Assembly: GCA_021777835.1 (NCBI GenBank)
Contig: JAJYDC010000010.1
Span: 1 to 64,000 of the forward strand
Direction of reading: 5' to 3'
From: Bacteroidota bacterium
GTDB lineage: Bacteria; Bacteroidota; Ignavibacteria; Ignavibacteriales; Ignavibacteriaceae
DNA length: 64,000 bases
The position numbers were made by a program, and so were the translations under genes. Shown in pieces: positions 1 through 64,000 of the stretch (position 1 is its first letter; each line of letters starts with the position of its first letter). The notes under the pieces are model-generated. The model was not told where the DNA came from, made no database searches, and saw nothing but the letters and a program-made list of their open reading frames with translations.

Positions 1-358
1 CGGCAGCAGCTTCACGATGAACATCGCTAAGCATTCCGGGATAAGAGGCTTTGAAGGGATAATAATTATTAAGAATATAAGATAGAGTATCGTTTGTAGA
101 TACAACATCCTGATAATCACTGTTATAAGCCATGTGGTGGTAAAGATCGATGCAGTATAAGCTTGTAGAATGACCGTCAACTTCGGCAGAATAAGTGCCA
201 GTAAAATATGTATCATTTACAGGCCAAGGGATGTAAATCCCGACGCCGATATTTTGTCCAATTACTTGAGCAATGCTTTTGGTTTTAGCATTGATTCCAG
301 CGCTTATTGTAATTACAAGAAATGCTGCTATTGCAGCAAAAGTATACTTTGTTTTCAA
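1..358 (-). CDS. Secreted thioester-domain-like protein (3' part beyond left edge)
   Basis: Open frame running off the left edge, 119 codons visible. I place the start at a TTG (356-358) because GGAG sits 7 nt upstream; the only nearby ATG is out of frame and closes at once. The N-terminus is a clear signal peptide (Lys-rich start, then AAIAAFLVITISAGINA). The mature part contains 'LYCIDLYHHMAY' and ends at the edge in 'DVHREAAA'. In Cys-Gln thioester domains (TED) of surface adhesins a Cys in a 'YC[ILV]D' context bonds with a Gln in a later helix often reading 'AxxxQxAIW'; the Gln would lie just outside the window. The TED call is inference from this half-motif. It is on the same strand as the GT2 operon but about 220 bp away. 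Confidence 0.55.
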   Translation of the reverse strand, partial: MKTKYTFAAIAAFLVITISAGINAKTKSIAQVIGQNIGVGIYIPWPVNDTYFTGTYSAEVDGHSTSLYCIDLYHHMAYNSDYQDVVSTNDTLSYILNNYYPFKASYPGMLSDVHREAAA

Positions 359-579
359 TTTAATACTCCAGCATAATTATTTTCTTCGTAACTAGGCTAA
401 TATTAGGCCAATTAGAGGTGGTTCAAAATTGATTGATATCTAAGATATTTTGAGAAGGTTTTGTCTTAGAATGGAACGATTTATCAAATTGAGGTTATTT
501 TGACTATATCAAAAGAAATTAAAATAAGAGCTTAAGAAGCAAGTTTGTAAGCAAATAGAGATAAATATTATGGCTCTTG

Positions 580-1995
580 TTATTCCTCTGAATGGATGCT
601 AAATCCCTTTTTTTCCATCTTACCCCAGCCCCGGTTGCCGGAAATATAATCGATTGTTGCTTTGAATCTCCACCATGTAATAAGCTGTCGATACCCGAAG
701 TTTTCCAACAAAGCAGCGCCAAATAAAATAAATAAATCCTTTATTCCGGGATATTTTTTAAATGAAAGTTCCTCGAGAATTACTGATAGAATTGAAAGAA
801 CAATTCCATACAGTATAACGGTAGACAAAAAGGCAACCGCAAATGACATAGAGACAACATTGAAAATAAAAGAAAAAAAGAAGATGAAATAGCCAAAGAT
901 TTCAATGAGAGGGCCGATCATTTCAAAAAGCACATAATATGGAAATCCTATCATACCAAGGGCTCCATAGTTAGGGTTAAACAGCAATTTCATATGAAGT
1001 CTAAGGCTATCAATAGTTCCCTTTTGCCAGCGGATTCTTTGACTTCGAAGAACCTTTAATTTTTCGGGTACCTCAGTCCAGCATACCGGGTCAGGGATGA
1101 AAGTGATTTTTGTTTCAGGTTTTTCTTTTCTAAATATATTATGCATTCGCAAAATTATTTCCATATCTTCTCCGATAGAGCCCTCTCTATAACCGCCTAT
1201 ACTTATCAGTGCATCTCTTGAGAAACAGCTAAAGGCTCCGGATATAATCATTACACTATTTAAAACATCAAATCCATTTCTACCAAATAAAAAGGCTCTT
1301 AAATACTCAACGGTTTGGAAACGAGCCAGCCAAGAATTTGCAAGTCCTATTTTTACCATATTGCCGTGATTTATTTTGCATCCATTAGCGACTCTAATAG
1401 TGCCTCCTACAGCAATAATATTTTCATTTTCCATAAATGGTCGTACGATTTTCAATAAGCAGTCTCTTTCTAAAATAGAATCAGCATCAATTACCGTAAT
1501 TAAAGGATTCTTTGCTATGTTAATTCCTGCATTTATTGCGTCGGCTTTTCCTCCATTTATTTTATCAACAACCACAAGGGATGGATATTCATGTGACATA
1601 TACACAGTTTTAATCTGTTTTGATTGCAGCTTATAGAATGGAGTAAAGGACACCTGGCGGATAGAAAAGTTATTAAATATTTTTTCTAATGTATTATCGG
1701 TTGAGCCATCGTTTACAATAACAAGTTGAAAGTCAGGGTATTCTAATTGCAGTAAAGACATTATGCTATCAACAATTGTATTCTCTTCATTATAAGCAGG
1801 GACAATAATTGAGATTGATTTGAAATTCTGGAATTTAAATATTTTTTTAAGATCGACATACACCATTTTTCGTTTATATTGTATAATTCTTTTAAATGAC
1901 AGAATATTCAATAGTAAATAAATAGTACCGATAGAAATTGAATAAATCAAAAGTAAATAATTATAAGAGAGAATTAAGTAATACAAGTAAATCAT
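580..1995 (-). CDS. Processive family 2 glycosyltransferase (polysaccharide synthase)
   Basis: 471 aa membrane glycosyltransferase of the BcsA/PgaC/hyaluronan-synthase type. An N-terminal membrane segment (about 10-35) is followed by the GT-A domain with 'VPAYNEE', 'NDGSTDNT' (about 94-101), the DxD motif 'DADS', 'GEDME' and the processivity motif 'QRIRW' with 'QKG' after it. Several C-terminal membrane helices follow. Enzymes of this family polymerise a nucleotide-sugar into beta-linked polysaccharide and extrude it across the inner membrane. The start ATG overlaps the stop of the HEAT-repeat gene as ATGA, with a strong GGAGGG site upstream, so the two are translationally coupled. The sugar specificity cannot be read from sequence; PNAG-like polymer is possible, but no PgaB-type deacetylase is nearby. 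Confidence 0.88.
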   Translation of the reverse strand: MIYLYYLILSYNYLLLIYSISIGTIYLLLNILSFKRIIQYKRKMVYVDLKKIFKFQNFKSISIIVPAYNEENTIVDSIMSLLQLEYPDFQLVIVNDGSTDNTLEKIFNNFSIRQVSFTPFYKLQSKQIKTVYMSHEYPSLVVVDKINGGKADAINAGINIAKNPLITVIDADSILERDCLLKIVRPFMENENIIAVGGTIRVANGCKINHGNMVKIGLANSWLARFQTVEYLRAFLFGRNGFDVLNSVMIISGAFSCFSRDALISIGGYREGSIGEDMEIILRMHNIFRKEKPETKITFIPDPVCWTEVPEKLKVLRSQRIRWQKGTIDSLRLHMKLLFNPNYGALGMIGFPYYVLFEMIGPLIEIFGYFIFFFSFIFNVVSMSFAVAFLSTVILYGIVLSILSVILEELSFKKYPGIKDLFILFGAALLENFGYRQLITWWRFKATIDYISGNRGWGKMEKKGFSIHSEE

Positions 1996-3062
1996 TTACC
2001 CTCCTTAACTCTCTTTTCGCTAAGGAGCATTCTTGAAATTGCCGCAGAATTACCTTTATCGACGCTATAAGCCAGATCGGATAATTCTTTTTCTCCATCA
2101 TCAAAGTGATTTAGGATTGCCAAAGCGGCTTGGTATTGGACGTCATAATTAGTCTCAAACAATTTGGTAAAAATTTTTGCTTCAAAGGATTTATTTTCCA
2201 ACTTGGAAATAGTCTTAATAGCCTGAATTCTAATCCCGGGTAATTTATGATCAAGAAGTCTACTAACAGCGAAAGCAGCCTTTTCATATTTAATTTCCTC
2301 AATAAATTTTAAGCATTCAATTATGACATCAGTCAAATGTGAATACACCAACATTTTTAAGACGGTAGGGCCCGCAATTTGGTATTTATAATATCTTAAC
2401 ACGCGTAAAAACGTAGTTGCTAACGAGGAGGATATTTCAACAGTCAATAAGTTTATTATCTCTTGGCAAATATTTTCATGGAATTCAGTAAGAATTAAAA
2501 GCAGGTAATCATCTCCCAGGTTATTGAACTTAATAAATTCGTGAAGAATTAAATCAAGACTATCATAAGAGTTAATTTTTGCAAGTGCAACAGCGCTACT
2601 AAAAAACATTTGCTGATTGTGAGATTTAATATTCTTTTGTAAAAGTGGTTTTGCAGCGTCAATTCCGGTGATTCCTACAAAAAACGAGGCAAAAGTAATA
2701 TTACTTTTATTCCAGGACTTTAATTTTTTTAGTAGATAATCAGTAAGTTTTGTCTGATTAATTAAGGATGACAGTCTTTCAAAATCCTTTCCTCCTAGAG
2801 TTAATAAATATTCCCGTAAATAATTTAAAAGATATTTATATTTTCTTCGTGGAATTTTGGCGACTAGTTCTTCGGGCAGTTCGTCGTTTTCTAAGAACGA
2901 GAAAATAAGTGACTCCCATTTATTTAGAAATATTTTTTGTTGTTTAGCTCTAAAGTTATTTATAATTCTTAAAGCGACAACGAAACCGATGAGTAAATAG
3001 CTTAAACTCAGCAGGAATAATATTGATAAAACAATTAAATGATAAATATTATCGGCGTACAA
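1992..3062 (-). CDS. Membrane-anchored HEAT-repeat protein
   Basis: 356 aa. A hydrophobic segment at residues 8-33 is followed by a basic stretch and then an all-helical region with repeated HEAT-like units, clearest at 'AFAVSRLLDHKLPGIRIQAIKTISKL' and the unit after it. HEAT solenoids are protein-binding scaffolds; no catalytic motif is visible. The call begins at a TTG because there is no ATG near the membrane segment and the frame opens there; the ribosome site is weak, so the exact start is uncertain. The gene lies between a single-domain response regulator and the GT2 synthase, coupled to the latter by a 4-bp overlap. A natural reading is a scaffold or signalling partner of the synthase, but that is inference. 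Confidence 0.7.
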   Translation of the reverse strand: MYADNIYHLIVLSILFLLSLSYLLIGFVVALRIINNFRAKQQKIFLNKWESLIFSFLENDELPEELVAKIPRRKYKYLLNYLREYLLTLGGKDFERLSSLINQTKLTDYLLKKLKSWNKSNITFASFFVGITGIDAAKPLLQKNIKSHNQQMFFSSAVALAKINSYDSLDLILHEFIKFNNLGDDYLLLILTEFHENICQEIINLLTVEISSSLATTFLRVLRYYKYQIAGPTVLKMLVYSHLTDVIIECLKFIEEIKYEKAAFAVSRLLDHKLPGIRIQAIKTISKLENKSFEAKIFTKLFETNYDVQYQAALAILNHFDDGEKELSDLAYSVDKGNSAAISRMLLSEKRVKEGK

Positions 3063-3091
3063 CTTTATTTTTACTCTTCTATTATCAGCAA

Positions 3092-3469
3092 TTAAGTGTT
3101 TGAAAACTTTTTAATTTTAGCCATTGTTTCGGAAATGGAAAATGGTTTTAAAATATAATCAACTGCGCCAAATTCTAATGCTTGATTAAGCATTTCTTCA
3201 TTATTATTTGTGGTAAATATGATTACGGGAATTGGTGAGCATAAGGGATTTGATTTTAGCTCTTTTAAAATTGTAAGACCATTTCTAATGGGCAACAACA
3301 AATCTAAAATAATTAGGGCCGGCTTACTTGCAAGAACCGTTTCAACGACATTTTCGCCTGTCGCCAGATGAATAACGGTATAATTTTCACTTTCAAGCTT
3401 ATGAACGATAATCTTTTTGGCTATTTCGTTATCTTCAGCTAATAAAATTAAGGGTGGTTTATTCTCCAT
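3092..3469 (-). CDS. Single-domain response regulator (CheY-like receiver)
   Basis: 125 aa, receiver domain only. The acidic pair ('LLAEDNE'), phospho-acceptor Asp ('LIILDLLLP'), conserved Thr ('IIFTTNNN') and Lys ('DYILKPF') are all present, so it should be phosphorylatable. There is no output domain, so it must act by protein contact. It is the first gene of a three-gene operon (receiver, HEAT-repeat membrane protein, GT2 synthase; 29 bp to the next gene), which suggests that phosphorylation gates the polysaccharide synthase through the HEAT protein. No histidine kinase lies nearby. Confidence 0.88.
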   Translation of the reverse strand: MENKPPLILLAEDNEIAKKIIVHKLESENYTVIHLATGENVVETVLASKPALIILDLLLPIRNGLTILKELKSNPLCSPIPVIIFTTNNNEEMLNQALEFGAVDYILKPFSISETMAKIKKFSNT

Positions 3470-3669
3470 TGGTATTTTCAGTGTGCAATAAGTTAATTCA
3501 AGAGAAACATTATTATTTTGGATTCAGAATTTTAGAATGCAATTATGAGAAAATAGTTTTAATTTCGGATCATAAAAATTCGGTAGAATAAAAATCCATA
3601 AACCGACATTCATAATATAATAATATTTTACATAGTCGGTTTAAATTTACAAAAAAGAACAAAATATAA

Positions 3670-4887
3670 ATGAAATATTTATTATTCATCATAATTGTAT
3701 TTGCGGGCTCTGAATTATTCGCACAGAACGCGCAATCGTCAGATGAGTTATTTAAGCTGGCTCACGAAGCAGCCTTTCAGCAGAAGGATCGCGCTAAAGC
3801 CAGAGCGTTGTGCTATGAGATTTTAAAGAAAAGTCCAAATTATACTGATGTATCAGTGTTTCTAGCAAGACTTTACACTTGGGACGATATGTACGATTCA
3901 GCAAGAGCAGTATTCAGCAAGATATTTGCTCGAGATTCCTCAAATTATGATGCTATAAGTGCAGCAATTGATCTTGAGTATTGGTCTAATAATCCGAAGA
4001 AAGCTTTAATATACTGCAATCTCGGTTTGGAAAAATATCCCAAATCGGAAGATTTTTTGCTTAAAAAATCAAAAGTCTTAGCCGATTTGAAACAATATGA
4101 TGATGCCTTTAATACTATAGAAACACTATTAAAAATTAATAATTCAAATCCGGAAGCAATAAGCTTTGCAGAAAGGTTAAAGGAAGAAGTTAGAATAAAT
4201 GCAATTACAATCAATTATTCTTATGAAAAATTTAATGAAATATTTTCTCCCTGGCAGCTTGGATACATTCAATATTCACGACAGACGCCGATAGGCACTA
4301 CAATTCTTCGTGCTAATATAGCTAATCGCTTTGATACGAAAGGTACGCAATACGAAATTGATATGTACCCAAGATTCGCAGATGGATTATATGGATATCT
4401 TAATGCAGGTTATTCCAATTCGTCCATTTTCCCGAAGGCAAGGTATGGCGCATCACTTTATTATAGTCTACCATTCAGCTTTGAAGTTGATGCAGGTTTC
4501 CGGCTTCTAAAATATTCCTCCGATGTTTGGATATACACGATGGCGCTCGGGAAATATTACAGCAATTATTGGTTCTCGTTCCGGACATTTATTACCCCGA
4601 GTGTACAATATGCATCTCATTCATATTCGCTAGAAATAAGATATTATTTATCGGGTGCAGATGATTACATAAGTATTTCAGGCGGGACTGGAATCAGTCC
4701 GGATGCAAGTTCAATTGACAATCAAAATAATTGGCTTAAATCAAATAAGGGGGGAATTGAATATCAGACCAAGGTAACGAACATTATAATTATGAATATT
4801 GCGGGTGATTATTCCACAGAAGAACGCTCACCGGGTAGTTTTATTTCAGAATTCACGGCGGGGATGAGTTTGAAATTTTTATTTTAA
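3670..4887 (+). CDS. TPR / YaiO-family outer-membrane beta-barrel protein
   Basis: 405 aa. Signal peptide to about residue 18 (ends 'ELFAQ'), then tetratricopeptide-like helices (about 24-185, for example 'AFNTIETLLKINNSNPEA'). The last ~215 residues have alternating, aromatic-rich beta-strands typical of the YaiO outer-membrane domain ('LGYIQYSRQTPIGTTILRAN', 'GYLNAGYS', final 'SLKFLF' with terminal Phe). A periplasmic TPR joined to an outer-membrane barrel is also the design of PgaA, the PNAG exporter, so a role in passing the polymer made by the divergent GT2 through the outer membrane is reasonable inference. It is divergent from the GT2 operon across a 200-bp gap and 12 bp ahead of the next gene. 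Confidence 0.8.
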   Translation: MKYLLFIIIVFAGSELFAQNAQSSDELFKLAHEAAFQQKDRAKARALCYEILKKSPNYTDVSVFLARLYTWDDMYDSARAVFSKIFARDSSNYDAISAAIDLEYWSNNPKKALIYCNLGLEKYPKSEDFLLKKSKVLADLKQYDDAFNTIETLLKINNSNPEAISFAERLKEEVRINAITINYSYEKFNEIFSPWQLGYIQYSRQTPIGTTILRANIANRFDTKGTQYEIDMYPRFADGLYGYLNAGYSNSSIFPKARYGASLYYSLPFSFEVDAGFRLLKYSSDVWIYTMALGKYYSNYWFSFRTFITPSVQYASHSYSLEIRYYLSGADDYISISGGTGISPDASSIDNQNNWLKSNKGGIEYQTKVTNIIIMNIAGDYSTEERSPGSFISEFTAGMSLKFLF

Positions 4888-4899
4888 TTTTTATTTGAA

Positions 4900-6066
4900 A
4901 TGAAAAAATATATCATCACAATAATTCTTGCCATTCTTTGTACCTTACCTGTTTGGATGTGGGCCGGGTGGTGGATTGAAGGGAAAAGAGAGTTGAAGGT
5001 TGTTATTGTGGATAAAACCTCTTCGACTAAACAGGGGATCGAGCACAGATCATTCAATTGGGTTTTATACCATGAAAAATATTGCAAAGCAGACCGTTCT
5101 CTGTATTCGGAGTCAAATGATTATTACGGATTTTATCCAGGTAAGAATAAGCATTTTAACATTAATGGATTAGAAAACTTTTCAGAGGAGAGACTAAAAG
5201 AGCTAGCCGACGGCTCGGACATGACCTATTATACAGATACTTACGGAATCTACTATAAAGATTGGTACGGAAAGAATTACAAAGGAGATGTCTCTAAATT
5301 TATATATGGAGGCATGTCCAGCCAAGATTTAAAGTTTCTGTTAATGATGAAGGCGGAGCATAAATTAATTATGGCTGAATATAATGATATTGCGACACCG
5401 ACATCTAAAGAAATACGGAATAAATTTGAAGACTCGTTTGGTGTAAGGTGGACAGGCTGGGTAGGAAGGTATTTCCAAAGTTTGGATACAACCTTTAATA
5501 AGGGAATACCCGGCTGGCTGGTGCGAGATTATAAATCACAGCATAACAATAAATGGCCATTTAAGAAATCCGGTATTGCGTTTATTAATGATAACGGTAG
5601 AATTGAGGTACTAGAGAACGGCAGAGACTTAAAGAACGAAGTACCATATATCTTGACGAACGAAAGAAATCAAGAAAGATTTCAAGTGCCCGAGAAGATT
5701 AAATATTCTTATTGGTTTGACGTTATGCTTACTTCGCATTCGAATGATGTTATCTCTGTTTATCAAATTAAAACAAACGCGAAGGGAGATTCATTGTTAA
5801 ATTCAATGAATATACCGAATCCTTTTCCTGCGGTGATTGAGCATTATGACAAGGATTATAAATTCTATTATTTTTGCGGCGATTTTTGTGATAATCCTGT
5901 GGATATGTTATTTACTGATTTTTTAGGTATTTCAAATTTCAGCGGATTATTTTATTCTTCAAACGAGATTTCCGAAAGAGACAGTTTTTTCTGGCTCTAT
6001 TATAGACCACTAGTTTCAACAATTCTTGATGAGTATTATAAATCTCTAAATAATAAAACTAATTAG
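4900..6066 (+). CDS. Uncharacterised membrane-anchored protein of the exopolysaccharide locus
   Basis: 388 aa; I do not recognise a family. A single N-terminal hydrophobic helix (4-24, Trp-rich) would anchor or export it; the rest is soluble, rich in Tyr, Trp, Asp and Lys. A core stretch 'KVVIVDKT...SFNWVLYHEK' followed later by 'LLMMKAEHKLIMAEYNDIATP' has the alternating strand/helix character of an alpha/beta fold, and 'GIPGWLVRDY' and 'GIAFINDNGRIEVLE' look like conserved loops. It follows the YaiO gene by 12 bp, so it is almost certainly co-transcribed and presumably acts on or with the same polymer. It overlaps the convergent LTA-synthase gene by 4 bp. Confidence 0.6.
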   Translation: MKKYIITIILAILCTLPVWMWAGWWIEGKRELKVVIVDKTSSTKQGIEHRSFNWVLYHEKYCKADRSLYSESNDYYGFYPGKNKHFNINGLENFSEERLKELADGSDMTYYTDTYGIYYKDWYGKNYKGDVSKFIYGGMSSQDLKFLLMMKAEHKLIMAEYNDIATPTSKEIRNKFEDSFGVRWTGWVGRYFQSLDTTFNKGIPGWLVRDYKSQHNNKWPFKKSGIAFINDNGRIEVLENGRDLKNEVPYILTNERNQERFQVPEKIKYSYWFDVMLTSHSNDVISVYQIKTNAKGDSLLNSMNIPNPFPAVIEHYDKDYKFYYFCGDFCDNPVDMLFTDFLGISNFSGLFYSSNEISERDSFFWLYYRPLVSTILDEYYKSLNNKTN

Positions 6067-8069
6067 AAAATAAATTGAGGGGGAATAAGTTTTTTTGTCT
6101 TCAGCATATAATCATTTCTTTGTTTAAACTCATCGAATAAGTTTCCAATTTTATCCTGCATCATTTGATTATTTGACGGAATTAAATTTAGGTTCTCATC
6201 AATCCGATATAAGTTTTTATCCGAAAGGAAGTAATCATGGTACAAGTAATCAAGGAGTTCATTTTTATTTCTCATTAAAGGATAACTATGTACATCTCTG
6301 AATTGTCTTACAGTATCCAAGCCAGAGCCCATAAAGGTAGTTTCAGAGGGGATTTGAATATTATAATCCTTATTTAAAAATGCAAGGATAGAAGGAGCTA
6401 TATCGAATTGAGAAGATACGGAAGAAAAAACAGCTGTTCTTTTAAGCATAGGAGAGAAAATAATTAAAGGGACGTGAAATCTGTCTAGCTGATTTAATAT
6501 CGGAATTTCGGGCATTCTATGGTCGCCGGTAATTATAAAGATTGTATTATTATAGTCGGGTCTTTTTTTATATTGATTGAAGAAATACCTATAGGCATCG
6601 TCAGTATAGACTACAGTAGAAAGCATATCTCTATAACTCTTGTCCTGGGCGATAATATCCGCCCCTAGATTAAGTTTACTAATAATTTGATCAACTTTAT
6701 TTCTGTAATAGTTTTGGTTTAGAATTAAAAAAGGGCTATGCATTGATAGAGTCATAGAAATATCAATTCTATGCTTGCTAGTGTCTTTATCAATAACCTC
6801 AAAATATTTTTCAAATAATTCTTTATCTCCATATCCCCAAGTAAAACCCTCTCCAGAAGACGGCATCTTTTTATAAGGCGGTCCGAAACTTTTTATATCT
6901 ATAACCTTGGCATTTTGCTTTTTGAAGAATGTGTCCATATAGTCGAAGTGGGCGTCACCGCCATAGAAAAATTTGGCTGAGTATCCATTTTTAATTAATA
7001 GTTTGATTATAGAAAAGTGGGGCGGCATATTTTCGTTAAGTTCGAGAAATCCTTTTTGTGCAAAAGGCAGAGATCCGAAGATGGAAGGAGGAAATGCGAA
7101 AGTTCTACCGCCGCAGCTTAAAAAATTATCCCAATACAGACTATGCTGCGCGAGAGAATCTAAGAACGGAGTAAAGCTTCCCATATAAGCTCCCTCTCCT
7201 GAATAGCCCTTGCCGAGACTTTCGGTAACCAGGAAAACAAAGTTTGGTTTTTTATTACCGATGTTAAAATAGTTTCCCAAAACATCAGGAGAATTTTCTA
7301 CATGCAGGAAAGGATAATTATTATCGACGTAGTTGAATCCAGTAGTGTCATTGTTGTCAGTATCGTAATAATAATTTGACATTGGAATTTCAAAATCACC
7401 GACAAAAAAGAAATTATAAGACTTAGAGACAAAAAATTGCATTTTGTCTACAGCTAACGAATAATCAGAAGTGTTAGCGAACTCTCTAGATTTGGGTGCA
7501 AGATATTTTGCGCCGAGAACCGAAATGACTAAAAAGAGATAAAACAAATTGATAACGAAATTAGGCAGCTTAAGTTTATTTATTCGGTTATATATCAGAA
7601 TGTTCAATGAAATAAAAACTAAAAATGCGATTAAATATTTCAAATTAAATCCACCCGCAGAGCCAACGGTGTGTGTTATTTCAGCAAAAGAATATCCGAA
7701 TAAATCAGAGCCTAAAGGCAAAGCAGCTTTTGAAAAATAAAGAATAAGAAGCAGGTAAATAAATGAAATTAATATTCCAAGAATTCTGAAAACGATCTGA
7801 GCAGCTTTTTTATTAATAAAAAAAACAATCATAAATAGAATAAAAAGTACTGCAGACATTTGAAGAAAGAATATTAAATCGAAAAGGAATCCGGATAATA
7901 TTATTTCCGGTTTAATATCCTGAAAGAAAATGTGGCGCCAGACAAACAATATTTCAAAAGTCCGTAGAAGAATAAAAACAAACAAAAGACCAAGTGCAGG
8001 AGGAACGAATTGTTTAAAACACTCATTCATTTTCGTTTTTGAAAAACTAATAATTTCTTCAAATTCCAT
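6063..8069 (-). CDS. LTA synthase family sulfatase-fold transferase
   Basis: 668 aa. Five or so membrane helices occupy about residues 20-190, then an extracytoplasmic alkaline-phosphatase/sulfatase domain of the LtaS/MdoB/OpgB type. Visible landmarks are the first metal-site motif 'VFLVTESLGKG', the Thr nucleophile region 'CGGRTFAFPPSIFGSLP', 'SMTLSMHSPF' and the C-terminal metal motif 'IFIITGDHRMPE' with a following 'FHVPLIIFSP'. Family members move phosphoglycerol or phosphoethanolamine from phospholipid onto glycans or lipids outside the membrane; the substrate here is unknown. It converges on the exopolysaccharide-locus gene with a 4-bp overlap, so polymer decoration is conceivable, but it is a separate transcript. 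Confidence 0.85.
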   Translation of the reverse strand: MEFEEIISFSKTKMNECFKQFVPPALGLLFVFILLRTFEILFVWRHIFFQDIKPEIILSGFLFDLIFFLQMSAVLFILFMIVFFINKKAAQIVFRILGILISFIYLLLILYFSKAALPLGSDLFGYSFAEITHTVGSAGGFNLKYLIAFLVFISLNILIYNRINKLKLPNFVINLFYLFLVISVLGAKYLAPKSREFANTSDYSLAVDKMQFFVSKSYNFFFVGDFEIPMSNYYYDTDNNDTTGFNYVDNNYPFLHVENSPDVLGNYFNIGNKKPNFVFLVTESLGKGYSGEGAYMGSFTPFLDSLAQHSLYWDNFLSCGGRTFAFPPSIFGSLPFAQKGFLELNENMPPHFSIIKLLIKNGYSAKFFYGGDAHFDYMDTFFKKQNAKVIDIKSFGPPYKKMPSSGEGFTWGYGDKELFEKYFEVIDKDTSKHRIDISMTLSMHSPFLILNQNYYRNKVDQIISKLNLGADIIAQDKSYRDMLSTVVYTDDAYRYFFNQYKKRPDYNNTIFIITGDHRMPEIPILNQLDRFHVPLIIFSPMLKRTAVFSSVSSQFDIAPSILAFLNKDYNIQIPSETTFMGSGLDTVRQFRDVHSYPLMRNKNELLDYLYHDYFLSDKNLYRIDENLNLIPSNNQMMQDKIGNLFDEFKQRNDYMLKTKKLIPPQFIF

Positions 8070-8361
8070 TGTTTGTTTTTATGTTTAGTTAACGCTTAAT
8101 TGATAAAAAACAAAATACATATTTATAATAGTCAAAAATAGTCAAAATCAAACTATTCTTTTTGTCCGGAATAACAGTGAATGGTATAGAAAAATTAATT
8201 TATAACTTAAATCAAAAATAATTTGATTTTGTTAAATTAGTATTATAAAATTTTCTGCATTCCATTTGTATCTTTATCAAAGGAGAGATTGGATTCACAA
8301 AATCTAAATAGACTATAAAGATATAAATCATACTTAATTACGATAGGACATTAAACTTCAA

Positions 8362-10548
8362 ATGAAACAAGCTCATAAAATATTAAAAGAAGTATTCGGG
8401 TACGAATCTTTCAGATATCTTCAGAAAGAAATAATTCAAAATATTCTGAACAAAAATGATACTTTGGTAATAATGCCTACGGGGGGTGGAAAGTCTATAT
8501 GCTATCAAATTCCAGCGCTACTTTTTGATGGATTAACAATAGTAATATCGCCGTTAATTTCATTGATGAGAGACCAAGTTGAGCAATTACGTCAGCTAGG
8601 AGTAAATGCAGCTTTGTTAAACAGCTCACTTTCCCAGGATATTTACAGAATAAATTATGAAAATGTAAAAACAGGAAAAGCAAAGCTTCTCTACATGGCT
8701 CCGGAATCTTTAGCCAAGGAAGAAATTACAAGTTTGTTAAAAACCATTACTGTAGATTGTATTACTGTTGATGAAGCTCATTGTATTTCGGAATGGGGAC
8801 ATGATTTTAGGAAAGATTATCGTCAGCTTGGAAATTTAAGGAAAAATTTTCCATCTGCAGTTTGCGTTGGGTTAACAGCGACAGCAACACCAAGAGTTCG
8901 GGATGATGTTATAGTAAATTTAAATATGGTTCAGCCCCAAAAATTTGTGGCAAGTTTTAACCGCGAAAATTTATTTCTGCAGGTTTTGCCAAAACGTGAT
9001 GCATTTGAACAAACCGTTGATTTTTTGAAAGAGCACAAAAATCAATCCGGTATCATTTACTGCTTCTCACGCAAACAGGTAGACAGTCTTAATGATGATT
9101 TATCGCATCAAGGCTTTTCAACAAGACCTTATCACGCCGGACTTTCTGATGAGGAAAGAAACAGGAACCAAGATTTATTTATTAAAGATGAAGTCCAGAT
9201 CATTATAGCAACAATTGCATTCGGAATGGGAATAAATAAATCAAATGTCCGGTTTGTACTTCATTACGACCTACCCAAAAATATTGAATCTTATTACCAG
9301 GAGATAGGAAGGTCGGGGCGAGATGGATTGAGAGCCGACTGTCTTCTTTTATTTAGTTACGCCGACATTTCGAAAATAAATTATTTTATTGATCAAAAAG
9401 AAAATGAGCTTGAAATGATTTCAGCAAAAGCTCATTTAAATTCAATGGTTAAATATGCAGAATCGGATATTTGCAGGAGAAACACGCTCATAAATTATTT
9501 TGGCGAGACATATCAAACCGAATACTGTGGGATGTGCGATAATTGTCTTGCTGAGGAAAAGGAAATGGTTGACATTACTATCCCGGCGCAAAAACTTTTA
9601 TCGACAGTAAAGCGGACAGGAGAAATATTCGGAGCCAATTATATTATTGATGTTTTACTCGGAGAAGAATCAGATAGGATATTCAGCAACGGGCATCAAA
9701 AATTACCTGTATATGCAATAGGAAGTGAATTTGATAAAAAGCAATGGCATACATTTGTTAATCAGTTCATCCGAAAAGAAATTCTTACAAGGGATTTAGA
9801 ATTCGGCAGCTTAAAACTTACAAAGAAATCTTACGATGTTTTGTTGAAGAAGGATAAAGTACTTGGATTTATCAAGGAACCGGGACCTATAACCAAGAAA
9901 GTGAAATTCTCCGCAAAAAGCGGCGATCAGGCCTATGATAATGAGTTGTTTGAGCTGCTGCGGAAAAAAAGGAAAGAGATTGCCGAAGAAAACGGTATTC
10001 CACCATACGTAATTTTTAATGATAAGACTTTAACTCAAATGGCTGCAAAACTTCCGCAAAACGAGTCAAGTTTATTGGGAATTAGTGGTGTAGGAATAAA
10101 TAAACTTGAGAGCTACGGGAATATTTTTTTATCGGTTATAAAAAAGTATTGTTCACAAAAAAGGAGTCAAATCTTCCATCCAGGCAAAAAAACGGAGTCA
10201 ATTAGCAGGCAAAGATTAAAAGCTAATTCTGATCTACGCTACACACTTATAGGTGAATCTCTGAATAACGGCGCCTCAATTGAAGAATTAGCCAAAGAAT
10301 ATAAGGTTAAATTGCCTACTATAATTTCTCATCTTGAGCGATATGTCAATGAAGGAAAAAAGATCAGGATTGAAGCACTGACCCAAAGAATATCCTTACC
10401 TAAAGAGAAGTATGCAAAAGTATTTGATGCATTTAAGGCTGAAGGTATGTCAAGTTTATCTATTATTCATGAAAAACTTGGTAATGAAGTTTCCTATGAA
10501 GATCTGCATCTTCTCAGGATAATTTTTAGTGTTACACGCGACATTTGA
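8362..10548 (+). CDS. recQ: ATP-dependent DNA helicase RecQ
   Basis: 728 aa, 3'-5' superfamily 2 helicase for recombination and replication-fork repair. Walker A 'PTGGGKS' (about 39-45), 'DEAH' (about 137), 'GLTATATP' and motif VI 'QEIGRSGRDG' mark the two RecA domains. The Zn-binding subdomain has Cys at 'CRRNTLINYFGE' and 'CGMCDNC'. RQC winged helix spans about 405-515, HRDC about 525-600 ('LRKKRKEIAEENGIPPYVIFND'), and a C-terminal helix-turn-helix (about 630-725, 'GASIEELAKEYKVKLPTIISHL') gives the long form common in Bacteroidota. Its stop lies only 36 bp before the His leader ORF, and a promoter candidate for the his operon overlaps its last codons. Confidence 0.97.
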   Translation: MKQAHKILKEVFGYESFRYLQKEIIQNILNKNDTLVIMPTGGGKSICYQIPALLFDGLTIVISPLISLMRDQVEQLRQLGVNAALLNSSLSQDIYRINYENVKTGKAKLLYMAPESLAKEEITSLLKTITVDCITVDEAHCISEWGHDFRKDYRQLGNLRKNFPSAVCVGLTATATPRVRDDVIVNLNMVQPQKFVASFNRENLFLQVLPKRDAFEQTVDFLKEHKNQSGIIYCFSRKQVDSLNDDLSHQGFSTRPYHAGLSDEERNRNQDLFIKDEVQIIIATIAFGMGINKSNVRFVLHYDLPKNIESYYQEIGRSGRDGLRADCLLLFSYADISKINYFIDQKENELEMISAKAHLNSMVKYAESDICRRNTLINYFGETYQTEYCGMCDNCLAEEKEMVDITIPAQKLLSTVKRTGEIFGANYIIDVLLGEESDRIFSNGHQKLPVYAIGSEFDKKQWHTFVNQFIRKEILTRDLEFGSLKLTKKSYDVLLKKDKVLGFIKEPGPITKKVKFSAKSGDQAYDNELFELLRKKRKEIAEENGIPPYVIFNDKTLTQMAAKLPQNESSLLGISGVGINKLESYGNIFLSVIKKYCSQKRSQIFHPGKKTESISRQRLKANSDLRYTLIGESLNNGASIEELAKEYKVKLPTIISHLERYVNEGKKIRIEALTQRISLPKEKYAKVFDAFKAEGMSSLSIIHEKLGNEVSYEDLHLLRIIFSVTRDI

Positions 10549-10574
10549 TATAATTCAATTTTTATTTAAGTTTG
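10544..10574 (+). promoter_or_regulatory. Candidate his-operon promoter (TTTG-N19-TAnnTTTG)
   Basis: TTTG at 10544-10547 and TAAGTTTG at 10567-10574 are separated by exactly 19 nt, matching the -33/-7 consensus described for Bacteroidota primary sigma factor. Transcription would begin about 5-8 nt downstream, just before the leader peptide ATG (10585), leaving an almost leaderless leader ORF. A TATAAT at 10549-10554 is an alternative -10 but has no good -35. Confidence 0.55.
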
Positions 10575-10584
10575 CATCATTATT

Positions 10585-10668
10585 ATGAAAAAAGAAAATT
10601 TAAATATTACAGTTACCGGTCACGCACATCACCATCATCATTATTTTATCGATGCCGGACGAAGTTGA
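10585..10668 (+). CDS. hisL: His operon leader peptide (27 aa, HAHHHHH)
   Basis: Short ORF translating to MKKENLNITVTG-HAHHHHH-YFIDAGRS. Six of seven consecutive residues (13-19) are His, encoded by CAC GCA CAT CAC CAT CAT CAT. It lies between recQ and hisG, directly ahead of mutually exclusive hairpins and an intrinsic terminator. In established his attenuation (enteric hisL), shortage of charged His-tRNA stalls the ribosome on such a run and prevents termination. There is no good Shine-Dalgarno; translation is probably from a near-leaderless message. Too short for routine gene callers. Confidence 0.93.
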   Translation: MKKENLNITVTGHAHHHHHYFIDAGRS

Positions 10669-10720
10669 AATATTTTAATTAAAAAATTAACACCCCGGCA
10701 ATTGTCGGGGTTTTTGCTTT
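10616..10720 (+). promoter_or_regulatory. Transcription attenuator of the his operon
   Basis: Three alternative pairings can be drawn. 1:2 (pause): CCGGT 10616-10620 with GCCGG 10654-10658. 2:3 (antiterminator): TGCCGG 10653-10658 with CCGGCA 10695-10700. 3:4 (terminator): CCCCGGC 10693-10699 with GTCGGGG 10704-10710. Segment 1 abuts the first His codon (10621), so a ribosome stalled on the His run masks it, freeing segment 2 to capture segment 3 and block the terminator. Readthrough then reaches hisG at 10736. Pairings were drawn by eye. Confidence 0.85.
10693..10720 (+). terminator. Intrinsic terminator of the his attenuator
   Basis: Stem CCCCGGC / GTCGGGG (7 bp with one G-U), loop AATT, followed by TTTTTGCTTTT. 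It lies 15 bp before hisG and is the 3:4 structure of the attenuator. Confidence 0.9.
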
Positions 10721-10735
10721 TAAAAGGATAATAGA

Positions 10736-11593
10736 ATGAATGGAAATTTAAAGTTAGCGGTGCAAAAAAAAGGTAGATTAACCGAAAAATCACTTGAGCT
10801 TTTACGTCATTGCGGATTGGAAATTGAAAATTACTCAGAACGACTTGTTATTTCCGTGCGAAATTTTCCAATGGATATCTTATTCCTTCGCGACGATGAT
10901 ATTCCAGAATATGTACAGGACGGAGTAGCAGATATTGGTATAGTCGGAGAAAATGTTATATACGAAAAGCAATCAAAAACGGATATTTTAGAAAAACTTG
11001 GTTTTGGTAAATGCAGTCTTCAGCTTGCTTACCCGGAGAACAAGGAATTAAAAACATTGGGTGATGTGAATGAGAAAATTATTGCGACCACATATCCAAA
11101 AATTCTTAAAGACTTCTTAAATAAAAACAATCTCAATGCTAAAATCATAGAACTTAGCGGCTCTGTAGAAATAGCTCCATCACTCGGAATTGCGGATTTA
11201 ATTTGTGATATTGTCTCTACCGGCAATACATTAATGATGAACAAGCTTAAAAAGTCATTTAAAGTTTTTGATTCCGAAGCGGTGCTGATCTCTTCGAGCA
11301 ATGGAAATGACAAAAGTGTAATCATTAATGATCTACTAGGTAGAATTCGTTCGGTTCTGAAGGCACGATCCTCAAAATATTTGATGATGAACATCCCTAA
11401 GAATTCTCTTGATGAAATTATCAGAATAATTCCTTCGTTAAAAAGTCCTACTGTTCTTCACCTAGCAGATGAACATTTGCTAGCTGTACATGCAGTAATA
11501 CCTTCTGATACTTTTTGGGAAATCTTCGGAGAATTGAAGGCTGCCGGGGCTTCCGGGATACTTTTACTTCCAATTGAGAATATGATTTTATGA
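10736..11593 (+). CDS. hisG: ATP phosphoribosyltransferase, long form (HisG)
   Basis: 285 aa; first step of histidine synthesis, ATP + PRPP to phosphoribosyl-ATP. The start 'LKLAVQKKGRL', the periplasmic-binding-like core and the PRPP loop 'DLICDIVSTGNTL' (about 158-170) are clear. The length and C-terminal ~75 residues ('PTVLHLADEHLLAVHAVI...') give the long HisG with a regulatory ACT-like domain, so no HisZ partner is needed and feedback inhibition by His is expected. First structural gene after the attenuator; overlaps hisD by 4 bp. Confidence 0.97.
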   Translation: MNGNLKLAVQKKGRLTEKSLELLRHCGLEIENYSERLVISVRNFPMDILFLRDDDIPEYVQDGVADIGIVGENVIYEKQSKTDILEKLGFGKCSLQLAYPENKELKTLGDVNEKIIATTYPKILKDFLNKNNLNAKIIELSGSVEIAPSLGIADLICDIVSTGNTLMMNKLKKSFKVFDSEAVLISSSNGNDKSVIINDLLGRIRSVLKARSSKYLMMNIPKNSLDEIIRIIPSLKSPTVLHLADEHLLAVHAVIPSDTFWEIFGELKAAGASGILLLPIENMIL

Positions 11594-12876
11594 AAACTTA
11601 TTTTTATCAAAAACTTTCGAATTTAGAAAAGCAAAATCTGCTGAAGCGTCCCTCAATTGATGTTGAAGAATTTTCGGTTATTGTTAAACCTATTCTTTTG
11701 GATATCAAACAAAATGGTTTAAGCGCTGCGTTGAAATATGCAAAACAATTTGACGGATTTACAGGTAATGAAATGAGGGTAACCCGGCAAGAATTTGAAG
11801 AAGCCGAAAAGAAGTTAGATAGTAAAATTAAGAAGGCAATTATAACCGCAGCAGAAAACATAAGGAAATTCCATTCCAAGCAAATCCCTCAGGCATATGA
11901 AATCGAAACAATGGAAGGGATTAAATGTTCAAGAGAATTTCGGGCTATTGAAAATGTAGGTTTATATATTCCCGGCGGAAGTGCGATTCTTCCAAGCACT
12001 ATGTTAATGCTTGGAATACCTGCTCAATTAGCGGGTTGTAAAAGAGTTGTTGTTTGCTCGCCGGCTAAAGACGGGAAGCTAAATTTTCCGCTTCTTTTTG
12101 CTGCACAACTTTGCGGAATAGATGAGTTTTACAAAATAGGGGGGGCGCAAGCTATTGGTTTGATGGCATACGGTGATATAAATATTTCTAAAGTAGATAA
12201 AATATTTGGTCCTGGAAATCAATTTGTTACCACTGCTAAATTAATTGTAAGTATTGATTTTGACGGAAGCGCTATTGATATGCCTGCCGGCCCAAGTGAA
12301 GTCCTGGTAATTGCGGATGAAAATACAAACCCTGAATTTGCTGCAGCCGACCTTTTGTCTCAGGCAGAACACGGTGCCGATTCACAAGTTGTTTTGGTCT
12401 CAACCTCTGAAAATCTTATAAGTCAAACGATTGAGGCAATTAAAGTTCAGCTTGAAGATTTACCGAGAAAAGAGATAGCAAAAAAGGCTTTGGAAAAGTC
12501 TTTTTCTCTCATAGTAGAAAATATTGATGATGCGATACGTTTCAGCAATTCTTACGCTCCAGAGCATTTAATCTTAAATATTAATAATGCAGAGTCATAT
12601 AAGTCAAAAATAACCAATGCGGGTTCGGTATTTGTGGGACAGTATTCACCGGAAAGTGCCGGTGATTATGCATCCGGAACTAATCATTCACTTCCAACAT
12701 ACGGTTATGCTAAAACCTATGGAGGGGTATCTGTAGATACTTTTATGAAGTCAATGACATTTCAAAAGCTTTCAAAAGCGGGGCTTGAAAATATTTCGGG
12801 AACGGTTGAAACATTAGCTGAAGTCGAAGAATTAATTGCTCATAAAAATGCGGTAAGAATTAGGATAGCGGAATAA
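11590..12876 (+). CDS. hisD: Histidinol dehydrogenase
   Basis: 428 aa, normal length. Catalyses the last two oxidations, L-histidinol to L-histidine with NAD. Signature stretches: 'IENVGLYIPGGSAILPST', 'DMPAGPSEVLVIAD', 'DLLSQAEHGADSQ' (zinc ligands Gln/His), and the catalytic 'SYAPEHLIL' Glu-His pair, with a final zinc region 'GTNHSLPT'. The ATG overlaps the hisG stop (ATGA), so translation is coupled; hisC begins 3 bp after its stop. Confidence 0.98.
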   Translation: MKTYFYQKLSNLEKQNLLKRPSIDVEEFSVIVKPILLDIKQNGLSAALKYAKQFDGFTGNEMRVTRQEFEEAEKKLDSKIKKAIITAAENIRKFHSKQIPQAYEIETMEGIKCSREFRAIENVGLYIPGGSAILPSTMLMLGIPAQLAGCKRVVVCSPAKDGKLNFPLLFAAQLCGIDEFYKIGGAQAIGLMAYGDINISKVDKIFGPGNQFVTTAKLIVSIDFDGSAIDMPAGPSEVLVIADENTNPEFAAADLLSQAEHGADSQVVLVSTSENLISQTIEAIKVQLEDLPRKEIAKKALEKSFSLIVENIDDAIRFSNSYAPEHLILNINNAESYKSKITNAGSVFVGQYSPESAGDYASGTNHSLPTYGYAKTYGGVSVDTFMKSMTFQKLSKAGLENISGTVETLAEVEELIAHKNAVRIRIAE

Positions 12877-12879
12877 AAA

Positions 12880-13932
12880 ATGGATATAAATAAACTTGTC
12901 AGGAAAAATATTTTAGAACTTAAGCCTTACACTTCAGCTAGAGACATTTACGAAGGTGACGGCATTTTACTTGATGCAAACGAGAACAGTTTTGGTTCAA
13001 CTTTTACGGAAATTGAAGGATTAAAGCTTAACCGATACCCCGATCCGCATCAAAATGATTTAAGGGAGATTGTTTCTAACTATTTATCGGTCAGTAAGGA
13101 AAATCTATTCTTCGGTGTTGGCTCAGACGAAATTATCGATTTACTTATTAGAATTTTTTGTGAGCCGGGCAGAGACAATGTGATCATTCCAGAACCGACT
13201 TACGGAATGTACAAAGTAGCATGTGATATTAATAATATCGAAACAAAAAGTGTACTTCTTACCGATAAATTTCAGATTGATTTTAATGAAGTTGATAAAG
13301 CATTTAATTCAAACTCAAAAATTATTTTCTTATGCTCGCCTAATAATCCAACCGGAAACCTTCTAAATAAAGTAGACGTAGCCAGACTTTGTGAAAAGTA
13401 TAATTCAATCATTGTAGTAGATGAAGCATATATTGATTTTTCAATAGAAGGTGCGCTGATCGATGAATTCAAAGAATATAATAACCTTGTGATATTGAGA
13501 ACTTTCTCCAAAGCCTGGGGATTAGCTGGGATACGACTAGGTTATTGTATAGCTGATTCCGATTTGATTAAAGTATTATTCAAAGTTAAAGCACCGTACA
13601 ACATAAGCACATTAACGCGTTATGTTTTAACTAAGGCTTTTGTAAATTCATCAGTCAAAGACGAATATATTCAATCGATAATAGCGGAACGAAAAAGATT
13701 AAAACATCAACTTGAAACTCTAAAAGGAATTGAAAATGTATTTGACTCCGACGCGAATTTTCTTTTAATAAAATGTAATAATCCAATAGAAGTTCAAAAT
13801 AAATTAATTGATAAGGGAATAATCGTAAGGGACAGAAGCAATCAGCCCAAATTAGGCGGTTGTCTAAGAATATCTATTGGAAGTAAAGCAGAGAACGATT
13901 TACTTTGGGAAGCAATTAAAAATATATTATAA
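12880..13932 (+). CDS. hisC: Histidinol-phosphate aminotransferase
   Basis: 350 aa class I/II PLP aminotransferase converting imidazole-acetol phosphate and glutamate to histidinol phosphate. The start 'LVRKNILELKPYTSARD', 'LDANENSFGS', 'LNRYPDP' and 'FFGVGSDEIIDLLIR' are HisC hallmarks. The PLP-binding Lys is in 'RTFSKAWGLAGIRLGY' (about 208-212), with 'SPNNPTGN' and 'VVDEAYIDF' upstream. Sits between hisD (3 bp) and hisB (12 bp). Confidence 0.97.
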   Translation: MDINKLVRKNILELKPYTSARDIYEGDGILLDANENSFGSTFTEIEGLKLNRYPDPHQNDLREIVSNYLSVSKENLFFGVGSDEIIDLLIRIFCEPGRDNVIIPEPTYGMYKVACDINNIETKSVLLTDKFQIDFNEVDKAFNSNSKIIFLCSPNNPTGNLLNKVDVARLCEKYNSIIVVDEAYIDFSIEGALIDEFKEYNNLVILRTFSKAWGLAGIRLGYCIADSDLIKVLFKVKAPYNISTLTRYVLTKAFVNSSVKDEYIQSIIAERKRLKHQLETLKGIENVFDSDANFLLIKCNNPIEVQNKLIDKGIIVRDRSNQPKLGGCLRISIGSKAENDLLWEAIKNIL

Positions 13933-13944
13933 ACAACGACTAAA

Positions 13945-14838
13945 ATGCACAAAATAATAATAGATAATGAATTCTTTAAGTTAAAACTGCCTATATCATC
14001 GGGACTGATAGGCGGGCTTAAAAAACTTTCACAAAATGGATTTGATATTTCCGTAAAGAATTTCGACTTATCCACTGACGAAACATTAAAGCATATTTTT
14101 GAAATTGAGGGAATAAAAATTAGGAATAGCCAGCAAAAGGATGATGATTCGTTTGTTATTTCTGTTGGGAAGTCCCCGCATAAAAATTCAATTGCAGTAA
14201 AGGACAAAACAGAAATAAATAATTTCGCAAAAGCTGTTGAACTCATTATTTCAAGAATTCGTTCTTCGTCTAAATTCCGAAAAACAAAAGAAACCGAAAT
14301 AAAAATAAATTTATCTCTTGATGGTAAGGGGATTGCTGATATAAGCACAGGCATTGGCTTTTTTGATCACATGTTAGAACAAATCGCAAAACATTCAAAC
14401 ATTAATTTGAAAGTTGAAGTCAACGGTGATCTTCATGTGGACGAGCACCACACGATTGAAGATGTTGGAATAACATTGGGGCAAGCATTAAGCGAAGCAC
14501 TCGGAGAGAAGCTGGGCATCAAACGTTACGGATATTATTTACCAATGGACGACACAATTGCGAAGTGTGCCATTGATTTAGGCGGCAGGTCATATTTAAA
14601 TTTTAAGTGCAAGTTTGAGAGAGAAAAAGTAGGAGAATTTCCGACCGAGTTAACGGAGGAATTTTTTCGAGGGCTTTCGGCCGGCTTAAAGGCAAACATC
14701 TTTATTAGAGCAAAAGGGAAAAATGATCATCATAAAATCGAGGCAATATTTAAGGCTTTTGCAAAATCATTAAACGAAGCTTGCCGATTGGACGAAAGAA
14801 ATGAAGGTACGCTTCCATCAACAAAAGGAGTTTTATGA
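13945..14838 (+). CDS. hisB: Imidazoleglycerol-phosphate dehydratase with a degenerate N-terminal domain
   Basis: 297 aa. Residues ~108-297 are a complete dehydratase (IGPD): 'GIGFFDHMLEQIAKHS', 'DLHVDEHHTIEDVGI', 'FFRGLSAGLKANI', 'KNDHHKIEAIFKAFAKSL', with both metal-binding His clusters intact. Bifunctional HisB carries an N-terminal HAD-type histidinol-phosphate phosphatase of ~165 aa with a DxDGT nucleophile. Here the extension is only ~107 aa, has no DxD, and keeps just a faint 'GLIGGLKKLSQNGFDISVKN' like the HAD 'aLkkLkeaGykl' segment. I infer a dead or repurposed remnant, so the phosphatase step must be supplied elsewhere. Overlaps hisH by 4 bp. Confidence 0.92.
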   Translation: MHKIIIDNEFFKLKLPISSGLIGGLKKLSQNGFDISVKNFDLSTDETLKHIFEIEGIKIRNSQQKDDDSFVISVGKSPHKNSIAVKDKTEINNFAKAVELIISRIRSSSKFRKTKETEIKINLSLDGKGIADISTGIGFFDHMLEQIAKHSNINLKVEVNGDLHVDEHHTIEDVGITLGQALSEALGEKLGIKRYGYYLPMDDTIAKCAIDLGGRSYLNFKCKFEREKVGEFPTELTEEFFRGLSAGLKANIFIRAKGKNDHHKIEAIFKAFAKSLNEACRLDERNEGTLPSTKGVL

Positions 14839-15419
14839 TTGCGTTAATTGATTACGGTGCAGGCAACGTTGCCTCAGTTGCAAATGCACTGACAGAGCTT
14901 AAGCAGGAATTTATAATTACAAGCAACGAAGCAGAAATATGCCGGGCACAAAAAATCATTTTCCCGGGTGTAGGAGAGGCTTCCTACGCAATTCGGCAGC
15001 TTCATTTATTAAATCTTTTTACTGTTTTACGTATTGTAAAAAAGCCTATGTTAGGTATCTGTCTTGGGATGCAGCTGATGGCAGATTTTTCTAAAGAAGG
15101 AAACGTTACTTGTCTTGGAATATTTTCTGTAACGGCAGAAAAATTTGATGAAAGTAAAACTAAAGTGCCCCACATGGGGTGGAACGACATTGAAATTGTA
15201 AAAGAAAGTAAACTCTTCAAGGGTATAAAAAGCGGCGAAAGATTTTACTTCGCAAATTCTTATTATTTACCGGTGTGTCCGTATACGACCTCAATATCAA
15301 ACAACGAGATTAACTTTTCATCTTCGCTTGAAAAGGATAATTTTTATGGCGTACAATTTCATCCAGAAAAATCAGGAAGCGCCGGATTAAGAATATTAAA
15401 AAACTTTATTGATATATGA
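14835..15419 (+). CDS. hisH: Imidazole glycerol phosphate synthase, glutaminase subunit
   Basis: 194 aa class I glutamine amidotransferase. It makes ammonia from glutamine and channels it to HisF. Catalytic Cys in 'MLGICLGMQLMAD' (about 75) and His-Glu in 'VQFHPEKSG' (about 177-180) are present; the oxyanion-hole region 'IDYGAGNVASV' begins the protein. 4-bp overlaps with hisB upstream and hisA downstream indicate tight coupling. Confidence 0.97.
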   Translation: MIALIDYGAGNVASVANALTELKQEFIITSNEAEICRAQKIIFPGVGEASYAIRQLHLLNLFTVLRIVKKPMLGICLGMQLMADFSKEGNVTCLGIFSVTAEKFDESKTKVPHMGWNDIEIVKESKLFKGIKSGERFYFANSYYLPVCPYTTSISNNEINFSSSLEKDNFYGVQFHPEKSGSAGLRILKNFIDI

Positions 15420-16135
15420 TAATAATTCCCGCCATAGATATTTTAGATAACGAAATTGTCCGCTTAACAAAAGGCAATTTTAATAACATTACATATTACC
15501 GGAACACACCATTCGAGCAAGCTCAACTATATGAATCTCACGGTTTTGGCACGGTGCATATTGTTGATTTGAAAGGGGCTAAAACAGGAAAGTTTACCGC
15601 ACTAGAAATAGCCAAAAAAATTAAAACTGAAACGAAACTCAGAATAGAGTTCGGCGGAGGAATAAGAGATGTAAAAACAGCCACAGAACTGATTTCTACC
15701 GGAATTGATTATATAATAATCGGATCGCTTTCTGTAAAAAATAAAAACGAGTTTGAGTTAATCGTTAAAAACAATTCGCCAGAAAGAATTGTTAATGCAA
15801 TTGATGTAGAAAATGATGAAGTAAAAATATCGGGTTGGACTGAAGAAACTTCGATATCGGTTTATTCTCACATTGAATATTGTTTATCGCTTGGAGTAAA
15901 AAAGGTTTTATGCACCGATATTTCAAAAGACGGGATGCTCGTTGGCGTAAATATGGAATTGTATCAAAATATATTAAAACGGTTTCCGGAAATAGAACTT
16001 ATAGCTTCGGGTGGTATTAGGGACATTGAGGACGTAAAAAATCTAAAAGAGACAAATATATATGGAGTAGTCATAGGAAAAGCAATTTATGAAGACAGAA
16101 TTGATTTGAAGGAGTTAGCGAAGATTGCTTTGTAA
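15416..16135 (+). CDS. hisA: ProFAR isomerase (HisA)
   Basis: 239 aa TIM barrel for the Amadori isomerisation of ProFAR to PRFAR. Catalytic Asp in 'IPAIDILDNEIVRL' (about 8) and the second in 'NAIDVENDEV' (about 125-130). Phosphate-binding glycines are in 'IEFGGGIRD' and 'ELIASGGIRDI'. The half-barrel duplication shared with HisF is visible. Overlaps hisH by 4 bp and hisF by 11 bp. Confidence 0.96.
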   Translation: MIIIPAIDILDNEIVRLTKGNFNNITYYRNTPFEQAQLYESHGFGTVHIVDLKGAKTGKFTALEIAKKIKTETKLRIEFGGGIRDVKTATELISTGIDYIIIGSLSVKNKNEFELIVKNNSPERIVNAIDVENDEVKISGWTEETSISVYSHIEYCLSLGVKKVLCTDISKDGMLVGVNMELYQNILKRFPEIELIASGGIRDIEDVKNLKETNIYGVVIGKAIYEDRIDLKELAKIAL

Positions 16136-16880
16136 AAGAATTATACCTTGTCTGGATATAAAAGACGGACGTGTAGTGAAGGGAACAAACTTTGTGAATT
16201 TAGTTGATGCTGGTTCTCCTGTTGAACTTGCAGCACGCTATTCAAAAGAAATGGCAGATGAATTAGTGTTCCTAGATATAACGGCCTCAAATGAAAAGAG
16301 AAAGACATTGCTTTCGCTTGTAAGAGAAGTAGCAAAAGCAATAAGAATTCCGTTTACCGTCGGAGGAGGCATTTCTGAAATAAAAGACATCGAAGCCTTA
16401 CTTAAAGCCGGCGCCGATAAAGTGTCGCTAAACTCTTCAATAGTGAAAAATCCGAAGTTGATTTCGGAGGCAGCCAAACAATTCGGAAGCCAGGCAATTG
16501 TTGCTGCTATTGATATAAAGAATAACGGAAAAGAAAATAAGGTTTATATAAACGGCGGAAGAGAAGAGACTAATCTTACCGGCTTGGATTGGTGTAAACA
16601 GGCGGCAGAACTTGGCGCCGGAGAAATCTTGTTGACCTCTATGGATAAAGACGGAACAAAAGACGGCTACGACATTGAATTTTTAAAACTCGTTACGTTA
16701 AGTATTTCAATACCGGTAATTGCTTCCGGAGGTGCCGGGAAGAAAGAGGACTTTTTTGATGCATTCCAATTAGCAAATGTTGATGCATGTCTAGCAGCAA
16801 GTCTTTTTCATTTTAATATTCTGCCGATAGCTGAATTAAAAAATTATTTAAGAAACAACGGAATTACTATAAGGATTTAG
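16125..16880 (+). CDS. hisF: Imidazole glycerol phosphate synthase, cyclase subunit
   Basis: 251 aa TIM barrel that uses HisH-derived ammonia to turn PRFAR into imidazole glycerol phosphate and AICAR. 'KRIIPCLDIKDGRVVKG' carries the catalytic Asp (about 10), 'VAAIDIK' the second (about 129). Phosphate loops are 'TVGGGISEI' and 'VIASGGAG'. The start is a TTG inside the hisA 3' end, 10 nt after a GGAG; no ATG gives the conserved N-terminus, so TTG is well supported. Confidence 0.97.
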   Translation: MLCKRIIPCLDIKDGRVVKGTNFVNLVDAGSPVELAARYSKEMADELVFLDITASNEKRKTLLSLVREVAKAIRIPFTVGGGISEIKDIEALLKAGADKVSLNSSIVKNPKLISEAAKQFGSQAIVAAIDIKNNGKENKVYINGGREETNLTGLDWCKQAAELGAGEILLTSMDKDGTKDGYDIEFLKLVTLSISIPVIASGGAGKKEDFFDAFQLANVDACLAASLFHFNILPIAELKNYLRNNGITIRI

Positions 16881-16892
16881 ACGGAAACAATC

Positions 16893-17507
16893 GTGAATAA
16901 AATAAATTTACCGGAATTAAATTTTGAAAAATTAAACGGGCTTATCCCGGCTATAGTTGTGGATAAAAGCAGCGATAAAATTTTGATGCTCGGCTTTATG
17001 AATAAAACTGCGCTTGAGAAGACTATAGAAACAAAACTTGTTACATTTTACAGCAGAACAAGGAATGAACTTTGGACGAAAGGAGAATCCTCAGGGAATT
17101 TTCTTCACCTCATTGAAATTATGCCAGATTGCGATAACGATACACTTCTTATTTATGCTGAGCCAGACGGCAATACTTGTCACACAGGAAATTATTCATG
17201 TTTTGGTATAGATAAAGAACCGGAGATAAATTTCCTAAATGAATTATTTGATTTAATTAAGAAAAGAAAAATTGAGCAGCCAGAAAATTCTTACACAACT
17301 AGTTTATTCAATTCAGGAGCAAACAGAATTATCCAGAAAGTTGGTGAAGAAGCAATCGAAACAGTAATTGCCGCTAAAAATCGCGACAAGAATGAGATAA
17401 TAAACGAAACTTCGGATTTAATTTACCATTTATTTGTAATGCTTGCTGAGCAAGATATTGATTTTGAGGAGATTGTAAAAAACCTTAAAAAGCGTCATAA
17501 TAAATAA
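16893..17507 (+). CDS. hisI: Bifunctional phosphoribosyl-AMP cyclohydrolase / phosphoribosyl-ATP pyrophosphatase
   Basis: 204 aa HisIE fusion doing steps 2 and 3. The HisI half (1-105) has 'MLGFMNKTALEKT', 'FYSRTRNELWTKGESSG' and the zinc/metal segment 'PDCDNDTLLIYAEPDGNTCHTG'. The HisE half (110-204) has the all-alpha 'YTTSLFNSGANRIIQKVGEEAIETVIAAK' with the acidic pyrophosphatase helix and 'ETSDLIYHLFVML'. Starts at GTG. Last gene of the pathway in the cluster; gene order G-D-C-B-H-A-F-I matches the enteric operon. Confidence 0.97.
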   Translation: MNKINLPELNFEKLNGLIPAIVVDKSSDKILMLGFMNKTALEKTIETKLVTFYSRTRNELWTKGESSGNFLHLIEIMPDCDNDTLLIYAEPDGNTCHTGNYSCFGIDKEPEINFLNELFDLIKKRKIEQPENSYTTSLFNSGANRIIQKVGEEAIETVIAAKNRDKNEIINETSDLIYHLFVMLAEQDIDFEEIVKNLKKRHNK

Positions 17508-17527
17508 ACTTTTTTTAATTTTGCACA

Positions 17528-17935
17528 ATGTATTCTGCTTTTGAATCTGAAATAAAAATTCGACCTGATGATATCGACTTAAATAATCATGTTCATAACA
17601 CTAAGTATTTAGATTTTGTATTAGCTGCGCGTTATGAACAGATGGTAAGGGATTATAAAATGTCAATGGAAGATTTTCATCGACTTAATTTTAATTGGGT
17701 CGTAAGTGTTACACACATTGAATATAAGCGTTCCCTTAAGCTTGACGATAAAATAATGGTAAGAACGCAAGTAGACTCTGTAAACGGAGCACAATCGAAA
17801 GTAAATTTTTGGATAATAAAAAAAGAAACTGAGAAAATTGCCGCAGAAGGGCATCTAATTTATACAATGGTTTCTCTAAAGACAGGCAGACCAGTTCGAA
17901 TACCGAATGAAATCATTGAAAAATATTCCATTTAA
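17528..17935 (+). CDS. Hotdog-fold acyl-CoA/acyl-ACP thioesterase (FcbC/YbgC-like)
   Basis: 135 aa single hotdog domain. 'IRPDDIDLNNHVHNTKYLDFVLAARYEQM' is the characteristic N-terminal region, where the Asp in 'RPDDID' and the 'NNHV.N..YL.F' helix match 4-hydroxybenzoyl-CoA thioesterase relatives and plant-type FatA/FatB folds. Substrate unknown. It begins 20 bp after hisI, so it may be transcribed with the his operon, though a TAATTTTG (17516-17523) fitting the Bacteroidota -7 element sits right before the ATG without a clear -33 box. No functional link to histidine is evident. Confidence 0.82.
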   Translation: MYSAFESEIKIRPDDIDLNNHVHNTKYLDFVLAARYEQMVRDYKMSMEDFHRLNFNWVVSVTHIEYKRSLKLDDKIMVRTQVDSVNGAQSKVNFWIIKKETEKIAAEGHLIYTMVSLKTGRPVRIPNEIIEKYSI

Positions 17936-17959
17936 TATTTAGGATAAAAGAATTATACT

Positions 17960-19009
17960 ATGCAAGAATTTTTAAACAGATCGTATTTTGGGAATACCAT
18001 TTTTCATTATTTAACATTTCTGATAGTTTTTCTTTTCGGGATTTTAATAATATATATATTAAAGAAGATTGTTCTTAACAAAATTAAAATATGGACGGAA
18101 AGGACCAACACTACTTTAGAACTGCCGTTGGTTAAGGGAATACAAAAATTAGTTATACCTTTTCTTTATTACGTAGCATTTTACTCAGCGTTTAAAACAT
18201 TGCAATTAAACAGGGACTTTATACGCGGGTTTGATGTTATTTCTACAATCATCTTAACCTTTCTAATAATCAAATTAATTATCGCCTCACTTCAATATTT
18301 TTTTTCTACTTATCTTAATCGGCAAGAAGGCGGCGCCGAAAAGTTTAAGCAGCTTAAAGGAATATCATCGCTAATATCTTTTTTGGTCTGGGTAATAGGA
18401 TTAGTTTTTCTATTAGATAATCTAGGATTTAAAGTATCCGCGGTAGTTACCGGATTGGGCATTGGCGGCATAGCAATAGCGTTAGCCTCTCAAGCCGTGC
18501 TGAAAGATCTGTTCAGCTATCTTGTAATATTTTTTGATCGTCCCTTCGAAATAGGAGATGCAATAACTGTCGGTGATAAGACAGGGACTGTTGAGCGGAT
18601 AGGTATAAAAACTACGCGTCTGCGAGGTTTAGGCGGCGAGCAATTAATATTCTCAAATACCGACCTTACCGATTCGCGCATTCACAATTACAAAAGAATG
18701 GAAAAGCGCAGAGTAGTGCTTAGTCTTGGGGTAACTTATCAAACTTCAGTGGAAGAATTGAAAGAAATTCCGACAATTGTTAAAAGAATAATTGAAGCCC
18801 AGCCAGAAATTACTTTTGATAGAGGGCATTTTACAACACTAGGAAACTCAAGCTTGAATTTTGAAGTAGTTTATTATGTGAATAGTTCTGATTACACAAA
18901 ATTTATGGATGCGCAACAAGCTATTAACTTGAAAATATTTGATGAGTTTAATACCAGGAAAATAGAATTTGCATATCCAACACAAACCCTTTTTCTAAGC
19001 AAAGGCTGA
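17960..19009 (+). CDS. MscS-family mechanosensitive ion channel
   Basis: 349 aa. Four membrane helices (about 15-35, 65-85, 92-115, 128-165) precede the pore-lining helix 'VVTGLGIGGIAIALASQAVLKDLFSYLVIFFDRPFEIGD', the MscS signature with Gly/Ala packing. The cytosolic beta-domain 'GTVERIGIKTTRLRG' and the alpha-beta C-terminal domain follow. Such channels open on hypo-osmotic shock and release solutes. Same strand, 24 bp after the thioesterase; converges with the sugar kinase gene 11 bp away. Confidence 0.93.
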   Translation: MQEFLNRSYFGNTIFHYLTFLIVFLFGILIIYILKKIVLNKIKIWTERTNTTLELPLVKGIQKLVIPFLYYVAFYSAFKTLQLNRDFIRGFDVISTIILTFLIIKLIIASLQYFFSTYLNRQEGGAEKFKQLKGISSLISFLVWVIGLVFLLDNLGFKVSAVVTGLGIGGIAIALASQAVLKDLFSYLVIFFDRPFEIGDAITVGDKTGTVERIGIKTTRLRGLGGEQLIFSNTDLTDSRIHNYKRMEKRRVVLSLGVTYQTSVEELKEIPTIVKRIIEAQPEITFDRGHFTTLGNSSLNFEVVYYVNSSDYTKFMDAQQAINLKIFDEFNTRKIEFAYPTQTLFLSKG

Positions 19010-19020
19010 TATACTTAATT

Positions 19021-19914
19021 TTATGATAAAATATCTTTTTGTATATATTTATCATATAAAAAGTCATTCTCCGGGAGAGCCCCGTTCACCATTATAATTT
19101 CTCCCGCAAACTCAGAGGAAAGTTTATTTATTTTTTCCAAGTCCCATCTATTCAAGTAACCAAGGCATAGCATAGCTGCATAAGCATCACCAGCGCCTAC
19201 AGTATCCACTACGTTTTCAACCACACCTTTGTAATGATTCATTGCTCCATCTTTATATAGCATTGCACCCCCTTCGCCTTGAGTAATACATACCAAGTCG
19301 ATTTCAAAATATTCAGAAAGAGTTTTTGCCGATTGAAATTCATCGTCTTTATTTATCAAAAGCAGATTTCGAACAGTTCGTAATTCATCGCTGTTTAGTT
19401 TTAATACATTAGCCGCGCTAAGAGACGATTTAATTATTTCCGTATTATAAAAGTTTTGACGAAGATTCAAATCACAGAAATATTTTATTTTTTTACCAAA
19501 AAAAGAGTTCAGAGTCTTTCTTGATTGCTCCCCTCTTTGGGCCAACGTCCCAAAATATAAGCAATCGGTTTGTTCTTCGATAAGACCGCTTAGGATTTGG
19601 TTATTTGCTATAAAGTCATAAGACCGGTTTAACGAAATATCCCAATGCGGTATTTTATTTTCGTCCAAGTTAGCGTTTGCGGATCCGGTAGGGTGATCGT
19701 TATCAATCTGGAGATACTTAGTGGGCATACCGTGATTTATCATTAAATTCAATATTTCATTGCCAGCATTATCATTGCCCACCCGGCTAATAAAATTGCC
19801 GTATCCAGTTAATTTCTTAATATGATAAATAAAATTAAAGGGAGCGCCCCCGAGTTTTTTATAGTCCGGATAAACGTCAAACAATATTTCACCGAACGAA
19901 GTTATGTTTTTCAT
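19021..19914 (-). CDS. PfkB-family carbohydrate kinase (fructokinase-like)
   Basis: 297 aa ribokinase-fold kinase. N-terminal 'SFGEILFDVYPDYKKLGGAPFNFIYHIKKL' with the substrate-binding Gly-Gly, and the ATP/catalytic motif 'VDTVGAGDAYAAML' whose Asp is the base, both as in bacterial fructokinases. 'LNLRQNFYN' and 'KLNSDEL' are also typical. Phosphorylates fructose or a related sugar; exact substrate not certain. It lies 11 bp downstream of the membrane acyltransferase gene on the same strand, suggesting a two-gene operon. Confidence 0.88.
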   Translation of the reverse strand: MKNITSFGEILFDVYPDYKKLGGAPFNFIYHIKKLTGYGNFISRVGNDNAGNEILNLMINHGMPTKYLQIDNDHPTGSANANLDENKIPHWDISLNRSYDFIANNQILSGLIEEQTDCLYFGTLAQRGEQSRKTLNSFFGKKIKYFCDLNLRQNFYNTEIIKSSLSAANVLKLNSDELRTVRNLLLINKDDEFQSAKTLSEYFEIDLVCITQGEGGAMLYKDGAMNHYKGVVENVVDTVGAGDAYAAMLCLGYLNRWDLEKINKLSSEFAGEIIMVNGALPENDFLYDKYIQKDILS

Positions 19915-19925
19915 TTAGATTTATT

Positions 19926-21056
19926 TTAATAGATAAAAAATATCAAGACGCAAACAACGATGACCGTTAGAGTAAGTCTAGAAGAAAAGTCTCTATACCG
20001 CCTTTTCATTGCGCCCCAAATTTTAGCTACAATAATCATAGCGATTGCAAGAGCAATTGTGAATAAAACACTTTGCAAGACGTTAAAAGTTCCACCATAA
20101 ATAGAGGCAATATTTTGACCGTTTAAAATATGACGATAAAGAATCTGTAGATGCAGCCAATAAACCAAGAGAGATTCTCTTCCTATATCAAGAACAAATG
20201 AAGTTTTTGTTTGTCGTTTCTCAGCATAATACCAGCATAATCCGAGCAGAAATAAAACATAGCCTAGTCTTTGAAAGAAGAAAGCCGGATGCGGTTTAAC
20301 GGAAAAAGAGTTTAATTGAAATATTTCAGACAAGAAAAAATGACCTGCAAAAGCCAATCCCAAACCAATGATAGCTATTAAGTAAATGAATTTTTTCTCA
20401 TTCCCCTTTTCGCGTTCTTGAAGAAAGAAGACGCAGACAATTGCGCCGGCAATTAAAAAGCCCATCCATGGAAATAGTGGAAAATATGAGCCGTTATTAG
20501 AATTAAAATAGTCTGCAATGAAGGGATGCAGGAATTTTGTGAAATCAATTTGCCAAAAAAGAGGTGAAATCAGAATTACTAAAAGGAAGCTAACTATAAG
20601 GAAAATACTGTAATGCTTATCAGAAACAAAAATTAGTCTTGCTATAAATATGAATAAAAGGCCAGCCGCAATACACTGAAGAATATCGACGTTATACGCA
20701 GCTAACATCATCTGCTGGTTTGCCCGTTCATGTATGAGTCTGATTGAAAGGAATGGGATATGAAGAGAATAGCCCACTAAAAAGACCATCCCTATTCTAG
20801 CAAGTTTCTTCCAGAATTTCATTCCGAATTTTCTAAGCTCATCTAAATTCTTTTGAGTTGAAAGGATGAAAGCGAAGCCGGAGATAAAAAGAAAGGAAGG
20901 TGCAACAAGGCCGTTTACAAAATTCAAATTATTGAACCAATCTGTTTCTTGTAAAGCAGGCTTGAGTAAAACATTGAAAGAATGCACTTCAAACATTACA
21001 AGCAGTGCCCACCCGCGAAGGAGATCAACAAAAATAAATCTTACTTTTTCTTTCAA
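19926..21056 (-). CDS. Multi-pass membrane acyltransferase, HGSNAT/DUF1624 type
   Basis: 376 aa with about ten membrane helices. The N-terminus 'RFIFVDLLRGWALLVMFEVHSFNVLL' followed by 'GLVAPSFLFISGFAFIL' is the signature of heparan-alpha-glucosaminide N-acetyltransferase catalytic domain (DUF1624) relatives; the His in 'EVHSFN' is the probable acyl carrier. Family members acylate glycans across the membrane. 'WMGFLIAGA' and 'SLLVYWLHL' are later conserved spots. Upstream gene of a pair with the PfkB kinase; whether they share a pathway is unknown. Confidence 0.8.
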   Translation of the reverse strand: MKEKVRFIFVDLLRGWALLVMFEVHSFNVLLKPALQETDWFNNLNFVNGLVAPSFLFISGFAFILSTQKNLDELRKFGMKFWKKLARIGMVFLVGYSLHIPFLSIRLIHERANQQMMLAAYNVDILQCIAAGLLFIFIARLIFVSDKHYSIFLIVSFLLVILISPLFWQIDFTKFLHPFIADYFNSNNGSYFPLFPWMGFLIAGAIVCVFFLQEREKGNEKKFIYLIAIIGLGLAFAGHFFLSEIFQLNSFSVKPHPAFFFQRLGYVLFLLGLCWYYAEKRQTKTSFVLDIGRESLLVYWLHLQILYRHILNGQNIASIYGGTFNVLQSVLFTIALAIAMIIVAKIWGAMKRRYRDFSSRLTLTVIVVCVLIFFIY

Positions 21057-21165
21057 TATTCTTACAATTTTATATCTGTAGTAAAATCAGCAAAACTAAA
21101 ATTTTTATAATGAAAAAATAGAATATTTTTGAAGATTCTCAAATCGAATTTAAAGATTTCTCCTT

Positions 21166-21771
21166 CTACTTATCAAGCAAGTACAAAACCAGGCTTTTAA
21201 GTTTAATAACGCTAAAATTTGTATATCCTGCTTCATCGGCGAGATTTTTAATAAACTCCGATCTAAGTCTGTGTTCAATTGGGGGACCAAAGTCTTCAAC
21301 TTTATAATCCCACTCTAATATTGCTGTTCTATTCAGCGATACCCTGTAGGCTTCCTGCAGGGCTTTTTGATAATTGTCAACCTCATGGAATACAACTCCA
21401 AAAAAGGTCATATCAAAAGACTTATCATTAAAGGGCAATACTTCCGCAGGTGCAAGTTTTATAACAGAATCAGGGAGAAAATTATTTGCAGCACTAACCA
21501 TACTTGGATTTGAATCAACGCCTGCAACAGTCAAGCTTCTTTTGTGAAATGCTTCGGCAAATAAGCCGCTGCCTGTTCCGATGTCTAAAACAGACTGGAT
21601 CTTTTTGCCCTCAAGAGATGAATTAACGACCCTCTCGATTTCCAGGCGTTCAACTCTTTCCGGAGTGCGCAGTCTGTCTGCACCCTGATTAAACACCCTA
21701 TCATTAGTTGAAGAAGAAGAATGGTGATGATGTTCCGACGCGTGTGAATGTTTATCGTTCATAAATTTCAT
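21166..21771 (-). CDS. Class I SAM-dependent methyltransferase with His-rich N-terminus
   Basis: 201 aa. A Rossmann methyltransferase core begins at about residue 52: motif I 'VLDIGTGSGLFAEAF', motif II 'VAGVDSNPSMV', 'APAEVLPFNDKSFDMTFFGVVFHEV' as motifs III-IV. The N-terminal 22 residues are low complexity, 'KHSHASEHHHHSSSS', then 'FNQGADRLRTPERVERLEIERVV', a segment seen in a subset of these enzymes that may bind metal. There is no Cys at all, which argues against an arsenite methyltransferase despite the ars genes 6 kb away. ATG at 21771 has AAAGGA 4 nt upstream; M4 at 21762 is an alternative. Confidence 0.82.
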   Translation of the reverse strand: MKFMNDKHSHASEHHHHSSSSTNDRVFNQGADRLRTPERVERLEIERVVNSSLEGKKIQSVLDIGTGSGLFAEAFHKRSLTVAGVDSNPSMVSAANNFLPDSVIKLAPAEVLPFNDKSFDMTFFGVVFHEVDNYQKALQEAYRVSLNRTAILEWDYKVEDFGPPIEHRLRSEFIKNLADEAGYTNFSVIKLKSLVLYLLDK

Positions 21772-21886
21772 TAATCCTTTTATTCCGTTAGAGTCAATTA
21801 ATAAAGAAAAGATTCTAGTTTAAAATATGCACACCTCAAGGCGCACAAATAATTCTTATTGAGATCTAAAAATATTTAACAAAAAC

Positions 21887-22897
21887 TTATCTATCTTGTA
21901 CTGTTCTCTGCAGCATCCAGTAAGGATATGCACGAGGCGGTTTGCTTAATTCATCAAGTCTACTAACCTCTTCCGGCGACATTTCCCAATCGGATGCCTT
22001 CATGTTTTCGGCTAACTGTTCTTTTGTCTTCGCTCCGATTATTACTGACGATACAGCAGGCCTTCTCAATAAATAATTAATCGCAGCCTGAACGATTGAA
22101 GTGCCATGACCTTTAGCTATTCGTTCAAGCTCGTCAACAATGTCAAATCCTTTTTCTTCATCAAACTGAAGAAATTGATTCTCGGGATCAGTTCGTCTTG
22201 AGTCATTAGGGCGAGGTTTTCCTCTGCGGTATTTGCCGGTTAAGAAGCCGCCTCCTAAGGGGCTCCATGGAAGTATTCCAAGTTTTTGATCTAAACAAAG
22301 AGGAACCATTTCGTTTTCCAAATCCCGTGCAATTAAAGAATAAAATGCTTGAAGCGTAACAAATTTTTCTAAATTCTGTCTTTCGGAAATTGATAAAGCT
22401 TTCATCAACTGCCAGCCGGTGTAGTTTGATACGCCCAAGTAGCGGACCTTTCCCGCACGAACCAAATCATCAAGTGCACGAAGTGTTTCTTCAAGAGGTG
22501 TATAAGGATCAAAGCTGTGAACTTGATACAGGTCAATATAATCTGTTCCTAATCGTTTTAAGCTTGCATTACAATTTTCAAATATATGATGGCGTGAAAG
22601 TCCAACATCATTTGGTCCCGTTCCGGTTCTGCCCCTTACTTTAGTGGCAAGAATAATTTCCTTTCGTCTTTCGCCGAGGGCTTTTCCAAGCATCTCCTCG
22701 GATAATCCTTCTGAGTAAACATCTGCGGTATCAAAGAAATTTATTCCCCCGTCAAAGGCTAAGTTTACCAGACCAGTTGCTTCTTTTTGTTCGAGCTGTC
22801 CGATGCTCTTCCAGTAGCCTTTTCCCCCGAACGTCATTGCTCCGAAGCAAATTTCGGAGACTTTTACCCCGGTGTTTCCAAGATATCTAAGTTTCAT
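21887..22897 (-). CDS. Aldo/keto reductase
   Basis: 336 aa NAD(P)H-dependent TIM-barrel oxidoreductase. The tetrad is visible: Asp and Tyr in 'FFDTADVYSEGLSEEMLG', Lys in 'ILATKVRG', His in 'YQVHSFDP'. The cofactor-binding segment is 'VIIGAKTKEQLAENM'. Closest to the YajO/Tas-like or 'general stress protein 69' group. Good site GGAGGG ahead of ATG 22897. It lies 31 bp downstream of cysK in the same direction, so it is probably the third gene of the cysE-cysK transcript; substrate unknown. Confidence 0.92.
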   Translation of the reverse strand: MKLRYLGNTGVKVSEICFGAMTFGGKGYWKSIGQLEQKEATGLVNLAFDGGINFFDTADVYSEGLSEEMLGKALGERRKEIILATKVRGRTGTGPNDVGLSRHHIFENCNASLKRLGTDYIDLYQVHSFDPYTPLEETLRALDDLVRAGKVRYLGVSNYTGWQLMKALSISERQNLEKFVTLQAFYSLIARDLENEMVPLCLDQKLGILPWSPLGGGFLTGKYRRGKPRPNDSRRTDPENQFLQFDEEKGFDIVDELERIAKGHGTSIVQAAINYLLRRPAVSSVIIGAKTKEQLAENMKASDWEMSPEEVSRLDELSKPPRAYPYWMLQRTVQDR

Positions 22898-22927
22898 ATT
22901 TTCCCTCCAATAAATATTAAAAATTGT

Positions 22928-23839
22928 TTAAAACAATCCGTCGATTGATAAATATCTTTCGCCAGTATCGTAATTGAAAGTCAGTATAGTTTTCCCTGCA
23001 GAAACTTCTTTTAGTTTTTGAGCAACCGCGGCTAATGCTGCGCCTGATGAAATTCCAATTAACATACCTTCTTCTTTTGCAGCGCGTTGAGTATATTCAA
23101 AAGCTTCTTCTTTAGTTACTGAAATTGTTCCGTCAAGTAGAGATGTATCAAGATTCTTTGGAATAAAACCCGCGCCAAGACCCTGTAACGGATGCGGACC
23201 CGGTTTTCCACCGGAAATAACAGCAGAAGCAGACGGTTCAACTGCAAACACTTTAATATTAGGAAATTTACTCTTCAGGACCCTTGCAACACCTGTAATA
23301 TGTCCGCCTGTACCAACGCCGGTGATCAGATAATCTATTCCGTCAGGAAAATCAGCAACGATTTCCTTAGAAGTAAAATTCACATGAGCTTCAATATTTG
23401 CCGGATTATCAAACTGCTGCGGTATCCAAACCTTTGGATTACTTGCAGCAATTTCTTTTGCTTTTTCAATAGCGCCTTTCATTCCAAATTCGCGTGGGGT
23501 AAGCTCAAACTTTGCGCCATAAGCAGACATTAATTTTCTTCTTTCAATTGACATAGAGTCAGGCATGACTAGTATAATTTCATAGCCTTTAACGGCAGCT
23601 ACCATAGCCAGTCCAATACCTGTATTGCCGGACGTAGGTTCAACAATAACACTGCCTTTTTTTAATATCCCTTTCTTTTCAGCATCTTCAACCATTGACA
23701 AAGCGATTCTATCTTTTATGCTGCCACCGGGATTAGCTTTTTCCAGTTTAACCCAAACATTATTCTTATCTCCGAAAAGCTTGTTAATTCTTATATGAGG
23801 TGTATTGCCTATTGCTGCTAAAACATTATTGTATTTCAT
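22928..23839 (-). CDS. cysK: Cysteine synthase A (O-acetylserine sulfhydrylase)
   Basis: 303 aa fold-type II PLP enzyme making cysteine from O-acetylserine and sulfide. PLP Lys in '[14 protein letters not shown]' (about 41), substrate loop '[14 protein letters not shown]', phosphate loop '[12 protein letters not shown]' and 'ISSGAAL' are all intact. Follows cysE by 10 bp in one operon. The partner CysE ends in Ile, as needed to dock in the CysK active site and form the cysteine synthase complex. Confidence 0.96.
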
Positions 23840-23849
23840 TTTTTCGTCC

Positions 23850-24713
23850 TTAAATTATAAATTCTATTGTTTTAAAATAATCTTCGTTCGATCTTACCTT
23901 CACTTCAATTTTGCTATATACAACCGAGTTTGGCGGAACACTTTGCGTAATCCAAGCATTACCTCCGATTATACTATTTTTACCAATGACAGTTTCTCCG
24001 CCTAAAATTACAGCTTGAGAATAAATTATAACATCGTCTTCGATGGTTGGATGGCGCTTAATGTTTGCAAGCGACTTATCAACACTCAAAGCGCCGAGGG
24101 TAACGCCCTGATAGACCTTAACGTTTTTCCCTATTTTAGTTGTCTCACCAATTACAATGCCTGTTCCATGATCAATAAAAAATGGAGAATCAATTTCTGC
24201 TCCGGGATGAATATCAATTCCGGTTGATTGATGAGCATGTTCCGTTAAAATTCTTGGAATGATAGGAATTTTTATTTTGTATAATTCGTGAGCAAGCCTG
24301 TAAATAAGAATTGCCATAAATCCAGGATAAGCTAAGATAACCTCATCCACGCTTTCGGCTGCAGGGTCTCCTTTATATATAGCCTCTGCATCTTCCCAAA
24401 GCATATCGTGGACGAAAGGAATTCTTGTTATAAACTGATTAGCCCTTTTTTCAAGATCAACATCAGAAATTTCGGTTGTCAGCTTCAACAGCGAAATGAG
24501 ATTTCGTTCAAGAAGTTGAAGTTTTGATACAACATCTTCCTGGGAATAATAAAATTTATTAGAAAAATGCGGGAAGAGAAAATCCTTTAACTCATTCAAG
24601 AAGTCTATTGATTCAATTTTCATCGAAGCATTGCATGAATGCAGTTCTCGTTTCACTAAAAGCTTATTTGCAAATTCAAAATAAGGAGAATCCTTTTGAA
24701 TTTTGTTTATCAT
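23850..24713 (-). CDS. cysE: Serine O-acetyltransferase
   Basis: 287 aa; acetyl-CoA + serine to O-acetylserine. An N-terminal helical domain (1-140) is followed by the left-handed beta-helix of hexapeptide repeats, with '[28 protein letters not shown]' containing the catalytic His region and 'VTLGALSVD', '[10 protein letters not shown]' after it. Long 'EpsC'-type architecture. The C-terminus is '...KTIEFII'; a terminal Ile is what inserts into CysK in known cysteine synthase complexes. First gene of cysE-cysK-AKR; three copies of a 13-14 bp motif lie upstream. Confidence 0.93.
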
Positions 24714-24723
24714 ATTTTACTCA

Positions 24724-24829
24724 CCAAGTTATCGTAAAAACCATATAAAACAGTAAGTGAAATTTATGAAAAATTTATCCAAGCTATTGTAAGCATGTAA
24801 ACAGAAGTGCGCTGCGCCAACTATCGTAA
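24724..24829. promoter_or_regulatory. Three copies of a CCAAGTTATCGTAA-like motif upstream of cysE
   Basis: CCAAGTTATCGTAA (24724-24737), CCAAGCTATTGTAA (24779-24792) and CCAACTATCGTAA (24817-24829, one base shorter) lie in the 120-bp gap between cysE and the permease, all in the same orientation. Centre spacing is 55 and about 38 bp. Repetition in an upstream region suggests binding sites for a regulator of the cys operon. No known motif assigned. Confidence 0.45.
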
Positions 24830-24833
24830 ATTA

Positions 24834-25859
24834 TTAAAAAATGAAGTTAAATAGATACCCAACAATTATTATCCCTACTCCTACAACTCCTACGAAAGTA
24901 AATATTAAAGGAAGTTTTAACACCTTCTTTAAGATAATTGTCTCCGGGAGTGATAATCCAATAACCGACATCATAAAAGCTAATACAGTTCCAAGAGCCG
25001 CCCCTTTTTCCAGCAATGCTTGAACAATAGGGATTATACCTGCAGAATTAGAATACATCGGTATTCCTATTAATACAGCAGCGGGAACAGACCACCATAC
25101 TCCTTTTCCCATTAATCCAACCATAAAGTTTTCGGGAACATAGCCATGAATTCCAGCCCCAACAGCTATACCTAATACAACATAAATCCATACTTTTCCA
25201 ACTATTTCTTTTACTTCATCAACCCCATAAGATATTCTTTTTGCAAATGTGATTTTATCTTCTTCCATAATTACTGAATTACCTGCTTTTACCTGATATA
25301 CCCAATCTTCAACAAATCTCTCAAGTTTCAGTTTGCCAATAACAAAGCCCGAAAACATCGCAATAAATAAACCGGATGACATATAGATCAGTGCTGTCTT
25401 CCACCCAAACAATCCGAAAAGAAGTACTACGGCTACCTCATTTATCATAGGTGCGGCAATAAGAAAAGAAAATGTTACGCCGAGAGGTACGCCAGCTTCA
25501 ACAAATCCAAGGAACAATGGAATTGCTGAACAAGAGCAGAAGGGAGTTACAATGCCAAGCATACTTCCAAGCACGTTTCCCATAAATAGTTTTTTATCTC
25601 CAAGCATTTTACGTGTTCGCTCTGGAGAAAAGTAGGAGCGAATTATTCCAACTACAAAAACGATTAGTATAAGAAGCAAGAGTACTTTTGGCACTTCAAA
25701 AAGAAAAAAGCTTATTGAGTTTGTTAAGTGTGAATCTTTAGGGAGTTTAATTAAGCCGAAGATTATTAAATCAGTTAGGCTTTGAAGACTTAAATAAAAG
25801 AAAAGCCAAGCCGGTACAAGTAGAAGCCATAGATAATAATATTTCCTATTTAGAATCAT
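24834..25859 (-). CDS. Permease of the ars operon (DUF318/YraQ/ArsP type)
   Basis: 341 aa with about eight membrane helices. The stretch 'GSMLGIVTPFCSCSAIPLFLGFVEAGVPLG' is the hallmark of the DUF318 permeases, whose Cys-x-Cys lines the transport path in ArsP (trivalent organoarsenical efflux). A second signature 'GIPMYSNSAGIIPIVQALL' is present. It is the last gene in line after arsR, arsC, thioredoxin and acr3 on the same strand, 64 bp downstream of acr3. Efflux of arsenic species is likely; organic versus inorganic form is not decided by sequence. Confidence 0.85.
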   Translation of the reverse strand: MILNRKYYYLWLLLVPAWLFFYLSLQSLTDLIIFGLIKLPKDSHLTNSISFFLFEVPKVLLLLILIVFVVGIIRSYFSPERTRKMLGDKKLFMGNVLGSMLGIVTPFCSCSAIPLFLGFVEAGVPLGVTFSFLIAAPMINEVAVVLLFGLFGWKTALIYMSSGLFIAMFSGFVIGKLKLERFVEDWVYQVKAGNSVIMEEDKITFAKRISYGVDEVKEIVGKVWIYVVLGIAVGAGIHGYVPENFMVGLMGKGVWWSVPAAVLIGIPMYSNSAGIIPIVQALLEKGAALGTVLAFMMSVIGLSLPETIILKKVLKLPLIFTFVGVVGVGIIIVGYLFNFIF

Positions 25860-25923
25860 AGTTACAGGGTATCCCTTTTAATAAATAATTTTCTTTATAT
25901 ACATATTCTGAGCTAAGCTTATT

Positions 25924-27006
25924 TTATGGACAAATATTAGGCGCTTTAACAGTGCCTTCTTCTACCACCTTGAAATATTTCTTCTGAAACCATAGGGATA
26001 CATTTACAAGGCCAATTAAAACAGGAACCTCTACTAGCGGACCAATAACGGCTGCAAAGGCTTCTCCTGAATTAATACCAAATACTGCTACTGCCACCGC
26101 TATAGCAAGTTCGAAATTATTACTTGCTGCGGTAAATGAAAGAGTTGCAGTTTTAGAATAATCCGCGCCCACTTTTCTACCAAGATAAAAGGATACAAAA
26201 AACATTATGATAAAATAAAAGACCAATGGGATCGCTATCCTTACAACATCCAGGGGGATCTTCACAATGTATTCACCTTTAAGAGAGAACATCACAACAA
26301 TAGTGAATAGAAGCGCAATTAGCGTTATGGGAGAAATCTTAGGTAAGAATTTATGCTCATACCATTGTTTACCTTTTAGTTTAAGAAGGGAGAATCGAGT
26401 TATAATTCCCGCAATAAATGGAATACCAAGATATATGAAAACACTTTCTGCTATTTGTACTATTGTTATATTAACTTTAAATGTTTTTAACCCAAGTGCC
26501 GAGGGAAGGACAGTTAGGAAAACATAAGCGTAAACTGAAAAGAACAATACCTGGAAGATTGAGTTAAAAGCAACCAATCCGGCAGCATATTCTGTATCTC
26601 CTTTCGCAAGTTCATTCCACACTATAACCATTGCGATGCAGCGTGCAAGACCAATCATAATGAGACCAGCCATGTATTCTGGATAGCCCCTCAAAAAGAC
26701 TATTGCCAGTAAGAACATTAGTACCGGTCCGATAATCCAATTCTGAATAAGGGAAAGTAATAATACCTTTGTATTTCTAAATACATCTCCAAGCTCTTCA
26801 TACTTAACTTTTGCAAGCGGAGGGTACATCATAAGTATTAAACCTACAGCAATTGGAATATTTGTCGTTCCGCTTTGAAATGAGTTCCAGAAGTTTACAA
26901 TTCCGGGATAAAGATACCCGGAGAATACGCCAACAAACATTGCAAGGAATATCCACAAAGTTAAATATCTGTCAAGGAATGAAAGTCTTTTTGATAATAC
27001 AGTCAT
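25924..27006 (-). CDS. acr3: Arsenite efflux transporter Acr3
   Basis: 360 aa, ten membrane helices. BASS/ACR3 family: '[22 protein letters not shown]', '[24 protein letters not shown]', '[19 protein letters not shown]' with the conserved Cys in 'ARCIAMV' that is needed for As(III) transport, and '[20 protein letters not shown]' around the broken helix. Exports As(III) with the proton gradient. Part of the ars operon, 97 bp after the small thioredoxin. Confidence 0.95.
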
Positions 27007-27103
27007 TTATTATCCTTTATCTTTTCTGGTAGGTACTTTATGTAAAGCGATTGATTACTTACCATATTATTTCTTGAAGTTCATCTTTTAATATTTTTTT
27101 ATA

Positions 27104-27343
27104 TTAGATATTTTGAAGCCAATGGGCTAAGGTAGATTTATTCGGTAATTTGCCAGTATGAATGACCTTCCCATTTACCACTAGGCCGGGAGTGCTCATA
27201 ATGCCGTAGCTCATTATCTCCCTATAATCGGTTACCTTTTCTATTACTGCATCTATGCTATTTTCAGCGACTACTTCCCTGCATAGCCTCTCAAGATTTA
27301 CGCAGTTAGTGCAGCCCGGACCGAGTACTTTTATATTTATCAT
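27104..27343 (-). CDS. Small thioredoxin-like protein (TM0996/MTH895 type)
   Basis: 79 aa. 'IKVLGPGCTNCVNLERLCREV' gives a CTNC redox pair at the start of helix 1, and 'IMSYGIMSTPGLVVNGKVIHTGKLP' gives the cis-Pro loop. Minimal thioredoxin/glutaredoxin fold (thioredoxin_3). Position between arsC and acr3 suggests it re-reduces ArsC or another ars protein. This placement is common in Bacteroidota and Deltaproteobacteria; the electron donor is unknown. Confidence 0.88.
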   Translation of the reverse strand: MINIKVLGPGCTNCVNLERLCREVVAENSIDAVIEKVTDYREIMSYGIMSTPGLVVNGKVIHTGKLPNKSTLAHWLQNI

Positions 27344-27414
27344 TATTACCTCCCTATTATTTCTTTTATGTTTTATTTATTCTAAACAGAGTCATCTATT
27401 AAATATGAAAAGAA

Positions 27415-27837
27415 TTACACCGGATGATTGATGTTCTTATAGAATTCATAAAACTCTTTTTTTATTTCATCTCTTATTTGTCTAAATACTGATAGTATTT
27501 CTTCCTCAGTTCCCTGAGCCTCTGCAGGGTCTTCAAATCCTATGTGTAATTGCTTCCCTACATTACCAATAAATATTGGACAAGTTTCTTTAGCATTATC
27601 GCAAACAGTTATTACATAATCAAAAGGCTCATTAAGAAACTGATTTACGCTCTTTGGATAATTTTTTGAAAGGTCGATTCCCACTTCATTCATAACTTTA
27701 ATAGCTTTTGGATGGACAATAGAGGAAGGGTATGTTCCCGCAGAATACACTTTGAAGTCCGGGTTAAAAGACTTTAGGAATCCCTCTGCCATTTGACTGC
27801 GACAAGAATTTCCAGTGCAAAGAATTAGTATTTTCAT
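27415..27837 (-). CDS. arsC: Arsenate reductase, low-molecular-weight phosphatase type
   Basis: 140 aa from ATG 27837. P-loop 'ILCTGNSCRSQMAEGFL' contains the nucleophile Cys and Arg of the LMW-PTP fold; 'FDYVITVCDNAKETCPIF' carries the two further Cys of thioredoxin-coupled ArsC (Cys82/Cys89 type), and 'HIGFEDPAEA' the Asp acid. Reduces arsenate to arsenite for Acr3. The frame extends to a TTG at 27852, but the conserved family start is at MKILILC. A second ArsR-like operator (27856-27871) is just upstream. Confidence 0.93.
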   Translation of the reverse strand: MKILILCTGNSCRSQMAEGFLKSFNPDFKVYSAGTYPSSIVHPKAIKVMNEVGIDLSKNYPKSVNQFLNEPFDYVITVCDNAKETCPIFIGNVGKQLHIGFEDPAEAQGTEEEILSVFRQIRDEIKKEFYEFYKNINHPV

Positions 27838-27855
27838 AGTGGTTCGTTTCAATAT

Positions 27856-27871
27856 TTAGTTAACTAACGAA
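27856..27871. promoter_or_regulatory. Second ArsR-type operator (arsR-arsC gap)
   Basis: TTAGTTAACTAACGAA matches the operator upstream of arsR (TTCGTTATATAACGAA) at 13 of 16 positions and contains the perfect palindrome TTAGTTAACTAA. It lies in the short gap between arsR and arsC, so expression of arsC onward may be controlled separately from arsR. Confidence 0.65.
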
Positions 27872-27885
27872 GTGTTTGTTAAAAA

Positions 27886-28245
27886 TCAGAATTTACTGCA
27901 AACAGTTATTCTATCAACCTTTTGAATTTTCTGTTTATCTGATATGATTAGATTGTCATCTGATATCCAGAAATCAAGAGTTGAGAGAATTGAAGATATT
28001 CTTTTATCAGATGGTCTGGGATTAATCATATAATTGACCCATTTACCGTCTTTTTCTTCAATTATAAAGCCAGTATCTCGTAAAATGCTAAGGTGTTTTG
28101 ATACAGTTGAAGTTGCCAGATTAAGTATATCCGTAATTTCGCATACGCATAAAGATTTCGTCTGCAGCATCTTTAGAATTCTCAGCCTGTTCGGGTCTGA
28201 AAGAGTTTTAAATAGTTTGGTATTTTCTTTTATTAAGGCTGTCAT
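27886..28245 (-). CDS. arsR: ArsR/SmtB-family arsenic-responsive repressor
   Basis: 119 aa winged-helix regulator. 'LFKTLSDPNRLRILKML' and the recognition helix region 'NLATSTVSKHLSILRDTGFI' define the family; 'SLCVCEITDIL' is the classical ELCVCDL arsenic-binding Cys pair in helix 3. C-terminal Cys (near residue 116) could be a third ligand. In this family, As(III)/Sb(III) binding releases the repressor from its operator. First gene of the ars operon, with a perfect 16-bp palindrome 10 bp before its start codon. Confidence 0.95.
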   Translation of the reverse strand: MTALIKENTKLFKTLSDPNRLRILKMLQTKSLCVCEITDILNLATSTVSKHLSILRDTGFIIEEKDGKWVNYMINPRPSDKRISSILSTLDFWISDDNLIISDKQKIQKVDRITVCSKF

Positions 28246-28255
28246 ATAATTTCAC

Positions 28256-28271
28256 TTCGTTATATAACGAA
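28256..28271. promoter_or_regulatory. ArsR operator upstream of arsR
   Basis: Perfect 16-bp palindrome TTCGTTATATAACGAA. On the minus strand it overlaps a TATATTTC (one mismatch to TAnnTTTG) that follows a TTTG by about 20 nt, so bound ArsR would cover the promoter. Half-site TAACGAA recurs at the second operator 400 bp away. Confidence 0.8.
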
Positions 28272-28342
28272 ATATATATTAGGTTAAATTAAAATGCAAA
28301 TTAGCGAAATGTAAAAACGGAGATTGTATTCTTAGGGAATGT

Positions 28343-29284
28343 TTATTTCTTCCAAAACGGTTTTATGAACTTGTTTTGCCTTTTTGCAATGATTATAAAG
28401 ATTATGCCCACAATCAAACAAAACACTGTAGCTTGAATTGAATTTTCAGGTCCAAATAATCCGCCGGTTATAATTTCTGGTCCTGAGATTTTACTAGTAA
28501 AGAGACTTTTGGTAATAATATTTCCTGAAATTACTGCGCCATAGATTCCTGCTTCAGCAAAGTTCCATGCAAAATGCAAAAATATAGGCAGCCAAAGGTT
28601 CTTTGAATAGATATAAGATGCCGCAAGTAAAACACCCGCTTGTATTGCAATTGACATAGCAGAAAAGATAGAACTATTTTTATTCTGGAGGTGTAAAAGC
28701 CCGAATATAAGTGCTGAAACAACTAACGCTATTGTGCTGCTGAGTTTCTCTTCAGTAAGACGAAATATTATACCTCTAAATAAAATCTCTTCAAATATTG
28801 CGGAAGTAAGAGCTATTGCAAAACCGGGCAAGACAAATGAAATTGGATTAATGTTAAGAACAGTATAGCCTCCGTATGTATATATAACTAAAATGACTAA
28901 CGATTGTAATATAAAGCCTACTGAAAATCCAATACCGGCATTTTTTCCAAAGTGAGTAAATTTTAATTCGGTTATTTGTCTCTTTTCATAAAAGCTAAAT
29001 AAAGTAATATAGCTTGCTAAAGCTAGCGATGCGATTAAAATACCGATTATTACGCTTTTATAATCCGCACTAATGTGAACCTTTTCAAGTAGGGATTGTC
29101 CCCCGAGCTGACCTATTGCAACGGCGCAGCCAATTACTATTATTCCAATAATGATTTTGGTTAGGGGATTGTATAGAAATTTTCTTTTCAATATTAGTAT
29201 CCAGATATGAATTAAAAGTTTAGTTAAATACTTCGAAATTGAGGAAATTAAATTACAAGATATGAAGCAAAATAAAAATTGCAT
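28343..29284 (-). CDS. CPBP-family intramembrane protease
   Basis: 313 aa, about eight membrane helices. The glutamate motif 'FEEILFRGIIFRL' (EExxxR) and the later His motifs 'FGLLHLQN' and 'FLHFAWNF' mark the CAAX/Abi (CPBP) fold. Family members include CAAX prenyl proteases and bacteriocin self-immunity proteins; the substrate here cannot be inferred. The N-terminal ~40 residues are poorly conserved-looking, and the start may lie further in, at a TTG near 29190. Same strand as the ars operon but upstream of arsR. Confidence 0.82.
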   Translation of the reverse strand: MQFLFCFISCNLISSISKYLTKLLIHIWILILKRKFLYNPLTKIIIGIIVIGCAVAIGQLGGQSLLEKVHISADYKSVIIGILIASLALASYITLFSFYEKRQITELKFTHFGKNAGIGFSVGFILQSLVILVIYTYGGYTVLNINPISFVLPGFAIALTSAIFEEILFRGIIFRLTEEKLSSTIALVVSALIFGLLHLQNKNSSIFSAMSIAIQAGVLLAASYIYSKNLWLPIFLHFAWNFAEAGIYGAVISGNIITKSLFTSKISGPEIITGGLFGPENSIQATVFCLIVGIIFIIIAKRQNKFIKPFWKK

Positions 29285-29435
29285 AATAAAATGAAAAACA
29301 TTTAAACTATATCAAGTAAGTGAATTTGATAGACTAAGATTATATATTCGTTCAATAGTTAAGGAGAGTCCGGCTATGGGATAATCACCATTATTAAAGC
29401 GAATATTGTTTAATGAGAAATAGATAATACAATAC

Positions 29436-29915
29436 TTATTTAGAATTATCCAGCAGCATTTTTTCCGGCATCTGAACAGCGACAACCCTTCCGCGTGCGG
29501 TAATTTCCCCGTTTGCAGAAACCGTAATTTCCGAAATTACTTTTCTAGCTTTTATTTCAATTACCTTACCTCTCAATTCAAGTTCGATGTTAAGGGGTGT
29601 TGGTTTAAGATAATCAACCTGAAGAGAAGCGGTAACAAATCTAAACGGCGGTTCACTACCGGGTTGTCTTCCCTCAGCTTTGTATGAGGCTAAGGCTGCC
29701 GTTCCTGTCCCATGGCAATCAACGAGTGAAGCTATAATTCCTCCATATACAAAACCCGGTATTGCTATATGATAAGGCTTCGGAGTATAGTGGGAAATTG
29801 TTTCTTCCCCATCCCAGAAGCTTTTGATTTGGTGACCCTGTTCGTTTAATCGTCCGCAGCCGTAGCAATAGCTAAGATCATCGGGATAGTAGTCTTGTAT
29901 CGATTTTATTTCCAT
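29436..29915 (-). CDS. PaaI-like hotdog thioesterase
   Basis: 159 aa hotdog-fold protein. 'CYGCGRLNEQGHQIKSFWDGEETISHY' and 'GFVYGGIIASLVDCHGTGTAAL' resemble the PaaI/YigI thioesterase group, where 'HGG..a.l.D' helix forms the active site; here the usual His-Gly-Gly is 'VYGGI'. 'ASLQVDYLKPTPL' is the family's central strand. Acts on acyl-CoA, substrate unknown. It lies 22 bp downstream of the transporter gene, so likely co-transcribed. Confidence 0.83.
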   Translation of the reverse strand: MEIKSIQDYYPDDLSYCYGCGRLNEQGHQIKSFWDGEETISHYTPKPYHIAIPGFVYGGIIASLVDCHGTGTAALASYKAEGRQPGSEPPFRFVTASLQVDYLKPTPLNIELELRGKVIEIKARKVISEITVSANGEITARGRVVAVQMPEKMLLDNSK

Positions 29916-29937
29916 ATTAACCTCAATAAGAATTATA

Positions 29938-30780
29938 TTAATAGCCTATTGCGAGTAAAACCAATCCCGCAGTTATTCCAAAAATAAAATTAAAAGCTTT
30001 TACTTTCATTGTATCTTTAACAGAGTATGAAAGCAAAGGTAGAAGTCCATGTCCATCCTGCACCATCGAACTTGTCAGGAGAACTGAAAATGGTATTAGT
30101 CCTCTTGCAAAAAGAGTTACAAAAATTAAATGGGGACCTGATTCCGGTAGAAGCCCTATTAAAGCGCCAAGGAAAAGAAACGCTATTTTATAATGCGAAG
30201 TAAATTCTTCCAGGTGAATATATTTCATTCCAATAGCAACCAAAAGCAGCGCGCCGAATGTCCACAATGCTGTTTTCCAAATATGCTTTTTAACTATATG
30301 TTCGAAGATATGATCTTTTAGGTAGTGTTTAAAATTCTTTTCTTTAGGATGCACTACTAAATCGCCGCATGATGAGCATGTTTTTATTTTAAATCTTTTT
30401 ACAATAATATCAGTGAGAAATCCCCCGAGAATTCCAAGAATAAAAAGCACAGCGAATAAGATTACTGCCCATTTAGGGAACATCGCAAGCATAACAAATG
30501 CTTCGTCTCCCGATACTGAAATCATAGAACCGCTTAATGCTCCGAAACTTATTAATCCGTGCAAATATAAAGAGACATTAGTAAAGCCGCCAACACAACC
30601 GGGTACAGTACCGATCAGCGAAGCAACAACATATTGCGCTCCTTTAGCTTTGCCTGTTAAAAAGGATTCGATCTTTCCCTTTGTCCATACATTTATCAAA
30701 TCAACTATTATCATCATCACCGTAACGAGCAAGGTTATCTCAATAGTATCGCCCAAGACTTTTAATAAAAGTTCATTCAT
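29938..30780 (-). CDS. PF11449-type transporter (putative manganese / ArsP_2)
   Basis: 280 aa with about eight membrane helices. The duplicated motif 'ASLIGTVPGCVGGFTNVSLYLHGLISFGALSGSMISVSGDEAFVML' and, in the second half, 'GLLPESGPHLIFVTLFARGLIPFSVLLTSSMVQDGHG' match the family often labelled putative manganese transporter or ArsP_2. A cytosolic loop has 'CSSCGD', a possible metal site. Substrate unproven; location 1.7 kb upstream of arsR is suggestive but it is a separate transcript with the thioesterase. Confidence 0.8.
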   Translation of the reverse strand: MNELLLKVLGDTIEITLLVTVMMIIVDLINVWTKGKIESFLTGKAKGAQYVVASLIGTVPGCVGGFTNVSLYLHGLISFGALSGSMISVSGDEAFVMLAMFPKWAVILFAVLFILGILGGFLTDIIVKRFKIKTCSSCGDLVVHPKEKNFKHYLKDHIFEHIVKKHIWKTALWTFGALLLVAIGMKYIHLEEFTSHYKIAFLFLGALIGLLPESGPHLIFVTLFARGLIPFSVLLTSSMVQDGHGLLPLLSYSVKDTMKVKAFNFIFGITAGLVLLAIGY

Positions 30781-30800
30781 TTTAAATATATGTTAAGTTT

Positions 30801-30905
30801 CTGAACCATGATTTACTTGATTTTAGGATTTCCTTGATTGAAAAAATAAATTCAGCACGTATTTTAATAATAATTTCATATTGATTTATAAAATCAAGGT
30901 TAAAA
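30801..30905. repeat. Inverted-end repeat unit 1 (right end truncated)
   Basis: Left end CTGAACCATGATTTACTTGA continuing through TTTTAGGATTTCCTTGATT, then the shared A+T-rich middle (AATTCAGCACGTATTTTAAT...). After TTATAAAATC it jumps to AAGGTTAAAAG, missing most of the right inverted end that units 2-4 keep. Member of a four-copy family bracketing the GxxExxY gene. Confidence 0.8.
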
Positions 30906-30916
30906 GATATTAATTT

Positions 30917-31043
30917 CTGAACCATGATTTACCTGATTATATAATTTCCTTGATTAAAAATTAAATTCAACAAGTATTTCAAAATCATTTCAAATTGATT
31001 CATAAAATCTTTTAATCCTTTAATCAAGTAAATCAAGATTCAG
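30917..31043. repeat. Inverted-end repeat unit 2 (overlaps 3' end of GxxExxY gene)
   Basis: 127 bp, from CTGAACCATGATTTACCTGA to AATCAAGTAAATCAAGATTCAG. The two ends are inverted copies of each other over about 30 bp (CTGAA...TTGATTTAC...TGATTA). The right end supplies the last codons and stop of the GxxExxY gene (…NLNLDLLD, stop at 31020-31022). Confidence 0.85.
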
Positions 31044-31409
31044 ATTATTATTATGCAATCTCTTAAACTCCAAACTCTTTGCCCCAAAATTTATTAACAA
31101 ACCAACTTCCATATTATAGGCTTCCAAATAATTTATTGCCTGTGCTAAGTGGACATCTTCCAATCGTATTATCGCTTTCAGCTCAACCATAATTTTTTCT
31201 TCAACAAAAAAGTCGACCCTTCTTGTACCAATATTAAACTCTTTATAAAATATCGGCATTTCTTTTTCTCTCTCAAAACTTAGTGCACCCATATCCATTT
31301 CAATAGCCAAAGCTCGCTGGTAGATTACCTCTTGAAATCCATTACCCAAAATAGAATGCACTTTCATCGCACAGCCGATAATGAGTTTAGTTAATTCTTC
31401 ATATTTCAT
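31020..31409 (-). CDS. GxxExxY protein (PD-(D/E)XK nuclease fold)
   Basis: 129 aa, usual length for the family. The name motif is 'GFQEVIY' (about 24-30). 'RRVDFFVEEKIMVELKAI' gives the Asp...Glu-x-Lys of a PD-(D/E)XK nuclease core. Function of GxxExxY proteins is unknown; they are scattered through bacteria and archaea in a pattern suggesting transfer. Here the gene is framed by four repeats: unit 3 ends up 4 bp before the ATG and unit 2 overlaps its last eight codons, so gene and repeats form one unit. A nuclease acting on the repeats is inference. Confidence 0.9.
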   Translation of the reverse strand: MKYEELTKLIIGCAMKVHSILGNGFQEVIYQRALAIEMDMGALSFEREKEMPIFYKEFNIGTRRVDFFVEEKIMVELKAIIRLEDVHLAQAINYLEAYNMEVGLLINFGAKSLEFKRLHNNNLNLDLLD

Positions 31410-31412
31410 TGT

Positions 31413-31544
31413 CTGATCTATGATTCCCCCAATTTCTTGATTCCCTTGATTAAAAGAATAAATTCAACAAACATTGCTAAATTAATTTATTATTTTAATA
31501 TATAAAATCCTTTAAATCCTTTAGCCGGGTGAATCCTGGTTAAG
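31413..31544. repeat. Inverted-end repeat unit 3
   Basis: 132 bp, CTGATCTATGATTCCCCCAA ... to CCGGGTGAATCCTGGTTAAG. The left end is more diverged than the others; the middle (TTGATT..AAAGAATAAATTCAACAAACATT) aligns with unit 2. Starts 4 bp upstream of the GxxExxY start codon. Confidence 0.8.
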
Positions 31545-31556
31545 AGATATTAATTT

Positions 31557-31673
31557 TTGAATCATGATTTACTTGATTATAGGATTTCCTTGATTAGGAA
31601 ATTAATTCAGCAAGTATTTCATATCGATTTATAAAATTTCTATAATCCTTTGGCCGAGTGAATTCCGGTTCAG
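31557..31673. repeat. Inverted-end repeat unit 4
   Basis: 117 bp, TTGAATCATGATTTACTTGA ... to CCGAGTGAATTCCGGTTCAG. Left and right ends are inverted partners: the right end read backwards is CTGAACCGGAATTCACTCGG, close to the CTGAACCATGATTTACTTGA left-end consensus. Units 3 and 4 are 12 bp apart, as are 1 and 2. The following 150 bp up to the next gene show nothing recognisable. Confidence 0.85.
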
Positions 31674-31824
31674 ACAAAATATTAATAACAATAACATTGA
31701 CTTTATTTTTATTTCCCACCATATCTTACCGAATATGAATGAGTAATGGTACATATTATCTCGATCTTTTCTTGCCTAATTATTATATTTAAATATTGTA
31801 TTAAAATATAAAAGGGAAGTTTAC

Positions 31825-32559
31825 ATGGTAAAAATTATAGGCGGGGTATTCGGCAAACCTAAAGGCAAATCAGGCAATTATGTTTATAGAATCATTAACG
31901 GCATACCATTTGCTTCACTAAGACCTGAAAAATATAATGCAAGCCAAAGCGATTCAGCAAAAGCTAATAGAGGAAGGTTCGGCACTTCAATTCAATTTGC
32001 TAAATATATTAATTCAATCCCCGAACTTTCTCAAATATGGAAATTCTCTAAAATAAAAGGAAATACTTCTTTTAATAAATTAGTGAAGTATAATATTAAA
32101 TCTATTCACGATGGCTTGCTTACCACTTCTAATATCATCACTCCCAATTTAGCAACACATTTTGCGAATACGAAAATTATTTCATTCGATGGGATAACAA
32201 TAAAATTCAATATAAGTTTAAATAATAACACAAAAGCGCCTAAAACAAATTCCCCGTTATTGATTTATGCTGTAATAGCATTTCAAAATCCCAAGCCTAG
32301 GAATAAGGTTCCAATTTCAATAACGCATATATCAAAGGAAATAACATTTTCAGAAATCGAAAGTGCTAATGAATTACAACTAAATTTAACTACATCTCAA
32401 AATAAATTACAGGGTAAGTATAAGTCCTGCATTATTTATTTGACCGCAATACGCGATATACATATACCAAAGAATGCTATTTACTCTTCTCCCTATTCTA
32501 TGTTATTCCCTCTTACAAAGAAGAAAGAAGAAGCGGATAATAAGCTAACTAAATTATAA
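31825..32559 (+). CDS. Uncharacterised protein (DUF6266-like N-terminus)
   Basis: 244 aa, no signal peptide or membrane segment. The N-terminus 'GGVFGKPKGKSGNYVYRIINGIPFASLRPEKYNASQSDSAKANRGRFGTS' has the 'G.GK.GN.V......G..y.R..p....n..t..q...R..F' pattern of DUF6266 proteins found in Bacteroidota; the rest looks like two beta-rich domains. Function unknown. Preceded by AAGGGAAG as ribosome site. It stands alone between the GxxExxY repeat element and the Ehr operon, a position typical of accessory genes. Confidence 0.65.
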   Translation: MVKIIGGVFGKPKGKSGNYVYRIINGIPFASLRPEKYNASQSDSAKANRGRFGTSIQFAKYINSIPELSQIWKFSKIKGNTSFNKLVKYNIKSIHDGLLTTSNIITPNLATHFANTKIISFDGITIKFNISLNNNTKAPKTNSPLLIYAVIAFQNPKPRNKVPISITHISKEITFSEIESANELQLNLTTSQNKLQGKYKSCIIYLTAIRDIHIPKNAIYSSPYSMLFPLTKKKEEADNKLTKL

Positions 32560-32724
32560 TTCACGTTACTGAATAATAGAATACAAGAAAGATGTTGTAT
32601 TGGAGTAATTGAAAGCAGCAGCTCTAGCTAATTACTTCATTATTCAAATAAACTAAGGTTTGCGTAATATTAGTCATAATGTATGTGCAGATAGGTTAGA
32701 AGTTCTATTAAGAGAAATGATTCT

Positions 32725-33477
32725 TCAAATAAAATCCAATATTGCATTTATGATTGTAAGCGGGTGAGGCGGGCATCCGGGTATATATAGGTCAATTTTT
32801 ATTTCGTTCAAGAAGCTTCGATTTAATACATCCGATTCTTCAAATACTCCGCCGCTAATAGTGCAAGCTCCAACTGCAATTACTATTTTCGGGCTGTTCA
32901 CGCTTTTATAAGCATCCATTAAAGCCGGCGCCATATTTTTCGTAATAGGTCCTGTAATTACTATTCCATCCGCATGTCGCGGCGAAGCTACAAAATCGAT
33001 TCCAAACCTGCCCATGTCAAAATTCACATTTCCACAAGCAGCCAGTTCCATCTCACATCCATTGCAGCCTCCGGCAGATACTTGTCGAAGCTTTAATGAG
33101 CGCCCGAATATTTTATGAATTTCCTTTCTCGACTCAATCGCTTCCTTTTCGTAGTCAACAAATAATTCTCCTGAGGTAATTATTAAGTTATCTCTACCGG
33201 TACTGCCTAATTTATATTCATTAGTAAACTTAATTGCTCCCGTTTGACAAGCACGTTCACACTCGCCGCAGAATATACACTTACCCAAATCAATAGAAAG
33301 AGGATTTACTTTTATAGCGTTCGTAGGGCAAACATTTTCGCAATCTGAGCAAGGGCCAGTGCATTTCGATTCATCAATTACCGGGTATCCTCGATGTGTA
33401 GATAAAATCTTTGCGTTTTTGATATCAGGAATCGCCTGATAGCCGTGTTGTCTTCTAAGTTTAATTAAGTCTAACAT
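32725..33477 (-). CDS. Ehr complex small subunit fused to 2x[4Fe-4S] ferredoxin (HyfH/HyfI-like)
   Basis: 250 aa. An N-terminal ferredoxin domain has two clusters: 'CTGPCSDCENVCP' (C-x3-C-x2-C-x3-C) and 'CIFCGECERACQ'. The C-terminal half (about 105-250) is the NuoB/HycG-type subunit with the proximal cluster ligands 'GGCNGCEMELAAC', 'VGACTISGG' and 'PGCPPHP'. In E. coli these are separate genes (hycF/hycG). Electron entry through the ferredoxin domain to the membrane arm is the expected path. All Fe-S ligands are intact even though the partner large subunit has lost its nickel site. Last gene of the operon. Confidence 0.9.
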   Translation of the reverse strand: MLDLIKLRRQHGYQAIPDIKNAKILSTHRGYPVIDESKCTGPCSDCENVCPTNAIKVNPLSIDLGKCIFCGECERACQTGAIKFTNEYKLGSTGRDNLIITSGELFVDYEKEAIESRKEIHKIFGRSLKLRQVSAGGCNGCEMELAACGNVNFDMGRFGIDFVASPRHADGIVITGPITKNMAPALMDAYKSVNSPKIVIAVGACTISGGVFEESDVLNRSFLNEIKIDLYIPGCPPHPLTIINAILDFI

Positions 33478-33494
33478 ATTTACCTAAACTAATT

Positions 33495-34982
33495 TTACAG
33501 ATCGAATCCACTGTAAGAAAGATTAAAACTCTTATTGCATAAAGGAAAATCAGAAATCCCTTCATCCCGCACTGAAAGCGAAACAGCAAACCAATTATGA
33601 AACGAGGGATCCTTTATTTTTATTCTCTTAATTTTATTATCGTTGCCGGTTATAATAACATGGGCAATTTCGCCGCGCCATCCTTCTACGAGGGAGACAA
33701 CTAATCTATTTGGCTCGAGTGGTTGTACAGGCTTATTGGTTTCTCCTTCAGTAAAATTTCCCAATTGGTCATTAATAATCTTTACCGATTGTTGTATCTC
33801 AATAAACCGAATGTAACTACGTGCAAAAACATCACCTGAATCTAAAGTAAGTTTATGCACAGGGAAAAATTCATAAGCGCCGAACGGATGATCTGAGCGT
33901 ATATCAAGAGCAACTCCGCTTGCTCTTGCAGAAGGTCCCACCATACCAATTTCTATTGCTGTAGCCTTATCGACAACACCTGTCTTTTCAAATCTCTCTA
34001 AAACAGACGCCGAAGAAAATAAGACCTCTGCAGCAAGTGCAGTCTCATCGTTCACTTGATTTACAGTGGATGATATTTTCTCTCCAAGTTCAGGTGAAAT
34101 ATCAAAATTAACTCCGCCCGGTATAATTAAACTTCTACCAAAACGATTTCCGCATATTGCCATAGTTGTATTAATTATTCTCGTCCTAAGCGCACCAAAA
34201 ACCGAGTTCCCCGTTAAATAGCCAACATCGTTTGAAAGAGCCGACAAGTCTCCTAAATGTATTGCCATTCTTTCTAACTCAAGAGCTATAGTACGTATTA
34301 ACTTTGCCCTTCTGGGTATAGATGTATTAGAAAGTGATTCAATAGCTCGAGCAAATGTACCGGAATGTCCAATTACCGTATCTCCAGCAATAGATTCAGA
34401 GAGTTTTTGAAGATATAAGGGGCGAGCATTGTTTTTCACAAACAGATACTCAACTCCCCTATGCTGAAACCCCAGCTTTATTTCAAGATGATATATCTTT
34501 TCGCCATGACAAGAAAACCTAAAATGTCCGGGTTCTATTATTCCTGCGTGAATTGGACCAACGCCTACTTCATGAACCTCTTCCCCCTTCATACTAAAAA
34601 ACTCATACGGAATTTCCGAGCTATCAACTCCTGCAATACCCTTCCTTAAAGGCTTTAACCATGGATGACCCTCCGGCTTAATCTTGTATTGTTCAAAAAA
34701 CTCTCTCTCAAATAAATGAGCCGAAGGTATTTCCGGAGTGATTGATTGATATTCTTTTTGTGAAGTAAACTTAGTTGAAGCTATAAAAAGCTTTGAAGAG
34801 TTGTCATCAGCGGCAATTGCATACAGTACAACATCACCGTTATCTTTATCACCGAAAAATTGTACTAATCTTTTTCCGGACCTAATTTTCTCTATTAATT
34901 GATCTCTTAAAACTTCTACCTTCAATCGAGGAATATCGTGTAACGCAACAGACTGAAGATTTTTTATTTCTATCCAGCTCAA
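33495..34982 (-). CDS. Ehr complex large subunit, NiFe ligands absent (HyfG/HycE-like)
   Basis: 495 aa. Residues 1-115 resemble NuoC; the rest is the NuoD/HycE fold ('GPIHAGIIEPGHFRFSCHGEKIYHLEIKLGFQHRGVEYL', 'ARASGVALDIRSDHPFGAYE', 'SLVEGWRGEIAHVIITG'). In group 4 hydrogenases nickel is held by CGxC and CxxC motifs. Here the first site reads 'ESIAGDTVIGHS' (Cys to Ala and Thr), and the C-terminus 'DFPLCNKSFNLSYSGFDL' keeps only one Cys. So it is not an H2-activating enzyme but a hydrogenase-related (Ehr) or complex I-like subunit. TTG start with GGAG 6 nt upstream. Confidence 0.92.
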   Translation of the reverse strand: MSWIEIKNLQSVALHDIPRLKVEVLRDQLIEKIRSGKRLVQFFGDKDNGDVVLYAIAADDNSSKLFIASTKFTSQKEYQSITPEIPSAHLFEREFFEQYKIKPEGHPWLKPLRKGIAGVDSSEIPYEFFSMKGEEVHEVGVGPIHAGIIEPGHFRFSCHGEKIYHLEIKLGFQHRGVEYLFVKNNARPLYLQKLSESIAGDTVIGHSGTFARAIESLSNTSIPRRAKLIRTIALELERMAIHLGDLSALSNDVGYLTGNSVFGALRTRIINTTMAICGNRFGRSLIIPGGVNFDISPELGEKISSTVNQVNDETALAAEVLFSSASVLERFEKTGVVDKATAIEIGMVGPSARASGVALDIRSDHPFGAYEFFPVHKLTLDSGDVFARSYIRFIEIQQSVKIINDQLGNFTEGETNKPVQPLEPNRLVVSLVEGWRGEIAHVIITGNDNKIKRIKIKDPSFHNWFAVSLSVRDEGISDFPLCNKSFNLSYSGFDL

Positions 34983-34995
34983 CTAAAACTCCAAA

Positions 34996-36426
34996 TTAAT
35001 GAAAGAAGCCGGCGGCACTATTTAAAAGAGTATACATCTGCTGCGGCATATTTATTCCGATTACCAAGAGAATGAAAAGTAAAACTAATTGCGGGACATA
35101 GGCGCTAAGTCCTAATCTCTGCTCTCCGGGCTGCTCAGATGATATTTCACCAAAAGCCATCTTAAATACTGCGCCGCCCATTCCAAAGGTTATTATTATT
35201 AAAAATATAAAGAACGGTATTGCAAGCCAGCTCAGTCCGCTTAACCACAGAGCCTTTACTATTAGAAACTTACTTAAGAAAATTGGAAAAGGAGGCATTC
35301 CAATAATAGCCAGCGTCGAAAAAATCCATAGCCATCCTGTACGAGGATCTTTCTTTAGCAATCCGTTAACATCGTCAATCTTTTTACTTTTATAAAGATG
35401 AAGAATATTTCCTGATGTTAAAAACAACGAAGCTTTTGATAAAGAGTGAGCAAGAATATGGAGCATTACAGCAAAGATGCCAAATTTTCCCAGCGATATT
35501 CCTATAAATATAATTCCCATATTTTCTATTGAAGAATAGGCAAGCATTCGCTTATAGTTCTTTAACCTTAGCATAAATACAGCGCTGACCATTATAGATA
35601 GAAAACCTGTTAGCAAAAAAAGAAAATTTGAGAAGCTTTCTAAATGTGCGCGTATTAGAATTTCCTGCACACGGATTAGGCCAAGCAATGCTGAATTAAG
35701 CAGCGTACCTGATAGCAAAGCTGATACTGGTGAAGGAGCTTCAGAGTGTGCATCGGGAAGCCATGCATGTATTGGAGCTATTCCAATCTTTGTTCCAAGT
35801 CCTACGAACAAGAAAGCAAAAGATACTTTGAGCCAGAACGGATTTATTTCTGCCGCCCGGTTATATAAATCATTAAAATATAGTGAATTTATACTTCTGC
35901 TTCCGATTGAAAGAAGAATTATTCCGACAAACGCCAGTGCTATTCCTATTGAACAGATAAAAACATATTTCCAAGCAGCCTCAAGCGAAGATTTTTTCTT
36001 TTCAAAATAAATAAGTATTGCGCTAGTTAATGTTGTTGCTTCTATAAATACCCATAACAATGCCAAGTGAGTTGATAAAATTACACCGGTCATTGCAGTA
36101 ACAAATAAAAGAATCTCTATAATGTAAATTGATTCCTGCCTGGCATTCAGGTTATGAGCCTTAAAGTAAAACAAGCTATAAACCGAAACACTTGCAAAAA
36201 CAATAGTCATTACCGAGAAAAAGAAAATCCCAATAGAATCAAATTGAAAATAAGATATCAACCAATTAGGGAGTATGTACCATTGGATATTTAACCATTG
36301 AGCGATAGTTATTAAGACATAAACCGCAGCAGAGCCAACTAATGCAATACGATTGACAATTCTATTTTTCGCAATCAAACCTATGAGGCCGAATATAACC
36401 GGGAGAAATAGCACTATACTTATCAT
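34996..36426 (-). CDS. Ehr/hydrogenase-4 component F (NuoN/NuoM-like antiporter)
   Basis: 476 aa, about 14 membrane helices of the complex I antiporter family (Proton_antipo_M). 'GLGTKIGIAPIHAWLPDAHSEAPSPVSALLSG' holds the channel Lys and His; 'LLWVFIEATTLTSAILIYFEKK' carries the Glu of the first half channel; 'MLAYSSIENMGII' is also conserved. HyfF-like. Pumps H+ or Na+ when the Fe-S arm turns over. 13 bp upstream of the large-subunit gene. Confidence 0.92.
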   Translation of the reverse strand: MISIVLFLPVIFGLIGLIAKNRIVNRIALVGSAAVYVLITIAQWLNIQWYILPNWLISYFQFDSIGIFFFSVMTIVFASVSVYSLFYFKAHNLNARQESIYIIEILLFVTAMTGVILSTHLALLWVFIEATTLTSAILIYFEKKKSSLEAAWKYVFICSIGIALAFVGIILLSIGSRSINSLYFNDLYNRAAEINPFWLKVSFAFLFVGLGTKIGIAPIHAWLPDAHSEAPSPVSALLSGTLLNSALLGLIRVQEILIRAHLESFSNFLFLLTGFLSIMVSAVFMLRLKNYKRMLAYSSIENMGIIFIGISLGKFGIFAVMLHILAHSLSKASLFLTSGNILHLYKSKKIDDVNGLLKKDPRTGWLWIFSTLAIIGMPPFPIFLSKFLIVKALWLSGLSWLAIPFFIFLIIITFGMGGAVFKMAFGEISSEQPGEQRLGLSAYVPQLVLLFILLVIGINMPQQMYTLLNSAAGFFH

Positions 36427-36428
36427 CG

Positions 36429-37064
36429 TTAATCCTTCAATTCAGTCAATACGTCAATATGATTACCATCGTACATCTCCTGGATTTTGTTAAAGAATAT
36501 TACGAACAAGAAAATACCGACGAACAAATCCAAAAGCACTCCGATATTTACCAGCATCGGCATTTCGTTAGCAACAGAAAGTGATAGAAGGAAAATTCCG
36601 TTCTCTAACATCATATAGCACAAAATATGAGTGATGATTCTTTTACGGTTAACTATCAAGAATAAACTTGCTACGATAAGAACTATTGAAATTCCAAAGT
36701 AAAGAGGTTTAATTCCTGCATTTGTTTTCGCAGCCCAGAAAGCTGCTACAAATCCAAACATAAAAATAGCGCTCGCAATAAGCACTGAATAAAATTGTGA
36801 TATGTACGGTTCGATCTCTCTACCGATTTCATTTTTACGAATAACCTTTAATAAAAAATAGGGTATAACGATAGTCTTAATAATCAGCGTTTCAACGATT
36901 AGGAAAGCAATATTTAGCCAGTTGATTTCTTTTATATCTACAACCACCAGTAAGAATAGAAGCGTGCCCTGTAAAGCCAAGATCTTTACGTATGCTTCTA
37001 TCCTGCTTGCTGCAAAAACATAAAGCATACTAGTACCAAGCAGAATTATAATTATGTTGGACAT
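36429..37064 (-). CDS. Ehr/hydrogenase-4 component E (HyfE-like)
   Basis: 211 aa, six or seven membrane helices. The N-terminal half ('YVKILALQGTLLFLLVV...INWLNIAFLIVETLIIKTIVIPYFLLKVI') and C-terminal half ('ITHILCYMMLENGIFLLSLSVANEMPMLVNIGVLLDLFVGIFLFVIF') match HyfE, which itself looks like NuoK preceded by extra helices; the Glu in 'MMLENG' is the NuoK proton-path residue. Two bp from component F, one-base overlap with the NuoH-like gene. Confidence 0.9.
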   Translation of the reverse strand: MSNIIIILLGTSMLYVFAASRIEAYVKILALQGTLLFLLVVVDIKEINWLNIAFLIVETLIIKTIVIPYFLLKVIRKNEIGREIEPYISQFYSVLIASAIFMFGFVAAFWAAKTNAGIKPLYFGISIVLIVASLFLIVNRKRIITHILCYMMLENGIFLLSLSVANEMPMLVNIGVLLDLFVGIFLFVIFFNKIQEMYDGNHIDVLTELKD

Positions 37065-37978
37065 TAAAAACCTCCCCGTAAAAAGAAAGCAATCACTGCA
37101 AAAGCCGTCAACGAAAGAGCCGTCATTAGAAAAATAAATTGCGGGACATGAGAAATTCTTAATCGTGCAATTAAAGATTCAACAAAACCGACCACCATAA
37201 AAACTAAAAAAAGAATGAAAGCGAATAAAGGTAAAGCTTCAGCTAATGTTAAAAATGATGGAATCAATAAGTTTGCAATCAGCATAGAAATAATCACCAT
37301 CTTCAATGATGTTGCATATAAAATAAATGCAAGGTCGGGACCTGAATAATCAAGAATCATTACTTCGTGAATCATCGTAAGTTCAAGATGAGTATTAGGG
37401 TCATCGACCGGCAGGCGGCTTCCTTCTGAAAGCAGCATAATGAAAAGAGAGACGACCAATAAAATTTTCACAAGTACCGTATAGCCGGCGCTCATATTTA
37501 GCACAGAGAAAATTGCATTGAAAGAAATTTGATTTGTTAACAATGCAAGAGAGCCCATAATAATGAAGAAGGCAGTTTCGACAATTGTAGAAAAAGTTGC
37601 CTCTCTACTCGCGCCCATTCCTTCAAAGCTGCTTCCAGTGTCAAGAGCAGCTAGAATCATCATAAACTTTGAAAGTCCCAGTGCATAAGAAAACAAAACA
37701 AAATCACCAGGCAAACTTATTATCGAACCGGCAAAAGGAATAGGGATAATCATTAAAGCAAATATAGTTGCAGCTATATTTATGGAAGATGAAATTTGAA
37801 ATACGAAAGAGGTGGTTTTGCTAATCACCTCTCCTTTTCGGACGAGCTTAAAGAAATCATAATAAGGCTGCAAAACTGATGCGCCTTTTCTACCTGCCCA
37901 GATAGCCTTTACCTTATTTATTAAGCCAGTAAAAAGGAAAGGTGAAATAATTATTAATATGAACGGAATATATCTCAT
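37064..37978 (-). CDS. Ehr/hydrogenase-4 component C (NuoH/HycD-like)
   Basis: 304 aa, eight membrane helices. NuoH family markers: 'IWAGRKGASVLQPYYDFFKLVRKGEV' and 'LSEGSRLPVDDPNTHLELTMIHEVMILDYSGPD', the acidic loop that couples the Fe-S arm to the membrane arm. Anchors the peripheral subunits and forms the quinone-like pocket region. Overlaps neighbours by a base or a 1-bp gap. Confidence 0.93.
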   Translation of the reverse strand: MRYIPFILIIISPFLFTGLINKVKAIWAGRKGASVLQPYYDFFKLVRKGEVISKTTSFVFQISSSINIAATIFALMIIPIPFAGSIISLPGDFVLFSYALGLSKFMMILAALDTGSSFEGMGASREATFSTIVETAFFIIMGSLALLTNQISFNAIFSVLNMSAGYTVLVKILLVVSLFIMLLSEGSRLPVDDPNTHLELTMIHEVMILDYSGPDLAFILYATSLKMVIISMLIANLLIPSFLTLAEALPLFAFILFLVFMVVGFVESLIARLRISHVPQFIFLMTALSLTAFAVIAFFLRGGF

Positions 37979-37979
37979 C

Positions 37980-39962
37980 TTAGCTCACTCCTAAAATCCA
38001 GATAAGAAGAAATACTAAAAAGATTAATCCATAGATGATATACTGCTGCATCTTTCCGCTTTGTATCCAAGAAAATAAATTTAAGGATTTCTTTAAGAAT
38101 TTAAGATTAGGTTGAATTAGAAATCTTTCAAAGAAATCCTGTGAGTGACTTTCTAATGATGCTTCTTTAGGAAAGAGTACGGGTTCTTTCTCTACATTAA
38201 TTTTCTGCGGAACGAATTCAGAAACAAGACTTAAAAATGGCTGCGCATAAGAACTGCTTGAATATTGTAATCGACTGCTGCTTTGTTGATAGCCGCAATC
38301 CCAGGTTTTGAAAGACTCGACTTTCTTTTTCTTTAGAAGAAGAGAACGAATCAGGTAAAAGAAAATTATTAAGACGCCAAAGATTAAAAGATAATTAGAA
38401 AGTAATTTCATATTTACTTGAATTTGTGCTAAGTCAGAGAAAGAACTTGCCGGTAAAAATTGTTTTACTGCATTGCCAAGAAGAATAAATGCAAGGTATG
38501 GGAATAGTCCAACAATAAAGACTATTACTACAAGGAATACCATTGGAATAAGAAGAGAGGAATCCTTTTCGTTTGGTTGATTATGAAGCTTAGAACGGGG
38601 TGACCCAAGGAATGCGATTCCATATACTTTAGTAAAGCTTAACAAAGCCATTGCGCCTATAAATGCTAAACCCGAAATGCCGAGTACAGCAGAGATATTT
38701 ATTGAAAGATCTTTTACAGAGAAGCAGTTAATTAGTCCGAGATAGATTAACAGTTCACTAATAAATCCGCTTAATAACGGTAATCCGCTAATTGCAAGAG
38801 ATGATATTAAGAATAAAAAGGAAGTGGCGGGTAAATGCTTTATTAGTCCACCGAGCTTATCAATATTTCGTGTGTGAGTTTGAGAGTATACTACTCCGGA
38901 GCCATAAAACAATGCACTCTTGAAAGTAAAATGATTCAGTACGTGCAGTATTGCTCCGAAGAAGCCTAAGAATGCAATTGTATTATTATTGTATGCTAAT
39001 CCGAGCATCCCCGTGCCAATACCAATTCCTATTATACCGATATTTTCAATACTCGAGTAGGCTAATAGTTTCTTCAAATCCTTTTGAGAGATTGCATTTG
39101 CTATACCTGTTACGCCTGTAATTAAAGAAACGGCAAGGACAAAATATGCCAATTTTGCATTTGTGGATCCGCTAATCAGAACTATTCGAAGAATTCCGTA
39201 GATACCGGTTTTGATCATAACACCCGACATAAGTGCAGACACTCCTGTTGGAGCTGCTGGGTGTGCCTTGGGCAGCCATGTATGCATAGGAACAAATCCT
39301 GCTTTTGTACCGAATCCTATAAAGAAGAGAACAGTAAGCAGGACTGAAATTGTGTTTGAATTATTCAATACAATATGGAACGAATTAAAATCGAGAGATC
39401 CAGAAGATGATGATACCCATGCAAATGCTGTAATTAAAAATGCCGCACCAATTTGCATGGCGATCATATAATAAATACTTGCCTTACGGACCTCAACAAT
39501 ATTGTTTTCAAAACTTACTAGAAAGAATGAGGAAATTGACATTACTTCCCATGCTATCATAAATAATATTGCATTCTGCACTATAACAACGAGCATCATT
39601 GAGGCGGACATCAATCCTAAAAAGAAATAATATGATGATAAGGCAGATCTATTTCCGTAGTACATCTTCATGTAGCCGGTAGAATAAATAGCTGCAAGCA
39701 GAGAGCCAATAGAAATGATGAGCACAAATACTGCAGCTAATGGATCTAACCGAAGGAATGAATTCCCTATTGGTTCGGATAAGAACAATTGAGTTTGTAT
39801 TTGATTTCCTGTAATTAAAATATTTGTGGTTACAGGCAGAATGAAGACTTGAGCTAATGCGGTAAATACAAGAAATATTATTCCCTTAAAGTTTTCTTTA
39901 GTGAATAAGGCAAACACCCCACCGGCAAACAATATTATAGTTCCAATTAATAGGTAATTCAT
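37980..39962 (-). CDS. Ehr/hydrogenase-4 component B (NuoL-like antiporter)
   Basis: 660 aa, about 16 membrane helices. Antiporter core: 'LFMIAWEVMSISSFFLVSFE' (Glu), 'GFGTKAGFVPMHTWLPKAHPAAPTGVSALMSGVMIKTGIYGI' (Lys, His), 'LKKLLAYSSIENIGIIGIG'. The C-terminal ~150 residues form a soluble stretch plus a last helix ('QYIIYGLIFLVFLLIWI'), as in HyfB/HycC. Second gene of the operon, overlapping the regulator stop by 4 bp, so co-translated with it. Confidence 0.93.
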   Translation of the reverse strand: MNYLLIGTIILFAGGVFALFTKENFKGIIFLVFTALAQVFILPVTTNILITGNQIQTQLFLSEPIGNSFLRLDPLAAVFVLIISIGSLLAAIYSTGYMKMYYGNRSALSSYYFFLGLMSASMMLVVIVQNAILFMIAWEVMSISSFFLVSFENNIVEVRKASIYYMIAMQIGAAFLITAFAWVSSSSGSLDFNSFHIVLNNSNTISVLLTVLFFIGFGTKAGFVPMHTWLPKAHPAAPTGVSALMSGVMIKTGIYGILRIVLISGSTNAKLAYFVLAVSLITGVTGIANAISQKDLKKLLAYSSIENIGIIGIGIGTGMLGLAYNNNTIAFLGFFGAILHVLNHFTFKSALFYGSGVVYSQTHTRNIDKLGGLIKHLPATSFLFLISSLAISGLPLLSGFISELLIYLGLINCFSVKDLSINISAVLGISGLAFIGAMALLSFTKVYGIAFLGSPRSKLHNQPNEKDSSLLIPMVFLVVIVFIVGLFPYLAFILLGNAVKQFLPASSFSDLAQIQVNMKLLSNYLLIFGVLIIFFYLIRSLLLKKKKVESFKTWDCGYQQSSSRLQYSSSSYAQPFLSLVSEFVPQKINVEKEPVLFPKEASLESHSQDFFERFLIQPNLKFLKKSLNLFSWIQSGKMQQYIIYGLIFLVFLLIWILGVS

Positions 39963-40648
39963 TGTATAAGATTACCTTTCTTTTGCCATTCCAATTCCTT
40001 TGTGCGAACGTATTCCAACAGTGCATCTTTTTCGATATGGTCTTTAAGAATTTCAAGAAAAGCCTTATCCTGGCACAAGTAAGATAATTTAGAAAGTACA
40101 TTTAAGTGCATTTTAGGGCTTGCAGTGAACAAAACAAAAAGAGTATGAACCGGTTGTTTATCGAGTGCGCCAAACTCCAGGGGCTTAGCTAAATAACAAA
40201 TAGAGATGCTTGCATTGTTTACGTCCGTTACAATTGGGGTACGGGGATGTGGTATTGCAATTCCATTGCCTATTGCAGTTGGCATTAACTCTTCACGACT
40301 TAACAGAGCATTTAGGATTTCTTCCTTCGATAAATTTCTCGGTGTATTAATCTTTTCTAATGCAATACGAAGTACGTCTTTAACATTTTCGGCGGCATCG
40401 AGAGATATAATCCCTCCATTTTCAATCAGCTTAGATAAAATCTCGGAACTTTGTGAAGCTGCTAAATTTATCAATGAAGGCGATAGCTCAATTTTGTTGC
40501 TTAAAATCCATTCATTTATTTCAGCGCGGTTGAATCTATATTGATGGTTTATACGATAGCAGGGGATTTTTTGATCCTTAATCCATCTATATACTGTCTT
40601 TTCAGATACCTGAAAAAGATTAACTATGTCTTTTATCTTTAATTCCAT
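39959..40648 (-). CDS. HTH - PTS EIIA fusion (putative regulator of the Ehr operon)
   Basis: 229 aa. Residues 1-50 are a MerR/excisionase-type helix-turn-helix ('KIKDIVNLFQVSEKTVYRWIKDQKIPCYRINHQYRFNRAEINEWI'). Residues ~85-229 are a PtsN-like EIIA domain with the phospho-acceptor His in 'GNGIAIPHPRTP' and 'VHTLFVLFTASPKMHLNVLSKLSYL'. It is the first gene of the Ehr operon and overlaps component B by 4 bp. A phosphotransfer-sensitive DNA-binding protein controlling the operon is the simplest reading. No EIIB/EIIC genes are near, so phosphate would come from a PTS-Ntr-like relay; this is inference. Confidence 0.88.
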   Translation of the reverse strand: MELKIKDIVNLFQVSEKTVYRWIKDQKIPCYRINHQYRFNRAEINEWILSNKIELSPSLINLAASQSSEILSKLIENGGIISLDAAENVKDVLRIALEKINTPRNLSKEEILNALLSREELMPTAIGNGIAIPHPRTPIVTDVNNASISICYLAKPLEFGALDKQPVHTLFVLFTASPKMHLNVLSKLSYLCQDKAFLEILKDHIEKDALLEYVRTKELEWQKKGNLIQ

Positions 40649-40661
40649 ATAACTCCGGTAC

Positions 40662-40669
40662 CAAACTTA
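40662..40669 (-). promoter_or_regulatory. Candidate -7 element of the Ehr operon promoter
   Basis: On the minus strand TAAGTTTG, identical to the his promoter -7 box and fitting TAnnTTTG. TTAG (3 of 4 to TTTG) lies 19 nt upstream. A GGAG ribosome site and the ATG follow within 15 nt, giving a very short leader. Confidence 0.4.
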
Positions 40670-41665
40670 CAAATATTTCTAATAAAGTCTAAGTATAGGG
40701 GTACATTATCTTAATTGTCCACTAATGTCCTTGGTTTGGAGCTTAAAGATGAAGATATCTTCCAGGTTGATCAAAGATATTGAGAAAAGCCTCTTGCAAG
40801 AAAATTAGGGCATAGATTATTACTATTTCATAACTAAATAATCCGGGAATTTAATCATCAGCCATTAAATTAAATAGAAAGTTACTATCACAGTGCCAAA
40901 TATTTTAAACAACAACGACCTTACAATCTATAAATATATACATTAAGAGGCCTCACCTAATCAAAAATCTGGAAGAGTCCAAATTATTTAACCTATGCGT
41001 ACAATATTTTGAAAATATTATTAAAAAAATAACTGCGACATGATCATTTTAGATTAAATTCGAAAGAATTGGAGATTGGCCTGATACTTGCCTTTATCAC
41101 TTAAAATTATTTGAAGAATGTCATTTATTTTGATTATTGTTTTCTTTTGATAAAAAAGTAATTGGTATGATTTAAGATCCAAAAGAGGAATTACATAGGT
41201 TACTTATCTATGTAATTATCGGGGAAAATATTGTCCTGACGTAAAAGAAACATTTACAATATTAAAGCCTAGTGAAGCAATTCTGAAATTAAAAAGTGTT
41301 ATCAAGAGTTATGTCCTCTTTCATGAATCTGAATACTAGCTAATTAATATTCATAAAATGCTGAAGTTCAATATCCCTAAAGTAATGTATTGTTCTAACT
41401 AATTTTATTTAAAGTATCGATAAAACGATTGAATCAATAGCGACCACTAAATTATTTGTTGAGAAATTTCTGGATTTGGTCCCAGATTCAGATAAAAATT
41501 TTATTAGCAACTTTCTTAAGATTCATTAAAGGATAACATATAAGATCGATATTGAGAAAGCAAAAAAGGGTTAGGTAAACTGTCCGGCTGATTAAGGCCA
41601 GATCATGATTAAGCGAAAAACAATTTTAATGCAAAAATTCAAGAAGGTTTGCACAAAGGTTCAGT
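40670..41665. other. 1-kb gene-poor region with sigma-54-like promoter and possible gene remnants
   Basis: No ORF of note. One sigma-54-type sequence is present on the plus strand, TTGGC-N7-TTGC at 41076-41091 (GG and GC 10 nt apart, as required). Downstream, two stretches translate as protein-like but lack starts: a segment ending at TAG 41337-41339 (…FTILKPSEAILKLKSVIKSY…) and one near 41410-41550 (…FVEKFLDLVPDSDKNFISNFLK…). I cannot assign either; decayed genes are possible. The csg genes begin 560 bp after the sigma-54-like site. Confidence 0.4.
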
Positions 41666-42166
41666 ATGCAAAATTCAGGTTCAGTATTAAATATATTGTT
41701 GTTGCTGATAATTCTTATCAGTGCTGCTAAAGCTTCTCCGCAAGATTCGCTGGATATTATAGATACAACACTTCTTCGAAACAGCCATATAAATACTAAT
41801 AAAACAGCTGAATTACAGAGCTCTGAGAATGAGGATGTTGGTATTAGCGGACTAGTTGTAGATGAAACATTTTCAAAAGTTGGTCATGATTTTTACGATT
41901 TGTTTTATTCAAACTGGAGGTCTCCCAAGAATATTAAAGATTACTCAATAACAATTACAGAAAAACCACTACCGCAGCTTGGGACACAAATTACAATTAT
42001 AGTAAACGATACTCCCATTTATCAAAGGTTTGTTCAGCCAAGGTTTGAAATAATCAAAGAGATGGTGCGGCAGGGGCTGGAGATATCGTATTCTTACCTT
42101 GAGAATTATGACCAAATACAAAAGGAATTACAAGGGAAAGACATGCAAGGAACAGGAATTTTTTAG
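41666..42166 (+). CDS. csgE: Curli assembly protein CsgE
   Basis: 166 aa with a signal peptide (hydrophobic 8-25, 'AAKASPQD'). The core 'GLVVDETFSKVGHDFYDLFYSNW', 'YSITITEKPLPQLGTQITIIVNDTPIYQRFVQPR' matches CsgE, the periplasmic factor that caps CsgG and gates curlin export. First gene of the csg cluster; csgF follows 26 bp later. Its N-terminal ~45 residues before the core are longer than in enterics. Confidence 0.92.
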   Translation: MQNSGSVLNILLLLIILISAAKASPQDSLDIIDTTLLRNSHINTNKTAELQSSENEDVGISGLVVDETFSKVGHDFYDLFYSNWRSPKNIKDYSITITEKPLPQLGTQITIIVNDTPIYQRFVQPRFEIIKEMVRQGLEISYSYLENYDQIQKELQGKDMQGTGIF

Positions 42167-42192
42167 TTGAGATAAATTTAAGAAAGGAAGCA

Positions 42193-42624
42193 ATGAAAAA
42201 AATAAAATATTGTATTTCTATAATTCCACTGCTTATAATATTTACTAGTATTAATAGTTTAGCGCAGCAGTTTGTTTATACTCCTATCAATCCTAATTTC
42301 GGGGGAAGTTCGTTTAACGGTGCATGGATGTTAGCTGAAGCGCAGGTCGAAAATAATAAAACTGCACCAGGTTCTGCCAATGCTTATAACCCCTATGGTA
42401 CTAATACGCTTCAAAATTTTCAGCAGTCATTAAATCAGCAGGTTTTAAGCCAGCTATCGCAGAAAATAATTACTTCAGCTTTCGGCGAAAGTGCCTTGAC
42501 TAAAGGTCATTATCAATTAGGAAATTATCTTATTGATATCAATCCGTCATCTGACGGACTTCATGTAAACATTCAAGATAATTCAAACGGTAGTCAAACA
42601 ACAATTATAGTTCCATACTATTAA
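42193..42624 (+). CDS. csgF: Curli assembly protein CsgF
   Basis: 143 aa. Signal peptide to about residue 24 ('NSLAQQ'), then the CsgF N-terminus 'FVYTPINPNFGGSSFNGAWMLAEAQVENN', which in E. coli threads into the CsgG pore. The central linker 'NPYGTNTLQNFQQSLNQQVLSQLSQKI' and a beta-rich tail 'GLHVNIQDNSNGSQTTIIVPYY' follow. CsgF couples secretion to nucleation at the cell surface. Between csgE and csgG. Confidence 0.93.
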   Translation: MKKIKYCISIIPLLIIFTSINSLAQQFVYTPINPNFGGSSFNGAWMLAEAQVENNKTAPGSANAYNPYGTNTLQNFQQSLNQQVLSQLSQKIITSAFGESALTKGHYQLGNYLIDINPSSDGLHVNIQDNSNGSQTTIIVPYY

Positions 42625-42639
42625 TTATAGAGAAAACTA

Positions 42640-44043
42640 ATGCGGAATATTCAAATAAAAATAGTCCCTCTTATTGCACTAATGTTTTTTTTGTTCTTCG
42701 AAGGTTGTGCTAGCTATGAGCCACTAAGAACAGCACCGCCGTCAATTGGAATTCCAACAAATGCTGAAAAGGAACTTACTTCATTGCCAGCCCCTAAAGA
42801 ACAAATAGTCGCAGCGGTGTATAAGTTCAGGGACCAAACCGGGCAATATAAGCTAACGGCAACCGGGAATAGTTTTTCAACCTCTGTTACTCAAGGAGCA
42901 ACTTCTATCTTAATAAAAGCGCTAGAAGACTCCGGATGGTTTATACCGATTGAAAGAGAAGGTCTTTCTGATTTGTTGAACGAAAGAAAGATCATACGTT
43001 CCAGCCGGGAAAATTATTTAAGTAATGATGGTAAAAAGCTACCTGATCTTCCTCCTTTGCTCTATGCCGGGGTTATGCTTGAGGGAGGTATAATTTCTTA
43101 TGACACAGATATCCTTACAGGGGGTGCCGGCATTAAATATCTTGGCGCTACTGCTTCCGGGCAATATAGAGAAGATAAAGTAACTGTTTATTTAAGGGCG
43201 GTTTCAACTCAAAACGGAAGAATTTTGAAAACAGTATATACTACAAAAACTATATTGTCTCAAATGGTTGACGTTGGACTTTTTAAGTTTATCGACTACC
43301 AAAGTCTACTTGAAGTCGAAACCGGTTATACTTATAACGAGCCCGTAGATCTTTGTGTTACGGAAGCGATTCAGAAAGCAGTCGAGAGCCTTATAATTGA
43401 AGGAATTCAAGATGACTTGTGGCAACTCAAAGACCCAAAGGAAATGCAGTCTTCAGTTATAAAAAATTTTACTCAAGAGCAGTTACAAAGTTACAAAGTT
43501 GATGATCTCGGAAATCAGGTTGTTGAAGAGCATTCAATGCTTGGGCTAGATTTTAATATAGGTGGTCAACAATATGCAGGCGATTATGCAAATTCCTTGA
43601 CTAAAATGTTTGGTAGTGTCGGGCTTAGATATAATTTGAATAAACAATGGGCATTTGGGGCTAAATTTAGGAGAGGAAATCTGCAAGCGGAAAATGCGTT
43701 TAATAAAGTCTTTAATTCCTTTGAAGTAAGTTCCTATTACCATCTAATTCCCCAGTATAAATTTTCTCCGTATTTAACGCTAGGTGGAGAAATAATTTTT
43801 AATACTACTAGTGGGGAGAAATATTTGAATAATTCCACAACAAATAGTTCTGCGCCTAAAACTTTGTACTCAATTGTTTCAGGTATTGGTGTTAAATATT
43901 CAGTTAGCAGGTTTTTAGACTTGAATATTGAAATGAATAATCACTACGTGTTTAGTGATAAATTGGATGGGTTAAAGCATGGGAATTTAAATGACTATTT
44001 CTGGGGTGCAAATATCGGAGTGACGGTTTATTTTCTTAAATAA
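42640..44043 (+). CDS. csgG: Curli secretion pore CsgG with C-terminal beta-barrel-like extension
   Basis: 467 aa against ~277 for E. coli CsgG. Lipobox 'FFEGC' at about residue 23 makes it an outer-membrane lipoprotein. The CsgG domain (about 45-270) is clear: 'IVAAVYKFRDQTGQYK', 'IPIEREGLSDLLNERKIIRSSREN', 'LLYAGVMLEGGIISYDTDI...TAS..YREDKVTVYLRAVSTQNGRILKTVYTTKTI'. About 300-467 is an additional series of amphipathic strands ending in 'IGVTVYFLK', like an OmpA-type 8-strand barrel. Extended CsgG proteins occur in Bacteroidota-side curli systems as far as I know. What the extra domain does is unknown. Confidence 0.92.
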   Translation: MRNIQIKIVPLIALMFFLFFEGCASYEPLRTAPPSIGIPTNAEKELTSLPAPKEQIVAAVYKFRDQTGQYKLTATGNSFSTSVTQGATSILIKALEDSGWFIPIEREGLSDLLNERKIIRSSRENYLSNDGKKLPDLPPLLYAGVMLEGGIISYDTDILTGGAGIKYLGATASGQYREDKVTVYLRAVSTQNGRILKTVYTTKTILSQMVDVGLFKFIDYQSLLEVETGYTYNEPVDLCVTEAIQKAVESLIIEGIQDDLWQLKDPKEMQSSVIKNFTQEQLQSYKVDDLGNQVVEEHSMLGLDFNIGGQQYAGDYANSLTKMFGSVGLRYNLNKQWAFGAKFRRGNLQAENAFNKVFNSFEVSSYYHLIPQYKFSPYLTLGGEIIFNTTSGEKYLNNSTTNSSAPKTLYSIVSGIGVKYSVSRFLDLNIEMNNHYVFSDKLDGLKHGNLNDYFWGANIGVTVYFLK

Positions 44044-44102
44044 CTTATTTATTAATTAAGATTCCTTGAAAGGAGGGAATGTGTAAGGCACTAATAATAA
44101 AT

Positions 44103-44265
44103 ACAATACAGCACCCGGTGGAGTTGTATTGTGTTTTAAGCAGGCAGCGCTAGGGAACTTTCTTTACAACTAGTGTAAAGAAAGAGTGTGACCCACTAAC
44201 GCCGCCAAAAATTTAGGGATTTTGTTTCAATTACTAAAAGTCTTTAGTAAATATCTGCAAAATCC
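44103..44265 (+). ncRNA. Candidate structured RNA upstream of the first curlin gene
   Basis: Three structures in the 343-bp gap. A: ACAATACA 44103-44110 / TGTATTGT 44125-44132, extendable to 10 bp. B, nested: GGCAGCG 44143-44149 / CGCCGCC 44200-44206 (one A-C mismatch), GGG 44153-44155 / CCC 44192-44194, and an 11-bp perfect stem CTTTCTTTACA 44158-44168 / TGTAAAGAAAG 44174-44184 with 5-nt loop. C, nested: GGATTTTG 44217-44224 / CAAAATCC 44258-44265 enclosing TTACTAAA 44231-44238 / TTTAGTAA 44243-44250. No U-tract follows any of them. It does not carry the c-di-GMP-I or -II core as I know them. Confidence 0.6.
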
Positions 44266-44386
44266 TTCTAAAGTTCTACCGAATATTTTATGCCGATAAA
44301 ACTGTGTTTAAAAATAAATGAATTATATCGCGGTTTAATTGGCGGTTTTTAACCAACTAATTTTTAAATATTAATGGAGAATAACA

Positions 44387-45616
44387 ATGAAAAAGTTATT
44401 TGTTTCTTTAGTTGCAATTTTATTTGCAGCTACATTTAGTTTCGCACAAAATACATCTACAGTTACCTCTAACGGCATCAATAATACAGCTCAAACAACA
44501 CAAACTGCAGGTGCAGGTTCGGATAATAATAATGCAATAATAACACAAGATGGAAACAGTAATACGGCTAATCAAACACAATATCAGCAACCAGGTATTA
44601 CAGCTCCACAAAACGTTACTATTATGCAAACAGGAAATGGTAATAATGCAACTCAATTGCAGGGATTTAGTTATACAGGATACAACGATGCAACAATTAC
44701 CCAATTAAGTAACTCAAATATAGGTTACCAGTCACAAAACGGTTATAATATGACTGCCACAATTTCTCAAAGTCTTGGCGATGGTAATAATGCCTCACAA
44801 ACTCAAGCCGGATCACATGAAACTGCAAGTGGCACACAGGTTGGTGCATTAAATTATGCTATTCAAAATCAGAACGGTCTAAATAATGCTGCTACAATCT
44901 TGTCTACAGGAAACAATAATTATGCAAGTCAGGTACAAAATGGTGGAACCTGGAATAGTCCTCCGACATATTTAGGTGGACATACTGCAATTACAACTCA
45001 GAATGGGGATGGAAATGCATCGTATCAAAATCAAATTGGAACCCAAGCTAATTATGCGTTAACAGACCAGAATGGAAATTCAAATTTCGCTACTATTACA
45101 CAGAATGGAAATTCAAACGGTGCAGGTTACTGGAAAAGCCAAGGCAATCCCACAATAGCTCAAGTTGGAAATGGAAATTCAGCTACTTTTAGCCAAGTTG
45201 GAAATTTTAACAATGAAATTATTTATCAGGACGGCAATAGCAATACAGCAATATTAGACCAAACTGGAGATTATGGATTTGGCTATATGGAGCAGAAATG
45301 GAATGGTGCCTCTAATAATTATGCAAATGTAAAATCAAATGGTAATTCTAATCAGCATTATACAGTTCAGACTTATGGTAACGGTAATGTGATCAACACA
45401 TCCCAAACCGGGAATAGTGACATTTCTTTTATTGGTCAATATGTCGGTAATAATAATTGGGCAAACACAATTCAGGCCGGTGATGGAAATAATTCTAACG
45501 TACAACAGAGCCAGGGCAATGGGAATTGGGCATTAACTCAACAACTAACCAACTCAAATATTTCTACTGTTAAGCAAACTGGCTCAGGTAATGTTTCTAA
45601 TGTATTACAACATTAA
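44387..45616 (+). CDS. Curlin-repeat protein, major subunit candidate (CsgA/B-like)
   Basis: 409 aa. Signal peptide 1-20 ('FAATFSFAQ'). The mature protein is almost wholly curlin repeats of the form Q-x-G-x2-N-x-A-x3-Q, for example 'ITQDGNSNTANQTQ', 'MQTGNGNNATQLQ', 'AQVGNGNSATFSQVG'; fifteen or more units, against five in E. coli CsgA. Very low in charged residues, rich in Asn, Gln, Gly, Thr. Expected to be exported through CsgG and form cross-beta amyloid fibres. Preceded by the structured leader; GGAG 8 nt before ATG. A 12-bp hairpin follows the stop. Confidence 0.93.
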   Translation: MKKLFVSLVAILFAATFSFAQNTSTVTSNGINNTAQTTQTAGAGSDNNNAIITQDGNSNTANQTQYQQPGITAPQNVTIMQTGNGNNATQLQGFSYTGYNDATITQLSNSNIGYQSQNGYNMTATISQSLGDGNNASQTQAGSHETASGTQVGALNYAIQNQNGLNNAATILSTGNNNYASQVQNGGTWNSPPTYLGGHTAITTQNGDGNASYQNQIGTQANYALTDQNGNSNFATITQNGNSNGAGYWKSQGNPTIAQVGNGNSATFSQVGNFNNEIIYQDGNSNTAILDQTGDYGFGYMEQKWNGASNNYANVKSNGNSNQHYTVQTYGNGNVINTSQTGNSDISFIGQYVGNNNWANTIQAGDGNNSNVQQSQGNGNWALTQQLTNSNISTVKQTGSGNVSNVLQH

Positions 45617-45629
45617 TTTAAAACATTTT

Positions 45630-45654
45630 CAGAGGGAAGAATTTCTTCCCTCTG
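45630..45654 (+). terminator. Perfect hairpin between the two curlin genes
   Basis: CAGAGGGAAGAA (45630-45641) and TTCTTCCCTCTG (45643-45654) are exact inverted partners around a single T, so at least 10 bp pair over a small loop. No U-run follows, so partial termination or protection of the upstream mRNA 3' end fits better than full termination. Confidence 0.6.
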
Positions 45655-45741
45655 GAATATATAATCATTTATTAAGTGAATATATAAAGTAACTTAATAA
45701 CACCTTTATCAATTTTATAATTGAGATTAAGGAATAAGAAA

Positions 45742-46335
45742 ATGATGTATAAAATATTATTCATGGTTTTGGCGATAATTTTTGTTAATTATTTGCCTTC
45801 ATACTCACAGCAAAACAACAACATCGTAGACTCAAAAAGTTCAGATAATTACGGGATTAATTTTACTTTAAGGCAATTAGAGCACAACTCGGTATCTAAT
45901 ACATATTTATCTCAATATTGGAATCAGTCAACTCTCACTCAATTCGGTAATGCAAACTCTGCATTTATAAATCAAGTAAATTCCGGAAATGCTGTTTATG
46001 ATAATATCGGTTCCATATATGAGTTTATGCAGAACAATACTGCTGAAATAAATCAGGTTGGCAGGAACAATAAAAGTTTTATAGAGCAAGCCGGGACAGG
46101 GAATCAGGCATCCATTTCAATTAATGGAGATAATAATAATACAGAAATTTTCCAGATAGGAAATTATAATCAAGCAGCGCAGGACATTACGGGTGATTCC
46201 AAACTATATATTCTAAATCAGACCGGTAACAACAACACTTTTATACAGATTGGTAATAACGAGACAATAAACGGTTATAAAGTCTATCAAACAGGCAACG
46301 GCATGAATCTGAAAATATTAAACGGTCGTTATTAA
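45742..46335 (+). CDS. Curlin-repeat protein, minor subunit candidate (CsgB-like)
   Basis: 197 aa from ATG 45742; the frame opens at a TTG 21 bp earlier but AAGGA sits 8 nt before this ATG. Signal peptide to 'YLPSYSQQ'. Curlin-type units are fewer and less regular ('LTQFGNANSAFINQV', 'INQVGRNNKSFIEQAGTGNQASI', 'IFQIGNYNQAAQDI', 'LNQTGNNNTFIQIGNN'). Shorter, with more Lys/Arg than the first curlin; a nucleator role like CsgB is inference. Lies 4 bp before the CsgH-like gene. Confidence 0.85.
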   Translation: MMYKILFMVLAIIFVNYLPSYSQQNNNIVDSKSSDNYGINFTLRQLEHNSVSNTYLSQYWNQSTLTQFGNANSAFINQVNSGNAVYDNIGSIYEFMQNNTAEINQVGRNNKSFIEQAGTGNQASISINGDNNNTEIFQIGNYNQAAQDITGDSKLYILNQTGNNNTFIQIGNNETINGYKVYQTGNGMNLKILNGRY

Positions 46336-46339
46336 TAAT

Positions 46340-46741
46340 ATGATAAACCGGTTAATTATTATAACGGTCTGTTTATTATTCTTTGACACTGCGAATATTA
46401 AGAGCATGGATTTTTCTGAATCCGGGAATGGTGATAATTATAAGTGTTTTATTGTAATATCTAATAATAATTCTAAAATAACATTTATCGGAATGTTTAA
46501 GAATAATAAGTATGAACAAATAAATATTTATTATAAGCTGGGAATAATGAAAAAAAGTATCTCGGGAAATTCTAATAATACTCAATCCGGTGAGCTACCT
46601 GTTAAAGGCTTTACTGAAATTGTTTTATCAAAGGCAAGTTTCAATTTAATTGGGAATGATGCATACACAATAACATTACAGGTTTATAATGGTAATAGAA
46701 TTATTTCAAGTGATAGTTTGGTTTTTAATAATTCTAACTGA
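46340..46741 (+). CDS. CsgH/CsgC-like curli chaperone
   Basis: 133 aa with a signal peptide (1-21). The mature part is a small all-beta domain: 'YKLGIMKKSISGNSNNTQSGELPVKG' followed by 'VLSKASFNLIGNDAYTITLQVYNGNRIISSDSLVF'. This matches the pattern of CsgH ('Y.l.v.K.g.sGsS...QSG ... L......y.a.L.v..g...ia.D') from Alphaproteobacteria, an Ig-like inhibitor of premature amyloid formation with the CsgC fold. CsgC's CxC is absent (one Cys only). Location 4 bp after the curlin gene supports it. Confidence 0.72.
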   Translation: MINRLIIITVCLLFFDTANIKSMDFSESGNGDNYKCFIVISNNNSKITFIGMFKNNKYEQINIYYKLGIMKKSISGNSNNTQSGELPVKGFTEIVLSKASFNLIGNDAYTITLQVYNGNRIISSDSLVFNNSN

Positions 46742-46778
46742 GACGTAAACGAATTAATAAATTTAGGAGGCACAATAA

Positions 46779-48290
46779 ATGCAGAAGCTAACTAAAATAC
46801 ACATGATTATTTTCTCGTTGCTATTTATGCTTTTGTTAAGCTCATGCAAAGAAAACATTGTTGAGCCGGTTGACTATGGCAATATACAGGGTATAGTTTT
46901 ACAGCCTGATGGAAAAACAGCGATTTCCGGAGCTCAGATATTCACAAATCCCGCTTCGGTTTCCATTGTAACAGATAATCTTGGAAAATTTACAATTAAA
47001 AATGTACCTACCGGAGTCTATTCAATAACTGCGTCCCAAGCAAATTTTAATAGCACAATGGTTTCAGTGTCTGTTCAATCGGGTGTAACTGTACAAGCAA
47101 CAATTATTATGAACATAGGCTCTTCAAATGCACCGGGTATGGCGGTTAATCCTTCTCCTGCAAATCAGGCATCAGATCAGCCGGTATCATTAAAATTAAC
47201 TTGGATGCATTCTCCTTCTAGTTATACCAGCGATTCTGTAAAGTATGATGTTTATCTTTTCAATTCGAGCTCCTCAACTCCTCAGAAGATTGCCAGTTTA
47301 ATTACGGATACGTGTATAATCCTGAGTAATTTAAAATTCAGCACGACATATTTCTGGCAGATAGTTTCGAGGGGAATTGACACAACGGCGTCATATGGAA
47401 ACATTTGGAGCTTCACAACTGAATCGTTTCCCAACAATCCTTATCTCTTTGCTAGGAAGGTAAACGGAAATTATCAAATATTCTCATCCGACAGCACAAT
47501 AGCAAATACAATTCAATTGACATATGATAATAACCGCGACTGGTGGCCGCGTTTTAATCCCCAGCACAATAGAATTGCATTTACATCTGATGTTGCAGTT
47601 AAACCGCAAATTTATATTATGAATTTAGACGGAAGCAATTTAACAAAGGTAACAACGACAGGTGTAACGGGCTATGGTAATTATGGGATTGGTTTCTGCT
47701 GGTCTCCCGATGGTTCCAATCTACTTTATAGTTGTAATGATAAATTATACAGGATAGGGTCAGATGGTTCAAACTTGACTTTAATTGCTACTGCTCCTAC
47801 AGGAAGGAATTTCAGAGAGTGTAATTATTCTCCAAGCGGTGATAAAATTGTTGTTCTTACGGTGGGTGCTAATGTTTATGATTCCGAAATTTATTTGATG
47901 AATTCTGACGGCAGCAACATGAGTCTATTTGCTGGTAATTCACCCGGGGCAACCGCCAGTCCTTCTTTTTCAATAGACGGTCAAAAAATATTATTTTCTC
48001 ATGATGTTTCCGGTTATCAGGATAATACCGGCAGGCAATTGGATGCACATCTATTTGAAATAAACATTGCAACAAGGGATACAGTAGATTTATCATATAA
48101 TAAACCAGACGGCACAAATGATCTTAATCCCAGATATTCTCCTAACGGTGCATATATAATATTTGAAAATGGATCTAATACGCTCAATTCTCAAAAGGAT
48201 ATTTGGATAATGAGCGATAAAGGGACTTTTGTAAATAGTAATAACAGACTGAAATTATTATCGAATGGAATAATGCCTGATTGGAAGTGA
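46779..48290 (+). CDS. Lipoprotein with CarboxypepD_reg, FnIII-like and TolB-type beta-propeller domains
   Basis: 503 aa. Lipobox 'LLLSSC' at about residue 24. Domains in order: carboxypeptidase-regulatory-like Ig fold (32-112, 'GNIQGIVLQPDGKTAISGAQI'), a fibronectin-like domain (about 120-215, 'LKLTWMHSP...YFWQIVSRG'), then a TolB/PD40 propeller (220-503) with repeats 'PRFNPQHNRIAFTSD', 'FCWSPDGSNLLYS', 'CNYSPSGDKIVVL', 'PSFSIDGQKILFSHD', 'PRYSPNGAYIIFEN'. It starts 37 bp after the CsgH-like gene, so it belongs to the curli transcript. A surface or periplasmic platform that binds curlin or CsgG is a guess. Confidence 0.85.
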   Translation: MQKLTKIHMIIFSLLFMLLLSSCKENIVEPVDYGNIQGIVLQPDGKTAISGAQIFTNPASVSIVTDNLGKFTIKNVPTGVYSITASQANFNSTMVSVSVQSGVTVQATIIMNIGSSNAPGMAVNPSPANQASDQPVSLKLTWMHSPSSYTSDSVKYDVYLFNSSSSTPQKIASLITDTCIILSNLKFSTTYFWQIVSRGIDTTASYGNIWSFTTESFPNNPYLFARKVNGNYQIFSSDSTIANTIQLTYDNNRDWWPRFNPQHNRIAFTSDVAVKPQIYIMNLDGSNLTKVTTTGVTGYGNYGIGFCWSPDGSNLLYSCNDKLYRIGSDGSNLTLIATAPTGRNFRECNYSPSGDKIVVLTVGANVYDSEIYLMNSDGSNMSLFAGNSPGATASPSFSIDGQKILFSHDVSGYQDNTGRQLDAHLFEINIATRDTVDLSYNKPDGTNDLNPRYSPNGAYIIFENGSNTLNSQKDIWIMSDKGTFVNSNNRLKLLSNGIMPDWK

Positions 48291-48682
48291 AAGTAAATTA
48301 GACACTGCTTTGAATATGTACTTTTCCAAGGTGAACTGAAAGCAGATTGGTGTTTCTTAAGTTATTCGAATGAGTTTATATACTTTGGCAGATTCCATTG
48401 ATGTGCCCTTTGATCATTATTATAGGATTGGTGAAGGCTTGTTAAATTATAAAAAGGGGTTATAGTTTTGCCAAAAATGGCAAACTTCATAAAGATAAAT
48501 ATTTTCAACAATATAGACCTGTGATTTGGAATTCATTTCAATTTAATTCTTAAAATTATTTTAAATAGTCTAACGTCGGGATTTTATTGAGATATGGTTT
48601 GGTATTATTACCAAGTTATATATTTAGTAGTGAGTTGCAGTTTATAAATTATAGTTTTGAAATTGTAATGGAGGATCTACTT
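48291..48682. other. Intergenic region with one hairpin
   Basis: No gene. TTTGCCA (48467-48473) and TGGCAAA (48478-48484) form a 7-bp inverted repeat with AAAA loop, not followed by a U-tract; it may be an operator for the membrane-protein gene downstream. Nothing else stands out. Confidence 0.4.
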
Positions 48683-49174
48683 ATGGATATACAAGAAAAT
48701 GAGAGTGTTAGATTTACGAAAAGCCTTCCTAAAGCGATTATCACTGCCTGGTTAATAGCCGGAACACTTGATATTACGTCTGCAATAATAATCTTTATAA
48801 TAAATAATAAAACCAGTGTGATAGGCTTATTCCAATATATAGCGAGTGGAGTCTTTGGTAATTCGGCGTTTTCAGGAGGGATACCAATGGCTATTGCGGG
48901 TTTGCTCTTTCATTATACGTTTGCGTTAATCTGGACTTTGGTGTTTTTCTTTATTTACCCAAAGATTCAATTTATATCAAAGCATAAATACACCAGCGGA
49001 GTGCTATACGGAATATTTGTCTGGTTATTTATGAACTTAATTGTGGTAAAGTTAAGCAGAGTTCCTGTTATAAATTTCAGTATTGGGCATAGAATAGTTG
49101 GTATTATTATTCTAATCTTATTTATAAGTTCTCCTATTTTATATATATCTGGAAGATACTACTCAGATAAGTAA
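48683..49174 (+). CDS. Four-helix membrane protein of unknown function
   Basis: 163 aa starting at ATG 48683, chosen because GGAGG lies 8 nt upstream; the frame is open for 32 further codons but these look non-coding. Four membrane helices (about 15-40, 50-80, 90-115, 130-155) with short loops, 'KAIITAWLIAGTLDITSAI' and 'GIPMAIAGLLFHYTFALIWTLVFF'. Resembles small DUF1440-like inner-membrane proteins in layout; no function known. Ends at a strong hairpin. Confidence 0.65.
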   Translation: MDIQENESVRFTKSLPKAIITAWLIAGTLDITSAIIIFIINNKTSVIGLFQYIASGVFGNSAFSGGIPMAIAGLLFHYTFALIWTLVFFFIYPKIQFISKHKYTSGVLYGIFVWLFMNLIVVKLSRVPVINFSIGHRIVGIIILILFISSPILYISGRYYSDK

Positions 49175-49199
49175 TTAAGATTGTAGTGAATTAAAGAGT

Positions 49200-49252
49200 G
49201 AATCAATACATCTCGATGTATTAAATCGAAATATATTGATTCAATATTTTTT
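49200..49252. terminator. Intrinsic terminator between convergent genes
   Basis: GAATCAATA (49200-49208) pairs with TATTGATTC (49234-49242) and is followed by AATATTTTTT. An inner ACATC/GATGT stem strengthens it. It serves the plus-strand membrane-protein gene; the GH92 gene converges from the right. Confidence 0.7.
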
Positions 49253-49267
49253 CATGCCCGCGATGAT

Positions 49268-51619
49268 TTATTTTTCATCTTTAGAGATAGAGGGCGGCAC
49301 ACTATTTTTTCCGGTACCCCAATTCTTATTAGGTTTATCGCCCATAACAAAAACTAACTTACCTCCATTTGCGACTGCGTCATAAGGGATATAGGTTTTG
49401 TTCCATTCTTTTCCGTTAAGGGTAACGGATTGAATATATACATTCTCTTTTGAATAATTTATAGCTTCAGTTGTAAATGTTTTACCGTTTCCTAATTTCA
49501 TTGTAACCTTTTTAGCGCAAGGTGTGCCGATTACATAAAAATTATTGCTGGGGCAAAAGGGGTATATTCCCATAGTATTAAATAGAAACCATGCTGACAT
49601 TTGTCCACAGTCGTCATTGCCGCTGAGAGAGTTTGGCTTATTGCCATAGAATGTAGTCTCAATTCTTCTAACAAGCTCTTGAGTTTTCCAGGGCTCGCCG
49701 GCATAATCATACAAATAGGTAATATGATGCGAAGGCTCATTGCCGTGCCAGTATTCACCTATTCGTCCTGCTATGTCATCGTTTCCCGTAGCAACACTCT
49801 CTGCATTTTTTTCCAGAAATAGAGTATCAAGTTTTTCTGCAAAATATTTTTTGCTACCCATTAGATTTATTAGTCCTTGTACATCCTGCGGGACAAACCA
49901 TGTATACTGCCAGTTTGTACCTTCTGTAATATCGCGCTTAGTCATATCGTCAATATACTCATGCGGATGGAACGGCGTTCTCCAATTTCCTTTTGAATCC
50001 TTACCCCGCATTAATTTAGTAGTCGGGTCAAACAGATTTTTATAAGACATTGCTCTTTTCATAAAATACTTATAGTCATCATTTTTGCCGAGTTTTTTAG
50101 CTGTCTGTGCAATACAGTAGTCGTCGTATGCATATTCTAAAGTCTTTGATACCGATTCATTCTCCTTGTCAAACGGAACATAACCTAACTTTGCGTATTC
50201 CATTACATTATCGTAATGCGGATTCATTGCTGTGGTTTTCATTGCGTTATATGCCCGCTGATAGTCGAAACCTTTTACTCCTTTCATAATTGCATCGGCA
50301 ATTACTGCTACGGCGTGATAGCCTATCATGCACCATGTTTCGTTATTATTTAATGACCATATTGGAAGTAAATGCTCGACGCTTTGATCGTAATGTGCAA
50401 GCATAGAATTAATCATATCTGCATCGCGCTTTGGTTGGAGCAAAACGAACAAGGGATGCTCTGCACGAAAAGTATCCCACAAAGAAAATATAGCATAATT
50501 AGTAAACCCTTTTGCAGTATGAATATTTTGGTCGAGTCCGCGGTACTGTCCGTTTACGTCTTCATAAATTGTCGGCACCAGCAGTGCATGATAAAGTGAA
50601 GTATAGAATGTTTCCTTTTCAACCTGCGAGCCCTCTATCTGCATCATCTGCATTTCTTTGGTCCATTTAGAGCGAGTGTCTCTTACGACTTTATCAAAAT
50701 CCCATCCCGGTATTTCTGCATCAAGATTCAAAAGTGCATTTGCCGTGCTAACACCTGAAATGCCGACCTTCACCATTATGACTTCATTTTTCTTTGTAGA
50801 ATACCTAGTATAGTACTGCAAATCAGCTCCAGCGGCTTCGTATCTACTTCTAAATCTTGGTGTATTATAAACAACGGGCTTTCCGCTCATCATTATTCCA
50901 AAGCTATCATAAGGGCGGGAATACCTTGCGGCAAAATAAAGATATCGTTCCTTTGCCCATCCATTTACTAAATGGAAACCTGTAATAAGAGTTTTGCTTT
51001 CGCGTCTTACATCTGACCAAATAACTTTCCATTGAAGAACCTCAGCCAAATCCATCATTATGTTTGCGCTATCTGTTTTGGGAAAAGTAAACTTTAAGAT
51101 TCCTGCGCGTTCTGTAGCTGCAAGTTCAACTAAAATACCGTGTGGAAGCTTCACCGAATAATACCCAGCTTTTACTACTTCATCTTTGTGAGAAAAAGGA
51201 ACGCAATAGCCTGAGTCAGGATCCTGGTAATAGCTAATATCATCACTTGTTGATTTTTTTTCGACTGTACCGGGAACGAATTTCATCTTACCCACAGAAG
51301 GCATGATCAGGAAATCACCGAGATCAGGAATCCCAGTTCCGCTTAAATGCTGCATACTAAAACCAATTAGTACACTATCGTCATATTCATAACCCGATGC
51401 CGTAGCCCAGCTTCGTCTATCGGTATCCGGACCTAATTGAACCATTCCATGGGGAGCAACCGGACCGGGATATACATTCCCCTCTCCCTCGGTTCCGATA
51501 AGCGGATGGATATAATCAACAAGATTTTCGACTTTGTTTTGAGCTGGGGCTAAAGAGTTAATCAGAAGAATTAATATAGTTAAGAATGCAAGGAATGTAA
51601 ATGAACTATTAACTTTCAT
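49268..51619 (-). CDS. GH92 alpha-mannosidase
   Basis: 783 aa, usual length. Signal peptide ('LTILILLINSLAPAQ'). N-terminal beta-sandwich begins 'VDYIHPLIGTEGEGNVYPGPVAPHGMVQLGPDTD', the GH92 signature. The (alpha/alpha)6 barrel has 'GNEPSHHITYLYDYAGEPWKTQ' and 'SGNDDCGQMSAWFLFNTMGIYPFCP', which carry Ca2+ ligands and the catalytic Glu/Asp. GH92 enzymes are Ca-dependent inverting exo-mannosidases acting on N-glycan or yeast mannan branches. No sorting domain, so it is probably periplasmic. Stands alone on the minus strand. Confidence 0.95.
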   Translation of the reverse strand: MKVNSSFTFLAFLTILILLINSLAPAQNKVENLVDYIHPLIGTEGEGNVYPGPVAPHGMVQLGPDTDRRSWATASGYEYDDSVLIGFSMQHLSGTGIPDLGDFLIMPSVGKMKFVPGTVEKKSTSDDISYYQDPDSGYCVPFSHKDEVVKAGYYSVKLPHGILVELAATERAGILKFTFPKTDSANIMMDLAEVLQWKVIWSDVRRESKTLITGFHLVNGWAKERYLYFAARYSRPYDSFGIMMSGKPVVYNTPRFRSRYEAAGADLQYYTRYSTKKNEVIMVKVGISGVSTANALLNLDAEIPGWDFDKVVRDTRSKWTKEMQMMQIEGSQVEKETFYTSLYHALLVPTIYEDVNGQYRGLDQNIHTAKGFTNYAIFSLWDTFRAEHPLFVLLQPKRDADMINSMLAHYDQSVEHLLPIWSLNNNETWCMIGYHAVAVIADAIMKGVKGFDYQRAYNAMKTTAMNPHYDNVMEYAKLGYVPFDKENESVSKTLEYAYDDYCIAQTAKKLGKNDDYKYFMKRAMSYKNLFDPTTKLMRGKDSKGNWRTPFHPHEYIDDMTKRDITEGTNWQYTWFVPQDVQGLINLMGSKKYFAEKLDTLFLEKNAESVATGNDDIAGRIGEYWHGNEPSHHITYLYDYAGEPWKTQELVRRIETTFYGNKPNSLSGNDDCGQMSAWFLFNTMGIYPFCPSNNFYVIGTPCAKKVTMKLGNGKTFTTEAINYSKENVYIQSVTLNGKEWNKTYIPYDAVANGGKLVFVMGDKPNKNWGTGKNSVPPSISKDEK

Positions 51620-52068
51620 AAGTCCCGCCTTAAATTTTAAATTATTTATTGAAAGAGATACATGTTAAATTACTGTGACGGAAAATAAGTAATATTAAAT
51701 AAGAATCAAGCGTTATAAAGAAATACTGATAGAGGAATAATGAACGTATTATTTATCCTGACAGTTAATCATTAGTATTAATAATATATAATTTATAATA
51801 AAAACTAAAGCTCAAGACGGGTAGAAATACTTAAATTAATAATTTTTTGTTTCTAATTCTTTCTCAAATCTCCATATCTAAATTATCATCACCATTTTAA
51901 GCCGTTAAGAAAAATGATCTTTCCTTTCATCAAAAAAATATTTCAAAAAAGATTAAAATTATTCAGCTTTGCCTATGTAAGTATTAAACATCTAAGCGGA
52001 TGATATTAATTTAGTAACCTAATATTTTTTTTAAAGTCTAATTAAGAAACTTACTAAACAGAAAGTCT
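51620..52068. other. Divergent intergenic region (GH92 / DUF5916)
   Basis: About 450 bp, very A+T-rich, between two divergent genes, so it must hold both promoters. I see no clear TAnnTTTG pair, repeat or strong hairpin. Confidence 0.4.
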
Positions 52069-54252
52069 ATGAAAAGAACTCTAATACTATTTACTTTTTT
52101 ATTTTGTTCGATTATTTATGCGAAGAATGATAATGCGGGAAAGAAGTTAATTCTCAAAAAAACCGATGTGCATATTAAAGTAGATGGTATAATCGACCCT
52201 GTCTGGAGTACAGCCGATTCTGCAACTGATTATTTTCAGCTAGCTCCTTACTATGATAAAAAGCCAACCTGGCCTACAGTTGCAAAAGTTTTGTCCACTG
52301 ACGACGCTCTTTATTGTTTAATCATTTGTCGCGAAGACAAAAAATATATTCAGCCTTTTACCGGCACTCTTGATAATACTACTGGTGAATATGTCTCGGT
52401 AATGCTTGATACTTTTGATGATAATAAAACGGCTTATAAATTTATTGTTTCTGTTTCGGGAGCAAGAAGCGATGCAATATTATTAGATGATGCTCGCAAC
52501 CGAGATTATACGTGGGATGGGATATGGTTTTCAGCTACAAAAATTTATAATTGGGGATGGGTTGCAGAGATAAAAATACCTTATAAGTCAATTCAATATA
52601 ATAAGGACTTAAAATACTGGGGATTAGACTTTGATCGTTGGATACCAGCTAAAGCTGAAGATTTATATTGGAATAAATATGAAAAGAATGAAGGTCAAAG
52701 AGTTTCGAAATTCGGCGAATTAGTCTTTAAGGATTTTAAACCTTCTGTTAAGGGTTTGAATCTTGAAATATATCCGGTAGCTATTGCAAAAGCTTCTTAC
52801 CTTGGTAATAATAAATACAAGATTGATCCTAACGCAGGGTTAGATATAATGTTCAATCCATCCTCCGCGCTTAAATTTTTATTGACTGCTAATCCCGATT
52901 TTGCTCAAATAGAAGCTGACCCATATCAATTTAATATTTCGCGATATGAAACATACTACAACGAACGAAGACCCTTTTTCACAGAAGGCAACGAAGTATT
53001 TATGGCAGCCGGCAAAGAAATGAACACAGGCTTCTATTCCCCGCTTGAATTATTTTATTCAAGGAGAATAGGAAAAAAACTTCCGGATGGAAGTGAAGTC
53101 CCATTGACGCTTGGAACCAAGGCTTATGGGAGAATAGGTACCTGGGAATATGGAGGATTCGTAGCGGCAACAGGTCAAAAAACATATATGGATGACACAA
53201 CTCAAAAAACGGAGCAACAAGCACTTTTCGGTTCAGCAAGAGTTAAAGAGCAATTTGGAGAAAATTCTTCAATTGGAACACTTGTAGTTGCTAAACAAAC
53301 TCAGGATACAACCTATGGAGTTGTAGATATTGACGGAGCTTTTAGGCAATCGGATTGGCAGTTATCATATCAATTTGCCCGATCTTTTAAGAATTCTGCA
53401 GGTGATTATGCATCTTCAATTGGATTAGTCTCACTTGGTAAAAAATGGTGGGTATTGGGAAGAAGCAAATATATAGGTAATAATTTCGATGTCAGCCAGG
53501 TTGGTTATGTACCCTGGATAGGTACCTGGGAAAATACAGTGCTTACCGGGCCTAATTGGTATTTTAATACCGGCTGGGTTAGCCAAATAATAATACTCGG
53601 CGGTTTGTTTACAAATTATAAACACGTTGAAGGATACACCGATCGATCAGTGGCTTTAGATTTCAATATGAGTTTCCGGGACAACTGGCGTTACGAAATT
53701 ACACTCTTAGCTGGCAGATCAAAGGATCAAGGCATAGAATATAATTCTTACGAAATAGATTACAACGGAAATTTTAATATTAGCACCAAGTGGAACGCTG
53801 ATTTTAACGGAGGATATTCAAAAACTTATAATTTTAATAGAAATTATCTTGCATTTTATACATGGTTTGGGTGTGATTTTCAATGGAATGCAGGAGATAT
53901 AATGCAAATTGGTACATCATACAATATGTGGGTTGAAGGAAATCCTTCAGGCGGAGTTGAGGATATTACTTATGATGCCCGTCCATATTTATCGCTTACA
54001 CCTGTTAATAATTTGAATGTCAGATTTTACGTAGATAATCTTTACGATTCTTCAACCGATCATCTTGAACAATTGATAAGCGGATTTTTATTCTCATACA
54101 ACTTCCGTCCTAAAAGTTGGATTTATTTTGCATACAATGAACTTGATAACAGAGAGCAGCAATACAATTCACTCGGTAATCCGCTGCCTTTAAAGATGCA
54201 CGTTGCAGCGCGCGAAGGAGTATTTAAAATTAAATATCTCTATTATTTTTAA
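52069..54252 (+). CDS. CBM9-like / DUF5916 outer-membrane protein
   Basis: 727 aa. Signal peptide 1-18. Residues ~25-215 form a carbohydrate-binding family 9-like domain ('KVDGIIDPVWSTADSATDYFQLAPY', 'VSVMLDTFDDNKTAYKFIVSVSG', 'WVAEIKIPYKSIQY'). The remainder is a DUF5916 beta-barrel ('LLTANPDFAQIEADPYQFNISRYETYYNERRPFFTEGNEVF', 'ALFGSARVKEQFGENSSIGTL', final 'GVFKIKYLYYF'). Such proteins are common in Bacteroidota near glycan-degradation genes; exact role unknown, presumably binding or import of oligosaccharides at the outer membrane. It sits between two hydrolase genes. Confidence 0.88.
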   Translation: MKRTLILFTFLFCSIIYAKNDNAGKKLILKKTDVHIKVDGIIDPVWSTADSATDYFQLAPYYDKKPTWPTVAKVLSTDDALYCLIICREDKKYIQPFTGTLDNTTGEYVSVMLDTFDDNKTAYKFIVSVSGARSDAILLDDARNRDYTWDGIWFSATKIYNWGWVAEIKIPYKSIQYNKDLKYWGLDFDRWIPAKAEDLYWNKYEKNEGQRVSKFGELVFKDFKPSVKGLNLEIYPVAIAKASYLGNNKYKIDPNAGLDIMFNPSSALKFLLTANPDFAQIEADPYQFNISRYETYYNERRPFFTEGNEVFMAAGKEMNTGFYSPLELFYSRRIGKKLPDGSEVPLTLGTKAYGRIGTWEYGGFVAATGQKTYMDDTTQKTEQQALFGSARVKEQFGENSSIGTLVVAKQTQDTTYGVVDIDGAFRQSDWQLSYQFARSFKNSAGDYASSIGLVSLGKKWWVLGRSKYIGNNFDVSQVGYVPWIGTWENTVLTGPNWYFNTGWVSQIIILGGLFTNYKHVEGYTDRSVALDFNMSFRDNWRYEITLLAGRSKDQGIEYNSYEIDYNGNFNISTKWNADFNGGYSKTYNFNRNYLAFYTWFGCDFQWNAGDIMQIGTSYNMWVEGNPSGGVEDITYDARPYLSLTPVNNLNVRFYVDNLYDSSTDHLEQLISGFLFSYNFRPKSWIYFAYNELDNREQQYNSLGNPLPLKMHVAAREGVFKIKYLYYF

Positions 54253-54265
54253 AACATAAATTAAT

Positions 54266-54287
54266 AGACTAATACAGTATTAAGTCT
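54266..54287. terminator. Hairpin between convergent DUF5916 and GH3 genes
   Basis: AGACTAATAC then A then GTATTAAGTCT; inverted apart from one bulged A. No long U-tract on either side, so termination strength is doubtful. Confidence 0.35.
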
Positions 54288-54318
54288 CTAAGAATTTAAA
54301 CAATTATGTCAGTAGTAA

Positions 54319-57300
54319 TTATTTAAGTAGGATCATTTTTTTTACGAGTGTTAATCCATTTGAGCTCATTCTATAAAAATATATACCGCTAGGCACATAA
54401 CTGCCGTTCGAGTTAATTCCTCCCCATATTATACTATGTTTTCCAGGATTTTGAAAGCTATTTGTTAAAGTATTAATCAATTGACCAATTGAATTATATA
54501 TCTCAATCTTAACGTAACCTGCTTTAGGTATACTGTAATTTATATTAGTAGAGGGATTAAACGGATTCGGATAATTATTGCTCAAAGAAAATTCTGCGGG
54601 TAAATCATTGTTATTTTGAGACTCTATAGATGAAACATCTGTATTGTTGTAAATTGAAATTTCGTAAAGTGAATAGCCATATTGTGTTGCTCGCTGCATA
54701 CATAGAACACGAACATATCTTGCAGATGCCTGAGTCGATATTTTTTCACTTCCTCCGGATCCATTTGTAACATGTGCAAGAGTAGTCCAAATGCTTTTAT
54801 CATTTGAAACTTGCAGCTCATATTCTTTAGCATAAGCCGTTTCCCAGCTAAGGATTACTTCGTTAAATGTCTGTACTGACTGCAAATCAATAGTTATATA
54901 TTGAGGATCGCTATACTGAGAAGACCATCTAGTATTTAGATTTCCATCTACGGCATAAGGACCTTCCAGTCCCGACCTTTCAACTGAGGAGACGGTTACC
55001 GGTTTATTTAAAGCCAAATTTACCGGAGGAGTATTGTAAACCTTTAATATTGTTGAGGCAGAATTATTCGTATCTATAGTTTCAGAGATAGAATTATCTC
55101 CGTTTACAACTGCTTCTACTTGGTAAGTTCCAGATTTGCCAGCGACCCAAGTATTCGTACCGTTAATACCAAGATTACCGCAAACCAATGCCATCCCACC
55201 AACTGGTATTGAACCTGAAAATTCAGTTGATCTGCTTACATTCTGGCCGTTTAGGTTAAAGGTTACACCATGAACACTGCCTTGGGGGCTAGCTCCTGTT
55301 CCTCTGTTAATAACAGTCGCCAAAAATATAACTGAGTCGCCTTCAAGAGGATACCGGGGGACGGTAAGTATATTTGCAATTTTTAAGTCCGGCTTAGGAT
55401 CAGACGGAGTAATTTGAAAAGTTCCTGATAAAGGAAGATTATCAGATGAGCCGCCTACTTTTACTGAATACGTGCCGGAAGCTAATGTATACGAGTCAGT
55501 AGTTTCATTAAAATAATATAGTTCATCAGGGCTTAATTGAAAAGTCACAGTTTCAGACTGACCCGGATTCAAAGAAATTCTTTTAAATCCTTTTAATTGT
55601 TTAATAGGCAGCTCTACTCCCGGAACAGAAAAACTAAGATATAATTGAGCTACCTCTTCACCTATTCTTTGGCCTGTATTTGTAACATCAACTTTGACAG
55701 TAATAATTTGTCCTGCGGGTGCAGTAGTCGGAGTAATTTGCAAATTATTAAAAGAAAAAGTAGTATAACTCAATCCAAATCCGAAGGCAAACTCAGGCTG
55801 GAGATTCAATTTATCGAACCATCTATAACCGCATCCATAATCATTAGTATAATCGTCATCTCTACCAGGGAGTTGAGACGTAGATTGAGGCATTGTCGAA
55901 GGAAGTTTGCCGCCGGGATTATACTGTCCGAACAAAACTTGTGCAATTGCATTTCCACCTTCCTGACCCGGATAGAAAGCATAAATCAGTCCTTTTATTT
56001 GATTTATAAATCCATGTACGCCGCAAATACCTCCGCTGTATAAGACCACAATAATATTCTTATTGACAGAAGCCAATTCATTAATAAGAGCCTGCTGCTT
56101 ACCGGGTAAATCAATTACATTACCAACCCTATCAAGTCCTTCTCCCTCCTGTGATTGGTCAAGGCCTCCGAAAAAGACTACAACATTTGAATTCTTAGCA
56201 ATATTTATTGCCGATGCAAAGCCGGATGTATCATTACTATTTATTTCGCATCCCTTCGCAAACTGAACTTTGTTAGCTCCGATAAAGTTTTCGATTCCTT
56301 CTTTTGGACTAACCGAATAAAACGGTGTTACATAACTGCTTCCGGTTCCGTCGATTTGCGCTACATCAGCATTTGGACCAATTAATCCAATTGTATTAAC
56401 AGAATCCTTATCTAGGGGAAGAATACTATCCATATTTTTAAGAAGGACCATACACTCTTTACCGGCAAGAAGACAAAGCTTTTGGTGGTCAACACTATTA
56501 ACTAAAGTCGGATCTCCTTTAGGAAAATTATCCAGCATTCCCGCCAGGATTTTTGTTCGCAAAACTTTTCTTACCGCATCATCAATAGTTGATTGTGTTA
56601 CAGTTCCGCTGACCACAAGATTAAATAAATTATTCTGATAAAGATCCGAACCCATTTCGAGGTTGCAGCCAGCATTTATAGCTCTACCGGCATCCCAAAT
56701 TGAGCCCCAATCTGAAACGACATAGTATGGGAATCCCCAATGATTTCTTAAAATATTTGTAAGAAGATTATAATTTTCAGCACATTTTTCGCCATTAATT
56801 AGATTATAGGCATTCATCACACTCATAGCACCGCCGATTTGTACGGCATTCCTAAAATTTAGGCCATACTCTTCCATTAATAACTGCTGAGAAATAATAT
56901 CATTATTGCTAGTTCTATTTGTTTCCCTATTATTTCCATTAAAATGTTTTATAGTTGCAATCACAGGGTTTGTTTGGATACCTTCGACGACCGAGGTAGT
57001 TATTTGAGCATCAAGATAAGGATCTTCCCCACCGCTTTCAGGGCTTCTGCCGTTGCGAGGATCTCGATTTATATCCATGCAGGGTCCCAAAGCTTGATTT
57101 TTTCCTTTTCCCCAAAACTCTTCGCCCATTGCTTTGCCTATTAATTTAGTCAAGGCGGGATCCCAAGTAGCAGCCATTGCAATTCCCACCGGGAATGAAG
57201 TTGCCATTCCGTCTCGCACGCCATGAGGTCCGTCCGACATGATAAATCCTGGTATATGAAGACTAGAGTCATCTGCAGTATTAAAACTTCCTGCCTGATG

Positions 57301-57459
57301 AAGTTGATCAATTTTCTTTTGCAAGGTCATTTGAGCCATTAATTTTGTAATTCTATCTTCAACGGTCTGTGCGGTTATCGTTTTTAGCGATAGCAGGAAA
57401 ATAATTGTTATGGATAAAAAATATTTAGTCATTTGCGACAAAGTATTAAATTTTTTCAT
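54319..57459 (-). CDS. GH3 beta-glucosidase with CARDB, F5/8C and T9SS sorting domain
   Basis: 1046 aa secreted enzyme. Signal peptide (to 'TITAQ'). GH3 N-domain ~35-300 with 'GPHGVRDG', 'KHFNGNNRE' and the nucleophile Asp in 'VVSDWGSIWDAG'; GH3 C-domain ~335-560 ('GLIGPNADVAQIDGTGSSYV', 'PGQEGGNAIAQVLFGQYNPGGKLP'); FnIII-like ~595-670. Then CARDB (~690-790, 'PDLKIANILTV'), an F5/8 type C/CBM32-like domain (~805-945, 'LNTRWSSQYSDPQYITIDL') and the T9SS tail 'NYPNPFNPSTNINYSIPK...KKMILLK'. Releases glucose from beta-glucan oligosaccharides; the extra domains suggest cell-surface attachment to substrate. Confidence 0.95.
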   Translation of the reverse strand: MKKFNTLSQMTKYFLSITIIFLLSLKTITAQTVEDRITKLMAQMTLQKKIDQLHQAGSFNTADDSSLHIPGFIMSDGPHGVRDGMATSFPVGIAMAATWDPALTKLIGKAMGEEFWGKGKNQALGPCMDINRDPRNGRSPESGGEDPYLDAQITTSVVEGIQTNPVIATIKHFNGNNRETNRTSNNDIISQQLLMEEYGLNFRNAVQIGGAMSVMNAYNLINGEKCAENYNLLTNILRNHWGFPYYVVSDWGSIWDAGRAINAGCNLEMGSDLYQNNLFNLVVSGTVTQSTIDDAVRKVLRTKILAGMLDNFPKGDPTLVNSVDHQKLCLLAGKECMVLLKNMDSILPLDKDSVNTIGLIGPNADVAQIDGTGSSYVTPFYSVSPKEGIENFIGANKVQFAKGCEINSNDTSGFASAINIAKNSNVVVFFGGLDQSQEGEGLDRVGNVIDLPGKQQALINELASVNKNIIVVLYSGGICGVHGFINQIKGLIYAFYPGQEGGNAIAQVLFGQYNPGGKLPSTMPQSTSQLPGRDDDYTNDYGCGYRWFDKLNLQPEFAFGFGLSYTTFSFNNLQITPTTAPAGQIITVKVDVTNTGQRIGEEVAQLYLSFSVPGVELPIKQLKGFKRISLNPGQSETVTFQLSPDELYYFNETTDSYTLASGTYSVKVGGSSDNLPLSGTFQITPSDPKPDLKIANILTVPRYPLEGDSVIFLATVINRGTGASPQGSVHGVTFNLNGQNVSRSTEFSGSIPVGGMALVCGNLGINGTNTWVAGKSGTYQVEAVVNGDNSISETIDTNNSASTILKVYNTPPVNLALNKPVTVSSVERSGLEGPYAVDGNLNTRWSSQYSDPQYITIDLQSVQTFNEVILSWETAYAKEYELQVSNDKSIWTTLAHVTNGSGGSEKISTQASARYVRVLCMQRATQYGYSLYEISIYNNTDVSSIESQNNNDLPAEFSLSNNYPNPFNPSTNINYSIPKAGYVKIEIYNSIGQLINTLTNSFQNPGKHSIIWGGINSNGSYVPSGIYFYRMSSNGLTLVKKMILLK

Positions 57460-57912
57460 GTTAAGAATTACCCGGTAAAGTTTGATATGTTATTTGCTTA
57501 AGATATTATTTTAACAATACAAACAATAATTAGACCAATATATTTAGATTAAATACGAGTCAGGCAGTAATTTCATGTGTTAAAATGTCCGATAATGAAA
57601 TACAAACGAAGTTATGACCGGAAGATTCTATAACTATTATTAAAATAGATTTAGGATTTTATTAAAATAATAATCTGGATTTATTAAAATTATAAGATTC
57701 AAATGCCAGGATAATAATTCTTAAAAATAAAAGATAAGTTTAAAATAGCTTCAGATATAGAATTATTAGAAACTGATTTTAACATTTTTATTTTGTATTA
57801 AGTTAGTTCTAGTTTGCTTAGGGTTACTCTATATCAGATCAGTTTTTGAAAGGAATGCAAAGCTGGAATTAATACTTATCTTTTACAATTTAACTAAGTA
57901 TTTCAAATTAGG
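57460..57912. other. Intergenic region upstream of GH3
   Basis: About 450 bp, A+T-rich, with several near-duplicate ATTATTAAAATA/TTATTAAAATTATAAG strings (about 57635-57690). It holds the GH3 promoter and the 3' end of the GH16 transcript is at its far side. No gene, no clear hairpin. Confidence 0.4.
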
Positions 57913-60033
57913 TTATTTTAATAAAACCATTTTCTTAATCTGTGCGAATTCACCTGCTTGTATAGAATAAAAGTATATTCCGCTGGGCACATCATTCCCC
58001 AGAAAATCTTTTCCATTCCAAGTAATGCTATATTCCCCCCTGAATTTCTCGCCGTTAACAAGAGTATTTATTTCCTTTCCAAGTATGTCATATATCTTGA
58101 CTGTAACAAAAGATGAGTTTGGAATTTGGTAGTTTATAGTTGTTATAGGATTAAAGGGATTCGGATAGTTCTGTTCTAAAGTAAACACTTCTGGTTTCTT
58201 TACGCTCCCTTCAACATAATTAGTGGTTTCAATTGAGAAAAGGGAATTTGAAGTATCATATATAGAAGTGCTAGTTTGGCTAGTAATAATCAATTTGCAC
58301 TTTGAAGAATTGACAGAAGGTACCTTCCACCTATAGACTCCAAATTCTGCATCCACACCGCTTTGGATAGATGACCAAAAACTACCGCCGTTAGTAGAGT
58401 ATCCGAGATTGACATTATTAACTTTTAGACTATTCCATTTAATTTCCACTATACTACCGGCATTAAACTGCTCTCCCCCCACGGGATAAATGAAATTAAC
58501 CGAAGGCGTCGTCCCGGGCATATATACATCAAACTTATTAATATTAAATCCTGCTGAGTTAACAAAGAATTTTAAATAATGTATTCCTGCTGAAAGATTA
58601 AATTCTTTTGAAAGCAAAGTAGTCCATGTCTGCCAACCGCCGGTATTAGGAACGCTCATTAACCCGGTAACATCATTGTTGTCTATTTCAAAATGTAAAG
58701 AGCCGCTTGTTGAGCTTGAAGAAACTCTTGCACCAATTTGATAACTGCCGCTATCTTTAACATTAATCGTATAAGTTGTCCATTCATTATTTGCAGTCCA
58801 TCCTATATCGTACCCTCCATTATTATCGGAACAGGCTTCTAAATCGACACCATCGGTAGGGCGATATAGTCCTCCATTGTTTTGAACGTCCGTATCATAA
58901 TATGCATTGCCTTGTCCGCCTAAGTCAAAGTCCTCTGCTTCAATTGTCCCAGGAATTTTAGTGGGTGTTCCGCCGTACGGAGAGGTTTTAGCGCCGCTGC
59001 CGACATTTACCTTAACTGTATCTGAAGTAGAGAATAGACCTGTGTTTGAATAAGCTATGCATGATAAGTTATATATTCCCGCGGCTACATTATTCCACGT
59101 CATCATATACGGACTTACATAAGACTCGCCGATTTTCTTAGCGTCCTGATAAAATTCGACTTTAGAAATATTCCCATTTAACATAGACGCATTTGCCGTT
59201 AAAACTATATTTGTATCAGCGGGAAAGGAAGAATTATTTTGCGGTGTAGTAATAGAAACACTTGGAAAGGCGGTTGTATCCTGATAAACCCTAATGTAGT
59301 CTACTTGCATAGTTTGCGGAAAAACTGTGGAAGCATCCGGATAACCGGGCCAAGTTCCGCCAACTGCTAAATTGAGTATAATAAAGAAATTTTTTTGAAA
59401 AGAACTTAGCGCAGAAGGAGTAATATCAAGGGTATTATAGATTATACCGTCGACATGCCAGACAATCTGTTTTTGATTCCAAGTAATATCAAACACATGA
59501 AAATTATCAGCAAAAATTCCAGAACTTAAACTATATGTTTTAGAATAATCTCCTCCCCAATGCGCCGAACCATAAACCGTATTTTCTCTTCCCTGTCCTC
59601 CAATCATTTCCATTATGTCTATTTCACCGCAACCAGGCCAACTTACCTGATTTATATTATCTCCAAGCATCCAGAAAGCCGGCCAAATTCCTTGACCATA
59701 GGGAAGCTTTATTCTTGCCTCGATCTTACCGTATTTAAAAGAGAACTTATTCTGTGTATTTATTCTAGCCGAAGTATAATTGAATCCGCTATAACTTTCC
59801 TTTAATGCTGTAATTGTTAGAAGTCCATTTTGCTCACTGCAGTTTTGAGGTCTGCTAGTATAATATTCCATTTCACTATTGTAACCATGGTTGTTTCCTG
59901 TTTCAAACGACCACTTCGACAGATCTAAAGTTGAATCATTAAATTCATCAGACCATACAAGCTTATATCCTTGCGGGAAAACAGACGGTGTTAATAATAT
60001 TGAGACTAATAAGAATTGAAGAAATACTTTCAT
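57913..60033 (-). CDS. GH16 beta-glucanase (laminarinase type) with Ig, CBM6 and T9SS domain
   Basis: 706 aa. Signal peptide to 'TPSVFPQ'. GH16 domain ~22-255: 'LVWSDEFNDSTLDLSKWSFETG', 'ARIKLPYGQGIWPAFWML' and the catalytic 'GEIDIMEMIG' (ExDxxE, both Glu present), then 'FFIILNLAVGGTWPGYPD' and 'MQVDYIRVYQ'. The intact ExDxxE with the extra Met is the laminarinase/lichenase type. Next an Ig-like module (~258-345), CBM6 (~360-510, 'PGTIEAEDFDLGGQGNAYYDTD'), another Ig-like module (~515-600), and the T9SS tail 'NYPNPFNPITTINYQIPN...IKKMVLLK'. Endo-hydrolysis of beta-1,3-glucan expected. Confidence 0.95.
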   Translation of the reverse strand: MKVFLQFLLVSILLTPSVFPQGYKLVWSDEFNDSTLDLSKWSFETGNNHGYNSEMEYYTSRPQNCSEQNGLLTITALKESYSGFNYTSARINTQNKFSFKYGKIEARIKLPYGQGIWPAFWMLGDNINQVSWPGCGEIDIMEMIGGQGRENTVYGSAHWGGDYSKTYSLSSGIFADNFHVFDITWNQKQIVWHVDGIIYNTLDITPSALSSFQKNFFIILNLAVGGTWPGYPDASTVFPQTMQVDYIRVYQDTTAFPSVSITTPQNNSSFPADTNIVLTANASMLNGNISKVEFYQDAKKIGESYVSPYMMTWNNVAAGIYNLSCIAYSNTGLFSTSDTVKVNVGSGAKTSPYGGTPTKIPGTIEAEDFDLGGQGNAYYDTDVQNNGGLYRPTDGVDLEACSDNNGGYDIGWTANNEWTTYTINVKDSGSYQIGARVSSSSTSGSLHFEIDNNDVTGLMSVPNTGGWQTWTTLLSKEFNLSAGIHYLKFFVNSAGFNINKFDVYMPGTTPSVNFIYPVGGEQFNAGSIVEIKWNSLKVNNVNLGYSTNGGSFWSSIQSGVDAEFGVYRWKVPSVNSSKCKLIITSQTSTSIYDTSNSLFSIETTNYVEGSVKKPEVFTLEQNYPNPFNPITTINYQIPNSSFVTVKIYDILGKEINTLVNGEKFRGEYSITWNGKDFLGNDVPSGIYFYSIQAGEFAQIKKMVLLK

Positions 60034-60129
60034 TTTAAATCCTGTTAGTGTATGGATGAATAAATATTATTTCTAAATTAAAGTCTTTATTCTAGATTCA
60101 GGTTGAATTAAGAAAAAAGGATTTAAGGA

Positions 60130-61965
60130 TTACGGAACTTTATTTGATTTCTTGTCTATATATTTGACCCAGTCGTACCATGCATCAAGAAACGGCATAG
60201 CAGTTATTCTTCCACCGAAGCCAATGTACCTATAAGTGAACATTGGGATATCAAGAACTTTAAGAGACTTTAATTCTTTTTCATTTATTGAGATATTTGT
60301 TCTTTCTCCGAGCTTCGCAATATATTTAAAAAACTTCTGATTAAATTCCTTAACTAGAAGCTCATTTCTTATATCATTCTTTTCAGATTCAAAATTATTT
60401 TCGGAATTAGTTGTATCAATTATTCTTCCAATTAATTTTATAACTGAATACCCGCTGTCAGTTTTAACGGGTCCGTACACATGATTCAGCTTCATTTTAG
60501 AAGCTACTTCACCGATCACTCCGAAAGAAGAAGTCGGGAAATATCCAAATTCGCCTCCATTATCCTTCGTCCATGATCTTTGGGTATATTTTCTAGCCAG
60601 CTCCCGGAAATCTTTGCCTGCTCTTAATTCTTTAAACACTGTGTCGATTACGTCAAGATTATTATTTAAGATTTCAAGGATATCTACTTTTTCCAAACCT
60701 TTATTTTTTTCAAAATAATTTTTAACATCTTCATCCGTTACATGGATCGAGTCGCGAAATTTATTCTTCAACATTTTCGCAAGATAATCATCTCCCCAAA
60801 TCTTCAAGTCTTCTGCGACATCCGGAGTATTTTGAAATCCCTCCCTGAGACCTTCTTCTGCTAGGAATTTATACTGAATATATTTGTTAAGGTTTTCCAT
60901 TAAATTATATGCGACTGATCTAAAAGAAGGGTCATTAATTAGAATCGGATAGACTAACAAGCTATATAGATATTCCTTCAAATTAATTGGATTTTTTTCA
61001 ATATGAACTATATATTCATTATCAATATTGTTTCCGAAATCATTTAATATGCCTAATATATTTCCTTCATCAAGGAATAATTTATTTTCACGTCCAAAAT
61101 CATGATTGCGTTTCTTATCATTTAAAACCGAGGAAATTTTTTCAGCAAGCTTGAGGAAAAGGGCACTATCGATGGCAGCTCCCTTGCCCTTATAAAAATT
61201 ATCAAGATACTTTACCCCTATTATTCTAGATTTTCTTAAACGAATTACGTTAGTAATAGTTCTGTTAAAATTAGGATCATTTGCATTTGGCGGAACCTCA
61301 GATCCTATTCCTACAAGTTTAAAAATGAACCATCCTCCATTAGTTTTCACCGGGCTCGAAAATTGACCAACATGCAAGCTGTACAAAGTATCTTCTACAT
61401 AATCATTTTGCATTTGTCCGTAAGTAATTTTTAGCGGAGCCTTATTCGAATCATACTCAACCGGGTCGGAAATTTTTCCAATTGAATCGAAAGGAGCATT
61501 GTTTTGAAGCTGGCTGAAATAATTAAATATTAATGTTGAATCGTATGCAGAAATTATTCTTACATATAGTGATTTTGCTCTGCGGTCCAGAGCTTTCTGT
61601 ATATCGGCCTGGCTTATTTGTATCTTACTATCAATTTTGCTTTTATATAGGGCATCGCGAACGAAAAGATCCTTCATTTGCTGAATAGAATATTTGAAAT
61701 AATCGGTATTATTTAAACCCTTTTTTATAGCTTCTTGTGCTAAAAGTTTTTCTGCAATTATTGAATTTATTAAATCTGTTTTTGACGAGTCTTCATTAAA
61801 TTGATCGCGCGTGTAGTGGGGAACCAGTTCATATCTTAACTTAAATTCTCTTTCGCTTATCTTTTGATTTCCAACGGTAGCTATTGTATTATCTTTATGC
61901 TGTGCAGCTAGTTCTATGCTTATTATAAAGAGAATAGCAAACAAATATTTAAAGTATTTAATCAT
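60130..61965 (-). CDS. Periplasmic peptidyl-prolyl isomerase with two PpiC domains (SurA-like)
   Basis: 611 aa. Signal peptide to 'ELAAQH'. A SurA_N-like helical region (25-115, 'IATVGNQKISEREFKLRYELV') is followed by a first, degenerate parvulin domain (~130-240) and a second, better conserved one (~420-525, 'ELRAGKDFRELARKYTQRSWTKDNGGEFGYFPTSSFG...AS.KMKLNHVYGPVKTDSGYSVIKLIGR'). Periplasmic chaperone for outer-membrane or secreted proteins. Located between GH16 and GH5 genes on one strand, where it may help fold the secreted glycosidases. Confidence 0.87.
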   Translation of the reverse strand: MIKYFKYLFAILFIISIELAAQHKDNTIATVGNQKISEREFKLRYELVPHYTRDQFNEDSSKTDLINSIIAEKLLAQEAIKKGLNNTDYFKYSIQQMKDLFVRDALYKSKIDSKIQISQADIQKALDRRAKSLYVRIISAYDSTLIFNYFSQLQNNAPFDSIGKISDPVEYDSNKAPLKITYGQMQNDYVEDTLYSLHVGQFSSPVKTNGGWFIFKLVGIGSEVPPNANDPNFNRTITNVIRLRKSRIIGVKYLDNFYKGKGAAIDSALFLKLAEKISSVLNDKKRNHDFGRENKLFLDEGNILGILNDFGNNIDNEYIVHIEKNPINLKEYLYSLLVYPILINDPSFRSVAYNLMENLNKYIQYKFLAEEGLREGFQNTPDVAEDLKIWGDDYLAKMLKNKFRDSIHVTDEDVKNYFEKNKGLEKVDILEILNNNLDVIDTVFKELRAGKDFRELARKYTQRSWTKDNGGEFGYFPTSSFGVIGEVASKMKLNHVYGPVKTDSGYSVIKLIGRIIDTTNSENNFESEKNDIRNELLVKEFNQKFFKYIAKLGERTNISINEKELKSLKVLDIPMFTYRYIGFGGRITAMPFLDAWYDWVKYIDKKSNKVP

Positions 61966-62172
61966 TATAACTTTCTTTCAGAAAAATATTTTGAAATTCT
62001 TTATATTAAAATTAAAAATTTATTATCCGCCAATTTATAAGTTTTCACTTTTATAAAACGATTGCTTTTTCTCATACTCCGCATGAATAATAATTTATAT
62101 CATTAACAAAATAAACTCCAGGCTATATTAAGCAGGCATTTTTTATTTAGACAAATTAACGCCGTGCAACTC

Positions 62173-63396
62173 TTATTTAAGACCCAGGGCTTTAATATAT
62201 TCAGAATTTACTTTGCAGTTATTAATTTTAATATTGTTGATATATTCTGAAACAACTTTTGAAACGGTATCTCTATTCGGCAAGGCTTTTCTTATGTCGT
62301 CAAAAGTTTGTCTATCAGCATTGGCGAATTCTATTATTTTATTGTAGTTATCAGGCTGGTTTATTGAGACTATACATCTGTCGGAATCCAATCTCTTAAA
62401 AGTCCAGAAGCACCATCCGATATCGTTTTTATCAAGAAGCCTTCTAAACGAAGCAATCCAACTCATTGTATTTTCGCCGGATTCGCCCAGCCAAATGGGA
62501 ACATCATACTTATCACTGAAATCTATATATTCCTGAATTACAGATTGAGTAGTATCGCTCCAATACTTATGAAAAGTGTAAACTAATTTTGAGTCAAACG
62601 GCTTTCCGAAGATTTTGAAATTAGAATCCCATTGTGCACCGCCAAGGATTACAATATGATTCTTATCTACTGTTCTGATTGCTTTTGTAATTTGGATATA
62701 CAAAGGCTCAAGTAATTTATTCAATTTTTCAGTATTGAAATAAGGCGCAATAGGCTCGTTCAGGAGATCATAACCCAGAATATACTTCTCATTTTTATAG
62801 CGGTTCGCGATTTCTTTCCATATTTTAACGGTCAACATTTGGCTTGCAGCATTTTCGTATAAATACGGATAGCCCCAACTATCGTCAATATTAGCTCCCG
62901 TTTGTCCTCCCGGTGCGCAATGCATATCAAGGATAACATAGATTTTATTTTCAGTACACCACCTGACAATTTTATCTATCAACATGAATCCGGGGTTTGA
63001 GCATTTAGAAGAAAAATCGATACCTGTAAACAATTTGTAGTCAAAAGGAACTCTAATCGAATTAAAGCCGCTATCCTTTATAAATTTAACATCATTCTCC
63101 GTTATATAATTATACCTGAACTCATTCCAAAAATTTTCTGAAGATTCAGGTCCAATAATTTCATTAAAAACTTCGAAAATATTCCTAGAAGACTCCGCAT
63201 TTTTAAATTTAAACATATATCCTTCAGGCTCTAACCAGTTACCGACGTTAATTCCCTTCAGATGTAATTCTTTTCCATCAAGTCCAATAATTTTTTTACC
63301 TTTGGTAGTAACATAGTCATTATGTTGTGCCAATAAATTTAGAGATAGTAGAAGAACAATGACCAGTGAACTGCAAAAGTATTTTATATTAAACAT
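62173..63396 (-). CDS. GH5 glycoside hydrolase (exo-beta-1,3-glucanase-like)
   Basis: 407 aa from ATG 63396 (GAGGG close upstream and a normal signal peptide 'FNIKYFCSSLVIVLLLSLNLLAQ'); the frame extends 18 bp further to ATG 63414. TIM barrel with 'LKGINVGNWLEPEGYMF' as in fungal-type exo-1,3-beta-glucanases, 'GFNSIRVPFDYKLF', acid/base Glu in 'GYDLLNEPIAPY', 'HKYWSDTT' and nucleophile Glu in 'PIWLGESGENT'. No sorting domain visible. Between the PPIase and a truncated GH16 gene. Confidence 0.92.
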   Translation of the reverse strand: MFNIKYFCSSLVIVLLLSLNLLAQHNDYVTTKGKKIIGLDGKELHLKGINVGNWLEPEGYMFKFKNAESSRNIFEVFNEIIGPESSENFWNEFRYNYITENDVKFIKDSGFNSIRVPFDYKLFTGIDFSSKCSNPGFMLIDKIVRWCTENKIYVILDMHCAPGGQTGANIDDSWGYPYLYENAASQMLTVKIWKEIANRYKNEKYILGYDLLNEPIAPYFNTEKLNKLLEPLYIQITKAIRTVDKNHIVILGGAQWDSNFKIFGKPFDSKLVYTFHKYWSDTTQSVIQEYIDFSDKYDVPIWLGESGENTMSWIASFRRLLDKNDIGWCFWTFKRLDSDRCIVSINQPDNYNKIIEFANADRQTFDDIRKALPNRDTVSKVVSEYINNIKINNCKVNSEYIKALGLK

Positions 63397-63433
63397 TAGA
63401 CCCTCTTCAACCATTTAATTTGAATAATTTATA

Positions 63434-64000
63434 TCAGTTAGAAGTTTTTTGAAATACTCTGACATAATCAATTATCATCTTCTGCGGAAAAGATGTTGTA
63501 TAGTCGGGATTACCGGGCCAGTTTCCGCCAACTGCAACATTTAATACAAAATGAAATCTTTGATCGAAAGGTTTTGTAATATTAGCGGTATAGTATTTTG
63601 TATTATCTACAAAGAAACTGATAGTTGAGGAGTCCCACTCACATGCAAAAACATGAAAATCACTTAAGAAATAGCCGTTCTGTAAAGTATAATTTCCGCC
63701 TTGTTGTTGATGGGGGTTCCCATAATGAATAGTTCCGTAGACTTTATTTGCCTGTTGCCCCAACTCTTCCATAATATCTATTTCTCCACTTGCAGGCCAC
63801 CCGCCATAGACCCAATCTGTCGGCAGCATCCAGATAGCAGGCCATAGACCTTGTCCATAAGGTAATTTTGCGCGGACTTCAAACCGGCCATATGTCCAGT
63901 CACCTTTTCCGCTTGAGTTAATTCTAGCAGATGTATACTCCTTACCTAAGTAATTTTGCTTCAATGCCTGTATAACTAAACAACTGTCCTGTAAGTAACA
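63434..64000 (-). CDS. GH16 beta-glucanase, C-terminal part (5' end beyond right edge)
   Basis: Open to the right edge, 188 codons visible; the frame continues without stop through '...QDSCLVIQALKQNYLGKEYTSARINSSGK', parallel to the GH16 of the previous enzyme. Catalytic motif 'GEIDIMEELGQ' (ExDxxE) and 'ARAKLPYGQGLWPAIWML'-like substrate strand are present, with 'FHFVLNVAVGGNWPGNPDYTTSFPQKMIIDYVRVFQ' ending the domain. Unlike its paralogue 3.4 kb away it stops right after GH16: no CBM6, Ig or T9SS tail. The nearest in-window start is a TTG but the homology clearly continues upstream. Confidence 0.93.
   Translation of the reverse strand, partial: CYLQDSCLVIQALKQNYLGKEYTSARINSSGKGDWTYGRFEVRAKLPYGQGLWPAIWMLPTDWVYGGWPASGEIDIMEELGQQANKVYGTIHYGNPHQQQGGNYTLQNGYFLSDFHVFACEWDSSTISFFVDNTKYYTANITKPFDQRFHFVLNVAVGGNWPGNPDYTTSFPQKMIIDYVRVFQKTSN

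Follow-up and report, generated by a model that had tools for sequence, protein, structure and literature searches.

The window is a stretch of 64,000 nucleotides from contig 42 of the host genome (3.64 Mb in 95 contigs). A GxxExxY gene encoding 129 aa lies on the minus strand at 31020..31409, between an ArsP_2 gene on one side and a gene without a family match on the other. The original prediction placed a GxxExxY gene here, and this is confirmed: the gene is a clear, full-length member of the GxxExxY / PDDEXK_3 family, far above both cut-offs in profile searches (TIGR04256, 135.8 bits with a cut-off of 35; PF13366, 131 bits with a cut-off of 22). Its product, a PD-(D/E)XK protein, is a predicted minimal Cas4/RecB-like nuclease.

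Four repeat units of the GATT type surround the gene, two on each side, as had been described. Unit 1 (30800..30905) has the left end TCTGAACCATGATTTACTTGATT and a truncated right end, and unit 2 (30916..31044) has complete inverted ends and indeed overlaps the gene's final codons and its stop. On the other side, unit 3 (31413..31544) adjoins the start codon, and unit 4 (31557..31674), the outermost on this side, has a degraded right end. The units are clearly related: all six pairs align with scores of 32.5-67, and no score above 25 is reached by up to 3000 random stretch pairs from the window (near-overlapping pairs skipped). They are further organized in two blocks, A (units 1 and 2, 30788..31053, plus strand) and B (units 3 and 4, 31401..31684, plus strand). 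These are identical at 198 of 254 aligned bases in the same, direct orientation and are therefore copies of a single block; the gene is flanked by two direct copies of one two-unit block.

All four units had been credited with inverted ends. This stands for unit 2, whose end score of 19 is reached by 0 of 5000 random stretches, but not for units 1, 3 and 4, whose scores are matched by 107, 884 and 420 of 5000, respectively. These three units are degraded, and clear inverted ends are a property of unit 2 only, which is also the only one of the four to fold end to end into a hairpin as DNA. A better preserved counterpart of unit 3 is recognizable by eye upstream of the gene of the closest relative (L125). 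The predicted 12-bp spacing within pairs holds for the second pair, the gap in the first being 10 bp, and unit 3 begins 3 bp upstream of the ATG instead of the 4 bp claimed. An Rfam scan of positions 29500-33000 of the window returned one sub-threshold chance match and nothing else.

Inverted arrays around GxxExxY genes

Members of the GxxExxY family occur in 46 of 59 relatives. The search gave 129 match rows in the 59 genomes, and 113 loci were analysed, fragments, contig-edge pieces and pieces of one gene being left out. For the 100 loci with a full-length gene and both flanks, the upstream flank was aligned to the reverse-complemented downstream flank. The median score of these genes is 23.2, compared to 10.5 for displaced flanks (91 controls, taken about 800 bp away within the same loci and not from other small genes) and 11 for swapped partners. 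Sixty-four of the 100 genes score above the highest displaced control, and 36 do not; the own downstream flank is the best partner for 28 genes and among the top three for 60. The flanks are also periodic: over the 113 loci, self-matches peak at spacings of 9 bp (468) and 10 bp (332), against 93 and 50 in displaced flanks.

The type of repeat follows the protein. A protein tree was built for 103 of the 113 loci, with repeat labels given by simple motif rules that leave 30 of the 103 rows unlabelled. Its deepest split, with a support of 100/99, separates 52 rows (39 AG, 2 GATT, 11 unlabelled) from 51 rows with 0 AG, 32 GATT and 19 unlabelled. None of 500 label shuffles clusters as tightly, for AG or for GATT. 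This co-variation of motif and clade could be explained by co-inheritance alone. Between hemE and hemN, the motif reads, by eye, CACAGAG in L042 and L077 and CGCAAAG or CGCAGAG in L047, L048, L052 and L076, and a change between genomes affects both arms together. The variable-base identity of units is 0.79-0.83 within an element and 0.53 between elements, and within an element the similarity of units is 0.83 in pairing register and 0.80 off register. Judged from these values, it is the motif, more than the pairing, that is kept uniform within an element. The unit tails read, by eye, TCTGAACC, GTTACAC, TTCACC or ATAGAAC.

The original prediction also let the nuclease act on hairpins that the repeats would form. 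This is not supported: differences between arms show no wobble bias (268 of the G-U type, 304 of the A-C type, 1088 transversions), similarity is nearly the same in and off register, and end-to-end folding fails for three of the four window units. Neither the wobble asymmetry nor the unit register gives support to selection for a hairpin or an RNA stem.

A second set was taken from species genomes and consists of the best 80 of 256 matches to an AG-side query, a choice with little bearing on GATT-type genes elsewhere. In the 77 usable loci of these best 80 of 256, the median framing score is 22.5 vs. 10.0, with 42 of the 77 genes above the highest of 69 controls and 35 not. In this best 80 of 256, the own downstream flank is the best partner for 28 of 77 genes and among the top three for 37, and the 10-bp spacing is represented by 446 pairs, compared to 55 in displaced flanks. 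By record title and general taxonomy, the best 80 of 256 belong to Bacteroidota, Planctomycetota, Acidobacteriota, Chloroflexota, Verrucomicrobiota, Proteobacteria and others. The orientation of the AG hits in the best 80 of 256 is that of a frame: 157 point toward the gene upstream and 140 are inverted downstream, against 34 and 50 in the opposite orientations. Over 177 loci, at least three strict AG units per arm occur in the framing orientation in 47 cases, in the opposite one in 8 and as direct repeats in 13. The relatives of the gene do, then, carry flanking inverted repeats (64 of 100 genes in the first set, 42 of 77 in the best 80 of 256), one of the two points on which the original prediction had staked itself.

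Distant relatives are found in eight plasmid records, three of which were viewed. By eye, Bacteroides finegoldii (L355) has clear arms and Bernardetia (L356) shorter ones, whereas those of Gemmatirosa (L357) are visible downstream only. A phage search with the window protein gave no match. In one relative (L091:1850-2500, G028), one arm beside the GxxExxY gene is expanded, with CACAGAG/CACGGAG modules repeated in tandem over a long stretch.

Dispersed units and occupied or empty sites

Copies of the window-type unit are present beyond the locus, so that the original prediction holds on its second point as well. The end pattern TCTGAACC[N]TGATTTACTTGATT, searched in 59 genomes with at most one mismatch, has 11 matches in the host genome, 3 of them at the window locus, and 0 for the reversed control. 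The exact end occurs in 4 of the 59 genomes (G000, G007, G012 and G021), each with a gene of the window's protein clade; 15 of the 19 genomes with a gene from this 20-row clade have no exact window-type unit end.

A mod-like DNA methyltransferase gene of G007 contains one window-type unit in frame, and the G012 homologue carries one at the same position. Homologues of this gene were found in 4 of 59 genomes, and its use as an empty-site test was dropped, as the best homologue (G012) itself carries the unit. The same loop of the methyltransferase holds a GATT-type unit in L351 (G007) and L352 (G012) and a CHAERSEASK peptide in L353 (G058), which we take to be the product of another dispersed repeat.

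Units of the AG type are far more numerous. With at most one mismatch, the pattern TTACACNGAGNNNCACNGAG has 313 matches in the 59 genomes, vs. 2 for the reversed pattern. All except one (312) fall in the 46 GxxExxY-positive genomes, with the remaining one in the 13 negative genomes (permutation within family groups, p about 0.0001). The 30 genomes with an AG-side gene account for 274 matches and the remaining 29 genomes for 39. Most of these matches are not arms of a gene, since, in the 14 genomes with a full match list, only 16 of 137 are located 1 kb or less from a GxxExxY hit and 121 are farther away. Where AG matches form close pairs (within 150 bp), the tails are inside in 22 cases, as they would be at a junction of two joined ends, and outside in 4. 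The association is not strict at the level of single genomes: 15 of the 46 positive genomes have no AG match, G053 has 11 with only a truncated GxxExxY gene, and G001 has 7 with GATT-side genes only.

Five sites of G005 (L367-L369, L371 and L372) carry near-identical copies of an element about 135 bp long, with the ends GAGTCTGTTGCA and TGCAACACGCTC and an AG palindrome inside. The short flanking matches of this multi-copy element differ in length between copies and were given no weight as target-site duplications. Some copies adjoin CTGCC...GGCAG palindromes, and the copy in L367 has a different right end.

Two intergenic sites are found in several states. Between hemE and hemN, the gap is about 450-520 bp with a gene-bearing element and 22-61 bp in the short state; by eye, arms only, with an internal deletion, are present in G002 and the host genome, a single arm in, e.g., G001 and G025, and a gene-less palindrome of another type in G013 and G019. 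In the host genome (L269, on G000 contig 2, where hemN at 9711 lies downstream), both AG-type arms are apparently present by eye, with most of the gene lost. Between leuS and serS, the gap is about 500-520 bp with a gene-bearing element, and short gaps start from 15 bp; gene-less palindromes are visible by eye in G022, G025 and G045. This site carries the second GxxExxY copy of the host (L015, G000 contig 86, 82162-82497), in which a stop breaks the gene; in G007, G030, G033 and G057 the gene at this site is open. Other palindromes are inserted between leuS and serS in L303 (G052) and L305 (G055), for example of the TCATTCTGAGCGAAGCGAAGAATCTC type in L305, and this spacer therefore accepts several unrelated repeat families.

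The hemE-hemN site is common to 8 GxxExxY loci, and several sites recur in different genera and families, which speaks for prolonged vertical inheritance and little mobility. No target-site duplication was resolved at hemE-hemN or leuS-serS, where the comparison is between species and the ends are palindromic. Nor did the analysis turn up an insertion at strain level, any other target-site duplication or an excised form.

The extent of the conserved unit was followed in nine loci of the window's wider clade (36 pairs). In 8 of the 36 pairs, the main nucleotide alignment takes in the upstream unit: it begins 135-173 bp ahead of the start codon, close to the outer tail of the unit, and ends from 16 bp before to 23 bp past the gene end. 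In the other 28, it does not cover the whole unit, and its start ranges from 113 bp ahead of the start codon to 28 bp beyond it. Most of the eight spanning pairs involve L113, L124, L125 and L150, which have no flanking ORFs in common. This pattern fits a gene and upstream unit that travel together in part of the cases; it is compatible with such joint movement and falls short of proof.

The enzyme, the candidate system and its alternatives

Across 90 sequences, that of the window protein among them, the four residues E27, D66, E76 and K78 are invariant and Q90 and Y94 nearly so. The predicted structure of the window protein (mean pLDDT 94.6) has as its closest solved fold SSO0001 (Z 9.6 over 103 residues, 4.5 Å; the next rows score 7.6 and below), which we take to be a Cas4. 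Foldseek matches the model to the Cas4/RecB-like nuclease core with an E-value of 4.2e-4, and the Cas4 profile weakly matches the protein of L026 (8e-5) and that of the window (0.026). PADLOC and PHROGs give weak Cas4- and RecE-type matches. On this basis, the GxxExxY protein is predicted to be a minimal Cas4/RecB-like nuclease. The only hit of a PDB sequence search, S100-A8 with an E-value of 0.33, was set aside as chance. Cas4 proteins typically have four cysteines that hold an iron-sulphur cluster. The GxxExxY proteins, on the contrary, are only about 125 aa long and have no conserved cysteine: none falls in an invariant or nearly invariant column, and one is present in the majority consensus of the 90 sequences. 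The likeness to Cas4 lies in the fold, the weak profile matches and the nearly invariant Q90 and Y94. With dN/dS values of 0.03-0.12 in 10 of 11 pairs (one was not computable, and some dS values are near saturation), the protein is under purifying selection and is thus kept working.

The gene and its repeats probably constitute one selfish, most likely mobile two-part system that resembles RAYT/REPIN systems and uses an unrelated enzyme. As described in PMC3116915, a RAYT gene is accompanied by short palindromic repeats that match its type and cluster next to it, and further copies of the repeats occur without the gene. The analogy drawn in the original prediction fits, with framing by repeats of the own type, solo copies, co-variation of gene and repeat, and occupied as well as empty sites; the GxxExxY system shares with RAYT/REPIN the dispersed gene-less palindromes that are matched to the gene type. 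The protein between the units is, however, a PF13366 PD-(D/E)XK protein (Cas4/RecB-like) and not a Y1 (HUH) tyrosine transposase, and because the enzyme is unrelated, the system falls outside RAYT/REPIN membership. The arms differ as well, being arrays of degenerate 9-10-bp units, and the framing extends to many phyla, by the record titles of the best 80 of 256. RAYT/REPIN repeats reportedly carry a GTAG or CGTC tag, which the GxxExxY unit ends, by eye, do not have. The further claim that gene and repeats are one mobile unit is borne out as far as framing, co-variation and occupied and empty sites go; the mobility itself is deduced from comparison between species.

In such a system, the nuclease would bind the 9-10-bp motif of its own subclade, presented in inverted orientation as about three or four repeats per arm, and would cut or nick at motif arrays. 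By cutting or by repair, palindromic units, alone or together with the gene, would then be copied into new sites, most of them intergenic. The arms would act as arrays recognised by sequence in double-stranded DNA and not as hairpins that need pairing.

Alternatively, the units may be MITE- or REP-like passengers moved by another enzyme, such as a Y1/IS200-type transposase, with GxxExxY as cargo or as a domesticated neighbour that gains from the framing. Y1 transposases are indeed common (54 of 59 genomes), the number of AG units correlates with that of Y1 genes (rank correlation 0.51; 0.30 when GxxExxY and four-helix-bundle genes are controlled for), and the G005 unit sits within a longer multi-copy element, with the left end GAGTCTGTTGCA. 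The correlation with the number of GxxExxY genes is 0.66 (partial 0.53). Furthermore, 10 of the 13 GxxExxY-negative genomes have Y1, yet all 13 together hold a single AG match, and the motif tracks the GxxExxY clade. The TCTGAACC end is found in 0 of 6 Y1 stretches checked, which include both Y1 stretches of the host genome; they do contain single AG-motif hits, up to five per stretch. The passenger explanation is considered unlikely.

A homing- or addiction-like role, in which the arrays are recognition sites of the nuclease (an operator or a self-limiting target) and cutting of related arrays elsewhere lets repair copy the element in, would suit the predicted Cas4/RecB-like fold with its invariant PD-(D/E)XK set; solo arrays could act as landing sites, and the motif matches the protein clade. 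It is nevertheless improbable: some genes occupy one site across families, and occupied arrays retain the same motif, so that self-cutting would need control. We know of no array-cutting by GxxExxY proteins. A further idea sees the arms as RNA stems, like those of the intervening sequences (IVS) of rRNA genes, and lets the system work through RNA processing. It draws on the similar framing of IVS-type four-helix-bundle genes (18 of 27 loci among the matches listed) and on the complementary IVS borders of Coxiella, which are able to form a stem (PMC4990558), and is very improbable in view of the missing G-U bias, the near-equal register values and the absence of any rRNA or other Rfam match, at gathering score, at all 40 GxxExxY loci scanned (38 of the 193 from both sets and the two of the host genome).

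The two-part, RAYT/REPIN-like reading has other parallels. Like the palindromic elements of Rickettsia, a gene-less palindrome lies in frame within a coding gene (the mod-like methyltransferase of G007 and G012); to our knowledge, the Rickettsia elements have no nuclease partner of the GxxExxY type. In the open-access papers searched, no description of these repeats or of their association with GxxExxY was found. The seven open-access papers listed as containing the repeat strings do not concern bacterial repeats, judging by title and the opening of the abstract, and the passages of PMC8934634 and PMC12085832 in which GxxExxY is named deal with other subjects than repeats.

A gene for a predicted nuclease, with matching arrays and scattered gene-less repeats, suggests a widespread, undescribed class of selfish DNA. 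GxxExxY (PDDEXK_3), present in 46 of 59 relatives and in many phyla, would gain a testable role, with a predicted DNA target for each subclade. Such a system would add a type of nuclease to the enzymes that spread palindromic repeats, would account for a large number of short repeats that are so far unnamed in environmental genomes, and would provide a case, outside CRISPR, of a Cas4-like nuclease linked to repeat arrays.

The framing is shared by a second family. Genes of the four-helix-bundle family TIGR02436, the family of the rRNA intervening-sequence protein, occur in 53 of 59 relatives. Of 30 such loci (the own locus and 29 among the matches listed), 27 were usable, and 18 of these 27, among the matches listed, show inverted framing above the highest of 24 controls. 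Their period is 7 bp, with at least five matches at spacing 7 in 15 of the 27 loci among the matches listed, vs. 2 of 24 controls. Two unrelated small proteins, GxxExxY and the four-helix-bundle protein, share an inverted-array framing. Like the 23S rRNA IVS with its S23p/four-helix-bundle ORF, the GxxExxY element has a small ORF between complementary ends and a patchy spread; unlike it, the ORF belongs to PF13366, the period is 9-10 bp, and no rRNA is present at the 40 loci scanned.

More tentatively, and with somewhat less than even confidence, GxxExxY may be the founding case of elements in which a minimal Cas4/RecB-like nuclease reads short degenerate arrays and spreads itself together with gene-less palindromes, the IVS-type four-helix-bundle protein with its 7-bp repeats being a parallel. 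If true, two unrelated proteins would have one array-framed way of life in many bacterial phyla, and the shared framing of the IVS-type genes would offer an entry into another long-standing puzzle. Inverted arrays with a 7-bp period are visible at the TIGR02436 loci L156, L158-L163, L165, L168, L176 and L180, where the motif varies by locus.
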